Source of the DNA: an uncultured Bacteroidales bacterium
GTDB lineage: Bacteria; Bacteroidota; Bacteroidia; Bacteroidales; Muribaculaceae
Assembly: GCA_947173955.1 (NCBI GenBank)
Contig: CAMWHE010000003.1
Span: forward strand, 1 to 64,000
Length of the DNA stretch: 64,000 nucleotides
Reading direction: 5' to 3'
In this document: one piece after another, positions 1 to 64,000 of the stretch
Layout: each line of letters begins with the position of its first letter
Numbering within the stretch: position 1 is the stretch's first letter
Position numbers and translations under genes: made by a program
The notes under the pieces: model-generated
Told to the model about the DNA's origin: nothing
Database searches by the model: none
Seen by the model: the letters and a program-made list of their open reading frames with translations, nothing else

Positions 1-95
1 GCGGCGCTCGCGGCTCAGCCCTCACAATCCGCCGCGCACTCGCAGCGTGCTCATCCCGGGGCGCGCGGCCCGGGGGTCCCCTAGGGGGGCCCGGG
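1..95. other. Very GC-rich edge sequence, possible contig-end or chimeric tail
   Basis: The first ~95 bases are extremely G+C-rich with runs such as CCCGGGGGTCCCCTAGGGGG and repeated CCCGGG palindromes. No frame on the minus strand continues the membrane permease that reaches this point. Seen in sequence; that it is an assembly edge or chimera rather than real genome is inference. Confidence 0.5.
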
Positions 96-900
96 AGAAG
101 AAGAGGGGGACGAAGTGGAGGACGTAGATGGTCAGCGGGAGGTAGAGGAGGACGAACCAGAGCATCCGGCCGATGACGGTGGCTGTGGCTGAGGCGGGTA
201 TCTCGAGGGGGTCGCGGCCGCCATGGGCCATGCGGCGCTCGTTGCGTGTGCCTCCGATGAGTGTGATGCCCAGGAGCATACTCTGCTGGATGATGAGGAC
301 GATGATGCCGGGGATGACGAATGAGGCGAAGCCCTGTTCGGTGTCGCCCATGATGTAGGAGGCGTTGTCGATGGGTGAGTCGGAGCCTGTGGTGCCGCTG
401 ATGCCGAGCGACGAGAGGGTCTCGGCGCGTAGGTCGGCGCCGGTGGCGAGCTGAAGGCCTGTGAGGCTCAGGAGCATGGAGCGGTAGCGCAGGAGCAGGG
501 TCATGTCGGAGTAGAATGAGATGTGGGCCTGCTCGCCGCGGCCTATTTTTTCGGCGTAGTCGGAGGGGATGTAGATGATGGCGTAGCAGTCTTTCCGGTC
601 TTTCAAGCGGCGTGCTTCGGCCATATCGGAGGCGTAGCCGATGATGTGCATTGACTCGGTGGCGTCGGCCATGCGGACGAATTCGCGGCTCTGCTGTGAA
701 CGGCTGTCGTCGACTACGGCTACGTTGATCTCACGGGCTACTTCGGGGTTGTAGATGAGGGTGTAGACGATTGGGTAGGCGAGGGGCAGGGCGATGAAGA
801 ACAGGAGGGCGCCGGCGTCGATGAGCGACAGATGTGCCTCGCGTGCGGTGACGCGGGCTACGTCTGTGAACCACTGTTTTATGTTATTCCATAGAGTCAT
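22..900 (-). CDS. ABC-2 type permease, second of pair, C-terminus disrupted
   Basis: Membrane permease subunit of an ABC-2/YhgE-like exporter, last gene of the tolC-hlyD-permease-permease operon. It has an N-terminal membrane segment (about residues 28-50), a large extracytoplasmic domain, then membrane segments near residues 190-215 and 240-265. The neighbouring permease is 388 aa; this one is 292 aa, and the last ~25 residues (from about FFSRAPLGDP) are Arg/Gly/Pro-rich and not membrane-like, so the final ~100 residues with further membrane helices are missing. Either the gene is broken here or the sequence at the window edge is not genuine. Starts 13 nt after the stop of the upstream permease. 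No ATPase gene lies in the window; it may lie beyond the left edge or be supplied in trans. Confidence 0.7.
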   Translation of the reverse strand: MTLWNNIKQWFTDVARVTAREAHLSLIDAGALLFFIALPLAYPIVYTLIYNPEVAREINVAVVDDSRSQQSREFVRMADATESMHIIGYASDMAEARRLKDRKDCYAIIYIPSDYAEKIGRGEQAHISFYSDMTLLLRYRSMLLSLTGLQLATGADLRAETLSSLGISGTTGSDSPIDNASYIMGDTEQGFASFVIPGIIVLIIQQSMLLGITLIGGTRNERRMAHGGRDPLEIPASATATVIGRMLWFVLLYLPLTIYVLHFVPLFFSRAPLGDPRAARPGMSTLRVRGGL

Positions 901-913
901 TGTCGGGGGATAT

Positions 914-2080
914 TTAGGGTACGTAGACGGGCCGGAGGGCTCGGCGGCGCAGGCGGCCGGCGAGGAGGGTGGCTACGATGGGGAATATGAGTAGGGATAT
1001 GTAGTAGTAGCGGGAGTAGAAGAGGGCGACTCCGTTGAGTGCCTGGTCGCTGTATATTAGGAAGTACCAGCGCACGGGGAGGATGTAGCTGAATATGCCT
1101 ATGTAGCCGTACATCTTGTCGACAGGGAATGAGAATCCGGCTATCGAGAAGGCGAGGATGCCGAAGAGGGAGCAGATGCTGAGCGAGAGGCGGAGGTTGG
1201 CGAGGATGGAGCAGATTATCAGGGCGAATGACTGGCAGGCTATGACGAAGATGGGCATGGCCAGGAGCATGTTGCCGAGATGTGCGCAGGGGAAGTGGCA
1301 GTAGGAGAAGAGCAGGGCGTCGAATCCCCATCCGATGATGGTGAAGATGACGGTAGCGGGCAGGAGTTTGCCGACGAGGGCTGTGGCGATTGAGCCGTTG
1401 GCGCGGCTGAGCCACGCGGGGGATGTGCGCCGCTTGAATTCCTCGCAGATGGAGAAGCAGGTGACGAGGAATATCATGAGCTCGAGGGCTCCGGGTATGA
1501 AGGAGTTGGAGAGATAGACGGAGTAGTTGGTCCAGGGGTTGCCCAGGGGGTGGGTATCGATGACGATGGGCTGGAGGAGGGTGCCGGCGGCGGCTTCGGG
1601 GAGGCCGGCGGAGGTGAGTGTCGTCTCGACGACGGCTCCGGAGCTGAGTACGGCCATGGTCTTGAAGCCTTTGAAGGCGAGGGTACCGGGCACGAAGTAG
1701 GTCATGTTGGAGTAGTAGGAGAGGGTCGGGGTGCGTCCGGCGAGGGCGTCGGCCTGAAAGTCCTCAGGAATGAGGAAGAAGCCGAATATTTCGCCTGACT
1801 GTACCTTGGCTACGGCGTCATGATAGGATGCTTCGCGTGAGGTCAGGTCGATGAGCTCGGTGGAGCCGAGTGAGCGGGTCAGATTGCGCGACATGGCGGT
1901 GTTGTCAAGGTCGACGATGGCTGTGGGTACCTTTGTCGGCAAGCCTTCGCTCATGAGTGTTATGAAGAAGAATGCGCAAGCTAAGGGCACGAGTACCATG
2001 GCCCAGAGATAGACTCTTCGGGAGCCGTAGCGATGGAGTTCGCGTCGGATGGTGGCGCCGAGACCTTTTGCGATATTCAT
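914..2080 (-). CDS. ABC-2 type transporter permease
   Basis: Full-length (388 aa) inner-membrane permease of the ABC-2 family (YbhS/YbhR/YhhJ-like). The N-terminal membrane helix is at about residues 23-43, followed by a ~150-residue periplasmic domain of the kind that contacts the HlyD-type adaptor, then about five C-terminal membrane helices from roughly residue 195 to 378. It lies 54 nt downstream of the hlyD-type gene and 13 nt upstream of a second permease, consistent with a heterodimeric membrane channel. With the tolC- and hlyD-type genes it would form a cell-envelope-spanning exporter. Substrate unknown. Confidence 0.85.
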   Translation of the reverse strand: MNIAKGLGATIRRELHRYGSRRVYLWAMVLVPLACAFFFITLMSEGLPTKVPTAIVDLDNTAMSRNLTRSLGSTELIDLTSREASYHDAVAKVQSGEIFGFFLIPEDFQADALAGRTPTLSYYSNMTYFVPGTLAFKGFKTMAVLSSGAVVETTLTSAGLPEAAAGTLLQPIVIDTHPLGNPWTNYSVYLSNSFIPGALELMIFLVTCFSICEEFKRRTSPAWLSRANGSIATALVGKLLPATVIFTIIGWGFDALLFSYCHFPCAHLGNMLLAMPIFVIACQSFALIICSILANLRLSLSICSLFGILAFSIAGFSFPVDKMYGYIGIFSYILPVRWYFLIYSDQALNGVALFYSRYYYISLLIFPIVATLLAGRLRRRALRPVYVP

Positions 2081-2134
2081 AGGGTGGTATATGAGGGAAT
2101 AGGGTTGTTTTATGTCAGGTTGTTACCGGGCTTA

Positions 2135-3154
2135 TCAGCGATAGATTACGGTCATGCCGGGACGGAGGTCGGGGACTGAGTCGAGGGGACGCGCCTTGAT
2201 CTGGAATGTGCGGCTGTCCCAGTCGCCGGTCGACTTGGTGGCGCGCCAGGTGGCGTAGGAGCCCATGTCGCGGACGTAGTAGATTTCAGCTTCGATTTCC
2301 TTTTTGTCGAGGGCGGGGATCATAAGCTTGATTTTCTTGCCCATGGTGAGGTCGTTGAGGAGTTCTTCACGGACGTTGAAGGTGACCCATTTGTCGTCGG
2401 TACGCAGGAGGTTCATGATGGGGGCTCCGAGGGCAACGAGCTCGCCTTCGTGGGGATAGATGACGTCGATCTGTCCGTCGCAGGGGGCTGTCAGATACTG
2501 ATCCTCGAGGAGGGCGTTGACTTCGGCTACGCCGCCCTGGGCTACGTTGACCATGGCGCGTGCGCTTTCTTTGTCCTCGGACTGAGCGCCCTGGCGGGCG
2601 AGGTTGTACTGGCTTTCGGCGGCTTTGGAGGCGGCTACGGCAGCGTCATAGGCGGCTTTGGCCTCGTCGCGCTTCTGCTCGGAGATGACCCCCTTGGAGT
2701 AGAGCGACTCCATGCGGTCGTAGGTCTTTTTGGTGATGTCGACGGCGGCTTTGGCCTGCTGCCACATCTGATAGGCTGTGGTTACGATCTGTGAGCGTGT
2801 GCCGGCATCGACTTTGCGATTCATGGCTTCGGCTACGGTCACCATGCCTTCGGCCTGTGTCATCTTGGCTTCGGCGAGGTTGGAGTGGATATGGACGAGG
2901 GTGTCGCCCTGACGCACGTTGTCGCCTTCGCGGACGTAGATGTCGGTCACGCGGCCGGGGAGCATTCCGGAGATGCGTATGCCGGTGGCTTCGGCCTGTC
3001 CTTCGATGATCTCGGGGGGTTCTTTGATGAACAGGAAGCCTACGATTGCGAGAGCGGCTACTATGAGGATGATGACGGCGAGGGCGCCCATCAGGCGTCG
3101 GCTTTCTTTTTTGACTTCAGCTGCCGTGGGGGCTGGATAATTGTTGTCGGCCAT
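2135..3154 (-). CDS. HlyD-family periplasmic adaptor (membrane fusion protein)
   Basis: 339-aa adaptor that links the inner-membrane permeases to the TolC-type outer-membrane channel. Visible parts: short cytoplasmic N-terminus, one membrane helix (about residues 22-43), a biotinyl-lipoyl half motif (ISGMLPGRVTDIYVREGDNV), an Ala/Glu/Lys-rich coiled-coil hairpin (about 95-215), then the second lipoyl half and beta-barrel (LTAPCDGQIDVIYPHEGELV). Length and order are typical of the HlyD/EmrA/YhiI group. It lies 36 nt downstream of the tolC-type gene and 54 nt upstream of the permease, so it is in the same operon. Confidence 0.9.
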   Translation of the reverse strand: MADNNYPAPTAAEVKKESRRLMGALAVIILIVAALAIVGFLFIKEPPEIIEGQAEATGIRISGMLPGRVTDIYVREGDNVRQGDTLVHIHSNLAEAKMTQAEGMVTVAEAMNRKVDAGTRSQIVTTAYQMWQQAKAAVDITKKTYDRMESLYSKGVISEQKRDEAKAAYDAAVAASKAAESQYNLARQGAQSEDKESARAMVNVAQGGVAEVNALLEDQYLTAPCDGQIDVIYPHEGELVALGAPIMNLLRTDDKWVTFNVREELLNDLTMGKKIKLMIPALDKKEIEAEIYYVRDMGSYATWRATKSTGDWDSRTFQIKARPLDSVPDLRPGMTVIYR

Positions 3155-3190
3155 AATATCGATAGTTTTTTTATTTCTGTTAGCTGATTA

Positions 3191-4642
3191 TTAATATATT
3201 GAGCGTCCGAGGACTTTGGTCAGATAGGTGTCGCAGAGCTGCACGTCGATCATGGCGTCGATCTTCTCGGAGTTGGCTTTGAGCCATGCTGTCTGAGCTT
3301 CGAGGACATTGTCGGTGGTCAGGACTCCTTCCTGGAATCCGATCTGGGCATTGGAGAGGTTTTCCTGTGCTTTTGTCTCGTTGGTGATAGTCATCAGGTA
3401 GGTCTTCATGGCTTCCTGTGCCTTGAATGCGGCCTGTGAGACCTGAAGGGCTATCTTTTCCTTGGCGTCGTCGAGTGTCAGCTGTGCGATATGCTGTTCG
3501 GCGCGGGCCTGGCGGAGCTTGTTGTAGTTGCCTCCCCAGTGCCATACGGGTATCTTGAGCATAACGCCGACCGAGAAGGCGCCGCTGAAGCGGGTCTTGA
3601 AGCCGTCAAACATATTGGGGTTGGAGAATGAGTATGTGCCGATCAGGGCTACGTTGGGGAGCATCGACGAGAGGGCTACGTTCTTCTGTTCGTCGGTGAC
3701 TTTGGTCAGCATCTCGAGGGCATGGACGTCGTGGCGGGCGCGGTAGACGTCCTGCATATTGTAGGATGTGGCGATTTCTTCTTTGGGGGTGGCGTTGTCG
3801 ACGGATTCGTCAATGACGCGGATATCGGTGTCGACGGGGAGTCCGCAGAGCTGGGCGAGAAGCATACGGGAGAGCACGAGGCCGTTGTCGACTTTGGTAA
3901 GGTCGATCTGGGCTTCGTTGAGCTTGACATCGACTGTAAGCTTATCGCTTTTGGTGGCTACGCCTTCATCGACCATGAGGCCGACGTTTCTGTCAAGGGA
4001 GTCGAGGAGGGCGACGTAGCTTGTAGCGAGGCGCTGCTTGGCGGAGAGGGAAACGACCTGCCAGTAGGCAGCGTCGACGGCATAGACTACATCCTGACGG
4101 GCAGAGGCGTGGAGGTCTTTTGTGAGTTCTTCAGCGTAGCGGGCCATGCGGTTGAGAGCCACGATCTTGCCGCCCATGTAGATAGGCTGTGTCAGGGTTA
4201 CGGCTCCGAAAAAGACATTGTGGATGTCGAATGTCATGGCGTCTTTCGGTATCAGGGCTACGGTCGAGGGGATGTACTGTCCGTCGGGCCCCTTGACGGG
4301 CATATGAGTGGCCGGGTCGGTGACGAGATTGAAGTCGTAGGAGCCGGTCTGCATATTGAATGTCTTGGTGGGGAGGAGCTGGTCTTTGTCGAAGATCGAG
4401 ATGTTCTTCTGATTATACATATATCCTCCGGCAAAGTCGATGGCGGGCAGATAGGCCGCGAAGGCTTCCTTGCGCTGATAGCCTGCGGCCTTTACTTTTT
4501 CAGCCTGTATGAGGAGTTCCTTGTTGTTTTCAATTGCGAGAGCGCGGCATGAGTCGAGCGACAGGGGCTCGGCGGCATGAGATGCCAGTGCGGTAGCTGC
4601 TGTCATCGCGGCCAGGATACATGATTTTAGACTTGAACTCAT
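3191..4642 (-). CDS. TolC-family outer-membrane efflux protein
   Basis: Outer-membrane channel component (483 aa) of the exporter. The ORF is open back to 4753, but the start at 4642 is chosen because a clear signal peptide follows (MSSSLKSCILAAMTAATALA...SHA) and an exact -7 box (TAAATTTG, 4672-4679) sits just upstream. After the signal come two repeats of the OEP helical/beta arrangement; LDSCRALAIENNKELL is the typical first OEP helix. First gene of the minus-strand operon tolC-hlyD-permease-permease, divergent from the AraC-type gene at 4943. Confidence 0.9.
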   Translation of the reverse strand: MSSSLKSCILAAMTAATALASHAAEPLSLDSCRALAIENNKELLIQAEKVKAAGYQRKEAFAAYLPAIDFAGGYMYNQKNISIFDKDQLLPTKTFNMQTGSYDFNLVTDPATHMPVKGPDGQYIPSTVALIPKDAMTFDIHNVFFGAVTLTQPIYMGGKIVALNRMARYAEELTKDLHASARQDVVYAVDAAYWQVVSLSAKQRLATSYVALLDSLDRNVGLMVDEGVATKSDKLTVDVKLNEAQIDLTKVDNGLVLSRMLLAQLCGLPVDTDIRVIDESVDNATPKEEIATSYNMQDVYRARHDVHALEMLTKVTDEQKNVALSSMLPNVALIGTYSFSNPNMFDGFKTRFSGAFSVGVMLKIPVWHWGGNYNKLRQARAEQHIAQLTLDDAKEKIALQVSQAAFKAQEAMKTYLMTITNETKAQENLSNAQIGFQEGVLTTDNVLEAQTAWLKANSEKIDAMIDVQLCDTYLTKVLGRSIY

Positions 4643-4671
4643 GGTTATGAAGTTGAAACGTGTTTGTTTTA

Positions 4672-4679
4672 CAAATTTA
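4672..4679 (-). promoter_or_regulatory. -7 box for tolC-type operon
   Basis: TAAATTTG on the minus strand is an exact match to the Bacteroidota TAnnTTTG element, 29 nt before the chosen start codon. The -33 element is weak (TTTA about 22 nt further up). Confidence 0.55.
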
Positions 4680-4887
4680 GTAATTTTTCCTTTTATTTTA
4701 ATAAACGCTGTCAGGAGTAAAAAGTTTGTTTCCCGGCTCTTATATGTACTCATTATATTAATGTGTCAGGCTGTTCGTTCGCCGCCGGACTGAGTCAGCG
4801 GATGGCCGAGCTGACCGTAAAAGTAGGGCTGAGAGATATGACTTCCGGCCTGTGGAGCGGTTTTTACGCGATTTTTATGCCCGATTC

Positions 4888-4918
4888 TTTGTCAATTTGA
4901 ATTATATGTCTAACTTTG
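4888..4918 (+). promoter_or_regulatory. Promoter of AraC-type regulator
   Basis: TTTG (4888-4891), 19-nt spacer, TAACTTTG (4911-4918): a full match to the Bacteroidota -33/-7 consensus. The start codon is 24 nt downstream. Confidence 0.75.
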
Positions 4919-4942
4919 TCTAAGAATCAACTTCAACTGTAG

Positions 4943-5866
4943 ATGAAAAATGTTTTAAAGCTGAGCGACATCGAGCCGCTCAGTACGATTTCTGAAGTAT
5001 TCAGTCATTCGCAACAGGATTATATATTTTCACATTTTATTTTCCGGGACAAACTCAGGAGCAAGTTTGACGAGGTGGTCAGTTTCGACGGTCTGTCGGT
5101 CATCATGGTAATCAAGGGCAATCTGTGCCTGTCGATCAATTCGGAGAAGTTTACTCTTGAGCCCAACACGCTGGTCATCCTCCGCCCCAACGATGTGCTG
5201 ACTGCGCCCGGTAATGAGGATGAGCCGGCCGATATCTATACGTTGTTTCTCTCCTCGCGCTTTCTCAAAGGCATCAACTTCGACGTCAATATCATCCGAC
5301 CGTCGAGATTTATCGACTCGTCGCCCGTACTGCATTTCAACCGCTCGCAGAAGAAGTTGCTTCTCAATTATCTGATGCTGCTGCACAACTGTGCCATCTC
5401 CAACGACAGCGGACCGAATCAACTCGGCGTCATATCGCGCAGCATAGGCCGAAATCTTGTGGTATCGTTCCTGTATCAGATAGCTTATATCCGGGAGAAG
5501 GAGCTGACGACAGACAGTACTGTGCTCGATCTGCCGGCTCAGCGCACGCGTAAGCTCAATTATGTCCATGACTTCCTCAAGATACTCGAGCAGTATTACC
5601 GCCAGGAGCGGAATGTGGCTTTCTATGCCGACAAGCTCTGCATATCGTCGAAATATCTGTCGATGCTTGTCAGGGAGGCGACCGGGCATTCGGCCGCCAC
5701 GATAATCGACCGCTATGTCATCACCGAGGCCAAGAATATGCTCCGCTATTCGGCCGATACTATCCAGCAGATAGCCTATAAGCTGAATTTTCCGAATCAG
5801 AGTGCGTTCGGCAAGTATTTCAAGCACATGACGGGTCAGTCACCGACTACTTTCCGGATCGGCTGA
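4943..5866 (+). CDS. AraC-family transcriptional regulator
   Basis: 307-aa transcription factor. The N-terminal ~190 residues form a cupin-like sensing domain (EKFTLEPNTLVILRPNDVLT fits the AraC beta-barrel). The C-terminal ~100 residues hold two helix-turn-helix motifs (FYADKLCISSKYLSMLVREA and IQQIAYKLNFPNQSAFGKYF) with the family ending KHMTGQSPTTFR. It is transcribed divergently from the efflux operon across a ~300-nt gap containing promoters for both, so regulation of the pump is the simplest inference. The ligand is unknown. Confidence 0.92.
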   Translation: MKNVLKLSDIEPLSTISEVFSHSQQDYIFSHFIFRDKLRSKFDEVVSFDGLSVIMVIKGNLCLSINSEKFTLEPNTLVILRPNDVLTAPGNEDEPADIYTLFLSSRFLKGINFDVNIIRPSRFIDSSPVLHFNRSQKKLLLNYLMLLHNCAISNDSGPNQLGVISRSIGRNLVVSFLYQIAYIREKELTTDSTVLDLPAQRTRKLNYVHDFLKILEQYYRQERNVAFYADKLCISSKYLSMLVREATGHSAATIIDRYVITEAKNMLRYSADTIQQIAYKLNFPNQSAFGKYFKHMTGQSPTTFRIG

Positions 5867-5924
5867 ACTTTTACCCTGCGCAGATTGTAGTGTAAGTATA
5901 AACCTAAGACTTAAGACTTACGAT

Positions 5925-6311
5925 ATGAAAAAATTTATTCTGGCTGCATTTGTAGCTCTTATATCTATGACGGCCTGCGCACAGGACAATCATGTAAAGA
6001 CTCTCGGCGACAATAATTATCAGACACTGCTTGACAATCCGCAGAAGCCTCTCGTCATAGATTTCTCGGCGACGTGGTGCGGACCGTGCAAGATGTTCTC
6101 GCCGGTCTATCATGAAGTAGCCGCAGAAATGGCAGGAAAGGCCGATTTCTACAAGGTAGATGTCGACGAGTCGCCGCAGCTTGCCGCCGGCATGAGGATT
6201 CAGGCTGTGCCCACGATCATACTGATCAATCCGAAGACTGAAAAAGTCGATGTTGTCCAAGGGGTGGTCAGCAAGGAAGAATTTGTAAAACGCGTCAAGG
6301 CTATTTTGTAA
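5925..6311 (+). CDS. Thioredoxin-like lipoprotein
   Basis: 128-aa thioredoxin-fold protein with the classic WCGPCK active site (about residues 46-51) and the cis-Pro loop AVPTIILI. The N-terminus is a signal peptide ending in ISMTAC-AQD, with Cys at about residue 18 fitting a Bacteroidota lipobox, so it is probably an envelope-anchored disulfide reductase rather than a cytoplasmic thioredoxin. It lies 58 nt after the AraC gene on the same strand and is followed by a strong hairpin with a T-run. Confidence 0.9.
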   Translation: MKKFILAAFVALISMTACAQDNHVKTLGDNNYQTLLDNPQKPLVIDFSATWCGPCKMFSPVYHEVAAEMAGKADFYKVDVDESPQLAAGMRIQAVPTIILINPKTEKVDVVQGVVSKEEFVKRVKAIL

Positions 6312-6335
6312 CAAAGACAAAATTCCATATCTTTG
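6305..6335 (+). promoter_or_regulatory. Promoter-like pair overlapping the 3' end of the thioredoxin gene
   Basis: TTTG (6305-6308), 19-nt spacer, TATCTTTG (6328-6335) match the full Bacteroidota consensus. The TTTG overlaps the thioredoxin stop codon. Transcription would run into the hairpin at 6335-6374 or, by read-through, into the SpmAB gene. Confidence 0.5.
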
Positions 6336-6382
6336 AGAGTCTGTTTTTCCCGACTGAGCGGGCGGCAGACTCTCATTTTTTT
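6335..6382 (+). terminator. Hairpin plus T-run after thioredoxin gene (repeat copy A)
   Basis: GAGAGTCTG (6335-6343) pairs perfectly with CAGACTCTC (6366-6374), followed by ATTTTTTT. It has the form of a rho-independent terminator. Nearly the same element occurs at 25120-25164. Confidence 0.75.
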
Positions 6383-6485
6383 ATTCTCAGAGCTTAAAAA
6401 TCGGGTTAAACTATGACATTTTAGGGATTTAACTCTGATTTTTCTGTCACGAATTTTTGTCCAATTAGATTTATCACGCTTTCAG

Positions 6486-7715
6486 ATGGTCTTAAATTAC
6501 ATTTGGGTCGGCTTTTTTCTCGTTGCGTTTGTTTTCGCTGTCGTCAGATCGCTCGGCGGCGACCTCTCGGTGTGGAGTTCCATAATGGAGTCCTCTTTCA
6601 CATCGGCGAAGTCGGCGTTCGAGATTTCTCTCTACCTGACCGGTGTCCTCTCGCTATGGCTCGGCCTGATGAAGATAGGGGAGAGAGGCGGTGTGATTCA
6701 GGCGCTGGGTCGACTCGTCAGTCCGCTCTTTGTCCGTCTCTTCCCGGGAGTACCGAAAGGGCATCCGGCCATGGGGTCGATGTTTATGAATATGAGCGCA
6801 AATATGCTTGGTCTCGACAATGCCGCGACTCCGCTCGGACTCAAGGCCATGAATGAGCTGCAGGAACTCAATGCCGAGAAGGACAGGGCGACTGACGCCA
6901 TGATAATGTTTCTCGTCCTGAATGCTTCGGGGCTCTGCCTTATTCCTATAAGCATAATGATGTATCGCGCTCAGGCTGGAGCGGCTAATCCGACGGATGT
7001 CTTTCTACCGATTCTTGTCGCTACCTTCGTAGCAACGTTTGTCGGCATCGTGGCGCTATGTATCAGGCAGAAGATACGTCTCTCCGATCCGGTGCTCGTC
7101 AGCTGGCTTCTCGGGATGGCAGCCTTTGTAGGTGGTATCGTCTGGTTCTTTTCGTCGCTGCCGCAGGAGGCTGTTCAGCTATGGAGCGGATTCATAGCCA
7201 ATTTCCTGCTGTTCGGAGTCATAATCACCTTTCTGATAGCGGGTCTGCGCAAGAGAATCAATTTGTACGACACATTTATCGAGGGGGCGAAGGACGGGTT
7301 CAAGACCGCTGTAAAGATCATCCCTTATCTCGTCGCTATTCTGGTGGCAATCGGAATGTTCCGCGCCTCTGGAGCTATGGATTATATCACGATGGGCATC
7401 GTGGCCCTCTTCTCGGCGGTCGGCATTGATACCGACTGGGCTGAGGCACTTCCGACGGCGCTGATGAAGCCGATGAGCGGAAGCGGATCGCGTGGGATGA
7501 TGGTCGACCTGATGAATACCTACGGTGCTGATTCATTTGTAGCCCGTGTTTCGGCGTCGATACAGGGTAGTACGGATACAATGTTCTACGTATTAGCTGT
7601 TTATTTCGGCAGCATAGGAGTGACACGCACCCGCTATGCCGTCAGTTATGCGTTGCTGGCCGATGTTGTGGGATCTATTTCGGGTGTCATTGCCGCCTAT
7701 ATATTTTTCAGATGA
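6486..7715 (+). CDS. SpmA/SpmB-type nucleoside-recognition (Gate) membrane protein
   Basis: 409-aa multi-pass membrane protein in which the two halves resemble the Bacillus spore maturation proteins SpmA and SpmB fused into one chain, the usual form in Bacteroidota. The first half has SLGGDLSVWSSIMESSFTSA and LYLTGVLSLWLGLMKIGERG; the second half starts near residue 235 and ends with the DTMFYVLAVYFGSIGVTRTR segment typical of Gate domains. The sporulation name is historical; in this non-sporulating group its role is unknown, perhaps transport of a nucleoside-like compound. Start at MVLNYIWVGFF matches the family N-terminus. Confidence 0.85.
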   Translation: MVLNYIWVGFFLVAFVFAVVRSLGGDLSVWSSIMESSFTSAKSAFEISLYLTGVLSLWLGLMKIGERGGVIQALGRLVSPLFVRLFPGVPKGHPAMGSMFMNMSANMLGLDNAATPLGLKAMNELQELNAEKDRATDAMIMFLVLNASGLCLIPISIMMYRAQAGAANPTDVFLPILVATFVATFVGIVALCIRQKIRLSDPVLVSWLLGMAAFVGGIVWFFSSLPQEAVQLWSGFIANFLLFGVIITFLIAGLRKRINLYDTFIEGAKDGFKTAVKIIPYLVAILVAIGMFRASGAMDYITMGIVALFSAVGIDTDWAEALPTALMKPMSGSGSRGMMVDLMNTYGADSFVARVSASIQGSTDTMFYVLAVYFGSIGVTRTRYAVSYALLADVVGSISGVIAAYIFFR

Positions 7716-7745
7716 TTGCATTGATTCTAAAAATTGCTAACTTTG
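7715..7745 (+). promoter_or_regulatory. Promoter of ybeY
   Basis: ATTG (7715-7718), 19-nt spacer, TAACTTTG (7738-7745). The -7 box is exact and ends only 4 nt before the GTG start of ybeY, implying little or no 5' leader. Confidence 0.65.
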
Positions 7746-7749
7746 CATT

Positions 7750-8178
7750 GTGAAGACCGTTATACAATGGCTCTCTGACGGGGTCGAAATGCCGGCTCTC
7801 AATTTCCAGCAGATGGAGTCGTGGATTGAGGCTGTAGCCCGCTATCATGCAAGGACAGTGGGGGAATTGACATACATATTCTGCAATGACCCTAAGATAC
7901 TGGAAGTCAATCTTCAATATCTGAATCACGATTATTTCACAGATATAATCACGTTTGATTATACACGCGGGTCGCGCCTCAGGGGCGATATGTTCATATC
8001 GCTTGACACTGTGGCTACAAACGCTCATCAAGTCGGAGCAGACTATGACACGGAGCTGCGGCGTGTTATCATCCACGGTGTACTCCATCTTTGCGGTATC
8101 AATGACAAGGGACCCGGCGAGCGAGAGATCATGGAGCGCCACGAAAACGAAGCTTTACAATTGCTTAATACTTTGTAA
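7750..8178 (+). CDS. ybeY: Endoribonuclease YbeY (16S rRNA maturation)
   Basis: 142-aa metal-dependent RNase involved in 16S rRNA 3'-end maturation and ribosome quality control. The catalytic metal motif reads HGVLHLCGINDKGPGERE, with Asp in place of the third His of the usual HGxLHLxGxDH, as is common in Bacteroidota. The start is a GTG; it gives the expected family length and N-terminus, and the promoter lies immediately upstream. mnmG follows after 9 nt, so the two are probably co-transcribed. Confidence 0.9.
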   Translation: MKTVIQWLSDGVEMPALNFQQMESWIEAVARYHARTVGELTYIFCNDPKILEVNLQYLNHDYFTDIITFDYTRGSRLRGDMFISLDTVATNAHQVGADYDTELRRVIIHGVLHLCGINDKGPGEREIMERHENEALQLLNTL

Positions 8179-8187
8179 ACCACGCAA

Positions 8188-10065
8188 ATGCGTTACAATT
8201 ACGATGTAATAGTCATAGGTGCCGGTCATGCCGGTTGCGAGGCGGCGAGTGCTGCCGCGCGTCTCGGCGCATCCACACTGCTCATCACGCATGATCTCGA
8301 CAAGATTGCCCAGATGAGCTGTAATCCTGCTGTTGGCGGCATTGCGAAAGGTCAGATAGTCAGAGAGATAGATGCGCTTGGAGGATTGATGGGCATTGTC
8401 ACCGACAGAGCTACCATCCAGTTCAGGATGCTCAACAGTTCCAAAGGACCGGCCATGTGGAGTCCGCGCGCGCAGTGCGACCGCATGAAATTTTCGGCCG
8501 AATGGCGCCGTATTCTTGAAAACACCCCGAATCTGTATCTATGGCAAGACTCTGTCACAGAGCTGATAATTGAAGATTCGGAAGTCCGCGGAGTCGTTAC
8601 CGGACTCGGATTGCGGTTCAAGGCTAAGAGTGTAGTCCTTACTGCCGGTACATTTCTCAACGGTATGATGCACTTCGGGCGCACGCAGCTGCCCGGCGGC
8701 CGTATATCTGAAGCAGCTTCCTACGGACTGACTGAGCAACTGAAGCAAATTGGTTTTATCGCTGACCGCATGAAGACCGGAACTCCTGTCAGAGTAGACG
8801 GCCGGTCAGTGAACTGGGAGCTGACGACTCGACAGGACGGCGATCCTAATACACATCACTTCTCATATCTCACGGATGTCAGAGCCGGTCTGAGACAGCT
8901 GCCCTGCCACATCGTTTACACTAATGAGCAGACGCATGATGTTCTCCGTCAGGGTCTGCCTGACTCTCCGCTCTACAACGGTCAGATCAAGAGTATCGGT
9001 CCGCGATATTGTCCGAGTATCGAGACAAAAATCGTGACCTTTGCCGACAAGACTTCCCATCAGCTGTTCCTCGAACCGGAAGGAACCGATACACAGGTGT
9101 ATTATCTCAACGGTTTTTCATCGTCACTTCCGATTGACATCCAGATACGCGCTCTGCAGACGATACCGGCATTTGAGAATATCCAGATATTCCGTCCCGG
9201 CTATGCCATCGAATATGACTTTTTCGATCCTACACAGCTCCATCATACTCTCGAGACGAAGCTCGTCGGCGGCCTTTATTTCGCCGGTCAGATCAATGGT
9301 ACGACAGGATATGAAGAAGCAGCGGGGCAGGGTCTTGTAGCCGGTGCCAATGCTGCAAGGCGTGCGCTGGGTCAGGATCAGTTTACGCTTACGCGCGATG
9401 CCGCATATATCGGTGTTCTTATCGATGACCTTGTAATCAAAGGGGTCGACGAGCCGTACCGTATGTTTACCTCGCGTGCGGAGTATCGTATTCTCCTGCG
9501 ACAGGACGACGCGGATATGCGTCTTACCCCTCTCGGATATTCGCTTGGTCTCGTCAGCGAGGAACGCTACAAGCTCATGCTTGAAAAGCGAAAATGGCGT
9601 GATGAACTGATCGACTTTGCCGGTCGCTTCAAGGTCAGGGCTGATAAAATCAATTCCTATCTTGAAGCTGCAGGAAGTTCGCCGCTGACAGATGGAATAC
9701 GTCTCCGCGACCTTATACTTCGTCCCGAGCTGTCGATTGAGGGGCTTGCCTCGGCTATAAGGCCGTTGGATGAATTTGTACGGACTATACCTGATGAGTT
9801 GAGGGCGGAGGTGGTAGAAGCAGCCCAGATTCTCATAAAATATAGTGGATATATCGACCGCGAACGCTTGATTGCTGATAAGATCAGACGCCTCGAGTCG
9901 GTCAATATCCGGAACAAATTCGACTACTCGTCGCTTAAGGGTCTCTCAACCGAGGCCCGTCAGAAGCTTGTCAAGATTAATCCCCGGACCATCGCCGAGG
10001 CATCACGCATACCCGGTGTGTCACCGAGTGATATCAATGTGTTGCTACTTCTTAGTGGTCGATAG
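8188..10065 (+). CDS. mnmG: tRNA uridine-5-carboxymethylaminomethyl modification enzyme MnmG
   Basis: 625-aa FAD-binding subunit of the MnmE-MnmG complex that modifies U34 of certain tRNAs. The FAD Rossmann motif is VIVIGAGHAGCEAA at about residues 6-19; other family signatures are NPAVGGIAKGQIVREIDALG and QFRMLNSSKGPAMWSPRAQC. Full length. It lies 9 nt after ybeY. The stop codon is followed within 2 nt by a parS-like palindrome, recalling the classic gidA-par neighbourhood near bacterial origins. Confidence 0.97.
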   Translation: MRYNYDVIVIGAGHAGCEAASAAARLGASTLLITHDLDKIAQMSCNPAVGGIAKGQIVREIDALGGLMGIVTDRATIQFRMLNSSKGPAMWSPRAQCDRMKFSAEWRRILENTPNLYLWQDSVTELIIEDSEVRGVVTGLGLRFKAKSVVLTAGTFLNGMMHFGRTQLPGGRISEAASYGLTEQLKQIGFIADRMKTGTPVRVDGRSVNWELTTRQDGDPNTHHFSYLTDVRAGLRQLPCHIVYTNEQTHDVLRQGLPDSPLYNGQIKSIGPRYCPSIETKIVTFADKTSHQLFLEPEGTDTQVYYLNGFSSSLPIDIQIRALQTIPAFENIQIFRPGYAIEYDFFDPTQLHHTLETKLVGGLYFAGQINGTTGYEEAAGQGLVAGANAARRALGQDQFTLTRDAAYIGVLIDDLVIKGVDEPYRMFTSRAEYRILLRQDDADMRLTPLGYSLGLVSEERYKLMLEKRKWRDELIDFAGRFKVRADKINSYLEAAGSSPLTDGIRLRDLILRPELSIEGLASAIRPLDEFVRTIPDELRAEVVEAAQILIKYSGYIDRERLIADKIRRLESVNIRNKFDYSSLKGLSTEARQKLVKINPRTIAEASRIPGVSPSDINVLLLLSGR

Positions 10066-10066
10066 T

Positions 10067-10082
10067 TGTTTCACGTGGAACA
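10067..10082. promoter_or_regulatory. parS-like centromere site
   Basis: TGTTTCACGTGGAACA; its reverse complement TGTTCCACGTGAAACA fits the ParB-binding consensus tGTTNCACGTGAAACa at every position. It is a 16-bp near-perfect palindrome directly after the mnmG stop codon. It is the only such site I found in the window. ParB binding is inferred from the match. Confidence 0.75.
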
Positions 10083-10122
10083 TAAATAAAAATCAAAATA
10101 TCAATCTCTTAAACCATTCGTT

Positions 10123-10641
10123 ATGGAATACATCAAATCACGCATCCGCGATGTCGTTGACTTCCCCAAGAAAGGTATCGTGTTTAAAGATCTTACCACA
10201 GTCTTCAAGGATGCACGTGCTCTTCACATTATCGGCTGGGATCTCTCGCAGCTTTATCGCGACAAGGGTGTGACCAAGGTGGTGGGCATCGAGTCGCGCG
10301 GATTTATCGGCGGATCGATTCTCGCATTCGAACTGGGCGCAGGATTCGTCCCTGTGCGTAAGCCCGGCAAGCTTCCTGCGGACACCCTCAAAGCCACCTA
10401 TGCCAAGGAGTACGGCACGGATACGATCGAGATACACCGCGACGCCATCACTGAAGACGATATCGTAGTGCTTCACGATGACGTGCTGGCTACCGGTGGA
10501 ACAATGGCTGCCGCCTATGAGCTTGTAAAAAGCATGAATCCGAAAAAGATCTATATCAACTTCATCATCGAGCTGACCGCACTCAACGGCCGTTCGGCGC
10601 TTCCCGCCGAGGCGGAAGTGACCTCTCTGCTCAAATACTGA
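10123..10641 (+). CDS. apt: Adenine phosphoribosyltransferase
   Basis: 172-aa cytoplasmic purine-salvage enzyme converting adenine and PRPP to AMP. The PRPP-binding motif is VVLHDDVLATGGTMAAAYEL (about residues 120-139), with the substrate region VVGIESRGFIGGS upstream and the usual C-terminal length. It follows mnmG by 57 nt, with the parS-like site in the gap, and precedes uvrC by 91 nt. Confidence 0.96.
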   Translation: MEYIKSRIRDVVDFPKKGIVFKDLTTVFKDARALHIIGWDLSQLYRDKGVTKVVGIESRGFIGGSILAFELGAGFVPVRKPGKLPADTLKATYAKEYGTDTIEIHRDAITEDDIVVLHDDVLATGGTMAAAYELVKSMNPKKIYINFIIELTALNGRSALPAEAEVTSLLKY

Positions 10642-10732
10642 TAGCGTGCCGGGGCGGAGCGGGGTGTGAGCCTTGTTTGCGTCCACGGCCGGTAGCAGTG
10701 CGGTGATATTGCCGCGGACGATCTGATTTTCT

Positions 10733-12589
10733 ATGGCAAAGCACGATAAAAACAAGTCGCAGCAGCTGCGCGACAAGATAGCTATACTACCTGATACCCC
10801 CGGCGTCTATATGTATTTTGATGCCGAGGGTACGGTCATTTATGTAGGCAAGGCCAAAAACCTCAAGCGGCGCGTCTCATCCTATTTCAACCGCACGCAC
10901 GATGTGTTGCGCACCAATCTGCTCGTGCGGGCGATAGCCGACATGAAATATATCGTCGTGCCGACAGAACAGGATGCCCTCAATCTCGAGAACTCGATGA
11001 TCAAGGAGTATAAGCCGCGCTATAATGTGCTTCTTAAAGACGATAAGTCCTATCCCTGGATCTGCGTGACAAAGGAACTGTATCCGCGTGTTTTCATGAC
11101 CCGCAACCGCATCAAGGACGGCTCCAAGTATTTCGGTCCCTACACCGAAGCGGGAGCGGCGCGCGCCGTGCTCGATCTCATCCACAAGCTCTATCCCATA
11201 CGCACCTGCCGTCTGGCGATCACTCCGGAATTTTTGGCTAAAAAGAAGGGTAAGGTCTGTCTCGAATATCACATTAAGCGGTGCAAGGGGTGTTGCGTCG
11301 ATGCTATCTCGGCGGAAGAATATCAGGGGTATATCGAGCGGGTCAAGCTGATACTCCGCGGCGAAACGGGTGAACTGATGAACTATCTGCGCGGCGAAAT
11401 GGAGCATTTTGCATCGCTGCTGCGCTTTGAGGAGGCTCAGGAGATCAAGGAAAAATATCAGCTTGTTGAGCGTTATCGGGCAAAGAGCGTTATCGTCAGT
11501 CAGACGATCGACGATGTGGATGTGTTCGGCATCGACGATGACAAGGATGATGTCTATGTCAACTATATGCATCTGCGGCGCGGGGCGATAGTCAAGAGCG
11601 TGACGCTGCGCTACAAGCGGCGCCTCGAGGAGTCGCAGGCCGAGATGCTCGCCTACGCCATGGAGGAAATCCGGTCGACATTGGGGGTGGAGTATGACGA
11701 GGTGGTGACCGCCGTGACTCCGGATGTAGATATGCCGGGCGTGACATTCACCATCCCGCAGCGAGGCGACAAGGCAAAGCTGCTCGAGGTGTCGCAGCGC
11801 AATGCCCGTCAGGCCAAGCTCGACGCGCTGAAACAGATGGCGCGGCAGAATCCGGAGGAGCGTCTCGAGCGCACGCTGAAGCGTATGCAGCAGGACTTCC
11901 ATCTCTCGGAGCTCCCGCGCCATATCGAGTGCTTTGACAACTCGAACATACAGGGCACGAATCCCGTAGCATCGTGTGTCGTATTCAAAAACGCGAAGCC
12001 GTCCAAGCGCGACTATCGCCATTTCAACATCAAGACGGTAGAGGGTCCTGACGATTTCGCGTCGATGAAGGAGGTGCTGACGCGTCGCTACTCAAGGCTG
12101 GTCGAAGAGGGGGAGCCGTTGCCGCAGCTTATCGTGGTCGACGGAGGCAAGGGGCAGCTGAGCGCTGCCGTCGAGGCTCTCGATGCGATGGGGCTGCGCG
12201 GGCGGATCGCTATCGTAGGCATAGCAAAACGTCTCGAAGAAATTTATTTTCCCGGCGACTCGGCGCCGCTGTATATCGACAAAAACTCAGAGTCGCTGCG
12301 TGTCGTTCAGCACCTGCGCGACGAGGCGCACCGGTTCGGCATCACGCATCACCGCGACAGGCGCAGCAAGTCGCAGACTGTCAGCGAATTGGATTCGATC
12401 AAAGGGGTAGGGGAGGTTACGAAAACCGCTCTCCTCAAGCACTTTAAGAGCGTCAAGCGGATCCGTGAGGCCTCGGTCGACGCCATAGCCGAGGTTGTTG
12501 GGCCTGCCAAGGCACGCGTGGTGGCCGACGCGCTGCGCAGTCCGTTGTCACAGACTTCTGACCGCTCCGGGGAGGGTGACCTCGCCTGA
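10733..12589 (+). CDS. uvrC: Excinuclease ABC subunit C
   Basis: 618-aa dual-incision nuclease of nucleotide-excision repair. Domains in order: GIY-YIG nuclease (DTPGVYMYFDAEGTVIYVGK, residues ~16-95), Cys-rich stretch (CLEYHIKRCKGCC), UvrB-interacting UVR region (~205-240), RNase H-like nuclease domain (IECFDNSNIQGTNPVASCVV), and C-terminal double helix-hairpin-helix (SIKGVGEVTKTALLKHF ... EVVGPAKARVV). Complete. Confidence 0.97.
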   Translation: MAKHDKNKSQQLRDKIAILPDTPGVYMYFDAEGTVIYVGKAKNLKRRVSSYFNRTHDVLRTNLLVRAIADMKYIVVPTEQDALNLENSMIKEYKPRYNVLLKDDKSYPWICVTKELYPRVFMTRNRIKDGSKYFGPYTEAGAARAVLDLIHKLYPIRTCRLAITPEFLAKKKGKVCLEYHIKRCKGCCVDAISAEEYQGYIERVKLILRGETGELMNYLRGEMEHFASLLRFEEAQEIKEKYQLVERYRAKSVIVSQTIDDVDVFGIDDDKDDVYVNYMHLRRGAIVKSVTLRYKRRLEESQAEMLAYAMEEIRSTLGVEYDEVVTAVTPDVDMPGVTFTIPQRGDKAKLLEVSQRNARQAKLDALKQMARQNPEERLERTLKRMQQDFHLSELPRHIECFDNSNIQGTNPVASCVVFKNAKPSKRDYRHFNIKTVEGPDDFASMKEVLTRRYSRLVEEGEPLPQLIVVDGGKGQLSAAVEALDAMGLRGRIAIVGIAKRLEEIYFPGDSAPLYIDKNSESLRVVQHLRDEAHRFGITHHRDRRSKSQTVSELDSIKGVGEVTKTALLKHFKSVKRIREASVDAIAEVVGPAKARVVADALRSPLSQTSDRSGEGDLA

Positions 12590-12754
12590 TGCGGCGGGCA
12601 ATCTGTAAGTATCCCCGCGCTGGCCACTAATATAATAGTATTCAACGAGTTCCGGGCTGTCGAGCTGAATCTTGAGTGCGCTGTACGGTAAATTCCGCAT
12701 TGGAAGCACAAGCAAAAGCAGAGGCTTTTTCTGTTGCATCCACAGGTATTTCAT
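12548..12754 (-). CDS. Possible small protein, unknown
   Basis: 68-aa open frame on the strand opposite uvrC, overlapping the last 42 nt of uvrC. The internal part (LVEYYYISGQRGDTYRLP) looks like real protein sequence and codon use is ordinary, but there is no recognised domain and no clear promoter. An AT-poor hairpin with a short T-run on the plus strand (12714-12730) lies inside it. A 29-codon ORF (12764-12853) sits just upstream on the same strand. Low confidence that it is expressed. Confidence 0.25.
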   Translation of the reverse strand: MKYLWMQQKKPLLLLVLPMRNLPYSALKIQLDSPELVEYYYISGQRGDTYRLPAASGEVTLPGAVRSL

Positions 12755-12930
12755 AACATCGCGTCACCGGCGCTTTTTGTGGGAGATATGACTCTGTACC
12801 TCACGCAGAGCGTGGGTTGACCACAATAGCGCGCCCTCCCGGCGCTTGTTCATCTCAACCTCGCGTTAAAGGGTTTGATAAATCTGTCTGACACCGCAAA
12901 ATTAGCGCTGCTGACGATACGGCCGATTTT
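12590..12930. other. Intergenic region between uvrC and the acyl ligase
   Basis: About 340 nt without a strongly supported gene. It holds the two small minus-strand ORFs noted separately (68 and 29 codons) and a weak plus-strand hairpin (AAAAGC/GCTTTT, 12714-12729) that could end uvrC transcription. Confidence 0.4.
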
Positions 12931-12962
12931 TTTGCAACCTTGCAATGTTTTGACTATTTTTG
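12931..12962 (+). promoter_or_regulatory. Promoter of acyl ligase
   Basis: TTTG (12931-12934), 20-nt spacer, TATTTTTG (12955-12962). Full consensus match. The ATG at 12967 begins 5 nt after the -7 box. Confidence 0.8.
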
Positions 12963-12966
12963 TTGC

Positions 12967-14631
12967 ATGAACTTTTTGAAGATATTTTCCGACAGTTTTC
13001 AGGACAACTGGGACTCTCCGGCTCTGACCGATATAGCCTCCGGGCTGACGCTCGACTACGGCATGCTCGCCTCGCGCATGGCCCGACTGCATACGCTTAT
13101 GAGCGAGCTGGAGATGTCGCCCGGCTGCAAGGTGGCCATCTACGGCGACAACTCCATAGACTGGGCTACGACCTATATGGCTGTCATCACATCCGGACGT
13201 ACGGCCGTCGTGCTCCCTCCGTATTATACCCTTGACGAAGTGATATCCTTCGCCGGCATGGTCGAGAGCGAATATATCTTTGTCGATCCTTCCCTATGGC
13301 AGCCTGATGCCGACTTCGAGACGGCACCGACTGTCAAGCTCGCACTGACGCTTGACGGCACCGGGCTGCTCTACGAGGGTCCCGGCTCGCCCGAGGGGGT
13401 CAGAAATAAGATCGCCCGACTTGACTTCTCATTCGTCGAGCGCTATCCCAACGGCTTTCAGCCTCAGAGTGCGGTCGCACCCAATCTCGCCCCTGAAGCC
13501 ATATCAGGCATATTCTTTTCCGCCGGAACCACCGGTGCGCCAAAAGCTATCATGCTCAGTGCCGACAGCCTTGAAGGCAACACTATCTACGGCCTGAAAA
13601 ACGGTTTTCATCCCCGGCGCACCAACACGCTTGTCACCGTGTCGTTCGGCAATATCTGGGGATGTGTCTTCGACCTGATGGTATCGCTGGCATCGGGAGC
13701 TCATGTCTACATAACGCCCTACAACCTTCCGCCGCGCGAAGTCATCGATGCCCTCAAGGTGGCCCGTCCGTATAAAATCATCATGTCGCCCCGACAGGTT
13801 CACTCGCTATTCCATCGGGCACAGCGTAACCTCGACAAGTCGCCGCTATGGAAGATGGTCAGACGTTTTTCCGTACTCAACCCTCTGTATCAGTTGAAGC
13901 TCAACCGCAAATTCCGCGCCCTGCTCGGAGGCCGATGCGTTGAGGTCATCATATGCAGCGATGCCATGTCGCCCCATCTGGAGTGGACTCTCCGGAGAGC
14001 GAAAGTCAATTTCACGGCTGTCTACGGCTTGACAGAGTGCGGCGGGATAGTGTCATATACGAGCGCCCAGCAGTGGCGCCCGGGTACAGTGGGTCGCATC
14101 GCATCCAACCTGATGGAGGGTCGCGTCGTCCCGGTTGACATACCGGGTCTGCCAGAGGGCGCCGGCGAACTGCAGATCCACGGCATGACCGTCATGAAAG
14201 GCTATCTGGGTGACGACGAACTGACGCACCAGACTATCGGCGCCGACGGGTGGCTCTCCACAGGCGATATCGCCGTGATGTCGCCCAAAGGGGTCATATC
14301 GATCCTCGGCCGAATCGATTCCATCATCAGCACGGAGTCCGGACCGGTCTTTCCCGAAAAAATCGAGCTCATGCTGATAACCCAGAAAGGAATCCGGAGT
14401 GCGATTGTCGTGGACCGCGACGGCATCCTGACCGCTATCATAGAGCCCGACTTCGGCTATCTCGAACGCCATGACATTCCCCGCGAGGAGGCTTCACAGA
14501 TCGTCGCCCACGCCGTCAGCGAGGTCAACCGCCTGACGAGTCTCAACGAGCGGATAGCCGACATCGAAATTTCCGACGAGCCCCTGCTGCTGACCGCCAA
14601 GGGCACCGTCAGACGCTACGAATATTTCTAA
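12967..14631 (+). CDS. AMP-dependent acyl-CoA synthetase/ligase-family protein
   Basis: 554-aa adenylate-forming enzyme; family members activate fatty or other carboxylic acids with ATP. P-loop-like motif FFSAGTTGAPKAIM, YGLTECGGI (A5) and GWLSTGDIAV (A7) are all visible. The ORF opens at 12940, but that codon lies upstream of the -7 box (12955-12962), so the ATG at 12967 is chosen. A GH109-like lipoprotein gene follows after 27 nt. The substrate cannot be told; a long-chain fatty acid is a reasonable guess. The Gly of the usual PKG motif is replaced by Ala, which may matter for activity. Confidence 0.85.
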   Translation: MNFLKIFSDSFQDNWDSPALTDIASGLTLDYGMLASRMARLHTLMSELEMSPGCKVAIYGDNSIDWATTYMAVITSGRTAVVLPPYYTLDEVISFAGMVESEYIFVDPSLWQPDADFETAPTVKLALTLDGTGLLYEGPGSPEGVRNKIARLDFSFVERYPNGFQPQSAVAPNLAPEAISGIFFSAGTTGAPKAIMLSADSLEGNTIYGLKNGFHPRRTNTLVTVSFGNIWGCVFDLMVSLASGAHVYITPYNLPPREVIDALKVARPYKIIMSPRQVHSLFHRAQRNLDKSPLWKMVRRFSVLNPLYQLKLNRKFRALLGGRCVEVIICSDAMSPHLEWTLRRAKVNFTAVYGLTECGGIVSYTSAQQWRPGTVGRIASNLMEGRVVPVDIPGLPEGAGELQIHGMTVMKGYLGDDELTHQTIGADGWLSTGDIAVMSPKGVISILGRIDSIISTESGPVFPEKIELMLITQKGIRSAIVVDRDGILTAIIEPDFGYLERHDIPREEASQIVAHAVSEVNRLTSLNERIADIEISDEPLLLTAKGTVRRYEYF

Positions 14632-14658
14632 TCAGATCACATTATACCATACTTACCG

Positions 14659-16053
14659 ATGAACAGACTACTAATGACAGCCGCCGTCGCAGCAGCCCTG
14701 CTGCCCGCCTGCTCAACCTCCGGAACTGAATCCGCACCGACCGAAATCACCACTCCCGTACCCGAGCGCGAGGCAGGCCAGACCGATATGGTGGCCTTTG
14801 CCGCCGAACCCATCGACACCGTCAGAATCGGCATCATCGGCCTCGGAATGCGTGGCCCGGGAGCCGTAGAGCGTCTCGCCAACATTGAGGGCACGGATAT
14901 ACGCGCCCTGTGCGACATCGAGCCTGACCGCGTCGAGGCTGCCAACCAGATGCTCACCGCCGCCGGCCGCCCGGCTGCCGACGAATATTCCGGCAACGAC
15001 TCGATCTGGCGCGAGCTTGTGGCGCGCGACGACCTCGACCTCATCTATGTCGTCACCGACTGGGTCGACCATGCCCGGATGGGTGTCGAAGCCATGAATC
15101 AGGGCAAGCATGTCGCCATCGAGGTGCCGGCCGCCATGTCGCTCGACGAGATCTGGGAGCTCATCGACACCTCCGAAAAGACCCGCCGCCACTGCATGAT
15201 GCTCGAAAACTGCGTCTATGACTTCTTCGAGATGAACACCCTCAACATGGCGCAGCAGGGACTGTTCGGCGACGTGCTCCACACCGAGGGGAGCTACATA
15301 CATAATCTCGACCCCTTCTGGGAACACTACCACGACAACTGGCGCATGGACTACAACCGTAACCACCGTGGCGACGTCTACGCCACCCACGGCATGGGCC
15401 CGGCCTGCCAGCTTCTTGACATCCACCGCGGCGACCGCATGACGACCCTCGTGGCCATGGACACCAAGCCGGCTTCCGGAGCGGCGGCCGCCGAGCGCAT
15501 CTACGGCGAGCCTGTCGACTATCAGAACGGCGACCACACGATGACAATGATACGCACCAACAACGGAAAGACCATCCACATACAGCACGATGTTGTCAAT
15601 CCGCGCCCCTATTCGCGTATGTATCAGCTCACAGGCACAAAGGGCTTCGCCAACAAGTATCCCGTCGAGGGGTATGCCTTCGAGCCCGACGCGCTCGATC
15701 CGGAGCAGATGCCTGACCATGAGAATCTCTCCGGCCACGACTTCATCTCTCCGGAGCAGACGGCCGCCCTCCTCGAACAATACACGCACCCCATCGTCCG
15801 CGAAGTGGGCGACATAGCGCGTAAGGTAGGCGGTCACGGAGGAATGGACTACATCATGGACTACCGCCTCATCTACTGCCTGCGCAACGGACTTCCGCTC
15901 GACATGGATGTCTATGACCTGGCCGAGTGGTGTGCCGTAGGCCCTCTGTCGGCCATCTCTATCGAAAACGGATCAGCTCCGGTAGCCGTCCCAGACTTCA
16001 CCCGCGGAGCCTGGGATAAGGTCAAAGGCTTCCGCCACGCAATGAAAGAATGA
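14659..16053 (+). CDS. Gfo/Idh/MocA oxidoreductase-fold lipoprotein, GH109-like
   Basis: 464-aa NAD-binding protein. A lipoprotein signal (MNRLLMTAAVAAALLPAC) precedes a Rossmann fold with VRIGIIGLGMRGPGAVERL at about residues 55-73. Later motifs such as HNLDPFWEHYHDNWRMDYN, YATHGMGPACQLLDI and GGMDYIMDYRLIYCLRNGLP fit the glycoside hydrolase family 109 group, whose members use NAD to cleave alpha-N-acetylgalactosaminides. An envelope location would suit mucin-sugar trimming. Its stop overlaps the start of the next gene (ATGA). Confidence 0.82.
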   Translation: MNRLLMTAAVAAALLPACSTSGTESAPTEITTPVPEREAGQTDMVAFAAEPIDTVRIGIIGLGMRGPGAVERLANIEGTDIRALCDIEPDRVEAANQMLTAAGRPAADEYSGNDSIWRELVARDDLDLIYVVTDWVDHARMGVEAMNQGKHVAIEVPAAMSLDEIWELIDTSEKTRRHCMMLENCVYDFFEMNTLNMAQQGLFGDVLHTEGSYIHNLDPFWEHYHDNWRMDYNRNHRGDVYATHGMGPACQLLDIHRGDRMTTLVAMDTKPASGAAAAERIYGEPVDYQNGDHTMTMIRTNNGKTIHIQHDVVNPRPYSRMYQLTGTKGFANKYPVEGYAFEPDALDPEQMPDHENLSGHDFISPEQTAALLEQYTHPIVREVGDIARKVGGHGGMDYIMDYRLIYCLRNGLPLDMDVYDLAEWCAVGPLSAISIENGSAPVAVPDFTRGAWDKVKGFRHAMKE

Positions 16054-17099
16054 TTATGACAGACACTTCAGACAAGAAAAAGCGGGTGCTTATAATAGGC
16101 GCCGGTGGCTTTATCGGAGGCTTCATAGCCGCCGAGGGACTGCGCCGCGGCCTCGATGTCACCGCCGCCGTGCGCAAGTCGACCTCGCGCCGCTATCTGA
16201 CCGACTCGCGGATCAGTTTCCTCACGCTCGACTATGACGACCCGCAGGCTGTGGCCGAAGCGTTCCGCGGCGCCCTGCCCGAAGGGGAGCGCTGGGACTA
16301 TGTGATCCACAATCTCGGTGCCACGAAATGTAATAATCCCGACGACTTCGACCGCATCAATTTCGGCTACGTCCGCACGATCGTCGAGGCTCTCAAGGCC
16401 ACAGGCAAAGTGCCTGAGAAATTCCTGTTGATGAGCAGCCTGAGCGCCATCGGCCCGGGCGACGAGAAAAACTATACCCCTCTGACCGACGACACCCCCG
16501 CCCGGCCCAACACCCGCTACGGCGTCTCCAAAATCAAGGCCGAGCAGTACCTGATCAACGACTCGGGCATCCCCTACGTCATCTTCCGCGCCACGGGCGT
16601 CTACGGCCCTCACGAGCAGGACTATCTCATGATGATCAAGAGCATCGACCGGCATCTGGATGTCGGCATGGGCTATCGCCGGCAGATGCTGACATTCATC
16701 TATGTCGACGACCTTGTCAACGCCATGTACGACGCCCTCGCATCCGACGCCACAGTCGGCCGACGCTACATCATTTCCGAGCCTCAGGCCTATACGCAGC
16801 GCCAGTTCCGCTCGATGGTGTCGAAAGCTCTCGGCGACCGCTTCGTAATCCCGCTGAAGCTACCGATGTGGGTGGTCTACATCGCCTCAGTGGCCGCCGA
16901 GACCGTAGGCCGGTGGCGCCACAAGCCGTCGACTCTCAACCGCGACAAATTCAAGATAATGAAGCAACGCAACTGGGCGTGCGACGTCACGCCGGCGCAG
17001 CGCGACTTCGGCTTCAAAGCCGAGTTTCCGCTCGAGCGGGGCGTCGAGTCCACAGTCAAGGCATATCTCGAAGAAAAACGCCGTTCAAAAAAGTCCTGA
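16050..17099 (+). CDS. NAD(P)-dependent epimerase/dehydratase family protein
   Basis: 349-aa extended short-chain dehydrogenase. Nucleotide-binding motif VLIIGAGGFIGGFIAAEGL near the N-terminus and the catalytic YGVSKIKAEQYL (YxxxK) near residue 150. It overlaps the GH109-like gene by 4 nt, so translation is probably coupled; an alternative ATG lies 6 nt further in. Substrate unknown, probably a nucleotide sugar or a sterol/isoprenoid-like compound. Confidence 0.85.
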   Translation: MIMTDTSDKKKRVLIIGAGGFIGGFIAAEGLRRGLDVTAAVRKSTSRRYLTDSRISFLTLDYDDPQAVAEAFRGALPEGERWDYVIHNLGATKCNNPDDFDRINFGYVRTIVEALKATGKVPEKFLLMSSLSAIGPGDEKNYTPLTDDTPARPNTRYGVSKIKAEQYLINDSGIPYVIFRATGVYGPHEQDYLMMIKSIDRHLDVGMGYRRQMLTFIYVDDLVNAMYDALASDATVGRRYIISEPQAYTQRQFRSMVSKALGDRFVIPLKLPMWVVYIASVAAETVGRWRHKPSTLNRDKFKIMKQRNWACDVTPAQRDFGFKAEFPLERGVESTVKAYLEEKRRSKKS

Positions 17100-17102
17100 C
17101 CT

Positions 17103-17378
17103 ATGCCGACATCATCACGCCGCCCTCTATGGGTCACTGCAGTCACTCTTCTGGCGCTCTCTCCGCTGGCGCTTTTCCCGCTGTTGTTACGTCATATCGA
17201 GCCGGGCATGATGATATTCGCAAAGCTCTATATTCCTTATGCCATCTTCACAGCCGCTCTGGCGTGGCTCTGCTGGCCCCGGCGGCGGGATATGTTCTGG
17301 ATTCTCATTGTCCTGCTGCTGCTCTCCCACGCCGCAATGTGGCTCCCGATGCTCGCAGGCGTCACTATCAACCCCTGA
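17103..17378 (+). CDS. Small integral membrane protein, unknown
   Basis: 91-aa protein with three predicted membrane helices (about 10-30, 38-58, 65-85) and short basic loops such as PRRRD. It begins 3 nt after the epimerase stop and ends 19 nt before upp, so it is likely a real member of the transcription unit. No family recognised. Confidence 0.65.
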   Translation: MPTSSRRPLWVTAVTLLALSPLALFPLLLRHIEPGMMIFAKLYIPYAIFTAALAWLCWPRRRDMFWILIVLLLLSHAAMWLPMLAGVTINP

Positions 17379-17397
17379 TCAATCAAAAAAACACGAT

Positions 17398-18051
17398 ATG
17401 AAAGTCATCAATTTCGCAGACCAAAAGTCAGTCATCAGTCAGTACATGATGGAGCTCCGCAATGTCGACATACAGGGCGATATGCTCCGCTTCCGCCGCA
17501 ATCTCGAGCGCATAGGCGAGCTAATGGCCTATGAGATAAGCCGCACGCTCAACTATCGCAAGGAGACGATCACTACGCCGCTCGCTAAGGCCGAATGCGA
17601 CGTTATAGCCGATCAGGTTGTGCTCGCCACCATCTTCCGCGCCGGCGTCCCCTTCCATCACGGCTTCCTGAATATCTTCGATACGGCGCAGAATGCTTTC
17701 GTCTCGGCCTACAGGAAGTATAAGGAGAAAGAGAATTTCGATGTCTGCATCGAGTATCTCGCCTCCCCCAGGCTTGACGACAAGGTGCTCATCATCGCCG
17801 ACCCGATGCTCGCCACAGGCGCCTCCATGGAGCTCAGCTACCGCGCACTGCTGACCAAAGGCACCCCACGCGAGATCCATGTCGCCTCCGTCATAGCCTC
17901 GTCAAAAGCTATCGATTATGTCAAGTCCACATTCCCCGATGCAAAGACCACCGTCTGGGTTGGCGCCATCGACCCGGAGATCAACTCCCACAGCTACATT
18001 GTCCCCGGACTGGGCGACGCAGGCGACCTGGCCTACGGCGTCAAAGAGTAA
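17398..18051 (+). CDS. upp: Uracil phosphoribosyltransferase
   Basis: 217-aa pyrimidine-salvage enzyme making UMP from uracil and PRPP. The PRPP motif is VLIIADPMLATGASMELSYR and the C-terminus has the uracil-binding GLGDAGDLAYG. The ORF runs open to 17239 through the overlapping small membrane gene; the start at 17398 gives the family length and N-terminus (MKVINF). murB follows after 5 nt. Confidence 0.94.
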   Translation: MKVINFADQKSVISQYMMELRNVDIQGDMLRFRRNLERIGELMAYEISRTLNYRKETITTPLAKAECDVIADQVVLATIFRAGVPFHHGFLNIFDTAQNAFVSAYRKYKEKENFDVCIEYLASPRLDDKVLIIADPMLATGASMELSYRALLTKGTPREIHVASVIASSKAIDYVKSTFPDAKTTVWVGAIDPEINSHSYIVPGLGDAGDLAYGVKE

Positions 18052-18056
18052 CGCCT

Positions 18057-19103
18057 ATGCTGTCAGTTGCCGACAACGTTCCGTATAAGTCGCTCAATAC
18101 GATGGGGATCGAGGGCTATGCCCGGCGATATGCCGAGTGGGAGGAGCCCTCTGACCTCTATACGCTCAGTGAGCCGGAAATCAATTGCCTTCAACCTGTA
18201 ATCCAGATCGGGGAGGGGAGCAACCTGCTGTTCCCCGACGGCAGGCTGGATGCCACCCTCCTCGTCAGCCGCTATAGAGATACAGAGGTGCTTGAGCACG
18301 ACTCCACCCACATTACATTCCGTGTCGGAGCAGGCCTGCGGCTCGACGATTTTATAGACAAGACAGCTGCAATAGGGCTGTGGGGGCTTGAGAACCTCTC
18401 CCACATTCCGGGAACCGTAGGAGCTGCCGCCGTGCAGAACGTAGGCGCATATGGCGTCGAGTTTGCCGACTGCCTCGAATCGGTGAAATGTTTCGACCTC
18501 GAAGATCAGAGGTTTACGACGTTTGCCGCTTCCGAGCTGAAATACGGCTACCGCGACTCGGCTTTCAAGCACGCGCCGCTGCATCGTCGCATGATCATCA
18601 CCGACGTCACATTACGCCTGTCAGTCGATGCGAAGCCGCATCTCGACTATGGCAATCTCCGCAGCCGCCTTGAAGGTATTCCGCTGACTCCTATGGCCGT
18701 CCGCGACGCAATCATTTCAATACGACGCACCAAACTCCCCGAGATCACTGAAGCGGGCAGCGCAGGCAGTTTCTTCAAGAATCCCGTAGTCAGCGCCGAC
18801 CTCCTCCCGGCTATTCGCGAGAAAGCCGCGGCAGCCGGCATCGACACGACCGATATGCCGGTCTATCATCTCGCCGATGCTCCCGGCTCCGTCAAGCTCT
18901 CGGCCGCATGGCTTATCGACCGCGGAGGACTCAAGGGTGCCTCATGCGGATCGGCCGGCACATGGCCCACACAGCCGCTTGTCATCGTCAATCTCGACGG
19001 GCGCGCCACAGCGGCCGATGTAGCCGGTCTCGCCGGGTATATAGTCGCAGAAGTCGACCGTAAATTCGGCGTAAGACTGACCCCGGAAGTCGAATATTTG
19101 TAA
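18057..19103 (+). CDS. murB: UDP-N-acetylenolpyruvoylglucosamine reductase
   Basis: 348-aa FAD enzyme for the second committed step of peptidoglycan precursor synthesis. FAD-binding region IGEGSNLLF and LSHIPGTVGAAAVQNVGAYG, the type I YGYRDSAFK loop, and the catalytic Ser region GSAGSFFKNP are all present, with the C-terminal LTPEVEYL. Directly precedes murA, the previous step of the same pathway, 21 nt away. Confidence 0.96.
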   Translation: MLSVADNVPYKSLNTMGIEGYARRYAEWEEPSDLYTLSEPEINCLQPVIQIGEGSNLLFPDGRLDATLLVSRYRDTEVLEHDSTHITFRVGAGLRLDDFIDKTAAIGLWGLENLSHIPGTVGAAAVQNVGAYGVEFADCLESVKCFDLEDQRFTTFAASELKYGYRDSAFKHAPLHRRMIITDVTLRLSVDAKPHLDYGNLRSRLEGIPLTPMAVRDAIISIRRTKLPEITEAGSAGSFFKNPVVSADLLPAIREKAAAAGIDTTDMPVYHLADAPGSVKLSAAWLIDRGGLKGASCGSAGTWPTQPLVIVNLDGRATAADVAGLAGYIVAEVDRKFGVRLTPEVEYL

Positions 19104-19124
19104 TCAAGTAACCAACAACAAGAT

Positions 19125-20441
19125 ATGAGCACACTTACTATCGAAGGCGGATGCCGGCTCAGCGGTGAGATCACCCCCCAGGGAGCCAAAAACGAAGCGC
19201 TCCAGATCATCAGCGCCACCCTCCTCACATCCGAGCCCGTCACCATCAACAATATCCCCGACATCCTTGACATCCGCAATCTCATAGCCCTTCTGGCCGA
19301 TATGGGTGTCAAAGTCGAGCGTCACGCTCCCGGCAGCTACACCTTCCAGGCCTCCGATATCGACCGCGACTACCTCGACAGCAAGGAGTTCGTCAAGCGG
19401 TGCGCTTCCCTCCGTGGCTCTGTGCTCGTAGTCGGACCACTCCTCGCCCGCTTCGGCAAGGCCTACTTCCCCCGCCCGGGCGGCGACAAGATAGGACGCC
19501 GCAAAGTCGACACACACATCACAGGCCTCATCAACCTCGGAGCATCATTCGAGACGGCTCCCGACCGCCGCGCCTACCTCCTCCAGACTCCTCCCGGCGA
19601 ACGCCTGACAGGCACATATATGCTGCTTGACGAAGCCTCCGTCACCGGTACGGCCAATATCGTCATGGCAGCCACCCTCGCGCGCGGAGTCACGACCATC
19701 TATAATGCCGCCTGCGAGCCATATCTCCAGCAGCTCTGCCGCCTGCTCGTAGCTATGGGCGCGCGAATCGACGGCATAGGCTCCAACCTGCTAACCATCA
19801 CCGGTACCGAGACCCTCGGAGGCGCCACCCACCGCGTTCTCCCCGACATGATCGAGGTCGGCAGCTTCATAGGCATGGCGGCCATGACCCGCAGTTCCAT
19901 CACGATCAAGGACGTCTCGCGCCGCAATCTCGGCATCATCCCCGAATGTTTCCGCCGCCTCGGCATTACCATCGAAGAGCGTGGCGACGACCTCTATATC
20001 CCCGCCAAAGAGAGCTACGAAGTAGAGACTCACATGGACGGCTCCGTGCTGACCCTTGCCGATGCCCCCTGGCCCGGACTGACCCCTGACCTGCTGTCCG
20101 TGATGCTCGTCGTGGCCACGCAGTGCTGCGGCGAGGTCCTAATTCATCAGAAGATGTTTGAGAGCCGCCTGTTCTTCGTCGACCATCTTATCGATATGGG
20201 AGCCAAGATAATCCTCTGCGACCCCCACCGCGCCGTTGTCATCGGTCTCGACCATCATCCGGAGCTTCGTGCCAACCATATGCACTCCCCCGATATCCGC
20301 GCCGGTATAGCCATGCTCATAGCCGCCATGTCGGCCAAAGGCACCAGCACAATCGACAATATAGAGCAGATCGACCGCGGCTACGAAAGCATCGACACGC
20401 GTCTCAATGCCCTGGGCGCCCGCATCACCCGCCTCCCCTGA
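19125..20441 (+). CDS. murA: UDP-N-acetylglucosamine 1-carboxyvinyltransferase, Asp at active-site Cys
   Basis: 438-aa cytoplasmic enzyme transferring enolpyruvate from PEP to UDP-GlcNAc. GAKNEALQIISATLL is the substrate-binding N-terminus. The active-site loop reads RPGGDKIGRRKVDTH; the position that is Cys115 in E. coli (PGGCxIGxRPVD) is Asp (residue 121). Enzymes with Asp here are active and intrinsically fosfomycin-resistant in other phyla. Last gene of the plus-strand run beginning at 12967. Confidence 0.95.
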   Translation: MSTLTIEGGCRLSGEITPQGAKNEALQIISATLLTSEPVTINNIPDILDIRNLIALLADMGVKVERHAPGSYTFQASDIDRDYLDSKEFVKRCASLRGSVLVVGPLLARFGKAYFPRPGGDKIGRRKVDTHITGLINLGASFETAPDRRAYLLQTPPGERLTGTYMLLDEASVTGTANIVMAATLARGVTTIYNAACEPYLQQLCRLLVAMGARIDGIGSNLLTITGTETLGGATHRVLPDMIEVGSFIGMAAMTRSSITIKDVSRRNLGIIPECFRRLGITIEERGDDLYIPAKESYEVETHMDGSVLTLADAPWPGLTPDLLSVMLVVATQCCGEVLIHQKMFESRLFFVDHLIDMGAKIILCDPHRAVVIGLDHHPELRANHMHSPDIRAGIAMLIAAMSAKGTSTIDNIEQIDRGYESIDTRLNALGARITRLP

Positions 20442-20631
20442 TTTGTATGCGCATGAGCGTGTATGAGCACTACCTATCCGCTTTAATCGGTGTCCTCGGC
20501 CGGACTCCAGAAGGCTGGGAACGATCAGCCCGGCACATGTCGCTACGCTCCATATACCGGGCTACGGTAATTCGGCGTCCTCCGGACGCTTCTTCAGCTT
20601 AAATAACGTGAGTTCCGAGAGGCTGGCCGGG
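20442..20631. other. Convergent intergenic gap murA/maeB
   Basis: 190 nt between convergent genes. It contains two hairpins: AGCCCGG/CCGGGCT with a ~22-nt loop (about 20527-20562) and GCGTCC-TCC-GGACGC (20575-20589) with a weak T-rich tail, either of which could terminate murA. The phrase GCTTTAATCGGTGTCCT (20480-20496) recurs with one change at 36471-36487. Confidence 0.5.
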
Positions 20632-22917
20632 TTATTTCCGGGCTTCCATTTTCTGGGCTACTGTAGCGTCGACGCAGGCTACTGTGGCGAGGTTGATGAT
20701 GTCGCGCACGGGGGAGTCGACGTTGATGAAGTGGACAGGCTTGTTGAGGCCGAGCTGGATCGGGCCGATGGCTTCAACGCCTCCCATCTCGAGCAGCATA
20801 CGGTAGGCTGTGGTGGCGGCGCTCAGGTTGGGGAAGACGAGGGTGTTGACATCCTTGCCGTTGAGGCGGGTGAATGGATAGTTTTTGTCGCGGATCTCCT
20901 TGTTGAAGACGTAGTTGAGCTGCATTTCGCCGTCGATTGCGAGGTCGGGGTTCTCCTGTTGCATGCGGTCTACGACGTTATGTACCTTACGGCTCTCGGG
21001 AGTGTTGCTGGAGCCGAAGTTGCTGTAGGATACCATGGCCATGACGGGTTCGCAGGCGAAGTATTCTACGCCGCGGCGTGCGAGCCGGGCCACATCGTAG
21101 AGGGTGGCCTCGTCGGTGCTCTGATTGACCATCGTGTCGGCCAGGAAGTAGGTGCCGCGCTTGGTGTCGACGATATGCATGGTGGCGAAGTGGCTGAAGC
21201 CGGGACGTATGCCGACCACCTCCTGCGCTATCAGCGTGGGCACCTGACTGTCGGAGTATGTGCCGGCCACGAGGGCATCGGCATCCCCCTCGTTGACCAT
21301 CATCATGCCGAAATGGTAGCGGTCAAACATCCGCTCTTTGGCTTCGGCGTAGGTGACGCCCTGACGCGCGCACCGCTCGGCGTATTTGGCCGCATACTGC
21401 TTGCGGCGGTCGGTCTCGCGGTCGTGGCGGGGATTGATGATCTCGATGCCGTCGATCGAGAGGTTGAGGCGCTTGGCGCGCTTGGCTATCATCTCCTCGT
21501 TGCCCAGCAGGACGGGGATGCAGAGCTTATTGCGGCGGGCGGAGACGGCTGCGCGGAGCATATTGTCGGTGTTGCCTTCGGAGAAGACCACGCGCTTGGG
21601 CTCCTGACGGGCCATGTCGACGATCTGACGCATCATCTTGCTGTCATTGCCCATCAGGCGGTGGAGCTTGACGTTGTATTCCTCCCAGTCGGTTATCGGG
21701 CGGCGGGCTACTCCGCTTTCCATGGCACCGCGGGCCACGGCGGGTGCAACGGTGACGAGCAGGCGTGGGTCGAGGGGTTTGGGCAGGATGTATTCGCGGC
21801 CGAATGTCAGGCTGGTCATGCCGTAGGCGGCGTTGACCACGGAGGGTACGGGGAGCTTGGCCAGGTCGGCGATGGCATGGACGGCGGCAAGCTTCATGGC
21901 TTCGTTGATCTGGGTCGCGCCGCAATCGAGAGCGCCGCGGAATATGTAGGGGAAGCCGAGCACATTGTTGATCTGGTTGGGATAGTCAGAGCGACCGGTA
22001 GCGAAGATGAGGTCGGGACGCGACGACATGGCTGCCTCATAGGCTATCTCCGGGTCGGGGTTGGCCAGAGCGAAGACTATGGGCTTGGGAGCCATCGACT
22101 TGACCATTTCGACGGTCACGACATCCTTGACCGACAGGCCGAGGAAGACGTCGGCGTCGACCATCGCCTCGGCCAGGGTGGTGATGGGGCGGTCGGTGGC
22201 AAACTCGCGTTTCTGCTCGTTGAGTCCCTCGCGCGAGGTGGTGATGACCCCCTTGCTGTCGCACATGACGATGTTCTCGCGCTTCAGGCCGAGGGCGATA
22301 TAGAGACGTGTGCATGAGACGGCTGCTGCTCCGGCGCCGTTGACTACGAGACGTACATCCTCAATCTTCTTCCCCTGGAGCTCAAGAGCGTTGAGCAGGC
22401 CGGCAGCGGAGATGATGGCCGTTCCGTGCTGGTCGTCGTGCATGACGGGGATATCGCACTCCTCTTTCAGGCGTCGCTCGATCTCGAAGCATTCCGGCGC
22501 CTTGATGTCCTCGAGGTTGATGCCGCCGAATGTAGGCGAGATGGCCTTGACGATTTCGACAAATTTTGCGGGGTCTTTTTCATTGACTTCTATATCGAAG
22601 CAGTCGAGGCCGGCGAATATCTTGAACAGAAGGGCTTTACCCTCCATGACGGGCTTGCCGGCGAGCGCTCCTATGTCGCCCAGACCGAGTACGGCGGTAC
22701 CGTTGGATATCACGGCCACAAGATTGCCTTTGTCGGTGTATTTATAGACATCGTCGGCCTTTTCCTTGATTTCCAGACAGGGATAGGCCACGCCGGGCGA
22801 GTAGGCCAGGGCGAGATCCTGCTGGGTGGAATAGGGTTTGGTGGGTACGATTTCAATCTTGCCGGGGATCGGATACTGATGGTAGTCGAGAGCCATCTCT
22901 TTGAGCATTTTGGTCAT
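20632..22917 (-). CDS. maeB: NADP-dependent malic enzyme with phosphotransacetylase-like domain
   Basis: 761-aa enzyme that decarboxylates malate to pyruvate. N-terminal malic enzyme region ([31 protein letters not shown] as NAD(P) site, then [10 protein letters not shown]) and a C-terminal ~330-residue phosphate acetyltransferase-like domain ([35 protein letters not shown]) that is regulatory in MaeB proteins. Start at 22917 ([16 protein letters not shown]) fits the family better than the ORF-track start at 22974. Confidence 0.95.
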
Positions 22918-22996
22918 GAGCGGAGCGGAATATTTGGTTATGAATATATTAACTGATAGAGCAGGGCATGGCAAGGGCTTCCCTGCATAGATATAA

Positions 22997-23004
22997 CAAA
23001 ATTA
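22997..23004 (-). promoter_or_regulatory. -7 box for maeB
   Basis: TAATTTTG on the minus strand, exact TAnnTTTG, about 80 nt before the chosen start. No good -33 element. Confidence 0.45.
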
Positions 23005-23058
23005 CGAAAAAAATGTTAGGGATCTTACTCCCCGATAAAAGAATATCGGTGATTCCGC

Positions 23059-23655
23059 TCAGAGGGCGCCCTGCTCGATGAGGGTGGCGATGCGGTCGAT
23101 GGTGGCGTCTTCGGATGATTTGGCGGGGTCGTAGGAGGCGTTGAGGTTGACGCCGAAGAGGCGGCCGAACCCCTGCCAGAAGCCGGCGCGGAATGAGCCC
23201 AGAAAGGCTTTGAGGATGGCGTAACCCGACTGGTCGGTCTCGCGCTGGATGAGCTTGACGAGCGTGCGCGCCTGATTGCGGGTCAGCTTCTTCAGATCAG
23301 GCTTATACTGGTCGAACAGCTCCCCCTCCATCTCCTTTATGTAGTCTTCGCGCTCCTTCTGGGTGGGGAAGGTCTGAATGTATTCGTAGGTCTCGATGAG
23401 GGTCTCGCTGATCAGCTTGGCCCAGGGGAGGGTGCGGCGCACATCGCGCACCGTGCGCCAGTAGAAGTCTTCCTGCTCCTTGCTGTCAAATTTGAGCCGG
23501 GGGTAAACGGTGACTTCGTGCATGACGACATTGAGCACGGTGTCGCCCGTCAGCGGGTCGACTCCGAAATAGCGTCCGCGATAGGGCGACCGTGCGGCGA
23601 CGGCCGTCGGAATGCCTGTCAGAGCGATGACAAATATGAGCAATCGGCGGAACAT
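23059..23655 (-). CDS. DUF4294-type secreted protein
   Basis: 198-aa protein with a signal peptide (MFRRLLIFVIALTGIPTAVAA) and the DUF4294 pattern: VVMHEVTVYPRLKF, then a charged helical middle (YWRTVRDVRRTLPWAK) and ARTLVKLIQRETDQSGYAIL. This family is common in Bacteroidota and has no assigned function. It lies 65 nt downstream of the DEAD-box helicase gene on the same strand, so they may be co-transcribed. Confidence 0.75.
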   Translation of the reverse strand: MFRRLLIFVIALTGIPTAVAARSPYRGRYFGVDPLTGDTVLNVVMHEVTVYPRLKFDSKEQEDFYWRTVRDVRRTLPWAKLISETLIETYEYIQTFPTQKEREDYIKEMEGELFDQYKPDLKKLTRNQARTLVKLIQRETDQSGYAILKAFLGSFRAGFWQGFGRLFGVNLNASYDPAKSSEDATIDRIATLIEQGAL

Positions 23656-23720
23656 ACTTCTCTTTATATCAATATAACGCCCGGCGGGCGCAGAAGTTGG
23701 ATGGCCTCGATGCTTTTGGC

Positions 23721-25103
<1,383 letters not shown>

Positions 25104-25119
25104 GGGGCGCGGGGTCAGC

Positions 25120-25164
25120 GAGTCTGTTTTTGTCGAAATCGGAGGGACAGACTCTTATTTATTT
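25120..25164. repeat. Hairpin element in helicase leader (repeat copy B)
   Basis: GAGTCTGT (25120-25127) pairs with ACAGACTC (25147-25154). On the plus strand it reads GAGTCTGTTTTT...CAGACTCTTATTTATTT, close to copy A at 6337-6382. On the minus strand it lies in the leader between the helicase promoter and its start codon. Confidence 0.7.
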
Positions 25165-25168
25165 ACCG

Positions 25169-25200
25169 CAAAGGTAGTAAATGCGCCGGACTTTATCAAC
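25169..25200 (-). promoter_or_regulatory. Promoter of DEAD-box helicase
   Basis: On the minus strand GTTG, 20-nt spacer, TACCTTTG (25169-25176, exact -7 box). Leader to the start codon is about 60 nt and contains the hairpin at 25120-25154. Confidence 0.65.
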
Positions 25201-25208
25201 TCCGCGGA

Positions 25209-27512
25209 CTATCTGGCGGAGATCTCGTCGACAAACATCAGCGCAGGCCAGCCGCCTTGCGGATGCTCGGGCGGAAGCATGGCGACAGGCTCGGCCACAA
25301 GCCTGACGGCGCGGAGAGTGCGTGGCTCAAAGCTGAGAGTGTGGGTCGATATGTGGTGGTCGGCCGCCGGATTGTCGGGCGGATAGGTCTCGGCGGCAAG
25401 CTCTATCCACTCGTCGCTGTCGGCCGGCAGCCCGTAGAGTGTGGCCGAGGCTGCGTCAGCGAGGGCATCGACCGGCTTGACGACAGTGCGGAATGTCACG
25501 GAGCCGAGCTGCGCGGGGCGGCGCAGCGTGATAGTGGCGTCAAGAGGATTTTTCGAGAATCCGAGCCAGCGGCCGGTGCGGAAATATTTTGTGCCGACAA
25601 GTCCGTCGACAAGCTGTGGAGCGCCCTTGAAGGCGTAGACATAGTAGGGCTGAGAGGCTATCTCGCAGTGGCCGAAGGTGAGGGGCGTTATGGCAAGCGT
25701 GTCGGATGTGGCGTGTCCCGGGCGTCCTTCCGGGCTGAAGGCGTTGACCTTGATGATGCAGTCGTCGATGAGGCTTACGGGGCCGGCGTATGGAGCGGAC
25801 TCAGTGGTAGGTTCGGAGCCATCGAGAGTGTAGCGGATAGTGTAGCCGGGGAGCGCCGAGCAGGTCATGACGAGCGCACCCGAAATCGTATCAGGCTCAA
25901 AATCAACGGCTACCTCGACCACATGGCGCGCGTAATTATAGCCCTGACGGTCGTATTCCTTCATCAAGGGCAGAAGTCGCTGACGGAAGTCTTCATAATC
26001 CTTCAGCTCAGGAGCCGTCCATGCCACTTCGGCCAGAGCGGCCATGCGCGGAAGAACGTTATACTGAGCGTGGGATAGGGTCTTGACATATTCCGTCCAA
26101 AGGTTGGCCTGACAGCCGAGCACAAGGGCGGCTTCCCCCTCGGTAAATGACGGGAGGACTGGTTCGAGCGAATAGACATGGCTGACATCGTTGAGACCGC
26201 CCACGGCAAACGGCTCGTCTGGACCGTCTGGACTCTGGAAATAGTCGAAATAGCAGTATTGCGACGGGGTCATGACAACCTGATGGCCGCGTTTCACCCC
26301 TTCAAGTCCGCCGGAGACACTGTGCCACGACATGACTACGGCATCGTCCGGGGCGCTGCTTTCGAGTATCTCGTCCCAACCGATGGCTCGCTTGCCGCAG
26401 CGTCGCGCTACGTCGCAGGCGAACGCCGTCACATAGCCCTGTAGCTGAGCCTCAGCCGATACGCCGTCAGTGGCTTTCAGTCCAAGTTCGCTGATCCGGT
26501 GCTGACATTTCGGACACTCCTCCCAGCGTGTGCGGGGGCATTCGTCGCCGCCGATATGGATGTACGGGCCGGGAAACATGGCGGCCACTTCGGTGATCAC
26601 ATCCTCGAGAAACTGCATCGTCGCGTCGTTGCCCGGACAGAGTACATCGGGACTGATTCCCCAGCGCTGCCACACCTCGTAGGGGCCGCCGGTGCAGCCA
26701 AGCTCGGGATAGGAGGCCAGAGCCGCCTGCATATGGCTCGGCAGGTCGATTTCTGGGATTACGGTGATATGACGGCGCGCCGCGTAGTCAATGATGTCGG
26801 CCACCTCTTCCTGAGAATAATATCCTTCGACAGGGATGCCGTCGTAGCCGGGGCCTGTGCGGCCGATTATCGTGGCAGGGCGGCGTGACCCTATCTCAGT
26901 CAGGCGCGGACGGCTCTTGATTTCGATGCGCCATCCCTGGTCGTCGGTCAGATGCCAGTGGAAGCGGTTTAGGCCGTGCAGAGCCATCATGTCGAGGTAG
27001 ATTTTTACGGAGTCGACGGGGAAAAAGTGGCGCGCCACATCGAGATGCATCCCGCGGTAGCCGAAGCGCGGATAGTAATAGACTCGGCCGGCCGGGATCT
27101 CAATGAAGCCGTCAGCCGCGGGCGTTGCGCCGGCAAGCGCCTTGCGGAGTGTCTGTATGCCGTAGAAAGTGCCGGCCCGCGAGGCTCCGTTGATTGTGAG
27201 TGTGTCGGGCGAGATCTCGATCGTATAGGCTTCAGGATTGGAGTCGTAGAGGTCGGCGCGCAGGCTGATGATGCCCGACGGCCCTGCCGGTTGAGTGGGT
27301 TCGGGCAGACAGGTATCCATCAGCTGAGCCTCCGGGGCAAGGCTGTCGGGAGCGGAGATCGCCGTATTGCCACCGAGCCGGAAGGGGTCGGCACCCGGAG
27401 TCAGCGCGACAGAGCGGGGGAGCGGAACAGTGCGGAAGTCGATATCCGACGCATTGGATCTGACAAAAAGAGCAGCCGAAAGGCTCAGGATGAGGAGAGA
27501 GAGTCGATTCAT
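25209..27512 (-). CDS. Beta-N-acetylhexosaminidase, GH20
   Basis: 767-aa exported glycoside hydrolase releasing terminal GlcNAc/GalNAc from glycans. Signal peptide (MNRLSLLILSLSAALFVRSNA), GH20b N-terminal domain (~25-150), then the catalytic TIM barrel starting at RFGYRGMHLDVARHFFP, with the catalytic Asp-Glu pair in HIGGDECPRTRW. A chitobiase-type C-terminal domain (YTLDGSEPTTESAPYAG) and a discoidin-like end follow. Start at 27512 chosen for the signal peptide and the promoter just upstream; the ORF track extends to 27626. Probably acts on mucin or host N-glycans in the envelope. Confidence 0.94.
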   Translation of the reverse strand: MNRLSLLILSLSAALFVRSNASDIDFRTVPLPRSVALTPGADPFRLGGNTAISAPDSLAPEAQLMDTCLPEPTQPAGPSGIISLRADLYDSNPEAYTIEISPDTLTINGASRAGTFYGIQTLRKALAGATPAADGFIEIPAGRVYYYPRFGYRGMHLDVARHFFPVDSVKIYLDMMALHGLNRFHWHLTDDQGWRIEIKSRPRLTEIGSRRPATIIGRTGPGYDGIPVEGYYSQEEVADIIDYAARRHITVIPEIDLPSHMQAALASYPELGCTGGPYEVWQRWGISPDVLCPGNDATMQFLEDVITEVAAMFPGPYIHIGGDECPRTRWEECPKCQHRISELGLKATDGVSAEAQLQGYVTAFACDVARRCGKRAIGWDEILESSAPDDAVVMSWHSVSGGLEGVKRGHQVVMTPSQYCYFDYFQSPDGPDEPFAVGGLNDVSHVYSLEPVLPSFTEGEAALVLGCQANLWTEYVKTLSHAQYNVLPRMAALAEVAWTAPELKDYEDFRQRLLPLMKEYDRQGYNYARHVVEVAVDFEPDTISGALVMTCSALPGYTIRYTLDGSEPTTESAPYAGPVSLIDDCIIKVNAFSPEGRPGHATSDTLAITPLTFGHCEIASQPYYVYAFKGAPQLVDGLVGTKYFRTGRWLGFSKNPLDATITLRRPAQLGSVTFRTVVKPVDALADAASATLYGLPADSDEWIELAAETYPPDNPAADHHISTHTLSFEPRTLRAVRLVAEPVAMLPPEHPQGGWPALMFVDEISAR

Positions 27513-27527
27513 GAACGGTATGATATA

Positions 27528-27563
27528 ATTATTCCGCAAAAATAGCAATTTCCGCGGAATAAT
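27528..27563 (-). promoter_or_regulatory. GH20 promoter inside a 10-bp inverted repeat
   Basis: The -7 box TATTTTTG (27537-27544, minus strand) is enclosed by ATTATTCCGC (27528-27537) and GCGGAATAAT (27554-27563), a perfect 10-bp inverted repeat with 16 nt between arms. The arrangement suggests an operator, or less likely a terminator of the upstream operon. Confidence 0.55.
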
Positions 27564-27594
27564 CATGAGATACTTGTATTTGCGCAGTTGTAGG

Positions 27595-27966
27595 TTACTG
27601 TCCGCTTCCGGCGAGCCAGTAGACAACGGCTCCGAAGGCTATGCAGAGGAGTCCGTCGACGATGATGTACGGCGCCAATGTGTGACAGCACAGCGCGAGA
27701 ACTATGCCGGCTGCTATTCCTGCTAAAAGGAACGTCGTGCAAGCCGTGCGGATGACGGTCGTAAGCCGGCCGCCCGATGTGCATGATGCCGTTCCCAGCG
27801 TGATGGCGCAGACAATGCCGCTTGTCAGCCCTGCAAGCAGCGCCGAGCCTTCGGCGGCAATAAGGCTGATACACCAGCCGATGAGTGCCGAGGCGGCAAC
27901 CGCGAGCAGCAACGGGAACGGATGGAGCTTGAAATTACTCTCCTCGATGTCATTATAATTGGCCAT
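27595..27966 (-). CDS. Small membrane protein of the SPFH/GYF operon
   Basis: 123-aa protein with about four hydrophobic helices (roughly 16-38, 42-60, 72-92, 98-118) and a short acidic N-terminus. It begins 2 nt after the stop of the GYF_2 protein and ends the five-gene minus-strand operon 30456-31607 to 27595. No family recognised. Its placement points to a membrane partner of the SPFH scaffold. Confidence 0.7.
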   Translation of the reverse strand: MANYNDIEESNFKLHPFPLLLAVAASALIGWCISLIAAEGSALLAGLTSGIVCAITLGTASCTSGGRLTTVIRTACTTFLLAGIAAGIVLALCCHTLAPYIIVDGLLCIAFGAVVYWLAGSGQ

Positions 27967-27968
27967 GG

Positions 27969-28325
27969 TCAGATCTGTTTAAGAAGTATTAATTTGTTGA
28001 TTTCCGGTATGTTGCAGGCCATCTGCCAGCCGGTCATGCCGGGACGCCACATGAGCGTATTGTCGTGGAGCGTGCCATTGGCGACAAGGCGTTCTACTTC
28101 GGCGGGGGTCAGCGGCCCTGCCTGCCGATTGTCAATGGCAACATACCACTGTCCGGCAGTATAGGGAGCTGAGTTCACACCGGTCTGACCCGTAGTGCCG
28201 GCGTTGACTCCGGCTACTTGCGTATTGTTCATGACCGTATTCATTGTCGAGATCATCTGCTGGGCCAGGCTAAGACCCATGCCGAATTCGACGAGACGGT
28301 CGATAGAGCTGAAATCTGTACTCAT
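27969..28325 (-). CDS. GYF_2 (DUF4339) domain protein
   Basis: 118-aa protein. The C-terminal half is a GYF_2/DUF4339 domain: WYVAIDNRQAGPLTPAEVER, then DNTLMWRPGMTGWQ. The N-terminal ~50 residues are Met/Asn/Gly-rich helix (FGMGLSLAQQMISTMNTVMN). GYF domains usually bind proline-rich peptides. It lies 18 nt after the SPFH-GYF gene and its domain resembles those of the two larger operon members, suggesting duplication within the operon. Confidence 0.8.
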   Translation of the reverse strand: MSTDFSSIDRLVEFGMGLSLAQQMISTMNTVMNNTQVAGVNAGTTGQTGVNSAPYTAGQWYVAIDNRQAGPLTPAEVERLVANGTLHDNTLMWRPGMTGWQMACNIPEINKLILLKQI

Positions 28326-28343
28326 AGGTTGTCTGATTTAAAT

Positions 28344-29729
28344 TTAGGGCATGGGGGGAGGGGTAGCGCCACCGGGGGTCGGAGGCGTGAAAAGAATAGC
28401 GAGCTCGGCTACCTGACCGGCCGGAGTCCAGGCTGCCATGCCCTGTGCCCACACAAAGGTTGCGGCAGTAAACTGGCCTTGCTGAGCCATCCCGCGCAGC
28501 TGGTCGAGAGTGTACGGGCCGAGTTGCTGACCGTTGACTGCCAGCATATACTGCACGGCCGGAGCGGCTCCGGGCATGGGGGGAGGTGTGGCGCCGGCAT
28601 TGTTCTGTGCTGCCTGCTGCCACTGGTTGGTCATCTGCTGGCCCATCGTGTTGACCATGCCTGCCATCTGGCCGCCTAAGGCTCCACCGACAGCCATACC
28701 GGTCATGAACTGAGCGGGGTTGATGCCGCTCGAACCTGATCCGCCGCCGAAGCCGCTGCTGCCAAGATTCTGAGCCGCTGTCTGCATGACGTCGCTCTGG
28801 CGGTCGAGGGCGTGCGCGCCGATGAATTGAGTCTCTGTCTGCAGGCGCTGTGCACGCTGAGCCTCCTCGCGCTGTATGCGGAGCGTTTCCTCCATATTCT
28901 TTGCGTTGATAGCCTGCGTGTCGTGCAGATTCTTGACATTGACATCGGTCTGGGCATTGATGGTGCGGGTCTGCTGGTTGGCGGTGACCTCGCGCAGCTC
29001 GCGGTAGCCGGTCGAGGTCTTGTCGACATCGATGCGTGAGATATCAAGACGACGCAGCTTGACGGCAAAGTCCTCAAAGTCGGCCTCGATACGCGGTTTG
29101 ACGATGTCGTTGATATCGTCGAGCCGGCGCTCGATCTGGAGCACGGGGATCTGATGCTTCTCGGGCACGTTGGTGATCTCGCTCTTGATGCGTCTTACGA
29201 TAGCGTCCTTGACCTGCTGCTTGAAGTCGTCGAGCGAGAAGTTGATCAGCCGGTGTGCCTTGATGAATTTCTGCGGGTCGTCGATGCTGAAAGTAATGCT
29301 GCCGCCAACAGACACAGGCACACCGAAGTCGAGGAACCGGGGATCGAATACGTCAAAATAGGGTATGCCAAAGTTGATCTTTATGACGCCGGCCAGATTG
29401 ATGAAGTAGATCTCGGCCTGGAACGGCGACTCGCCGCCGAAAGCCAGCCCGACGATTGATGACAGCACGGGGAAGTTGGCAGTCTTGATCGTCTCGTCAT
29501 AGGGGCCGTAGATGAAATCCTGCATCGTGCCGTCTTTCTGCTTGTAGACGAACACGGCTACCTCGCCGTCCTTGACACGCAGCGAGGAGTTGTAGCGTAT
29601 CGCGTTTTCGCGCGATGTAGAGTTGGCTTCCTGTCCCGCGGGGCGCCATTTCCATATGAGATATTCAGGCTCGTCGCAGCGGATCACATTCATCATTCCG
29701 CCGCTTTTGCCTTTTCCAAAAAGTCCCAT
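28344..29729 (-). CDS. SPFH-domain membrane scaffold protein with C-terminal GYF_2 domain
   Basis: 461-aa protein of the YdjI/virion-core-like SPFH group. N-terminus MGLFGKGKSGGMMNVIRCDE, SPFH domain about residues 30-255 (DPQKFIKAHRLINFSLDDFK, RLDISRIDVDKTSTGYRELR), then a coiled coil rich in Gln/Arg (~255-300), a Gly/Met/Gln-rich linker, and a GYF_2 domain at ~385-440 (LAVNGQQLGPYTLDQLRGMA). SPFH proteins form ring or cage assemblies on membranes; Bacillus YdjI works with PspA-like YdjF under membrane stress. No PspA gene is seen here. Confidence 0.85.
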   Translation of the reverse strand: MGLFGKGKSGGMMNVIRCDEPEYLIWKWRPAGQEANSTSRENAIRYNSSLRVKDGEVAVFVYKQKDGTMQDFIYGPYDETIKTANFPVLSSIVGLAFGGESPFQAEIYFINLAGVIKINFGIPYFDVFDPRFLDFGVPVSVGGSITFSIDDPQKFIKAHRLINFSLDDFKQQVKDAIVRRIKSEITNVPEKHQIPVLQIERRLDDINDIVKPRIEADFEDFAVKLRRLDISRIDVDKTSTGYRELREVTANQQTRTINAQTDVNVKNLHDTQAINAKNMEETLRIQREEAQRAQRLQTETQFIGAHALDRQSDVMQTAAQNLGSSGFGGGSGSSGINPAQFMTGMAVGGALGGQMAGMVNTMGQQMTNQWQQAAQNNAGATPPPMPGAAPAVQYMLAVNGQQLGPYTLDQLRGMAQQGQFTAATFVWAQGMAAWTPAGQVAELAILFTPPTPGGATPPPMP

Positions 29730-29762
29730 TTTCAGTGTTCTTATTTTTAGTTGTTGATTTAT

Positions 29763-30446
29763 TTAGATGTTTGATAGAAAGATGTAAGTGCCGACTGCGC
29801 AGACGATGAATGTGACAACCAGTACAATAAGACCGATCCACATCGTCTTTTCATTCTTCTGATATTTCGTTACGGCCGACTGGCAGAGTTCGCAGACCAA
29901 TCTGAGGGCTTGCGGGTCATCCATAAGCGATATCCTGGCCTTCTTCTCAACCTGAGCGGCTTTGGATGCCCAGATCCTGTTCCACCGCTGTGTATTGATG
30001 CCATGGCGGGTCGTGCTGTCAATGAAGCTGACAGGTGCTACCTGATCGTCGATAAACAGGGCGTATTCCATCAGATCCTTACGTGAGGCCGGTATCGGAT
30101 AGTTGCGTATCGCGTCGGACTTCGCTTTCTCAATACCTGTGAAGGGGAGATGTCTGAGCTTGATTTTGTTGAGAATAGCTATAAGGCATCTGACGATGAA
30201 TATCATAAGCATCAGAGGGAAGATGAATATCCAGAGCAGGATTTTGCCCAGGCCGATTCCTCCGTAGTCCGAACTGCCGGCATTCTGCGCCATCGCCAGA
30301 TCGTATCCCTCGATCTTGGAAGTGAATTCGGAGAGGGATCTGGAGGTGGATATGTCGGTGAATTCATGGCCGCAATCCGGGCAGACAGCCGTAAAGGAGT
30401 GCCGTAGCGCGCCACAAGCCGGACATTTTGATACTTCTTTCATCAT
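29763..30446 (-). CDS. Zinc-ribbon protein with C-terminal membrane helix
   Basis: 227-aa protein. N-terminal zinc ribbon CPACGALRHSFTAVCPDCG (about residues 8-26), a central membrane region near residues 66-92 (KILLWIFIFPLMLMIFIVRC) and a C-terminal helix (WIGLIVLVVTFIVCAVGTYI). Between them is a helical domain without known family. It lies between the SPFH gene (34 nt) and the GYF/TerB-like/zinc-ribbon gene (9 nt), and both it and that neighbour share a segment with NFPIP/NYPIP followed by a helical region, so the two may be related in part. Confidence 0.75.
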   Translation of the reverse strand: MMKEVSKCPACGALRHSFTAVCPDCGHEFTDISTSRSLSEFTSKIEGYDLAMAQNAGSSDYGGIGLGKILLWIFIFPLMLMIFIVRCLIAILNKIKLRHLPFTGIEKAKSDAIRNYPIPASRKDLMEYALFIDDQVAPVSFIDSTTRHGINTQRWNRIWASKAAQVEKKARISLMDDPQALRLVCELCQSAVTKYQKNEKTMWIGLIVLVVTFIVCAVGTYIFLSNI

Positions 30447-30455
30447 CAGGTTTCG

Positions 30456-31607
30456 TTATGCTTTAATCTTGTATTTTTTTGCTAATTCGTTGATTTCTTC
30501 AAGCAGCTTGGGGTCATCTTTCATGATGATGCGGGCCTTGACCAGTATCTGTTCGGCCTTGGTCTTGTAAGCCGACCGGAGAGGATTCGAGCTTGAGGTG
30601 AAAATACTCCCGCCGCTCTGGGAGGCGCATCCTATGAAGAGATCGAGGATTCCTTTCTTATCCGAGGGGATAGGGAAGTTTTTGATAATCATCTTCTTTT
30701 TGTCGATCTTCTCCGGGGAGGTGTTGCCTTCACCCATTAGCGAATGGATTTTTCCCACTAAGCCGGATGCCTTCTCATTGTCAATCGCGGTCAATCGAGC
30801 GGTCAGACGTTCCATCGGAGACGTACCGTTATCGGCGTTGTAGTCATAGCCGCACTCAGGGCAGCATGTCGCGATAGCTTTGATGGGAGCGCCACAAGCG
30901 GGGCATTTTTTTACTTCGTTGCCATCCCGGGGTGCTGTATGGGCAGGCTGAGGGGCAGGTGCTGGTGTGGGAGCGGCGGCAGCTTTTTGCTTGGCTAAAA
31001 GAGCCTGACGCTGTTCGTATAGACGGGCTTCGAGCACCATGACGAATTCGTCCATGGCCACACCCTCTTCCTGGGCATTGCGTATCAGCACCTGTCGCTC
31101 GAGGTCGCTGATTTCGCCATCGGCTACAGCGGCCGTGATCAGGCTGTCAAGACGCGCTGAGAAATGTCCGCTCTTTTCAGCCGGAGCCTGGGGCTGGCTG
31201 TTGGCCCAGGGGACGGGTGGAGTCGGAGGAAGGGGAGCTTTTTCCTGGAGAAGAGCTGCGACTTCAGCCACGGCTGATGCGGGCTGCCAGTCAGACATAC
31301 CTTTTATGAACACATAGGTCGATTCTGTCAGTGAGCCTTCGGCGATCATCTTGCGGAGCGTGGCGCGTTCGTAGGGTCCGTAGGTCTGCCCGTTGACGGC
31401 TACCATGACGCTCAGTGCGTCCGGTGGAGTCGGCACGGATGGGGGAGCTGGAGTGTCGAGTACAGATTTATTTTCACCCAATGACTGTAAGCCATCGGTA
31501 ATGGCGTCGCCGGCCTTTTCGCCGATTTTGTCGCCAAACTTGTCTCCCAGAAAGTCTCCCGCAAAGGAGCCTACGGCCGATGATAGTGTCTTTTTAAAGA
31601 ATCCCAT
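30456..31607 (-). CDS. GYF_2, TerB-like and zinc-ribbon multidomain protein
   Basis: 383-aa first gene of the operon. Order: Gly/Asp/Lys amphipathic N-terminus (DFLGDKFGDKIGEKAGDAIT), GYF_2 domain (~67-120, VAVNGQTYGPYERATLRKMI), TerB-like helical segment (~148-205, SLITAAVADGEISDLERQVL), Pro/Ala linker, zinc ribbon (235-253, CPACGAPIKAIATCCPECG), then a helical C-terminal domain. Start at 31607 chosen because the -7 box TAAATTTG lies at 31622-31629, inside the longer ORF-track frame. The domain mix suggests a scaffolding or membrane-stress role; no function is known to me. Confidence 0.78.
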   Translation of the reverse strand: MGFFKKTLSSAVGSFAGDFLGDKFGDKIGEKAGDAITDGLQSLGENKSVLDTPAPPSVPTPPDALSVMVAVNGQTYGPYERATLRKMIAEGSLTESTYVFIKGMSDWQPASAVAEVAALLQEKAPLPPTPPVPWANSQPQAPAEKSGHFSARLDSLITAAVADGEISDLERQVLIRNAQEEGVAMDEFVMVLEARLYEQRQALLAKQKAAAAPTPAPAPQPAHTAPRDGNEVKKCPACGAPIKAIATCCPECGYDYNADNGTSPMERLTARLTAIDNEKASGLVGKIHSLMGEGNTSPEKIDKKKMIIKNFPIPSDKKGILDLFIGCASQSGGSIFTSSSNPLRSAYKTKAEQILVKARIIMKDDPKLLEEINELAKKYKIKA

Positions 31608-31621
31608 GTTATTTTGCTTTT

Positions 31622-31629
31622 CAAATTTA
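31622..31629 (-). promoter_or_regulatory. -7 box for the SPFH/GYF operon
   Basis: TAAATTTG on the minus strand, 14 nt before the start codon at 31607; no clear -33 element. Confidence 0.45.
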
Positions 31630-31630
31630 T

Positions 31631-31664
31631 AAAAAAAGCACAAATAAGATACTATTCGTGCTTT
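31631..31664 (-). terminator. Terminator after the 31706 gene
   Basis: On the minus strand AAGCAC pairs with GTGCTT (31658-31663 and 31637-31642), extended by AATA/TATT after one mismatch, followed by TTTTTT. Confidence 0.75.
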
Positions 31665-31705
31665 CTTTTTATTTATATATTAATATAATGAGTTTCTTGA
31701 GAAGA

Positions 31706-32050
31706 TTACTTGAGGGCGTTGAGCAGTTTCTGAGTGATCTTGGCGTAGCGGGCAGCCTGTGCTGTGGTCATTTCGCCTTCTGCCTTTTCGAGTTTCTTCT
31801 GGAGCTTTTCGGCCTCGGCTGCGAGTTTGGCATACTCGGCGAGCGCGGTCATGTCGCCGGCCATAGCCTTCTTGTAGGTGGCAACGTATTTGTCTACATA
31901 TTTCTCATAGGAGTCGAGCACTTTGTCCCAGTCGTTTGAGGCTGCGGCCACGGATTCGATGGCGGACTGAGTCTCGGTTGCGGTAGCGTTGGCAAGGGGA
32001 GCTGCGAAAATAGCGGCAGCGAATGCGCAAAGAATAAATGTCTTTTTCAT
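31706..32050 (-). CDS. Small secreted helical protein (DUF6591-like)
   Basis: 114-aa protein. Signal peptide MKKTFILCAFAAAIFAAPLA with ANA cleavage region, then an Ala/Glu/Lys-rich helical domain (DWDKVLDSYEKYVDKYVATY ... LAEYAKLAAEAEKLQKKLEK) likely to form a coiled coil. It resembles small exported helical proteins of Bacteroidota often labelled DUF6591; that label is from memory. It has its own terminator and is bounded upstream by the long hairpin at 32103-32146, so it is probably monocistronic. Confidence 0.75.
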   Translation of the reverse strand: MKKTFILCAFAAAIFAAPLANATATETQSAIESVAAASNDWDKVLDSYEKYVDKYVATYKKAMAGDMTALAEYAKLAAEAEKLQKKLEKAEGEMTTAQAARYAKITQKLLNALK

Positions 32051-32102
32051 GATGGTTTAATTTGAAAGAAAAACTGAATTATTTCTGCGCAAAGGAAAGC
32101 AG

Positions 32103-32146
32103 AAATGCTAAAATCGCAAAAGAAATGTCGTGCGATTTTAGCATTT
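32103..32146 (-). terminator. 16-bp perfect hairpin after ansA
   Basis: AAATGCTAAAATCGCA (32103-32118) and TGCGATTTTAGCATTT (32131-32146) are exact complements with a 12-nt loop. On the minus strand it lies 34 nt past the ansA stop. The tail is only moderately T-rich, so besides termination it could stabilise the mRNA end. Confidence 0.65.
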
Positions 32147-32179
32147 GCTATGAATTGGTTTAAAATGGATCAGAATGTG

Positions 32180-33229
32180 TCAGACGGTCATCTCGCCGCA
32201 GAGGGATGTTATCAGCTCCCGCTTGACCTCGGCTTCGCTCAGCCCCTGGCCGAAGAGAAACATCATTTTGGTGACGGCGGCCTCCGTCGTGATGTCGTGG
32301 CCGGAGATGACGCCGGCGTCGGCCAGGCGGTTGCCCGAATAGTAGCGGCGGTCGTGGACTCCGCCGTTGGGGCACTGGGTGACGTTGAGCATGACGATTC
32401 CGCGGCTCATGGCTTCTGTGATGGCATCAGTAAACCAGGGCGCTGTCGGGGCGTTGCCGGCACCGTAGGTGCGCAGGACGACCCCTTTGACTCCCGGCAT
32501 CGACAGCTGATGGCGCAGCGATGCCTCGGTCAGGCCGGGGAAGATGTCGATGATGGTGACGTTGGTGTCCATGCCGTAGCGCACATTCAGAGGGCGGGTG
32601 AACGGCAGCCGCCAGAGGGCTTCCTCATTGAAGTGGATGCCCAGGCCGATCTGTGCCAGCTTGGGATAGTTGTTGCTCTTGAAGGCGTTGAAGTTGTCGG
32701 CGCTCATCTTGGTCGAGCGGTTGCCGCGCCACAGGTAGTTCTCAAAGAGGATGGCCACTTCCTGTATCATCGGGCGGGGGCGCTTGTCGGCCGTGGTGGC
32801 TGCTGCTATCTGGAGCGCCGTGATGAGGTTTTCCTCGCCGTCGGTCCTGACCTCGCCGATGGGGAGCTGGGAGCCGGTGATGATGACGGGTTTGTTGAGG
32901 TTTTCGAGCATGAATGATAGCGCCGAGGCTGTGTAGGCCATCGTGTCGGTGCCGTGCAGGACCACGAAGCCGTCATAGCTGTCGTAGTTGTCGGCTATCG
33001 CTTTGGCTATCTGGTCCCAGTAGACGGGGTTCATGTCGCTCGAATCGATCGGCGGCGTGAACTGTATGTGATTGATTTCAAACCGCAGTTTTCTGATCTT
33101 CGGCACATTGTCTATCAGATGGTCGAAATCGAACGGCTTGAGTGTACCTGTGTCGGGGTCTTCGATCATTCCGATCGTGCCGCCGGTATAGATTATCAGA
33201 AGCCGGGCTTTGTGATTGAACGTGATCAT
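32180..33229 (-). CDS. ansA: L-asparaginase, type I
   Basis: 349-aa hydrolase converting asparagine to aspartate and ammonia. First catalytic Thr in LLIIYTGGTIGMIED, second in VVLHGTDTMAYTASALSFML. No signal peptide, consistent with the cytoplasmic type I enzyme. It lies 12 nt downstream of metG on the same strand. Confidence 0.93.
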   Translation of the reverse strand: MITFNHKARLLIIYTGGTIGMIEDPDTGTLKPFDFDHLIDNVPKIRKLRFEINHIQFTPPIDSSDMNPVYWDQIAKAIADNYDSYDGFVVLHGTDTMAYTASALSFMLENLNKPVIITGSQLPIGEVRTDGEENLITALQIAAATTADKRPRPMIQEVAILFENYLWRGNRSTKMSADNFNAFKSNNYPKLAQIGLGIHFNEEALWRLPFTRPLNVRYGMDTNVTIIDIFPGLTEASLRHQLSMPGVKGVVLRTYGAGNAPTAPWFTDAITEAMSRGIVMLNVTQCPNGGVHDRRYYSGNRLADAGVISGHDITTEAAVTKMMFLFGQGLSEAEVKRELITSLCGEMTV

Positions 33230-33241
33230 GGCCGGAGGGGA

Positions 33242-35287
33242 TTATTTTACCTGAGCGCCGGGAGCTACGGGGCCTGTCGGGCCTACGACCACAAGCGATC
33301 CGTCGGCATTTTCGGCCGAGAGGATCATGCCCTGGGAGTCTACGCCCTTGAGGCGGCGCGGGGGGAAGTTGGCGATGAAGCATACCTGCTTGCCGACGAG
33401 GTCGGCCGGGTCGTAATAGCGGGCGATGCCGCTGACGATTGTGCGGGGCTCGCCTGTGCCGTCGTCGATGGAGAAGCGCAGGAGTTTGTCGGCCTTGGGC
33501 ACGCGCTCGCACTCGGTCACGGTGCCGACGCGGATGTCGAGTTTCATGAAGGTGTCGAAGTCGGTCGGAGCCTGCACGGGCTCGGGGCGCCATGCCTTGA
33601 CTTTGTTTTCCTCCTTGATGCGGGCCAGGCGGTCGAGCTGAGTCTGTATGGTGTCGTCCTCGATCTTCTCGAAGAGGAGTTCGGGCTGGCTGATCTCGGT
33701 GCCGGCGGCCACTACGTCGTCAGAGCCGAGCTGAGCCCAAGTCATAGGCTCCATGTGGAGCATCGATGCGAGCTTGTCGCTCATGAAGGGGGTGAAGGGC
33801 TCGAAGGCGATGGCTATGTTGCCGCAGAGCTGCAGGACGGTGTGCATGATGGTGGCCACGCGCGCCATGTCGCCGGTCTTGACTGTCTTCCAGGGCTCGG
33901 TCTCCTGCAGATACTGGTTGCCCAGTCGGGCTATGTTCATCGCTTCCTTGAGCGCCTCGCGGAAGTGGAATGTGTCGAGATTGTCCGAAAGCTGCTTCTT
34001 GATCTCGGCCAGGCGGGTGTAGACGTTCTTCTCGGTCTCGGTCAGCTCGCCTGCCGCAGGCACTACCCCGCCGAAATATTTGTGGGTCAGCACGAGAGCG
34101 CGGTTGACGAAGTTGCCCAGGATAGCCACGAGCTCTGAGTTGTTGCGCTGCTGGAAGTCGGCCCATGTGAAGTCGTTGTCCTTGGTCTCGGGCGCGTTGG
34201 CTGTCAGCACGTAGCGCAGTACGTCCTGTTTCCCCTCGAAGTCGCGCAGATATTCGTGGAGCCATACGGCCCAGTTACGCGATGTAGAGATCTTGTCGCC
34301 CTCGAGGTTGAGGAATTCATTGGCCGGGACATTGTCGGGCAGCTGATAGCCGTCGCCGTAGGCCATCAGCATGGCAGGGAAGACGATACAGTGGAAGACG
34401 ATGTTGTCCTTGCCGATGAAGTTGATCACGCGGCTCTCTGGGTCTTTCCAGTATTTTTCCCATGTGTCGGGAAGCAGCTCCTTGGTATTGGAGATATAGC
34501 CGATCGGAGCGTCAAACCACACGTAGAGCACCTTGCCCTCGGCGCCTTCCACCGGAACAGGCACGCCCCAGTCGAGGTCGCGGCTGACGGCGCGGGGCTG
34601 CAGCCCCAGGTCTATCCACGACTTGCACTGGCCGTAGACATTGGTCTTCCACTCCTTGTGCTCGTCGAGAATCCAGTGGCTGAGAGCCTTCTCCCACTTG
34701 TCGAGCGGCAGATACCAGTGCTTGGTCTCGCGCAGGACGGGGACATTGCCGGTGATGGCGCTGTGCGGGTTGATGAGGTCGGTGGCGTTGAGCGATGTGC
34801 CGCACTTCTCGCACTGGTCGCCATAGGCGTGCGGGTTGTGGCAGTGGGGGCATTCGCCCGTCACGTAGCGGTCGGCAAGAAATTGTCCGGCTTTCTCGTC
34901 GTAGAGCTGCATAGAGGTCTTCTCGACAAACTCTCCCTTATCGTAGAGATGGCGGAAAAACTCCGACGCCGTCTCGCTGTGGAGCGGAGTCGTCGTGCGC
35001 GAGTAGATGTCAAACGAGATGCCGAGCTCCTCCATCGAGTCCTTGATTATCTTATGATATCGGTCGACGATGTCCTGCGGAGTCACCCCCTCGGCCTTGG
35101 CCTTGATGGTGATAGGCACACCGTGCTCGTCGCTGCCGCCTATCATGATCACATCCTCACCCTTGAGGCGGAGATAGCGTGTATAGATGTCGGCAGGGAT
35201 ATATACGCCGGCCAGATGGCCGATGTGGACAGGCCCGTTGGCATAGGGGAGGGCTGTAGTGACGAGAGTGCGCTTATACTTATTCAT
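33242..35287 (-). CDS. metG: Methionyl-tRNA synthetase
   Basis: 681-aa class I aminoacyl-tRNA synthetase. HIGH motif in [16 protein letters not shown], four-Cys zinc knuckle [23 protein letters not shown] variant [14 protein letters not shown], anticodon-binding helical region, and a C-terminal EMAP/Trbp111-type tRNA-binding domain ([20 protein letters not shown]) used for dimerisation. Complete. Confidence 0.97.
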
Positions 35288-35339
35288 TGTTTCAGTGGGA
35301 TTTATTCTTAAGTTTTACTTATACGGTCAAATAGCTGTG

Positions 35340-35347
35340 CAAATATA
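35340..35347 (-). promoter_or_regulatory. -7 box for metG-ansA
   Basis: TATATTTG on the minus strand, exact consensus, about 53 nt before the metG start; -33 element weak. Confidence 0.45.
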
Positions 35348-35411
35348 GTGAAAAATTACGACTTTTCACTTCGCATTGAAATTGTGAGCACTTTGGGCTC
35401 CTTCGCCGGGG

Positions 35412-36329
35412 TCAGCGGCGGTTGCGCGGGTGGTAGCGCAGGATTTCGGTGCGCAGGGCCGAGCGGTCGAGGTGCAGGTAGATTTCAGTCGTCGAGATGG
35501 ATTCGTGGCCGAGCATCTGCTGGATGGCGCGCAGGTTGGCTCCCCCCTCGAGCAGGTGGGTGGCAAACGAATGGCGCAGCGTATGGGGCGATACCGTCCG
35601 CCGGATGCCTGCAAGCGCGGCCAGCTGCGTCACTATCCGGAAGACCATCGACCGCGAAAGCCGCGTCAGCCGCCTCTCCGAGATAAAGACGATCGCCTCC
35701 TCGCCCGACTTCGGGGCCAGCCGGCTCCGCTCCTTCAGATAGCGCGTCAGCACATCGATCGTAGCCTCCGATATAGGCACAAGCCTCTCCTTGTTGCCCT
35801 TACCCCTGACCACGATATATCCGTCGTCGAGGTACAACCGCCCTATCTCCAGATTGCACAGCTCCGAGACACGCAGCCCGCAGCCGTAGATCATCTCGAT
35901 AATAGCTTCATTGCGAAGCGCTTCCGCATCGTCAGGATCAATAGCCGCTATCATGGCGTCGATCTCCTCGACCGTCAGCACCTCCGGCAGGTGAAATCCG
36001 ACCTGCGGCGACTCCAGAAGCTCCGTCGGGTCAGCCTCCACATATCCCTCAAGCTTCAGAAACTTAAAGAACGACCTCACGCCGGCTACTATCCGTGCCT
36101 GCGACCGCGGCGCGATCCCCAGATCGTGGAGGTCGCCCATAAACTCGCGCAACAGCTCGAGCGTCACCTCGCCGAGCGGTGTCTGCCTCGGCGACAGCCA
36201 CTCCAGAAACTTCTCGACATCAAATAGATAAGAGTCACGCGTATTGGCCGACAGCCCACGCTCCAGAGTCAGGTGGGCGGCATACGCACGGCGTATCTTG
36301 TCAATATCGCGTATCGGTCTCAGCTGCAT
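35412..36329 (-). CDS. XerC/XerD-type tyrosine recombinase
   Basis: 305-aa site-specific recombinase. N-terminal SAM-like core-binding domain (~10-95, HLTLERGLSANTRDSYLFDV), then a catalytic domain with Arg in GCGLRVSELCNL, Lys in VVRGKGNKERLVP, the HxLRH box (SPHTLRHSFATHLLEGG) and the terminal Tyr in STTEIYLHLD. Length and lack of mobile-element neighbours fit the housekeeping dif recombinase XerD, though a second Xer protein elsewhere cannot be excluded. Confidence 0.92.
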   Translation of the reverse strand: MQLRPIRDIDKIRRAYAAHLTLERGLSANTRDSYLFDVEKFLEWLSPRQTPLGEVTLELLREFMGDLHDLGIAPRSQARIVAGVRSFFKFLKLEGYVEADPTELLESPQVGFHLPEVLTVEEIDAMIAAIDPDDAEALRNEAIIEMIYGCGLRVSELCNLEIGRLYLDDGYIVVRGKGNKERLVPISEATIDVLTRYLKERSRLAPKSGEEAIVFISERRLTRLSRSMVFRIVTQLAALAGIRRTVSPHTLRHSFATHLLEGGANLRAIQQMLGHESISTTEIYLHLDRSALRTEILRYHPRNRR

Positions 36330-36368
36330 GAATCTTCATCGCCGGAGAGCGCCTGCCTCCGGCTCACA

Positions 36369-36401
36369 CAAAGTTACCTCTCATATCTTCCTTAATCCAA
36401 A
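36369..36401 (-). promoter_or_regulatory. Promoter of xerD-type gene
   Basis: Minus strand TTTG (36398-36401), 21-nt spacer, TAACTTTG (36369-36376). The leader contains CCGGAG/CTCCGG hairpin shortly before the start codon. Confidence 0.7.
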
Positions 36402-36643
36402 TTTTTCTTACACTTTTTCATGAAAAATTTCTACATATTTGTGCGCAGAAGATAGCCGATGCGCGATGCGGCTTTAATCGGCGTCCTTGTCGCCACAACA
36501 AGCGGAAATCGGGGCAGACGGGGCAAGCTATGAGAAGCGATTAAATCTGCTTCGCTAACCACCAATCTGCGTAATCAGCGCCATCCGCGAGAAAAATCGC
36601 ACGAAAGTGTATAAGTGTCATACGCGCCCCTGCCGGCGGGTGT
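36402..36643. other. Intergenic region with degenerate repeats
   Basis: Between divergent genes. It holds the shared phrase GCTTTAATCGGCGTCCT (36471-36487) and a short 9-bp-periodic run AATCTGCGT / AATCAGCGC / CATCCGCGA (36565-36591). No RNA gene recognised. Confidence 0.4.
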
Positions 36644-36651
36644 TACCTTTG
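36644..36651 (+). promoter_or_regulatory. -7 box for 36673 gene
   Basis: TACCTTTG, exact -7 box, 21 nt before the chosen start; no good -33. Confidence 0.5.
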
Positions 36652-36672
36652 CCATCAAAAAACAGATATACT

Positions 36673-37263
36673 ATGAATAGCATTAAGACACTCACACTCA
36701 CTATCGCGGATATTTCCGAGATTTTCGCTATCAGCGACCCCATGGTCCGCGAGCAGGCCATAAGTATCATCCAGTCGGCTGCCTCTGATCCTGAAAATAT
36801 CAATACCGACCACTACAAAGACTGCCACCCAATTATTCAAAAGCTGATACAGAAGCTTCAGCACCGCGTCGAGCTGTCACGCCGCCGCGCCGAGGCCCGT
36901 GCCCGCCGCAAGGCCGAGCAGGCTGCCGAAGCCGCCCGTCAGTCGAAAAACAATGCCTTCGAGACTCTGTATCGCCAGCGCGCCGGAGTCAAGGCCGGAA
37001 CCCTCGAGGTGAAGATCAACGAAAGCGTCGCCCGCCGCCTGCTCTGGATCAGGCAGAACTTCCCCGCGGCGGTCGATGCCGTCAGACGCGTTGTCGCGGC
37101 CTATGAGGCTGAGGACGAGATGGCACGCATCGTCTTGACCAACCTGACCAGTATGTTCAATTTCGTCACGGGCTATCTCAATCCCCTTACCGAGGCCGCC
37201 TCGGCGTATTTCCGCACACCCAAGTGCCGCCGTTCCTCCTCTGTCATCATCCCCGCCTGCTGA
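36673..37263 (+). CDS. Basic helical protein, unknown
   Basis: 196-aa hypothetical protein. The start at 36673 is chosen because the -7 box lies immediately upstream and the ORF-track extension (MYKCHTRPCRRV...) would lie outside the transcript. The centre has a highly charged helix (SRRRAEARARRKAEQAAEAA), followed by a folded helical part (ESVARRLLWIRQNFPAAVDA). No family recognised. It is a lone plus-strand gene between minus-strand genes; the C-terminus is Ser/Arg/Cys-rich. Confidence 0.7.
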   Translation: MNSIKTLTLTIADISEIFAISDPMVREQAISIIQSAASDPENINTDHYKDCHPIIQKLIQKLQHRVELSRRRAEARARRKAEQAAEAARQSKNNAFETLYRQRAGVKAGTLEVKINESVARRLLWIRQNFPAAVDAVRRVVAAYEAEDEMARIVLTNLTSMFNFVTGYLNPLTEAASAYFRTPKCRRSSSVIIPAC

Positions 37264-37298
37264 GTGTTATTGTTGGAGGTGTTGCCTATGACTATGTT

Positions 37299-37841
37299 TC
37301 AGTAGGCGATCTCGAAGTCCTGGCGGGGGAGATGGCGGGCGCCGACGGCGAGGAGTTTGTGGCGCGAATAGAAGGTCATGCCGCGCTGCATGGCCGACCT
37401 GATCGTTTCTGCCGCATGGGGCGCCTTTCGGCGGTCAAGGAGGAATACGACGCCGCCGGCTCTGACGGTAGCGGCGGCTGTCTCGACCCCTTCGGTCGCG
37501 TCGCCATGGCCTGTGAGGATGACCATCGAGGGGCCTTCGGTGCTGATGGATATGCGCGAGTCGGCGAGCTTCACTGCCCCGGCTATCAGTCCGGAGCTGT
37601 CGCCGCAGATCATGACGCGCCGCGGCTTGAAGCGTGCTATCAGGCGCACTGTCAGCCGGAGCACTTTTTCCGACGGGAGATCTTTGGCCCCGTTTCTGAC
37701 TGCTTCCTGACGCATACGGCTGATTTCGGAGTAGACATAGTAGTGGTCGCGCTCGCGCAGGGTGCGGAGCACAAGGTCGAATGCGAATGGCGAGTGTATC
37801 CCGAATCCGCGGCTGCGGCGCAGTTTCGACCAGAAGATCAT
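37299..37841 (-). CDS. Probable SAM-dependent methyltransferase-like protein, short
   Basis: 180-aa protein starting MIFWSKLRRSRGFGIHSPFA, a pattern seen at the N-terminus of Bacteroidota class I methyltransferase-like proteins. A Rossmann-like strand-loop is at RRVMICGDSSGLIAGA. It appears shorter than usual family members and the acidic SAM-binding residues are not obvious, so activity is uncertain. Its ATG overlaps the stop of the YfhO gene (ATGA), indicating translational coupling. Confidence 0.55.
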   Translation of the reverse strand: MIFWSKLRRSRGFGIHSPFAFDLVLRTLRERDHYYVYSEISRMRQEAVRNGAKDLPSEKVLRLTVRLIARFKPRRVMICGDSSGLIAGAVKLADSRISISTEGPSMVILTGHGDATEGVETAAATVRAGGVVFLLDRRKAPHAAETIRSAMQRGMTFYSRHKLLAVGARHLPRQDFEIAY

Positions 37842-40384
37842 GCTTCGTCAGCCCCCTTTCCGCGTCTGATCGACAGAGTAATCGCCGCTCCGATAAGGAG
37901 ATAGATCAGTAGCACCGATACTGTGGCTACGGCGCAGGTGGTCTTTACGGCAGCGGGCTTGAAGGTCATGACGATCTGATGTTCGCCCGGCTCGACGGCG
38001 AGGGCGCGCAGTATGTAGTTGACGCGGCCTATCTCTACGGGTTTGCCGTCGATGGTGGCTTCCCAACCCCAGGGGAAATAGACTTCGGAGAATACGGCCA
38101 CGCCGCCGTTGGCGCTCCGGACATTGTAGGTAAGGCGGTCGGGCGCGTAGGATGTCTCATAGATCGTGTCGCCGGGCGCTTTGGACGTGGCTTTTCCGGC
38201 GAGCATCGGGCGGAATCGGATGTCGGCGACAGCTTCTGTGGCCGGGTCGATGGCGCTCAGTGCCATGAATTCCTCATCGGGAGTAGCGGCAAACTCTACA
38301 TTTTCCACAAACCACGCATTGCCGAGCGCACCGGGATTGACGACTACCTGCTGCGGGCCATATATGAGATATTTGACATTAAGCATATCAGAGACAGGCG
38401 ACACCTGACCGTCGGGCGACACGGCGTCGGCGAAGATGTAGCCTTCGAGCAGGTCGTTGTAGCGTGCCAGCTTGGCGGCATGATAGCCCCCGACAGATTT
38501 GTGGAAGTAAGATCGGTCGGGTCTGACGATGTCCTGTCCCATGGGCATGACGCGATAGTTCATGGCTGTGTCGGCGAGTATGGCGCGGTCGGCAGCGTCG
38601 GCGGTGATGACCTGTCGGACAGGACGGTTGAAGCTCTCATGATTGAGATAGCGCTTGTCGACGCCGTAGAGGTCGGCCACGATAAGGAGTCCGAGCGCCC
38701 CCAGCGCATACCATCTGCGGCTCTGCGAGCGCATTGCGATCCATAGGGCGCCCCCGCCCAGGAGCAGGTAGATGAGCGAGCGGAGCGAGTCGGCGGCTAC
38801 AAGGCCGTGGCGCAGGTCGGCGGCTACGGGCGAGATATGGGTATAGGCGCGGGCGAAGATCTGCTGTATCTGGTCGGCAGGCTGTCCGGCCTGTATGGCG
38901 CCCATCATATATGAGTTGAGATTGCTTAAATCCCCGTCATAGTCAGTACCGCCGAAGACAGACGGTGAGATCCAGCCTATCAGGCATACGGTCCCTACCA
39001 GGCCGAAAGCCGCATAGAAAGCGCGCTTCGTGTTGCGTGTCAGCGGCTTTGCCAGCAACTCACGGAGTGCCATGATGCCCAGCACCGGCATGGCAAACTG
39101 GGCTATGACGAGAATCGACTCCGGGGTGCGGAATTTATTGTAGCCTGGTACGATATTGATGAAGAAGTCGGTCAGCGGCATGAAGTTGCGTCCCCATGCG
39201 AGAGCTATCGAGAGGATGGTGGCCAACAGAAGCGCCCATTTGACAGGTCCTTTGACGATTAGGCAGCCAAGCAGAAAGAGCGCGCAGATAATGACACCGA
39301 CATAGACGGGGCCGTTGGTCGATTCCGGTTCGCCGAAGTATTGCGAATAGGCGGTGAGCAGCATCCGCTCGTTGCCGTCAAGTCCGGCTTTTTTCATTGC
39401 GTCGGCTGCGCCGGGGAGGTCGGCAAGCGATGCAAACTGCAGATGGCCGCCTGAGGGTAGAGCGGAGGCGCCTCCCTTGACATTGGGTATCGCAAGCGTC
39501 AGGGTCTCCATTTTGCCGTAGCTGTATTGGGTTATGTAGTCTTTGTCAAGACCTTTTGATGTAGTGGATTCTGCGTCGCCGGATGTCAGCTCCGAGTGTC
39601 CGCCGCGGATCGACTCGGGGGCATAGCGCGAGGTGAAATACAGATTGGGCGCATTGGCACCTACGGCAAGCGCGGCTGCCACAAGCAGAGCACCGGTAGC
39701 CTTTCCCCAGACTTTGAGAGCCTTTTTGCGCAGGGCTGATATCAGGCAGCAGAGCGCGATCAGAGCCACCACGAACATGAAGTAATAGGTCATCTGGATA
39801 TGATTCCACGATATCTGCATCATCAGCCCGAAAGCTCCGAGCGCCGCGCCGGCCGCTATACGTCCGCGGTAGGCCAGCAGGACGCCGCCGAGCGTCGGCG
39901 GTACGTAGGTCAGCGTGTAGAATTTCCACAGGTGTCCGGCGCCGATTATGATGATATAGTAGCTTGAGAAGCCCCACGCGAGAGCTCCGATCAGCGAGTA
40001 GTACCATCGCATACCGATGGCCATGAGCATGATATACATACCGAGCATCATCATCATGACGAGACCGGAGCAGCCTGGCAGCCCGAGGCTGTAGACGCTG
40101 TTGACCCACTTGAAGAGGCCGTCGGAGGGATATGACGGTGAAATCTGGAAGGTCGGCATTCCGCTGAAGAGCGAGTTGGTCCAGCGGGTAGTCTCTCCGG
40201 TGGCCTCCTGAAATGCGCGTGCCTCCTCGCCGTTGGCTATGCCCTGGCGCACATCCTCCTGACTGAGGACGTTGCCGTCGAAATTGTCAGGGTAGAAGAA
40301 TGCGATGGCTACGATGGCCATTACCGCGATCGAGATTAGCGTGCCCCATACGGCAGGACGTCTGATGATGCTCTTGAAATTCAT
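37838..40384 (-). CDS. YfhO-family multi-pass membrane protein
   Basis: 848-aa integral membrane protein with more than ten hydrophobic helices, an N-terminal helix at ~12-32, the GT-C-like first loop (ETTRWTNSLFSGMPTFQISP), and a C-terminal globular domain (YFPWGWEATIDGKPVEIGRV, then EPGEHQIVMTFKP) followed by a last helix. YfhO proteins are thought to be GT-C-fold glycosyltransferases acting on lipid-linked sugars, such as in teichoic acid glycosylation in Firmicutes; the substrate in Bacteroidota is unknown. Confidence 0.88.
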   Translation of the reverse strand: MNFKSIIRRPAVWGTLISIAVMAIVAIAFFYPDNFDGNVLSQEDVRQGIANGEEARAFQEATGETTRWTNSLFSGMPTFQISPSYPSDGLFKWVNSVYSLGLPGCSGLVMMMMLGMYIMLMAIGMRWYYSLIGALAWGFSSYYIIIIGAGHLWKFYTLTYVPPTLGGVLLAYRGRIAAGAALGAFGLMMQISWNHIQMTYYFMFVVALIALCCLISALRKKALKVWGKATGALLVAAALAVGANAPNLYFTSRYAPESIRGGHSELTSGDAESTTSKGLDKDYITQYSYGKMETLTLAIPNVKGGASALPSGGHLQFASLADLPGAADAMKKAGLDGNERMLLTAYSQYFGEPESTNGPVYVGVIICALFLLGCLIVKGPVKWALLLATILSIALAWGRNFMPLTDFFINIVPGYNKFRTPESILVIAQFAMPVLGIMALRELLAKPLTRNTKRAFYAAFGLVGTVCLIGWISPSVFGGTDYDGDLSNLNSYMMGAIQAGQPADQIQQIFARAYTHISPVAADLRHGLVAADSLRSLIYLLLGGGALWIAMRSQSRRWYALGALGLLIVADLYGVDKRYLNHESFNRPVRQVITADAADRAILADTAMNYRVMPMGQDIVRPDRSYFHKSVGGYHAAKLARYNDLLEGYIFADAVSPDGQVSPVSDMLNVKYLIYGPQQVVVNPGALGNAWFVENVEFAATPDEEFMALSAIDPATEAVADIRFRPMLAGKATSKAPGDTIYETSYAPDRLTYNVRSANGGVAVFSEVYFPWGWEATIDGKPVEIGRVNYILRALAVEPGEHQIVMTFKPAAVKTTCAVATVSVLLIYLLIGAAITLSIRRGKGADEA

Positions 40385-40418
40385 ATTGTGAAGTGTTATT
40401 GTTCTTTCGGTTGACGGG

Positions 40419-41615
40419 TTACTGTATGACGGCGAGGCCTCCGCGCGAGGTCTCTTTGTAGAGACTCGGCAGGTCGTGGCCGGTCTGTTTCATTACTTCG
40501 ACGATGCGGTCGAACGAGACGGAGTGACGGCCGTCAGAGAAGGCCGAGTAGAGGTTGGCGTCGAGGGCGCGTGCCGCGGCGTAGGCATTGCGCTCGATGC
40601 ATGGTATCTGGACCAGGCCGCAGACGGGGTCGCAGGTCAGTCCGAGGTGATGTTCGAGTCCCATCTCGGCTGAGTACTCGATCTGGGCCGGCGTACCGCC
40701 GAAAAGCTGGCTTGCGGCTGCGGCGGCCATCGCGCAGGCTACGCCGACCTCGCCCTGACATCCCACTTCGGCACCGGAGACCGAGGCATTGTGCTTTACG
40801 ACATTGCCGAACAGTCCGGCTGTGGCGAGCGCGCGCAGGATGCGCTGCTCGGAGAAGCCTTTGGAGGTATGCAGGTGGTAGAGTACGGCAGGAAGCACGC
40901 CGCACGATCCGCAGGTCGGCGCCGTCACTATCTCGCCGCCCGACGCATTCTCCTCGGAGACGGCAAGCGCGTAGGCATAGACCAGTCCGCGGCTCTTGAG
41001 CGAAGAGTTGTAGCCGGCGGCGTGGACGTAGTAGCTGACGGCCTTGCGACGCACGCCCAGACCTCCGGGCAGAACGCCCTCGGCCTCTATGCCCCGCTCG
41101 ACGGCGCTCTTCATGACGCTCCACACGCGTCGCAGATAGTCCCATACTCCCGGATCTTCGTGCAGGTCGACATATTCCCAGTAAGACCGGCCGGACTCCT
41201 CGCACCATTTCTGTATCTGGCTGATCTTCGTCAGCGGATAGATATCGTCGGCGGCCTGACGTTCAGTGCCTTCCCTGATGATGTCGCCTCCGCCTATGGA
41301 GTAGTAGGTGGCTGAGTGTGATACATTCCCCTGCGCGTCTCTGGCCTCGAATTTCATACCGTTGGGGTGAAAGGGTAGGAAGGTGTCCGGTTCCCAGACT
41401 ATTTCGGTAGGAGCCGCAGGCTGCATCACGTCGAGGATGGCGCGGTCGGTCAGGTGGCCGCGGCCGGTGGCGGCCAGCGAGCCGTAGAGTGTCACGGTGT
41501 AGGCTGACGTGCCCTGCGCATCGGCAAGGAATTCCACGGCGGCCTGGCGCGGGCCCATCGTGTGGCTGCTCGAGGGGCCGAGTCCTATTTTATAGAGTTG
41601 GGTGATTGACTGCAT
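40419..41615 (-). CDS. sdaA: L-serine ammonia-lyase (single-chain, iron-sulfur)
   Basis: 398-aa enzyme converting L-serine to pyruvate and ammonia. N-terminal beta domain (IGLGPSSSHTMGPRQAA) fused to the catalytic alpha domain; cluster-ligand cysteines lie in TAPTCGSCGVLPAVL and near CDPVCGLVQIPCIE. It lies 34 nt upstream of the YfhO gene on the same strand. Confidence 0.94.
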   Translation of the reverse strand: MQSITQLYKIGLGPSSSHTMGPRQAAVEFLADAQGTSAYTVTLYGSLAATGRGHLTDRAILDVMQPAAPTEIVWEPDTFLPFHPNGMKFEARDAQGNVSHSATYYSIGGGDIIREGTERQAADDIYPLTKISQIQKWCEESGRSYWEYVDLHEDPGVWDYLRRVWSVMKSAVERGIEAEGVLPGGLGVRRKAVSYYVHAAGYNSSLKSRGLVYAYALAVSEENASGGEIVTAPTCGSCGVLPAVLYHLHTSKGFSEQRILRALATAGLFGNVVKHNASVSGAEVGCQGEVGVACAMAAAAASQLFGGTPAQIEYSAEMGLEHHLGLTCDPVCGLVQIPCIERNAYAAARALDANLYSAFSDGRHSVSFDRIVEVMKQTGHDLPSLYKETSRGGLAVIQ

Positions 41616-41636
41616 GATTGGCTGGAGATGATGAGT

Positions 41637-42977
41637 TTATGTCGTGGATAGGCGGGTCTTGCGGGTGTTTTTGAGGAAGAAATACATGAACAGGCCTCCC
41701 GCCAGAAAAAGCGATACGGAGAAGCTCAGATAGATGCCGTAGAGCCCCATTCCGGCGGTAATGCCGAGCAGGTAGGTGGCCGGTATGCCGACGATCAGAT
41801 AGCTTACGAAGGCGATCCATAGCATCGGCATCACGTGGGATGTGCCGCGCAGGGCGTTGGCGAATGTGATCTGTGTCGCATCGCCGAGCTGATAGAGCAC
41901 AAGGGGTACGATCTGCGCTATGGCGAGAGTGGTGACGGCCGCGTCGTCGGAGAAGACGCCGATCATCCACGGGCCGAATATGACGAAGACAATCGAGGAG
42001 ACTGCCGCAAAAGAGAGGATGACCATATAGCCGGCCCAGCCTATGCGGCGCATCAGGGCGCGGTCGCCGTTGCCGGCAGCGTTGGCCACCATGACCGAGA
42101 CGCTTGTCCCCATGCTGTAGTAGATGCAGAAACCGAGCGTTCCGACGATAAGGAGTATCTGGAAGGCGCCCAGTTCGTTCTTGCCGAGCCATCCCGCCAT
42201 GACGCAGGCTATCGAGAATGAGGCGGTCTCCATCGACATCTGAAGCCCGACGGGGAGCGAGGTCCGGAATATCCTGCCACTCTCCAGACTGGCGCCTCCA
42301 CGGCCGAGAAATCCGCGGCGGTAGCCCTCCCAGCCGCGGCGCATCGCGAAGACAGCTATGATGGCTATCGGGCATATCAGGCGCGCGAGCAGTGTGCTCA
42401 GTCCGGCACCGGTCAGCCCCAGCGCCGGAGCCCCCAGATTGCCGCTTATAAGCAGGTAGTTGCCGAATACATTGACGCAGTTGGCTATCATGATGATGAC
42501 CATCGGCATCGTGGTGCCTCGCAGGGCATAGCTCCACTGCGCGAAGACATTGAAGACGGCGACCGGGACTATTCCCGCCAGATAGATGAGATAGTAGGGG
42601 CGGATCAGAGGCAGCAGCTCCTCGGGCTGTCCGAGGCGGCCGACGTTGAGGTAGAGGATGAACATCACCGCCGTAACCGCCAGCGAGAATATCAGGTTGA
42701 TACGCAGCCCGCGGCGCAGGGTGGCTCCTATGTCCTCCTGACGCTTCGATGCGTAGAGGGCGCCGATGAGCGGTGTCAGTCCGTAGGTGAACCCAAGACA
42801 GAGCATCAAGGCGATGTTGAATACATTATTGACAAACGAGGCCGAGGCCAGAGCGTCCGTAGAGTAGTTGCCTACCATGATATTGTCGGCAAATCCCACG
42901 GCGATCATGCCCAGCTGCCCCACGAGGATGGGGAGGCCGAGCTTGACTATCTCTTTGTAGTAGGCCAGGTAGGTCAT
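41637..42977 (-). CDS. MATE-family efflux transporter
   Basis: 446-aa inner-membrane antiporter with twelve predicted helices in two similar halves, beginning YKEIVKLGLPILVGQLGMIA and containing VGFADNIMVGNYSTDALASA, typical of the NorM/MepA group that exports cationic drugs or metabolites with Na+ or H+. It lies 21 nt upstream of sdaA on the same strand. Confidence 0.93.
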   Translation of the reverse strand: MTYLAYYKEIVKLGLPILVGQLGMIAVGFADNIMVGNYSTDALASASFVNNVFNIALMLCLGFTYGLTPLIGALYASKRQEDIGATLRRGLRINLIFSLAVTAVMFILYLNVGRLGQPEELLPLIRPYYLIYLAGIVPVAVFNVFAQWSYALRGTTMPMVIIMIANCVNVFGNYLLISGNLGAPALGLTGAGLSTLLARLICPIAIIAVFAMRRGWEGYRRGFLGRGGASLESGRIFRTSLPVGLQMSMETASFSIACVMAGWLGKNELGAFQILLIVGTLGFCIYYSMGTSVSVMVANAAGNGDRALMRRIGWAGYMVILSFAAVSSIVFVIFGPWMIGVFSDDAAVTTLAIAQIVPLVLYQLGDATQITFANALRGTSHVMPMLWIAFVSYLIVGIPATYLLGITAGMGLYGIYLSFSVSLFLAGGLFMYFFLKNTRKTRLSTT

Positions 42978-42990
42978 CGGATGCAGAAGA

Positions 42991-43035
42991 AGACCTCCAC
43001 CTGACGGAGCTGAGCGCGGCCGGAAGTGGAGGTCT
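42991..43035 (-). terminator. Terminator after BI-1 gene
   Basis: AGACCTCCAC (42991-43000) pairs exactly with GTGGAGGTCT (43026-43035); on the minus strand it is followed by TCTTCTGC. Placed between BI-1 and MATE genes. Confidence 0.6.
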
Positions 43036-43054
43036 CTATACGTTGGGATTCGGA

Positions 43055-43753
43055 TTAATCGCGGTTGCCGAAGAAGCGGAGCAGATAGAGGAAGAGGTTG
43101 ATGAAGTCGAGATAGAGGCTGAGCGCGCCGATTGTGGCGAGACGGCCGTCGGCTGCGTTAGGCATCTGGAGAGCCATCTGCTTGATCTTCTGTGTGTCCC
43201 ATGCGGTCAGGCCGAGGAAGATGAGGACACCGGCACCCGAGATGAGCCAGCTCATGGTGTCGCTGTGGGCGAAGAAGTTGACCACCGAGCAGATGATCAG
43301 GCCGAAGAGGGCGAAAATGAGGAATGTGCCGATCTTAGTCAGGTCTTTTTCAGTGAAATAGCCGTAGATGCTCATAGCTCCGAAGGTACCGGCCGTGATG
43401 AAGAATGTCTTCATGATCGAGCCGGGGGAGTAGACGAGGAAGATGATAGCCAGAGTGGCTCCGTTGACCAGCGCGAAGAGATAGAACAGCAGCGTGGCTG
43501 TCGAGCTGCTCATGCGGTTGATGCCGGCCGAGATCCAGATTACAAGACCTATTTCGATGATGGCGAGGGTGAGATAGCCACCCTTTGAGAGTGCAAACTG
43601 TGCTACGCCGTCAATGTGGGGAACGGCGAGGGCTGTCAGGGCAGAGACTACCAGCGCAAGAAACATCTTGACATAGACCTGCTTCATGATGCGTGATACA
43701 AAGGAGTCGAGAGCCTGCGTATCAACGGTGTTCTGTGAATAGTAGTTGTTCAT
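43055..43753 (-). CDS. Bax inhibitor-1/YccA-family membrane protein
   Basis: 232-aa protein with seven hydrophobic helices; starts with a short polar segment (NYYSQNTVDTQALDSFVSRI), then helices from ~residue 28 on. BI-1/YccA proteins modulate membrane protein quality control (YccA interacts with FtsH) and some leak Ca2+. It lies 38 nt after argS on the same strand and is followed by a terminator. Confidence 0.92.
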   Translation of the reverse strand: MNNYYSQNTVDTQALDSFVSRIMKQVYVKMFLALVVSALTALAVPHIDGVAQFALSKGGYLTLAIIEIGLVIWISAGINRMSSSTATLLFYLFALVNGATLAIIFLVYSPGSIMKTFFITAGTFGAMSIYGYFTEKDLTKIGTFLIFALFGLIICSVVNFFAHSDTMSWLISGAGVLIFLGLTAWDTQKIKQMALQMPNAADGRLATIGALSLYLDFINLFLYLLRFFGNRD

Positions 43754-43791
43754 ATTCGATATGTGTTTCAGGTGATTGTTTAGCGGGTTGA

Positions 43792-45579
43792 TTACATTCT
43801 TTCAGGGACGCGGATGCCCAGCAGAGCCATGCCGGAGGCGATCGTGCGCGCGGTGACCTCGCATAGGGTGAGGCGGAGCGAGCGCACGGCCGCATCCTCT
43901 TCCTTGAGGATGGAGTAGTCGTGGTAGAACTGATTGTACTGCTTGGTCAGCTCATATACATAGTTGGCTATCAGAGCCGGGCTGTAGCGGCGGCCGGCTT
44001 GCTCCACGACAGATGGGAAGTCGGCCAGCGTCTGGATGAGCGCCACCTCCTTTTCGTTGGGCTTGACGCCGAGATAGTCGGTCAGCTCGATACCGGCCTC
44101 GGCGGCGCGGCGCAGGACGGAGCGGATGCGCGCGTAGGTGTACTGGATGAAGGGACCTGTGTTACCGTTGAAGTCGATGGTCTCTTTGGGGTCAAACGTG
44201 ATGTTTTTGGTCGGATCGACCTTCAGGAGGAAGTATTTCAGCGCTCCGAGACCCACGATCTCAGCTATATCCTCAGCCTCGGCCGGGGTCAGGCCGTCGA
44301 GCTTGCCGAGCTCGGCCGAAACCTCGCGGGCCGTGTCGACCATCTCTTTCATCAGGTCGTCGGCGTCGACCACCGTGCCCTCGCGGCTCTTCATCTTGCC
44401 GTTGGGGAGCTCCACCATGCCGTAGGAGAAGTGTACCAGATCCTTGCCCCACTTGAATCCGAGCTTGTCGAGCAGCAGCGAGAGCACCTGGAAATGATAG
44501 TTCTGCTCGTTGCCCACGACATAGATCATCTTGTCGATCGGATAGTCGGCGAAGCGGAGCTTGGCCGTGCCGATATCCTGAGTCATATAGACGGATGTGC
44601 CGTCGCTGCGGAGCAACAGCTTGTGGTCGAGACCGTCGGCTGTGAGGTCGGCCCACACGGAGCCGTCGTCCTTGCGGTACATGATGCCTTTCTCAAGGCC
44701 TTCGAGCACCTTCTCCTTGCCCTCGAGATAGGTGTCGCTTTCGTAGTAGATCTTGTCGAAGCTGACCCCCATGCGCTTGTAGGTCTCGTCGAATCCGGCA
44801 TAGACCCAGCCATTCATCTTCTCCCAGAGAGCGCGTATCTCGGGGTCTTTCTGCTCCCACTTGACGAGCATCGCACGGGCCTCCTGCATCAGGGGCGAAG
44901 CCTTCTCGGCCTCCTCCTTGGTCATGCCCTGCTTCATCAGCTCCTCTACTTCAGCCTTGAAGTGCTTGTCAAACAGTACATAATAGTCGCCGATCAGGTG
45001 GTCGCCTTTCTGGCCCGTCGTCTCCGGAGTGGCGCCGTCGCCCCACTTCTGCCAGGCGAGCATCGACTTGCAGATGTGGATGCCGCGGTCGTTGACGATA
45101 TTGGTCTTCACCACCCGGTTGCCGCACGCTTCAAGTATCCGCGAGAGGCTGTAGCCCAGCAGATTGTTGCGTACATGGCCGAGGTGAAGCGGCTTGTTGG
45201 TGTTGGGCGACGAGTATTCGACCATCACCAGCGGAGCATCCTCTCCGGCCGGGGTGATGCCGTAGTCAGGAGTGTCGGCGATATGCTTCAGCACTGAGTT
45301 CCAGAACGTAGGCTCGATGACGATATTGAGGAAGCCCTTGATGACATTGAAGCGGTCTACCGCAGGCTCATTTTCCACAAGCCAGCTGCCGATCTCATTG
45401 CCGACATCCTCCGGGCGCTTGCGGGCAGCCTTGACCCAGGGGAACACGACTACCGTCAGATTGCCCTCAAACTCCTTTTTAGTCGTTTCGGGTACGATTG
45501 CCGACGGCTCTACATCAAGGCCGTAGAGCTCCTTGAGAGCCTTGGCTACCGCCTGAGATATGAGGTTATCGATTGACAT
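43792..45579 (-). CDS. argS: Arginyl-tRNA synthetase
   Basis: 595-aa class I synthetase. HIGH variant in SSPNTNKPLHLGHVRNN, KMSKS-like region GKMKSREGTVVDADDL, N-terminal additional domain and C-terminal DALR anticodon-binding domain. Start at 45579 (MSIDNLISQAVAKALKEL) fits the family; the ORF-track start is 54 nt upstream. The leader carries a perfect GGCCTCA-T-TGAGGCC hairpin (45602-45616). Confidence 0.96.
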   Translation of the reverse strand: MSIDNLISQAVAKALKELYGLDVEPSAIVPETTKKEFEGNLTVVVFPWVKAARKRPEDVGNEIGSWLVENEPAVDRFNVIKGFLNIVIEPTFWNSVLKHIADTPDYGITPAGEDAPLVMVEYSSPNTNKPLHLGHVRNNLLGYSLSRILEACGNRVVKTNIVNDRGIHICKSMLAWQKWGDGATPETTGQKGDHLIGDYYVLFDKHFKAEVEELMKQGMTKEEAEKASPLMQEARAMLVKWEQKDPEIRALWEKMNGWVYAGFDETYKRMGVSFDKIYYESDTYLEGKEKVLEGLEKGIMYRKDDGSVWADLTADGLDHKLLLRSDGTSVYMTQDIGTAKLRFADYPIDKMIYVVGNEQNYHFQVLSLLLDKLGFKWGKDLVHFSYGMVELPNGKMKSREGTVVDADDLMKEMVDTAREVSAELGKLDGLTPAEAEDIAEIVGLGALKYFLLKVDPTKNITFDPKETIDFNGNTGPFIQYTYARIRSVLRRAAEAGIELTDYLGVKPNEKEVALIQTLADFPSVVEQAGRRYSPALIANYVYELTKQYNQFYHDYSILKEEDAAVRSLRLTLCEVTARTIASGMALLGIRVPERM

Positions 45580-45650
45580 TTCTTTGATATTACAGGTGAT
45601 TGGCCTCATTGAGGCCGGGTTAAAGATTGGCAAATTAAACTTTCAACAGG

Positions 45651-45658
45651 CAAAAATA
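45651..45658 (-). promoter_or_regulatory. -7 box for argS
   Basis: TATTTTTG on the minus strand, exact, about 72 nt before the argS start; no clear -33. Confidence 0.5.
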
Positions 45659-45815
45659 CAAAAAAAATCCGACACCGCCACTACTCCCTGTCCCTCCGCC
45701 TCTTAAATAATCTTAACCCTCTCTTACCAACTTATCTCAGCGCATCAATCTCTGCACCGACCAACTACAATACTTTCATCTCTACATGTGAAACAATAAA
45801 TCTATCTTACAATCA

Positions 45816-46034
45816 TTAAAAATCATCTATCATATCATAATCGTCCTGCTCTTCATGGAAATCGTGGTAGGATTGGCTATTTCCATGATATCTATTACTA
45901 CTATGTGAGTTTGATGAATATCCACGATAATCACTTGGTTTTCCATTTGGTGCATCATTATCTTCCGTATTATGGAGTTTATTAAACAGCCAACGAAACA
46001 AAAAAGACTCACCAATATAATTCCAAAATTTCAT
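45816..46034 (-). CDS. Small protein with Asp-rich tail, downstream of the defence operon
   Basis: 72-aa protein. The ORF track begins at a TTG (46052), but the ATG at 46034 gives MKFWNYIGESFLFRWLFNKL, a hydrophobic/aromatic start, then a Ser/Asn/His/Tyr-rich linker and an acidic end (EEQDDYDMIDDF). It lies 75 nt downstream of the helicase gene on the same strand, within the AT-rich island. No domain recognised; I have a weak memory of similar small Bacteroidota proteins with an FLFRWLF start. Whether it is a fourth defence component is open. Confidence 0.5.
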   Translation of the reverse strand: MKFWNYIGESFLFRWLFNKLHNTEDNDAPNGKPSDYRGYSSNSHSSNRYHGNSQSYHDFHEEQDDYDMIDDF

Positions 46035-46109
46035 AATATTCCTAATTAGCAATCAAAGTGTATTTTGTTTAAATACTAATAAATATTCTCTATATGAATT
46101 CAGAATCTT

Positions 46110-48254
46110 CTATTGGGATAATAATTGATTGATTACATCGGTTTCTAAATATGTTTTAGCATATTCTAGATTCAATAAATTATCAGACAACAGATAATCG
46201 TATTTTTGATATGTTTTGTGTTGCCGTGGAAGTATTGAAGCTAATTTGGTGACATCAGGTTTATTAACTTTCCGTAGCCGCTCAATATCCTCTTCCGTCA
46301 AATTTGACACATAGAAACTTTCAAAATCGCATGATTTATTCAGACAATATTTTGCCAACAATGCCAATGTTCTGTTAGCCTTTGTTCCAGCCCAGTTGAA
46401 AAAATAGTTTTCATTACCATATTGCAGAAATGATGTTTTGTCAAGATTCTGGTGATGAAAGAATAGACGACTCTGATTAAGATGCTCTTTGGCTTGTGTA
46501 TGATCATCAAGATACGGATATATAGTGTCAGTCAAATATATCTTTTGCATCTTTTCAGCAATAATGCGGTCAATATCTATGCATTCTCCGGCAAATCTTG
46601 CCACTCCACCAGATTTAATATATGATACATATATCTTTGATGTTGCCTCATCAAAACTCTCTACAAGCCAGCGCATCCCAGACAATATAATCACTTTACC
46701 AATTTGCGGAATATACTGTATCATTCCTATACGTTTGGAGTTTGCCTTGTTGATTACAGTTAAATCGATAGGTGATACAAACGCGACATAGAAATCTGGG
46801 GATTTCAAAATTCTTTCACCTAACTTACCAACTACAATCTGTCCGGTATTGAGCTGCGAAATTACCTCATTATCGCCCAGAGATCTCAATAATTCAAGGA
46901 ATATTTCAGGGGTTACATTTTTGAATGCTCCATTTTGGCAAAGTAGTGTCCATCCTTCCTTGGGATAAAAACCTCCAAACTGAGCTATAACAGCCAATAT
47001 CTGTTGAATGAGTGTCGATAAATGATATCTGTTTATAGAGGGTGTCTCGTATTTGTGTTCGCGCATCAATTCTATAATCGCAATATTCTGTACAAGATTG
47101 CACCTTAAGTCGTACAACAATCCAGCATCGTTTCCTTCGATGGAAAATACTCGCAGGATAGAAGGCTCATTTCGTCTACCTGAGCGACCTAGCCTCTGTC
47201 TGAGTCCAGAAACGGATATTGCTGTACCAATTTGCGCTATGGATTTAACTTTGCCTATATCAATTCCCAATTCCAATGTAGAAGTGCAAAGAGCGGTTAT
47301 CGGATGCTCACCACGCTGTAAATCGCGTTCGACAGATTCACGTTCTATCTTAGATATACTACCGTGGTGCACTCTGAATTCATTGGGGACACCTTTCTCT
47401 TCGCACATATCCGATAACTGCACGGCAAATTCCTCCGTAATCCCACGACTATTGGCAAAAACAAGATTATTACTCCCGCGCAGATTTCTGTATATCTCCT
47501 GTGATATCGGGATGGAGGTATCTATGTCTTTAGTTGAGATATATTCTTTTACGAGTATTTTTATCTCATGATTACTTTCTCCCTGTTGAGGAATGGCACA
47601 CGGCATTGAACCATCATTACGAAGAAAATATTTTACAGCGTCATAATCTGAGAATGTTGCACTCATCGCTATCCGGGGTATATGGTGGTGTGTAACCTGT
47701 TCTATTCGTGCAAGGAGTGATTGCAATTGCTTACCTCTTTCAGTGCCTAAAAAAGAATGTAACTCATCAATGACTACATATTGCAGAGAAGAGAATGCTC
47801 CTATCACAAATCGCTCATGATTTATCAAAAATGATTCAAGTGATTCGGGGGTAATTATTACAATACCGCTAGGATTCTTCAGCGACCTAATCTTTCTATT
47901 AGCAGCAATATCGCCGTGCCAAGGAATAATATCTATCCCCATCTCGGCTGTCATATCTGAAAGTCGACGATATTGGTCATTTATAAGAGCTTTCAATGGG
48001 CTAATATATAGCACTTGATAGCCGGAAGCACCTCTGTCGGATAATATTGATGTTAATATGGGTAAAAAAGCAGCCTCAGTCTTCCCTCCTGCAGTTGACG
48101 CACTAATAATAACGTCGCTATTACCGGCAAGTACAAACGGTATGGCATTTTCCTGAATATCTTTTAGATCTGTCCAACCTTGCCGCCAAATCCAACGGCG
48201 AACGCGTTCATCAAGTAGATTAAATGAAACAGAAGACCTTGACATAAAAGTCAC
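46110..48254 (-). CDS. sngC: Lhr-like superfamily 2 helicase, Shango SngC
   Basis: 714-aa ATP-dependent helicase. Walker A ASTAGGKT (~52-59), Ia-like ISPLKALINDQYRRL, DELH box in YVVIDELHSFLG (~163-166), SAT motif, and motif VI QRLGRSGRR. The C-terminal ~300 residues are helical and family-specific. It resembles BrxHI/Lhr-type helicases of defence loci. The ORF starts with GTG overlapping the stop of the ATPase gene (GTGA); an ATG at 48245, 5 nt after that stop, is an alternative. The gene is much more AT-rich than its chromosomal neighbours. Confidence 0.85.
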   Translation of the reverse strand: MTFMSRSSVSFNLLDERVRRWIWRQGWTDLKDIQENAIPFVLAGNSDVIISASTAGGKTEAAFLPILTSILSDRGASGYQVLYISPLKALINDQYRRLSDMTAEMGIDIIPWHGDIAANRKIRSLKNPSGIVIITPESLESFLINHERFVIGAFSSLQYVVIDELHSFLGTERGKQLQSLLARIEQVTHHHIPRIAMSATFSDYDAVKYFLRNDGSMPCAIPQQGESNHEIKILVKEYISTKDIDTSIPISQEIYRNLRGSNNLVFANSRGITEEFAVQLSDMCEEKGVPNEFRVHHGSISKIERESVERDLQRGEHPITALCTSTLELGIDIGKVKSIAQIGTAISVSGLRQRLGRSGRRNEPSILRVFSIEGNDAGLLYDLRCNLVQNIAIIELMREHKYETPSINRYHLSTLIQQILAVIAQFGGFYPKEGWTLLCQNGAFKNVTPEIFLELLRSLGDNEVISQLNTGQIVVGKLGERILKSPDFYVAFVSPIDLTVINKANSKRIGMIQYIPQIGKVIILSGMRWLVESFDEATSKIYVSYIKSGGVARFAGECIDIDRIIAEKMQKIYLTDTIYPYLDDHTQAKEHLNQSRLFFHHQNLDKTSFLQYGNENYFFNWAGTKANRTLALLAKYCLNKSCDFESFYVSNLTEEDIERLRKVNKPDVTKLASILPRQHKTYQKYDYLLSDNLLNLEYAKTYLETDVINQLLSQ

Positions 48255-49573
48255 AATTTGAATGACGCAAAGGCATCATCACCTGTTTTGCTTTGCAATC
48301 CGCTTTGTTGTGCGATAATATTCCCTACTTCGGTCGGTTCTATATCATGTACGATTTCGATTTGTTCAATCATATCCGACCATTTCAAGTTGGGATATTG
48401 TTCCAGCATTGACAACAAATCCAAAAAGCCTTTAATTGTGTTGCGTGGCGTGCGAAAATAGCAGTCCCCGATTTTTTTTGCACAATGATTTAGATATGCC
48501 AGCAATGCATCATCCGGAACTAAATACTTGCTCTCATCTCCATACGCGAATATATTGCGCAAGTTCATCAATAGCAGATATAACTCCTCTTTTGAAAGGT
48601 TCGCCAGACGTAATACAGTCGAGTTATAGTCAGTAAGTCCGAGATTTTTTGAGAAACTGTTTTCAGCTAACCTTGATTTTAAAGCTTCGTAGCTATATAA
48701 ACCTCTGTTGCCATCAGTCAGGAACTCCGGTGTTCCAGACATTATGAATCCTATATGCGACAAAGTACCTTGAAGTGTATTATTTAGGATATTCAATATT
48801 TCTTCATAGTTTGCCTTGCGGGATACACTGTTGGATATTTTGTAGAGATTGACCATTTCATCTAAACAAACTAATAATCCGTTATATCCTGCCTTTTGCA
48901 TTAAAATGGAGTAGAGCTTCAACGTATTGAAGAATGACGAATCATTAATGAATTCACGTACACCGAGGTCGCGCATGCTATCGGTCTTTGTTGTGTACTC
49001 GGCTCTTAGCCATCGTAAAACGCGGTCTTTCAATATGTCATCGCAGGAATCATACGCAGTCCAATACATATTAATGATCTGTGCGAATGTATATCCACCT
49101 GGATATTCATTCAAGTCGCTCAATTGCTCATATATGACTGCTCCAACATCGCGGTTGTTTTGCTCAGCTTTCGCTCTAGCTTTTGATATAAATTTTTCAA
49201 GAATATTCGGCAATGCATTCCCGTCTTGTTTTGTACGGGTGGATATAGAAGAAATCAACTCCGATAATAAAATCCGTGCGAGGCCGTCTGTTCCATGCAG
49301 TCGTTTGGTTGGTGACAGATCGGCATTCATTGTTACTAATCCTTTCTGCAACGCAATACTTCTCACAAGCGACAGGAAGAAAGTTTTGCCGGAGCCATAC
49401 TCACCGATAACAAAACGGAATGATGTGCCGCCCTCCGAAATAGTGGCAATATCATTAACAAATGATTTCAACTCTTCGCTTCGTCCTACTTGAATATGCT
49501 GTAATCCGAGTCGTGGCACAACACCGCTTTTCAACGATTGGATAATAGTTTCTCGTTCTTTGGGTTTTATCAT
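48251..49573 (-). CDS. sngB: BrxD/DUF2791-type P-loop ATPase, Shango SngB
   Basis: 440-aa ATPase. Walker A GEYGSGKT at residues 57-64, Walker B in LLVCLDEMVNLYK, sensor-like FIMSGTPEFLTD, and the family pattern RTPRNTIKGFLDLLS near the C-terminus, as in BREX type 2 BrxD. It overlaps the TerB-domain gene by 4 nt (ATGA) and touches the helicase gene, so the three proteins are made in coupled fashion. In Shango the ATPase and helicase are thought to act with the TerB protein against phage DNA; the mechanism is not established. Confidence 0.85.
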   Translation of the reverse strand: MIKPKERETIIQSLKSGVVPRLGLQHIQVGRSEELKSFVNDIATISEGGTSFRFVIGEYGSGKTFFLSLVRSIALQKGLVTMNADLSPTKRLHGTDGLARILLSELISSISTRTKQDGNALPNILEKFISKARAKAEQNNRDVGAVIYEQLSDLNEYPGGYTFAQIINMYWTAYDSCDDILKDRVLRWLRAEYTTKTDSMRDLGVREFINDSSFFNTLKLYSILMQKAGYNGLLVCLDEMVNLYKISNSVSRKANYEEILNILNNTLQGTLSHIGFIMSGTPEFLTDGNRGLYSYEALKSRLAENSFSKNLGLTDYNSTVLRLANLSKEELYLLLMNLRNIFAYGDESKYLVPDDALLAYLNHCAKKIGDCYFRTPRNTIKGFLDLLSMLEQYPNLKWSDMIEQIEIVHDIEPTEVGNIIAQQSGLQSKTGDDAFASFKL

Positions 49574-52500
49574 ATCAACTGTTCTTTATAATCCAATATA
49601 ACATATATATTTTCACCGTCGTCTTCGATAACAGCATCATCAACTTTCTCATATGCGAAATCGTTGATTTGTTCCAACACTGCGCCCAGCATCAATCTAT
49701 GTTCTTTGCACAGTCTCTCGACCTCTGAGCGCTCCCACACTTCTTTGGTTAGCAGCATTCTCAATATCTCCAGCCATGAACTTGTTGGGTCATTCGTTTC
49801 TTTATTTTGAGATGTCGTAGAGTCTTCTTCGACAAATATGTTCGAAAGTAACTCCTGTGCAGCCTTTGTTTGCTGTTCAAAGATACGGAGTTTTTGTGGA
49901 TTTATAATAACATTTGGCGGTAGAGATGGTTGCGAATATGTTGGTTTGCCATTTATAGTAAATTCTAAGGCATCTGATTTTTTCTCTACAACTGCAAAGC
50001 CATCGCTGTCAGTGAGTAATCTGTGAATTTGGGAATGTATATTTTCTGACTCGATACCCAACAATGGCAATACTTTTTTTAGACATTCTATTCTTTTGGG
50101 ATTAATATCGCCGTTTATACAAGCGAGTTGAATTAGCGCATTACCTATTTTGGTTTGTTGTTCGCCTGTCAAAGAAACAATAGCACTCTTTATGTTCTTA
50201 TCAATCGAAGGTCTTTTTGACATAAACCGCCAACGAATAACAGCTGTCAAATGTATATGATTTCCAATTGTATTATTATAAGATTTTAGTTGTTGTGAGA
50301 CAAATACAAAGTCTTTGTCAGTTGCTTTGTCTGCAAGCACAATATACGATGCTAACTTTATAAACAGATCTGATCTATCATATTTAATAGTAGATTTAAG
50401 GGGATAATGTTCTGCATTTTTGTATATAACACAGATATCGCCAATTTTAAAGCGTTTTCTGTCTATATCATAATTGGGTACAATGCCATACCCCAAACGA
50501 TTCAGACCTCTAATAATGGAATCTGCATATATTTTATGTATACTTTTATCGTCTTTACATTCGTATTCCCATAATGTTAGCAGCCAATCTACCGGTGTGA
50601 TTAAAAAGTTCTCTGATAACATTTTATTCTCAATATTCACTGTCAGTGTTTGGATCTTTGGATGCTCTCGTACATCTATGTCGTCAGGCAATGCCATAAT
50701 TGCAGCAATGGTTTCATTGCCGTTATAACGCTCCTTTATCTGGTTAAAGCATCTAAATTTAGACTCAACATACCAATAGCAGTTTCTAATAGCATTATGT
50801 ACATTCCATAGATCATTCGGTAGAGCTTCTATTTTATAATATAAGTTGACCTTCTCTGAATTAAAAAAACCGTAATTGTAATAATAACTGATTGATGAGA
50901 TCTTTGTTATAATTTCAAAATTTAAATCGAGATTTTGATATAAACACATAAAGTTGTCCATAAAATATTGTTGTGCAACCGAAGTATATATTGATGGAAC
51001 AAGTTTTGTAATATTATATATCTCTTTAGCTATATCAAAAGCATCTTCCGGAGATAGAGCTCTTTTATTTGCAATTTTCTGTGCGATATAATAGTTTGTG
51101 TATGTACTACAATCTCCTAATATTCCATTTATATCAAATTCTTCATGTGTTTCACGAAAATATTTAATAATCGTATTCCCAATAAAATCGCATAATTTTT
51201 GTTGTACTCGTCTATCGTTGTAGGTAGAGTTTCTATTTAAAGAATGATACAAGCTTATTATATCATGCAATATTGATTTCCGTTCCGACATCTTTGTTTG
51301 TGGATCAATAAACATACGTATTTCACATCCGTAAAGATAAAACATTAAAATCTCAACAGGGACATCTGATGCTTGTACATTTCCGGATAGCCACATCAAA
51401 TACTCGTGTCGCCAAGCGGGTGACATATCATTATATGAACAAAAGATGTTCTTACTATTTGAATCACCTACAGGTAAATCCGGATTAAGTACGGGTCCAA
51501 AAATATAGGTTCCCTTGTATCCAAAATATGTGTTATCTCTAATTACATTATCCGGAAGACGGAAGCATTTACCAACGTAAAAGTTGCCTCGTGTAAGTTT
51601 TATGCCTTGTATATCTATGATTTCGTTTGATTTAATCCACTGGCATAATTGACCACGCGATTTATCAATGGACTTTAATGTATTCTCAGCATTCTCCTGG
51701 TTTAAGATTGAAACTACATTTAATAGAGTCCTATTTATATATTGGGTAACTATTGGATAATTCTCAGCCAATTTGTCAAGCTGCCTTTTTACCAGCGCAT
51801 AATCTTTATGCTTTTTATAATCATCTGCGAGATCATACATCAGTATAAAGGCATAGTTCGAATTTTCTTCAATATCCAAATAGTGTTCATTGAGAAATTC
51901 CATCTTGAAATAATGATAGAATTGTCTTTGCAAATGACTGGCTCTTCTTAATTCGTTACTAGAGTAGACATACATATGTTCCCAATATGGTACTCCGATT
52001 GCTGTATTGAGATCCTCTTCTGATTTGTTCTGTCGGGATTTTTCGAGGTTATCAATTTTGGCCGAAGTATTAGCCGGTGACGAGGTTGTTGTTTCACTTA
52101 CTGGATCATCATTTCGGCGCGAAGCTTGTATTGCGAGTCCATTAATGATGCGTGGAACAAGATCGGCTAATTCATAGATTATTTGTGATGCCGCAGGTGT
52201 AGTTATTTCAGGCTTAATATATTTTTTCGGTGTTGGAGTTTCGTATCTTTGTGCTTTTATTTTGTTATTAATTTGTTCTTTTTCAGAGGATAAAAGAGTA
52301 CAAACAATGTCATTGTTAGAAGTGCCGTTTTTAAGCAGGGTAATAATTTGTATGACTTGCGTACATTCCCTTTTTACAAAATCGCGTTTAGCGGTACTAA
52401 TACGGTTACCAGCAGTTTTTAAAATATAGTCATATAAATTAGTTGAATATACGTTGTTTTTTTTCCAATATTGAGCGTGAAATAATTGTATCCTATTGAT

Positions 52501-52800
52501 AATATTGTATTTGCAAGTAATATCTGATGAGAGAGCCACCTCTATAAAAGATTGAATTTTATCACCTTGTTGCTTACTTATTTCAAAATAATTGGGATAA
52601 ACATTTGAAGTGGAGTTATATTTATCATATAGATTATTCTGGTTGTAATTTTGGCATTTAGAGTCTACATTTACTTCTTTTTTTACAAATAATGCAAATA
52701 TTACCCCTATTGATATAGCGATACATAATCCTATGAGAAAGTATGGTACTATTATAGTAAACAATGATAAAATTAATATTATGAAGGATAGATTTTTCAT
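49570..52800 (-). CDS. sngA: Membrane-anchored TerB-N/TerB-C protein, Shango SngA
   Basis: 1076-aa protein. The N-terminal ~43 residues are two hydrophobic helices (FIILILSLFTIIVPYFLI and IAISIGVIFALFV), followed by a low-complexity linker. Then come PYWEHMYVYSSNELRRASHL and FLNEHYLDIEENSNYAFILM, a TerB-N-like region (SPAWRHEYLMWLSGNVQASD), a long helical middle, a TerB-like segment (ALIQLACINGDINPKRIECL) and a TerB-C end (MLLTKEVWERSEVERLCKEH). TerB-N/TerB-C proteins are linked to membrane-associated stress and DNA-processing systems. First gene of the operon. Confidence 0.82.
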   Translation of the reverse strand: MKNLSFIILILSLFTIIVPYFLIGLCIAISIGVIFALFVKKEVNVDSKCQNYNQNNLYDKYNSTSNVYPNYFEISKQQGDKIQSFIEVALSSDITCKYNIINRIQLFHAQYWKKNNVYSTNLYDYILKTAGNRISTAKRDFVKRECTQVIQIITLLKNGTSNNDIVCTLLSSEKEQINNKIKAQRYETPTPKKYIKPEITTPAASQIIYELADLVPRIINGLAIQASRRNDDPVSETTTSSPANTSAKIDNLEKSRQNKSEEDLNTAIGVPYWEHMYVYSSNELRRASHLQRQFYHYFKMEFLNEHYLDIEENSNYAFILMYDLADDYKKHKDYALVKRQLDKLAENYPIVTQYINRTLLNVVSILNQENAENTLKSIDKSRGQLCQWIKSNEIIDIQGIKLTRGNFYVGKCFRLPDNVIRDNTYFGYKGTYIFGPVLNPDLPVGDSNSKNIFCSYNDMSPAWRHEYLMWLSGNVQASDVPVEILMFYLYGCEIRMFIDPQTKMSERKSILHDIISLYHSLNRNSTYNDRRVQQKLCDFIGNTIIKYFRETHEEFDINGILGDCSTYTNYYIAQKIANKRALSPEDAFDIAKEIYNITKLVPSIYTSVAQQYFMDNFMCLYQNLDLNFEIITKISSISYYYNYGFFNSEKVNLYYKIEALPNDLWNVHNAIRNCYWYVESKFRCFNQIKERYNGNETIAAIMALPDDIDVREHPKIQTLTVNIENKMLSENFLITPVDWLLTLWEYECKDDKSIHKIYADSIIRGLNRLGYGIVPNYDIDRKRFKIGDICVIYKNAEHYPLKSTIKYDRSDLFIKLASYIVLADKATDKDFVFVSQQLKSYNNTIGNHIHLTAVIRWRFMSKRPSIDKNIKSAIVSLTGEQQTKIGNALIQLACINGDINPKRIECLKKVLPLLGIESENIHSQIHRLLTDSDGFAVVEKKSDALEFTINGKPTYSQPSLPPNVIINPQKLRIFEQQTKAAQELLSNIFVEEDSTTSQNKETNDPTSSWLEILRMLLTKEVWERSEVERLCKEHRLMLGAVLEQINDFAYEKVDDAVIEDDGENIYVILDYKEQLI

Positions 52801-52907
52801 GGCTTAATATAGTCCAGCTAAATCAATGGGTTAGTACATACTGTCATAGTGGGGGTGGGCTCAGGGGTCTGGAACGAGAGAGAAAAGCAGAGAGAACTAT
52901 TTATGGA

Positions 52908-52915
52908 CAAAGTTA
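52908..52915 (-). promoter_or_regulatory. -7 box for the Shango operon
   Basis: TAACTTTG on the minus strand, exact, 108 nt before the sngA start; -33 element not recognisable. Gives a leader of about 100 nt. Confidence 0.45.
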
Positions 52916-52949
52916 CAATTAAATGTCGGATTTATATAAGGGTTTAAGC

Positions 52950-53042
52950 GGCGATTATAGCTAAGACAGCTTTTATAGCTAAGATAGCCTGGATGGCTGT
53001 TATAGCGGCAATAGCCGGGGCTGATAGCTTGGATAGATATTA
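52950..53042 (-). repeat. 9-bp-periodic degenerate repeat, 3' flank of four-helix gene
   Basis: On the plus strand successive 9-mers read ATAGCTAAG, ACAGCTTTT, ATAGCTAAG, ATAGCCTGG, ATGGCTGTT, ATAGCGGCA, ATAGCCGGG. In mRNA sense (minus) the unit is CTATnTTAG. It lies just after the stop of the four-helix-bundle gene. Confidence 0.75.
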
Positions 53043-53058
53043 TGGTTTATGTAGGGGG

Positions 53059-53613
53059 CTATTTTTGCTTGTCGCGGTAGTCGCGGCGAGCGCGATGCAT
53101 CTGTTCTTTGATGCCTCCGATCCGTAGGAAGTCGGATTTGACGAGTTCGATGAGTTTGCTGAGCATGGCGATGGTCTGATGGATGAGGGTGACGATGAGG
53201 TTGCAGAGTTCTTCGTCGTTGAGGCGCGGGATAAGGGCTGTGTAGTAGGCGGTGTCGTTTTCGCGTCGGCAGGTGTCAATGAGGCGTGCCATGCGTGGCT
53301 GCCGGAGATCCCAGATGGGTATGTGGCGCGTGCGCATGTAGTCAAGGTAGTCGTTGAGTAGTTCGTGAAGGCTGCCGCGTGCGACTCCGTACAGCTTGAT
53401 CTCGATCTCGGCGGATGCGGCGGCATCGGCTCGTCCCTCGACGATGTTCTGTTTACCGGAGCGGGCTGCCTGGAGCATCTGGTCGTAGGTGCGGTCGGAT
53501 TTTGATATGTGGGTCTGGAGGAAGTGGTAGGTAAGGTCATAGATTGCCTCGGACTTGCGGAAGGCGCGGAGAGTGCGGTAGGATGTCTTCGGGCGGGCAA
53601 ATTCCTGACTCAT
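53059..53613 (-). CDS. Four-helix-bundle (23S rRNA intervening-protein-like) protein
   Basis: 184-aa helical protein of the four-helix-bundle/S23 group: RTLRAFRKSEAIYDLTYHFL, then RSGKQNIVEGRADAAASAEI (family-typical helix 2) and LYGVARGSLHELLNDYLDYM. Such proteins were first seen encoded in 23S rRNA intervening sequences, but many are free-standing, as here; this one has an extra C-terminal suffix of ~70 residues. Function unknown, RNA or nucleic-acid binding suspected. The gene sits between two arrays of the same 9-bp repeat, one in its leader and one after its stop. Confidence 0.8.
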   Translation of the reverse strand: MSQEFARPKTSYRTLRAFRKSEAIYDLTYHFLQTHISKSDRTYDQMLQAARSGKQNIVEGRADAAASAEIEIKLYGVARGSLHELLNDYLDYMRTRHIPIWDLRQPRMARLIDTCRRENDTAYYTALIPRLNDEELCNLIVTLIHQTIAMLSKLIELVKSDFLRIGGIKEQMHRARRDYRDKQK

Positions 53614-53649
53614 ACCTGATTGTTTTTTTGACTGAGAAGTGGATGTTTT

Positions 53650-53690
53650 TTATATAGTAGCTAAAATAGCTAACATAGCTATTATAGGAG
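53650..53690 (-). repeat. 9-bp-periodic degenerate repeat, 5' leader of four-helix gene
   Basis: Minus-strand units CTATAATAG, CTATGTTAG, CTATTTTAG, CTACTATAT, in the same orientation and with the same consensus as the 3' array. It lies between the -7 box (53697-53704) and the start codon. Confidence 0.75.
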
Positions 53691-53696
53691 GTTTGG

Positions 53697-53704
53697 CAAA
53701 GATA
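53697..53704 (-). promoter_or_regulatory. -7 box for four-helix-bundle gene
   Basis: TATCTTTG on the minus strand, exact; no clear -33. Places the repeat array in the transcribed leader. Confidence 0.5.
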
Positions 53705-53750
53705 CGAATTAATGTGGGAGTTTTGATTGGGACGGTTTGCTTTTTTTGCG

Positions 53751-53758
53751 TATCTTTG
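53751..53758 (+). promoter_or_regulatory. -7 box for ksgA-mgtE
   Basis: TATCTTTG, exact, 26 nt before the ksgA start; possible ATTG -33 at 53726-53729 with 21-nt spacing. Confidence 0.6.
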
Positions 53759-53784
53759 CGGATGATCACTCAGCATACATCTCT

Positions 53785-54585
53785 ATGGCAGCAAACAGCA
53801 AGGTGAAGCCAAAGAAGGCTCTCGGACAACATTTTCTTACGGATCTGTCGATAGCGGGCCGCATCGCGTCGACTCTGGAGGGCTATGAGGCTCTGCCAGT
53901 GATGGAGGTGGGCCCGGGTATGGGTGTGCTGACTCAGTTTCTGCTGCGGATGTGCCCGGATGTGACGGTAGCGGAGATCGATACGGAGAGTGTCGACTAT
54001 CTGAAAGCTCACTTCCCTGAGCTTGATGGCCGCATTGTCGCGGGGGATTTCCTACAGATCGATCTCCGGGAGTTTTATGGAGGTGGGAAGTGCTGTGTGA
54101 TAGGTAATTATCCGTACAATATATCGTCGCAGATCTTTTTTCACGTGCTTGACTATAAGGATGTCGTCGACTGCTGTTCGGGTATGCTCCAGCGCGAGGT
54201 GGCCGAGCGTCTGGCTGCCGCGCCGGGCACGAAGGCGCGCGGTATCCTGAGTGTGCTGCTTCAGGCGTGGTATGACGTGGAGTATCTCTTCACGGTCAGC
54301 GAGGCGGTATTCAATCCGCCGCCGAAGGTCAAGAGCGGTGTGATCCGGATGACACGCAACGGTGTCACCGATCTGGGCTGCGACGAAAAGCTGTTCAAGA
54401 CTGTTGTCAAGACCACATTCGGGCAGCGCCGCAAGACGTTGCGCAATACGGTCCGACCGCTTCTGCCGCCCGGTGCTCAGTTGCCGCCCGACTGTCAGCT
54501 CGGCGCGATGCGCCCGGAGCAATTGTCTGTAAAAGAGTTTGTTGAACTAACCAATATCGTCGACGCTCTGCGCGCCGGCCGCTGA
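53785..54585 (+). CDS. ksgA: 16S rRNA dimethyladenosine methyltransferase
   Basis: 266-aa SAM-dependent enzyme that dimethylates A1518/A1519 of 16S rRNA. KKALGQHFLTD at the N-terminus, SAM motif VMEVGPGMGVLTQFLL, and catalytic VIGNYPYNISSQIFF are all present. Start at 53785 (MAANSKVKPKKALGQ) chosen because the ORF-track start at 53737 lies upstream of the -7 box. mgtE follows after 4 nt. Confidence 0.96.
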   Translation: MAANSKVKPKKALGQHFLTDLSIAGRIASTLEGYEALPVMEVGPGMGVLTQFLLRMCPDVTVAEIDTESVDYLKAHFPELDGRIVAGDFLQIDLREFYGGGKCCVIGNYPYNISSQIFFHVLDYKDVVDCCSGMLQREVAERLAAAPGTKARGILSVLLQAWYDVEYLFTVSEAVFNPPPKVKSGVIRMTRNGVTDLGCDEKLFKTVVKTTFGQRRKTLRNTVRPLLPPGAQLPPDCQLGAMRPEQLSVKEFVELTNIVDALRAGR

Positions 54586-54589
54586 ACCG

Positions 54590-55960
54590 ATGAAAGAGTT
54601 TACACAGGAATATCTCGAGAAGCTCCGCGACATCATCGCCTCGCGCGATGATAAGGCCGCGCTGGCCGAACTCGAGGATATGCACCCGGCCGACATCGCC
54701 GAGCTCTATCAGGAGCTCGACCTTGACGAGGCCGAGTATCTATATAAGTTGCTGACTGACGAGACGGCGGCTGATGTGCTCATGGAGCTCGACGAGGATG
54801 AACGCCGCAAGCTGCTCGCCGACATGCCGGCTGAGGATATCGCGCGCCAGATCGACTATCTGGACACTGACGAGGCTGTAGACCTCATCCAGGAACTCGA
54901 CGAGGAGGAGCGCGACGAGATCCTCTCCCACATCGACGACGTGGAGCAGGCAGGCGACATCATCGACCTGCTGAAATATGACGAGGACACGGCCGGCGGC
55001 CTTATGGGCACAGAGATGATCGTCGTCAACGAGAACTGGTCGATGCCGGAGTGTATCAAGCAGATGCGTATGCAGGCCGAGGAGATGGACGAGATATATT
55101 ACGTCTATGTCGTCGACAATGAGAACCGCCTGCGCGGCATCCTCCCGCTCAAGAAGCTGATCACCCACCCGTCGGTGTCGAAGATCAAGCATGTCATGGA
55201 GGAGGATCCCGTGGCTGTCAAGGCCGACACACCGATCGATGAGGTGGCCCTCGACTTTGAGAAATATGACCTTGTGGCGATGCCTGTGGTCGACTCCATC
55301 GGGCGTCTGCTCGGCCGTATCACGGTCGACGACGTCATGGACGAGGTACGTGAGTCGAGCGAGCGCGACTATCAGCTGGCATCAGGTCTGTCGAGCGACG
55401 TCGCGGCCGACGACACTGTCTTCGCTCAGACCAAGGCGCGTATCCCATGGCTGCTGATCGGCATAGCGAGCGGCATCCTGGCGTCGCTGATTCTGACCGG
55501 CTTCGAGAGTCAGCTTGAAGCCGTGACGGCGCTGGCCCTCTTCATCCCGATCATCGGCGGCACCGGCGGCAATGTCGGCGTGCAGGCGTCGGCTATCGTC
55601 GTGCAGGGTCTGGCTAACGGATCGCTGGATATCAAACAGTTCGGCTCTCAGCTGGCCAAGGAAGTGGTCATCGGACTGCTCAATGCCACCATCCTGAGTG
55701 CCGTCATATTCGTCTACAATCTCATAATGCTTCCCCATGACTTTGCCGTCACGATATCGGTAGCCGTGTCGTTGTGGGCCGTCGTGATGTTCGCCACCAT
55801 ACTCGGCACTGTCGTGCCGCTTACACTCGAGAAGCTGAAAATCAATCCGGCTCTTGCCACAGGCCCGTTTATCCAGATCTCCAACGACATCGTGGGTCTG
55901 ATACTCTATGTCAACATCGCAACCTGGTTCCTCAACCATCTGAGCGGTACCTCCCTCTGA
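54590..55960 (+). CDS. mgtE: MgtE-type magnesium transporter
   Basis: 456-aa Mg2+ channel/transporter. N-terminal cytosolic MgtE_N domain (ELEDMHPADIAELYQELD, repeated acidic helices), two CBS domains (~135-255), and five C-terminal membrane helices with the pore signature IPIIGGTGGNVGVQASAIVV. Acidic cytosolic domains gate the pore by Mg2+. Co-transcribed with ksgA; a terminator follows. Confidence 0.96.
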   Translation: MKEFTQEYLEKLRDIIASRDDKAALAELEDMHPADIAELYQELDLDEAEYLYKLLTDETAADVLMELDEDERRKLLADMPAEDIARQIDYLDTDEAVDLIQELDEEERDEILSHIDDVEQAGDIIDLLKYDEDTAGGLMGTEMIVVNENWSMPECIKQMRMQAEEMDEIYYVYVVDNENRLRGILPLKKLITHPSVSKIKHVMEEDPVAVKADTPIDEVALDFEKYDLVAMPVVDSIGRLLGRITVDDVMDEVRESSERDYQLASGLSSDVAADDTVFAQTKARIPWLLIGIASGILASLILTGFESQLEAVTALALFIPIIGGTGGNVGVQASAIVVQGLANGSLDIKQFGSQLAKEVVIGLLNATILSAVIFVYNLIMLPHDFAVTISVAVSLWAVVMFATILGTVVPLTLEKLKINPALATGPFIQISNDIVGLILYVNIATWFLNHLSGTSL

Positions 55961-55982
55961 ATTCGCGTGTGAAGATAATATA

Positions 55983-56016
55983 AAGCCCGGGGCTGTGTGA
56001 GCTCCGGGCTTTTCTG
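55983..56016 (+). terminator. Terminator after mgtE
   Basis: AAGCCCGG...CCGGGCTTTT hairpin with T tail. The inverted form also ends in a T-rich stretch on the minus strand, so it could stop transcription from both sides. Confidence 0.8.
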
Positions 56017-56094
56017 TGATACTTTATCTTGATTTATCAGAAGTCAAGATCTAATTTAACGTGGGTTTTCTTATATCGAACTCACATTAATTAA

Positions 56095-56357
56095 TTCAAA
56101 AGGTGTGGAGACCTGTTTCGTTTTATCCTGACATTCAGGTCTTGGCCAACCCTAACACGAATAAAACAACGGCGCCCCACACCCATGCCATATGCAGTAA
56201 GCCGATCGGCTTGAACACATACGCATCAGATGCAGGTGCTATTGATTAATTATCTTCGTGTTTGATTCAGACGGCCAAGTTTGAATGTCAAAGACAATTT
56301 TCTAATAACACCTTATTCTAAAAATAAGATGGGCCGGGACTCTTCCGCAGCCCAATC
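56095..56357 (-). ncRNA. Putative structured non-coding RNA
   Basis: A minus-strand transcript of about 260 nt is predicted from the perfect promoter at 56363-56393. It folds well by eye: hairpin CTTATT/AATAAG (56312-56328), long-range stem GGTGTTATT/AATAGCACC (56304-56312 with 56235-56243), hairpin AAGCC-GATC-GGCTT, and a closing 3' stem GGTGTGG/CCACACC (56177-56183 with 56102-56108) enclosing AGACCTG, which can pair either with CAGGTCT or locally with TCAGG. TTTT follows the last stem. No tRNA-like end, RNase P or SRP core is visible. A 6S-like or Bacteroidales-1-like RNA is possible; identity unproven. Confidence 0.5.
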
Positions 56358-56362
56358 AGTTA

Positions 56363-56393
56363 CAAATTTATAAGAAATTTGGGGAAGTACAAA
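56363..56393 (-). promoter_or_regulatory. Promoter of the putative structured RNA
   Basis: Minus strand TTTG (56390-56393), 19-nt spacer, TAAATTTG (56363-56370): perfect consensus with no protein start nearby downstream. Confidence 0.7.
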
Positions 56394-56420
56394 ATGGGTG
56401 TTTGGAGAGGGAAAAGGAAA

Positions 56421-56450
56421 CGGCCGTGTCAATGGGGATTGACACAGCCG
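56421..56450 (-). terminator. Terminator after pckA
   Basis: On the minus strand CGGCTGTGTCAAT-CCCC-ATTGACACGGCCG, followed by TTTCCTTTTCC; 12 or more paired bases. Confidence 0.85.
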
Positions 56451-56481
56451 TCGATGTGGTGTTAAGAGTATGTCTTGTGGA

Positions 56482-58092
<1,611 letters not shown>

Positions 58093-58180
58093 TGTTGTAG
58101 TTAATAATATGTATGTTAGTTAAATATGTTGATTTTTCGTTTTGGTTGGCGGGCGTTGTCGGTGTCTTCTTTTCCAAGTG

Positions 58181-58188
58181 CAAAGATA
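58181..58188 (-). promoter_or_regulatory. -7 box for pckA
   Basis: TATCTTTG on the minus strand, exact, about 90 nt before the start codon; -33 weak. Confidence 0.5.
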
Positions 58189-58271
58189 ATCAGGATTTGG
58201 GATTTTAAGGGTATAAATAGGGAAAAATTTCGTTAATTTGTGAAATTTATTGTAATTGACTGGGCTTTAGG

Positions 58272-58316
58272 GGATTAATTGGGCTAATTGGACTAATTAG
58301 GCTAATGGGATTCTAA
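58272..58316. repeat. 9-bp tandem degenerate repeat upstream of pckA
   Basis: Consecutive 9-mers GGATTAATT, GGGCTAATT, GGACTAATT, AGGCTAATG, GGATTCTAA; consensus GGRCTAATT. It lies between the GH35 terminator and the pckA promoter. Confidence 0.75.
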
Positions 58317-58323
58317 AGCAGGC

Positions 58324-58360
58324 AAAAAAAGCTCCCAGCGAGCTGGGGGGCTGCCGGGAG
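58324..58360 (-). terminator. Terminator after GH35 gene
   Basis: Minus strand CTCCC...GGGAG with inner CCCAGC-TC-GCTGGG, then C and TTTTTTT. Confidence 0.8.
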
Positions 58361-58384
58361 ACTGTCAGGGGAAGTAAGTGTGGA

Positions 58385-60754
58385 TTATTTCTTGAAAGGT
58401 TGGTCGGAGATGTAGACGCGGAAGTCTTTGATCGACTGCGGGGCGTCGGCCTCCATGCGGGGGAGATACTGGAGTGCGGTGATGGTGCGCTCGGCTCCGA
58501 GGTCGATGACGATAGTGTGGGGGAAGGGTTCGCCTTTGACCGTGCGCCAGTAGGTAGACTCCTGAAGGTCGAAGATTTTGTCGCCGGAGCAGTTCTTGCG
58601 GTCTACTTCCTCGGAGTCGGCGTAGTAGATGGTCCAGGGCTCTCGGGACAGACGCTGACCGTTCTGGTCGAGCAGGTAGAATTCGGCGATTGCGGCTCGG
58701 TCGCCACCGTCGTGGGCGTTGAGTGCTTCAAGGGCTACATAGCGGCCGGTGACGGGCTCTGAGAAGGCTATTTCCTGCCATCCGTTGCCGGCGGCGAATG
58801 TCTCGCTCATGACGGGGGTAAGGCCTGCGAGGTCAAGTGTCTCGCCCTCTTCGCGATGGGTCAGCGGGCGGGCTACGAGGAGCTTGTCGAGCTCGGGCGT
58901 CTTGCGGCCTTCGACTTTGAGGTCGCGGGGGCCGAGGATGTCGAAGATGAGGATTTCATTCTCGCCCTTTTTGAGCCAGCATCCGGGCATATAGAGGGTC
59001 TGCTGGGGACCGATCTCCCAGATGCGTCCCATGGGATGGCCGTTGACATAGACGAGGCCTTTGCCCCATGTCTCGAAGTCGAGGAATGTGTCGGCGGGGC
59101 GGCTTACATTGAATGTGCCGCGATAGACTCCGCGCGGGGAGCGGCCTGTGGAGTCGGGGGCGGCTGCTTCGGCTGCGGGCTTGTAGTCGAGGGAGGTATA
59201 GAATTCGTAGGTGTCCGGCAGGCAGTAGATCTGCCAGCCTTTGAGGTCGCAGGTGAAGGGGCGTCCGTCGCGGTCGATGGTGAGCTCGACGCGGTCGGTG
59301 ATGCCTTTGAAGTCCTTGATGGCGCGGCCAAAGTTGATTCGTCCCATGGCTTCGACGAGGATGTCGAGGGTGTCGCCGCGGCCTACGGCGGGGATGCGTA
59401 TCTGGCGGTCGCCGTTGCGGCGGTCGAGGGTGCCGATATAGTTGCCGTTGATGAATATCTGGGCGAAGTCGTGGGGCTCGTTGACGGTCAGGAGCGACGA
59501 TTCATCAATGGCGGGGAGGGTTGTGCGGTAGAGTATCGAGCCGAATCCCTGATCGAGCTCTTCCATGGTCATGATGTCGGCCGACTTGACCGGCTCGGGG
59601 AGGTTGCTGAAGATGTCGGCGACCTCGGTCAGCGTGAATGAGGGGATGGAGGTGGTACGGATGGCCGCGGGCACTTTCGGCTGCTTCTGCCCCTTGGGCA
59701 TATACTTGGCGAGGGCTTCGCGCAGGGCGTAGTATTTGGGGGTTGCGACGCCGCTCTCGCTGATGGGCGCGTCATAGTCGTAGGAGGTGACGTCGGGAGC
59801 GAAGCCGGGGGAGTTGGCGCCGGCCCAGTGGCCCCAGTTGGTGCCTCCGTGGGTCATGTAGAGGGAGAATGAAATCCCTTTGGAGAGCATTTCGTCGATG
59901 CCGGCAATCATCTCGTCGGCGGGGCGTGTCTCATGGTTGGCACCCCATTTGTCGAACCATCCGCTCCAGAATTCGGAGCACATCAGGGGGCTGTCGGGGC
60001 GCAGCTCCTTGAGATGGCGGAACTGCTCGTCGATATTGGCTCCGGTGCCGAAGTTCATGGTCCAGACGAGGTCGTTGAGGCCGTTGAGGGTAAAGTTGCT
60101 CGACCAGTCGCACTGGAAGAGGGTGACGTCGGGGTAGAGCTCGCGGAGCATATCGCGGATGTTGGCCACATATTCCTTGTCTTCGCCGTATGAGCCGTAC
60201 TCGTTTTCGACCTGGATCATGATGATCGGGCCTCCTTTGTCGGCTGTCAAGTTGCCTACCTGTTCGGCTACGGCCTCTTCGAATATCTTGACACGCTCAA
60301 GGAAGTAGGGGTCGTTCTCGCGCAGGGCCACGTCCTTATTCTTGAGGAGCCACCAGGGGAGGCCGCCCATCTCCCACTCGGCGCAGACGTAGGGGCCGGG
60401 GCGGAGTATTACCTTCATGTCGTTTTTCTGGCAGAGACGGATGAATTCGGCGAGGTCGTTCTGACCTTCGAAGTTGAATACTCCGGGCTCTGACTCATGT
60501 GCATTCCAGAACACGTAGAGGCATACGGTATTCATGCCCAGCGCCTTACACATCTGAATGCGGTGCTCCCAGTAGGGCTTGGGGATTCGGGGGTAATGGA
60601 GCTCGGCGGCTTTGACTACGAATGGCTCGTCGTTGAGCAGGAATGTGCCTTGGCCGGCGGTGAATGTGTCTTTGGATGCCTGCCGCTCAGCTGCAGTCGC
60701 GGACAGAGCCGTGAGCGACAGGGCTGCTGTCAGGGCGATGTTGATCAGTTTCAT
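58385..60754 (-). CDS. Beta-galactosidase, GH35, with C-terminal discoidin-like domain
   Basis: 789-aa exported hydrolase releasing terminal beta-galactose from glycans. Signal peptide MKLINIALTAALSLTALSAT; TIM barrel with acid/base Glu in MIQVENEYGSYGE and nucleophile Glu in MCSEFWSGWFDKWG; galactose-binding-like domains follow (DTFLDFETWGKGLVYVNGHP), and the last ~140 residues look like an F5/8-type domain (VIDLGAERTITALQYLPR). Start at 60754 rather than 60820 because the -7 box is at 60787-60794. Fits host-glycan degradation along with the GH20 gene. Confidence 0.94.
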   Translation of the reverse strand: MKLINIALTAALSLTALSATAAERQASKDTFTAGQGTFLLNDEPFVVKAAELHYPRIPKPYWEHRIQMCKALGMNTVCLYVFWNAHESEPGVFNFEGQNDLAEFIRLCQKNDMKVILRPGPYVCAEWEMGGLPWWLLKNKDVALRENDPYFLERVKIFEEAVAEQVGNLTADKGGPIIMIQVENEYGSYGEDKEYVANIRDMLRELYPDVTLFQCDWSSNFTLNGLNDLVWTMNFGTGANIDEQFRHLKELRPDSPLMCSEFWSGWFDKWGANHETRPADEMIAGIDEMLSKGISFSLYMTHGGTNWGHWAGANSPGFAPDVTSYDYDAPISESGVATPKYYALREALAKYMPKGQKQPKVPAAIRTTSIPSFTLTEVADIFSNLPEPVKSADIMTMEELDQGFGSILYRTTLPAIDESSLLTVNEPHDFAQIFINGNYIGTLDRRNGDRQIRIPAVGRGDTLDILVEAMGRINFGRAIKDFKGITDRVELTIDRDGRPFTCDLKGWQIYCLPDTYEFYTSLDYKPAAEAAAPDSTGRSPRGVYRGTFNVSRPADTFLDFETWGKGLVYVNGHPMGRIWEIGPQQTLYMPGCWLKKGENEILIFDILGPRDLKVEGRKTPELDKLLVARPLTHREEGETLDLAGLTPVMSETFAAGNGWQEIAFSEPVTGRYVALEALNAHDGGDRAAIAEFYLLDQNGQRLSREPWTIYYADSEEVDRKNCSGDKIFDLQESTYWRTVKGEPFPHTIVIDLGAERTITALQYLPRMEADAPQSIKDFRVYISDQPFKK

Positions 60755-60786
60755 GTCAGGGTAAAGGATTAAGGTTGTTGGGACTA

Positions 60787-60794
60787 CAAATATA
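60787..60794 (-). promoter_or_regulatory. -7 box for GH35 gene
   Basis: TATATTTG on the minus strand, exact; TTGG about 22 nt further up could serve as -33. Confidence 0.55.
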
Positions 60795-60873
60795 CACTTT
60801 TTTGCTCTATTTCCTCCCAAGTAGCAAAAAATATGTTCCCCGGGGGTAGATTATGGACTTGAGTATATGCCAA

Positions 60874-60905
60874 GTTGCGTAAAAGCAATGTTTGAGTTAT
60901 ATTTG
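60874..60905 (+). promoter_or_regulatory. Promoter of glycosyltransferase gene
   Basis: GTTG (60874-60877), 20-nt spacer, TATATTTG (60898-60905); start codon 20 nt downstream. Divergent from the GH35 promoter. Confidence 0.65.
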
Positions 60906-60924
60906 TAAAAAATCTCCCGTTGAG

Positions 60925-62097
60925 ATGAAGAAAGCCCTGTTTATATCCCATCAGCCCGTTTTTCCTGTCATAGGGGGAGATAATGTCCGTATGTCACAGA
61001 GCCTCAGATTGCTTGCCGAGATATGCGACGTCGATGTGGCTTATCTGTCGAAGACTGATGATGCCCCCCATTTCAAAGATTATGTTCCCGAGATCAAGGG
61101 TGAGTATCGTTTTGTGGCCGGTCCCATCCGGAGATATGGCAGAATACTCCGGACGATCGTGAACAGGAACGCGGAAGTGGTTAATCATTTCAGGTCCGGT
61201 GATCTGATGAAATGGGTGAAGCGTAATGCTTCCCGCTATGATTTTGTTTTTTGTGCGTCCCCGGTGATGGGGCAGTATGCTCTTGAAAGTGATTTCAAGA
61301 GAAAGATAATCGACATGACAGATTGCCTGACTATGAATTTCGAGAGGACAGCCGAAAGCAGGCATGGACTCATGAGAAGACTATTTATAGAGGAAGCACG
61401 CCGGATGGAAAAATATGAAAAGCGGTGTATCATGAATTTTGACGCGCTTGCCTACATAGCTTCAGCAGACAGGGACTATCTCGCAGGTGGAAATAAATTT
61501 ATTGTTGGAAACGCTGTCAGGGAGATCCCCGAGAATGAGAGAAATCATCATGGAACGGAATCCCGGCGACTCGTATTTGTCGGGAAAATGGATTATGCGC
61601 CCAACATTCTGGCGGTGAATTTTTTTGCGCGAGAGGTGATGCCTTTGGTTTTGCGGGAATATCCCGATGCTGAGTTTCTTATTGTCGGGACAAAGCCTAC
61701 CGGGGCGGTCGAGAATCTCGGGAATCTTCCCGGTGTGACAGTGACAGGACGTGTTCCCGAGGTCGGGCCTTATTTTTCCGGAGCGTCTGTAGTGGTTGCC
61801 CCTATGCTCAGCGGTTCGGGCGTGCAGAACAAGATCCTCGAAGCACTCGCATATGGTGCGAGAGTAGTCACAACCCCTACCGGGGCTGAAGGGATAGAGA
61901 GTCTGGAGGATGTCATGACGGTTGTTGAGCCGGAGCCGGGGTTATGGGCCGAACAGGTTGTCGCGATGCTCCGCGATCCGTCATATATGCGCGAGCCGGC
62001 TGCCCTTGCACCCCGTCGTCTGTCTGAAGAATTCGGGATCGCAAAGGTACGAAAGGAATTCCGCCGTTTTGTCGGGATTGTGACCGGAAGCGATTAA
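60925..62097 (+). CDS. Glycosyltransferase, family 4-like (GT-B)
   Basis: 390-aa enzyme of the GT-B fold that transfers a sugar from a nucleotide donor, probably for surface polysaccharide or glycolipid. N-terminal LFISHQPVFPVIGGDNVRMS acceptor half; the donor half has RLVFVGKMDYAPNILAVNFF and the EALAYGARVVTTPTGAEGIE motif near residues 310-330. Start at 60925 placed after the -7 box. It is a single gene, not part of a visible polysaccharide cluster, and somewhat less GC-rich than its neighbours. Confidence 0.85.
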   Translation: MKKALFISHQPVFPVIGGDNVRMSQSLRLLAEICDVDVAYLSKTDDAPHFKDYVPEIKGEYRFVAGPIRRYGRILRTIVNRNAEVVNHFRSGDLMKWVKRNASRYDFVFCASPVMGQYALESDFKRKIIDMTDCLTMNFERTAESRHGLMRRLFIEEARRMEKYEKRCIMNFDALAYIASADRDYLAGGNKFIVGNAVREIPENERNHHGTESRRLVFVGKMDYAPNILAVNFFAREVMPLVLREYPDAEFLIVGTKPTGAVENLGNLPGVTVTGRVPEVGPYFSGASVVVAPMLSGSGVQNKILEALAYGARVVTTPTGAEGIESLEDVMTVVEPEPGLWAEQVVAMLRDPSYMREPAALAPRRLSEEFGIAKVRKEFRRFVGIVTGSD

Positions 62098-62131
62098 GAG
62101 CGTCTGTCGACTGTAAAGCCGCCGGCGGCCA

Positions 62132-63199
62132 TCAGTATTTTTTCAGTACGGATTGCAGCTGTGAGATATCGTCGATGCGCTCTGTCAGCTGGCCGTCGCG
62201 GTCTATTATGAAGAGAGCCGGAAGCGCTCCTACATTATATGTGCGAAGCACGCGGTCGCCGTCGGCCGTGGTGTTGTAGACCGAAGTCCAGGGGAGGTTG
62301 GTGGCTACCTCGCGCCATGCCACTTCGTTGGGGTCGAAGCTGACCTGATAGATGTCGGCAAGGCCGTTATGCCATGCGAAGGCGAGAGCCTGATTGACCA
62401 CGGGAGCCGACTCGAGGGAGTGGGCCGAAAAGCAGAGGATGACGGGCTTGCCTTTCTGCGTGAGCTCCGAGAGCGAGCGCTTGTTGCCGTCGAGACCCAT
62501 GAGCGAGATGTCGGGGAATCCAATTTCCTCGGCCACAGCTGCCGAGCGGGGTCTGACGAGATTGGCCAGCTCTGCTGTGCGCGGATCGTAGGGACGATAC
62601 TGGGTGTAGAGATTGGCCACGGCGCGTATGATTTTGAGATCGAAGCGGTTGGCCGGGTCGAAGAGGGTGCGGTTGCCCACATTGCGCGTGATGACATAGA
62701 ATGCGGAGAGGTCGCCGGGAGCCGGGGCGATCACTTCGTCGTAGAGGCGGCGCTTCAGGACGGAGTCGGCGGCTACGGCCTGCTCTGACGAGGCTGCTAT
62801 GGCCTGGTCGATGATATCGTTGGCGAGCTGCATGAGGTCGGCTGACCGGGAGCCTGAGATGCGGCCTTTGGCGAAGTCGGCGGTATCGGCTGCGATGGTG
62901 ATGTCCTCAGTGCTGTCGACAGGGAAGTAGAGGATGTTGCCGGAGTAGCTGAGGCGGTAGAAGTCGGGATAGTCCATGCGCCCCTTTGCGATGGAGAATG
63001 ATCCGTCGGCGCCGGTGCGTGCTGAGTCGATGGTCACCCAGCGGTTGCCGGCAAATCGCTGGAGGGTCACGGTGCGGGAGTCGGCGCCGTCGATTTTGCC
63101 GCTGACCGACCACTGCGAGTCGGCCTTCTTATTGCCGGAGCAGGCTGCCATGAGAGCTGTCATGGCTGCTGCGGCTACTATAGAGTATATAGGTCTCAT
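62132..63199 (-). CDS. DUF4369/thioredoxin-fold lipoprotein lacking CXXC
   Basis: 355-aa envelope lipoprotein (MRPIYSIVAAAAMTALMAAC). N-terminal DUF4369-like beta domain (VSGKIDGADSRTVTLQRFAG), helical middle, and a C-terminal AhpC/TSA-TlpA-like redoxin fold (~240-355: GKPVILCFSAHSLESAPVVN, NVGALPALFIIDRDGQL). Where TlpA proteins have WCxxC this one reads FSAHSLES, so thiol redox chemistry is not expected from that site. Followed by a HIT-family gene 19 nt upstream in position. Confidence 0.82.
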   Translation of the reverse strand: MRPIYSIVAAAAMTALMAACSGNKKADSQWSVSGKIDGADSRTVTLQRFAGNRWVTIDSARTGADGSFSIAKGRMDYPDFYRLSYSGNILYFPVDSTEDITIAADTADFAKGRISGSRSADLMQLANDIIDQAIAASSEQAVAADSVLKRRLYDEVIAPAPGDLSAFYVITRNVGNRTLFDPANRFDLKIIRAVANLYTQYRPYDPRTAELANLVRPRSAAVAEEIGFPDISLMGLDGNKRSLSELTQKGKPVILCFSAHSLESAPVVNQALAFAWHNGLADIYQVSFDPNEVAWREVATNLPWTSVYNTTADGDRVLRTYNVGALPALFIIDRDGQLTERIDDISQLQSVLKKY

Positions 63200-63217
63200 T
63201 GCCGGGAGGAATAGAGG

Positions 63218-63628
63218 TTACTTATCATTGTTCTGAGCGTCGAAGGCTTCTGTTATGGCCTTGGCGAGGCGCTCCATCTCTTCGGCGGGCAGAGTCTTCT
63301 TGTTGTTGAAGTCCATGTCACCCTCATGGGTCAGGGGGATGAGGTGGATGTGGGCGTGGGGCACTTCGAGGCCGATCACTGCGACACCTATCTTGCGACA
63401 GGGCACGGCGGCCTTGACGGCGCGCGCCACTTTGTGGGCGAAGCTCTGCAGGCGGAGATATTCGTCGGAGTCGAGGTCGAAGATATAGTCGATTTCGTGT
63501 TTTGGAACGACCAGCGTGTGACCCGGCTGCACGGGGTTGATGTCGAGGAATGCGAAGCAGTCGTCGTTTTCGGCTACCTTGTATGAGGGTATTTCGCCGG
63601 CTATGATGCGTGAGAAGATGGATGCCAT
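63218..63628 (-). CDS. HIT-family (histidine triad) hydrolase
   Basis: 136-aa nucleotide-binding hydrolase of the HINT type. The catalytic triad is in EVPHAHIHLIPLT (HxHxHxx). Start at 63628 (MASIFSRIIAGEIPSYKVAE) is the normal N-terminus of the family; the ORF track extends 69 nt further. It is 43 nt downstream of greA on the same strand. Confidence 0.93.
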   Translation of the reverse strand: MASIFSRIIAGEIPSYKVAENDDCFAFLDINPVQPGHTLVVPKHEIDYIFDLDSDEYLRLQSFAHKVARAVKAAVPCRKIGVAVIGLEVPHAHIHLIPLTHEGDMDFNNKKTLPAEEMERLAKAITEAFDAQNNDK

Positions 63629-63671
63629 AAGGGGGGGTATTAATAAATATATGTGTAGTGTCGCTCCGGGA

Positions 63672-64000
63672 TCAGAAGCTGATATCGAGGATTTCAAATT
63701 TCATGAGTCCCTGGGGAACTTTGATTTCTACCACGTCGCCTTTCTTGTGGCCGAGCAGGCCCTGGGCGATGGGGGTTGAGGCGGCGATCTTTTTCTCCTT
63801 GAGGTTGGCCTCGCTGTCGGTGACGATAGTGTATTCTACAGCCATGTTGTTGGCAAGATTCTTGATCTTGACCTTGTTCATGATCTGCACTTCGTCAGTG
63901 TTGAGTTTGCTTTCGTCGATGATGCGTGCGGAGGCGACGAGATCCTTGAGCATCGAGATCTTCATCTCGAGCAGGCCCTGAGCCTCTTTGGCAGCGTCGT
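63672..64000 (-). CDS. greA: Transcription elongation factor GreA, 3' part
   Basis: C-terminal ~109 residues of GreA; the 5' end lies beyond the window. The track ORF starts at an internal Met, but the frame is open to the edge (DAAKEAQGLLEMKISMLKDL, part of the coiled-coil arm). The FKBP-like C-terminal domain is complete (EYTIVTDSEANLKEKKIAAS, GLLGHKKGDVVEIKVPQG). GreA stimulates transcript cleavage in backtracked RNA polymerase. Confidence 0.93.
   Translation of the reverse strand, partial: DAAKEAQGLLEMKISMLKDLVASARIIDESKLNTDEVQIMNKVKIKNLANNMAVEYTIVTDSEANLKEKKIAASTPIAQGLLGHKKGDVVEIKVPQGLMKFEILDISF

Follow-up and report, generated by a model that had tools for sequence, protein, structure and literature searches.

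What lies between two genes that converge on an apparently empty gap in the 64,000-nucleotide stretch of Bacteroidales DNA analysed here (the window), and does it act on its own? The genes are pckA (58092–56482) and mgtE (54590–55960), and the minus strand of the gap between them is where a sequence-only reading had placed a regulatory RNA with its own promoter and no convincing protein. The site is as described: both genes converge on the element, the element contains no convincing open reading frame (ORF), and a Bacteroidetes-type promoter, TTTG-N19-TAAATTTG, matches exactly at 56393–56363 on the minus strand. The related motif TTTG-N19-TANNTTTG occurs three times in the window against 0.02 expected from shuffles. 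Its remaining two exact matches are on the plus strand, at 4888–4918 and 6305–6335. Clear terminator-like hairpins stand on either side of the element (behind pckA at 56452–56419, minus strand, and behind mgtE at 55984–56012, plus strand), so that it looks transcriptionally separate from both genes. Judged from the promoter, transcription is expected to start near 56358–56354, and the RNA would be about 260 nt long.

Fold of the RNA

The minus-strand RNA (56362–56095) has a minimum free energy (MFE) of −95.3 kcal/mol (z = −5.51), which none of 200 shuffles equals; the strong stems noticed in the sequence are therefore far beyond what shuffled sequences form. The plus strand scores well too (z = −4.33). 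The family of related copies described below shows G-U and A-C pairs in a ratio of 74:9 on the transcript strand, which rules out a functional plus strand and marks the RNA from the minus strand of the window as functional. The parts of the element are as follows.

56393–56390 and 56370–56363, minus strand: promoter parts TTTG and TAAATTTG with a 19-nt spacer, exact match
56331–56353, minus strand: 5′ hairpin P0, GGGCUG-CGGAAGAGUCCCG-GCCC, directly after the expected start and present in the MFE fold
56098–56316, minus strand: conserved core, 219 positions of covariance model R1 (175.3 bits; E = 2.6 × 10−38, R1 E-values being rough and the window sequence being 1 of the 17 from which R1 was built)
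56234–56313, minus strand: Domain I, the first stem-loop (P1, P2 and P3)
56313–56304 with 56243–56234, minus strand: stem P1, 97% paired (n = 17)
56297–56290 with 56257–56250, minus strand: stem P2, 97% paired (n = 17)
56285–56266, minus strand: apical hairpin P3, whose loop CUUGGCC (56279–56273) is the first kissing strand
56182–56227, minus strand: linker hairpin P4, variable in sequence, placed by eye in alignment A1 and from the MFE fold of the window
56102–56183, minus strand: Domain II (P6, P5 and P3′), 94–98% paired
56183–56175 with 56110–56102, minus strand: stem P6, conserved and covarying
56167–56159 with 56128–56120, minus strand: stem P5 of Domain II
56152–56136, minus strand: hairpin P3′ with the kissing loop GGCCAAG (56147–56141)
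56279–56273 with 56147–56141, minus strand: kissing loop PK1, CUUGGCC with GGCCAAG, 97.5% paired
56289–56283 with 56136–56130, minus strand: loop-loop helix PK2, GACAUUC with GAAUGUC, covarying
56262–56255 with 56161–56154, minus strand: loop-loop helix PK3, AACACGAA with UUCGUGUU, covarying
56107–56115, minus strand: P7 strand CAGGUCUCC, whose partner in relatives is the loop of hairpin P8, 20–45 nt downstream
56098–56101, minus strand: U-tract after P6, a terminator-like end, only UUUU in the window and longer in relatives
56067–56093, minus strand: transposon or MITE terminal repeat, whose sequence GTGAGTTCGATATAAG at 56070–56085 lies 12 nt past the 3′ end of the RNA

Three long-range helices (PK1, PK2 and PK3) join the two stem-loops, P1-P2-P3 and P6-P5-P3′, and a four-way junction without linkers is made by P2, PK2, P5 and PK3. 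The window copy retains intact its promoter, P0, P1–P6, the kissing loop and both loop-loop helices, PK2 and PK3; in relatives, hairpins with an AGAG-like loop stand at the place of P0, as judged by eye. The 7-bp closing stem picked out in the sequence-only reading, GGUGUGG/CCACACC (56183–56177 with 56108–56102), is both present and conserved. The same reading had proposed two mutually exclusive hairpins built on AGACCTG. The segments are there, namely AGACCTG (56142–56136), CAGGTCT (56115–56109) and a local TCAGG, but such pairing of at least 6 bp occurs in only 6 of 128 relatives and is not conserved, so the switch looks local.

Compensatory change and distribution

Comparison with relatives revealed massive compensatory change, which speaks decisively in favour of an RNA. 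In alignment A1 (17 copies), 95.9% of pair cells hold standard pairs and 22 pairs have changed on both sides, values that 0 of 500 shuffles reach; slid controls give 42–50% pairing. Tree-aware counts were made on a new MAFFT alignment of 127 sequences, with a minimum spanning tree to lessen the effect of relatedness. They give compensatory fractions of 0.27 for P1 (0.05 when slid), 0.45 for P2 (0.07) and 0.37 and 0.33 for the stems of Domain II (0.02 and 0.06). The three long-range helices are absent from R1, and the matches gathered with that model are thus a fair test of them. In relatives, CUUGGC/GCCAAG of PK1 is replaced by CUUCGC/GCGAAG and UUCUCGC/GCGAGAA, with 32 compensatory and 20 broken changes (slid, 1.5 and 45.8). 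PK2 scores 6.81 of 7 with true partners and 4.54 with shuffled ones (maximum 4.79), with 224 compensatory changes against 57 broken (slid controls, 15 against 214); the corresponding values for PK3 are 5.80 of 6 and 3.84 (maximum 4.04), with 166 against 49 (slid controls, 13 against 155). Because alignments A1 and A2 lean towards their own structures, the partner-shuffle and tree-aware tests matter most. On this comparative evidence the element is a structured RNA, intricately folded and conserved in Bacteroidales.

RNAalifold proposed a nested rod containing the same three central helices. The local stems P1, P2, P5 and P6 covary better, and the two-stem-loop form was kept as the main fold; the rod is a possible alternative state of the RNA.

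A BLASTN search that covered 60 relatives gave matches in 17 of 61 genomes, some of them to the transposon end only, and delimited the core to window positions 56317–56098. Searches with R1, in genome samples that were drawn and are not exhaustive, found the RNA in 182 of 397 genomes from the family of the window and in 43 of 393 from its order; the phylum sample (396 genomes) yielded nothing outside Bacteroidales, and within them only the window's genome and one other. Sixteen genomes have 2–10 R1 matches each, with more candidates scored, and a few weak matches among these reflect a true copy on the opposite strand. Screening with a DNA pattern extended the hosts to Phocaeicola vulgatus ATCC 8482, whose copy is L225, Bacteroides cellulosilyticus, B. 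salyersiae, Parabacteroides, Mediterranea, Alistipes and others, and R1 confirmed 34 of the 35 loci tested. A pattern match in Clostridium oryzae (L202) was not confirmed by R1 and is taken as chance. An origin as a phage or plasmid element was rejected: there was no match in phage records, and matches elsewhere were to one plasmid record and 8 viral contigs.

Genes behind the leader

In relatives the parts follow a fixed order: promoter, hairpin, core with its terminator-like stem and U-tract, hairpin P8 and start codon. A TAnnTTTG box lies at most 140 nt upstream of the core in 120 of 128 relatives (mostly 45–97 nt), at least six T are found in the nine nucleotides after P6 in 124 of 128 (mean 7.05 versus 3.03 further downstream), and the start codon is 46–62 nt past the core in most copies. 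The loop of P8 pairs back, with covariation, to bases adjoining P6, forming P7 (pairing score 16.2 versus 13.7 with shuffled partners, s.d. 0.24, maximum 14.58; n = 100 sequences). The family thus runs from a promoter to a co-directional start codon at conserved spacing, as a cis-regulatory mRNA leader does; the window copy has no ORF to supply the start codon. The regulatory RNA with its own promoter that had been read from the sequence stands as regards structure and promoter, but its relatives are mRNA leaders and not primarily stand-alone small RNAs.

Many Muribaculaceae copies (for example, L029, L043 and L046) carry a conserved TAGCCCCAC(C)AATAACATTTTTT stretch about 70–90 nt before the core, which replaces the usual −33 TTTG and whose complement lies in the leader itself, in its GGTGTTATTG and GTGGGGCTATTG segments. 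The sequence AATAACATTTT, with one mismatch allowed, was found in 30 of 128 relatives and in 0 shuffles.

No Rfam 15 family reached its gathering score in the window or, for the element, in the loci of 20 relatives, and a permissive Rfam search of 8 loci returned only a Bacteroidales-1 RNA upstream, one tRNA and chance matches. The families that the sequence-only reading wanted searched first (Bacteroidales-1, 6S and 6S-Flavo) thus give no match. A Bacteroidales-1 (6S-like) RNA is present separately at L008:177–365, just upstream of a leader copy. The Bacteroidales-1 and 6S RNAs (RF01693, RF01685 and RF00013) share with our family the order Bacteroidales, their size and a long, stem-rich form, and differ in that the family has no Rfam match to them and consists of multi-copy mRNA leaders. 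ROOL, GOLLD and OLE are large, ornate, stand-alone RNAs; the family resembles them in its large size for bacteria and its kissing loops, whereas it is attached to coding regions and is not matched to them in the Rfam scans. In the literature searched we found no mention of structured RNAs at these loci, although the element may already be listed as a candidate; the supplement of one study is stated in its article to hold 3161 candidate structured RNAs (PMC8040213). The family is absent from Rfam 15, and its novelty is relative to that release and the literature searched. It was found in about half of the genomes sampled from the window's family and occurs in human gut species such as Phocaeicola vulgatus, yet is not in Rfam, and would be among the larger undescribed classes of cis-regulatory RNA in gut bacteria.

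The downstream genes share no common pathway. Pfam matches for 88 downstream ORFs, which were called simply, include 15 LRR_5 (BspA-type) and 4 TerB-like proteins, the rest being scattered, with many singletons; lipoproteins are also among them, and low-GC arrays (GC 0.29–0.38) follow the leader in many loci. Anti-phage defence was rejected as the cargo, PADLOC matches being few and mostly weak. Upstream neighbours (n = 82 proteins scanned) are mostly ordinary genes, with 4 tyrosine recombinases and 3 RadC. Copies L002, L081, L108 and L109, two of which share one genome, lead a 70–78-aa helix-turn-helix-like protein and may form a regulator-linked subtype; in L108 and L109 the first loop of the leader bears an insert.

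A gene order that recurs in named Bacteroides and their relatives is DUF3871–RadC–195-aa tyrosine recombinase–leader–short co-oriented low-GC array; of 80 named loci, many of which are short, 18 have the recombinase close to the leader. As published, rAID arrays combine a tyrosine recombinase with short genes in one orientation and with conserved sequence motifs between genes, and the criterion for them is a tyrosine recombinase upstream of at least two co-directional genes of <41% GC (PMC12247911). Some relatives have this arrangement (L139, seven genes, GC 0.35; L231, four genes, 0.33; L206, two genes, 0.29), and the window copy does not. Because the recombinase and the short co-oriented low-GC genes fit the published description, we call such arrays rAID-like: in gene order and composition, some of those behind the leader in Bacteroides and Parabacteroides resemble anti-T6SS immunity arrays. 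The reference recombinase of rAID arrays is BF9343_RS08045, and the genes of such arrays neutralise T6SS effectors; here Imm71 gave one weak match in array genes, below Pfam's cut-off. The likeness lies in the position of the leader: in Bacteroides, Parabacteroides and relatives it has a tyrosine recombinase on one side and short, low-GC genes of one orientation on the other. The text of PMC12247911 names no structured RNA. In contrast to rAID arrays, most leader copies, including that of the window, lack a neighbouring recombinase and often stand before a single gene. With such a leader in front of rAID-like arrays and genes for surface proteins, it would become possible to test directly how interbacterial defence and adhesion are regulated in the gut.

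Seven pairs of loci have a common upstream flank, promoter and leader followed by unrelated genes from +40 to +64 nt after the core. Since the two loci of a pair agree through the leader and differ beyond it, genes have been exchanged right behind the leader, which suggests a way for acquired genes to fall under control immediately. Homologous recombination and a specific system are both compatible with these junctions. Identical-looking cores in different species of Parabacteroides, Bacteroides and Phocaeicola point to recent horizontal transfer; such cores precede the same cargo in L239, L245 and L175 and in L225 and L235, and different cargo in L195 and L238. A nine-gene co-oriented array (L155) contains a lipoprotein gene twice (9155–9454 and 10402–10701, 90% identical over 300 nt). 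In this array, the one examined, no repeated recombination site was found; a whole gene is repeated instead.

Probable attenuation, its alternatives and the window copy

The reading that we prefer, at a probability of roughly 0.5, is that the family is a transcription-attenuating 5′ leader RNA before accessory genes or arrays and that the window copy has lost its gene. Placement and fold suggest that the leaders probably decide whether transcription continues. Transcribed from a promoter of its own, the RNA would precede an accessory gene or an array of genes, its two stem-loops locked by the kissing loop and the two loop-loop helices, and P6 with the U-tract would form an intrinsic terminator shortly before the coding sequence. 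Under the influence of a signal, folding of the core would lead either to termination after P6, leaving the RNA of about 260 nt, or to read-through into the gene, after which P7/P8 would shape the region before the start codon. Attenuators have a terminator-like stem and U-tract in the leader, as found here, and P6 covaries. Pairing of A′ with B and of A with B′ (A and A′ being the 5′ and 3′ strands of P1/P2, and B and B′ those of P6/P5) would open the terminator, as in classical attenuators; compensatory fractions of 0.12 versus 0.06 slid for A′:B and 0.20 versus 0.03 slid for A:B′ leave a conserved alternative pairing weakly to moderately supported. Against attenuation count the structured loop of about 65 nt that P6 closes, unlike a compact terminator, and the window's own U-tract of only four U. 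The position of P7/P8 beyond the terminator points to a translational role as well.

Attenuating riboswitches and leaders are likewise 5′ leaders with a pseudoknotted domain and a terminator-like stem with U-tract before the coding region; here, in contrast, the downstream genes share no pathway and the antiterminator is weakly supported. The genes of a ligand's pathway, expected behind a metabolite riboswitch, were not found among the 88 downstream ORFs, and such varied cargo speaks for a general signal, or for an expression element independent of cargo, rather than for a narrow metabolite switch. A broader proposal, which we regard as speculative and rather unlikely, is a Bacteroidales-wide class of pseudoknotted sensor RNAs that would control a scattered regulon of exchangeable genes, including T6SS-immunity arrays, its 3′ end serving as a plug-in point for genes behind a ready-made promoter and switch.

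The varied cargo, often a low-GC array, is also what a cargo-agnostic element would show, and with the persistence of leader and upstream flank while genes change it fits a leader that does not switch at all and instead raises expression of the following gene, through termination-resistant polymerase, mRNA protection or help in starting translation. EAR and put RNAs are structured RNAs that precede operons of accessory genes or of genes gained by lateral transfer, and they make RNA polymerase resistant to termination (processive antitermination). The Rfam scans show no relation of the family to them, and the resemblance in setting stops at the conserved terminator-like end of the leader here; such a stem and U-tract would be odd in a purely positive element, and the placement of P7/P8 fits translation control too. 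We consider a non-switching leader improbable. Much further from our expectation is a platform for recombination at the DNA level, like integron attI/attC, at whose leader end the small tyrosine recombinase would swap cassettes. The seven pairs diverging from +40 to +64 nt, the recombinase in 18 of 80 named loci and 4 of 82 upstream neighbours, and the same-looking cores of L195 and L238 with different cargo would suit it; homologous recombination in conserved leaders would, however, give the same junctions. Most Muribaculaceae copies have no recombinase nearby, the window's genome gave no recombinase match (in a search that had no positive control), the closely packed array genes have no repeated sites between them, and only a transcript would account for the promoter, the U-tract and the spacing to the start codon.

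Attenuation of a following gene is no longer open to the window copy itself. Where relatives hold P8 and a start codon, it has a transposon end, and neither P8 nor an ORF was found downstream of its core; it is thus an orphaned leader. Its closest copy, in a genome of the same genus (G007; 86% identical over query positions 48–354), is a normal leader of a small helix-turn-helix-like gene in a different gene neighbourhood. A sister species has leader copies at different sites, and in no genome but this one was the element seen between pckA and mgtE, which gives no sign of selection for position. As its sequence stands, the window copy can produce no more than a short free RNA.

Whether that RNA would do anything divides two readings. 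A recently orphaned relic without function, which is compatible with the attenuating leader preferred for the family and to which we give somewhat less than even odds, accounts for the loss of hairpin and gene to a transposon end, the U-tract shortened to four U and the different sites in a sister species; the fully intact promoter and fold, including compensatory positions common to the sister copy, speak against it. That same preservation of the promoter and of all long-range helices after loss of the gene, on a minus strand whose only likely product is a short terminated RNA, would instead favour a stand-alone small RNA now acting in trans. We hold this to be quite unlikely, since it would rest on one case, the closest copy is an ordinary leader and the position between pckA and mgtE recurs in no second genome.

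The terminal repeat GTGAGTTCGATATAAG that adjoins the window copy has 7 exact and 16 near copies in the same genome, and many copies are at contig ends in a member of the same family (G016). A whole MITE of about 130 bp with two GTGAGTTCGATATAAG-type ends is present in L025.
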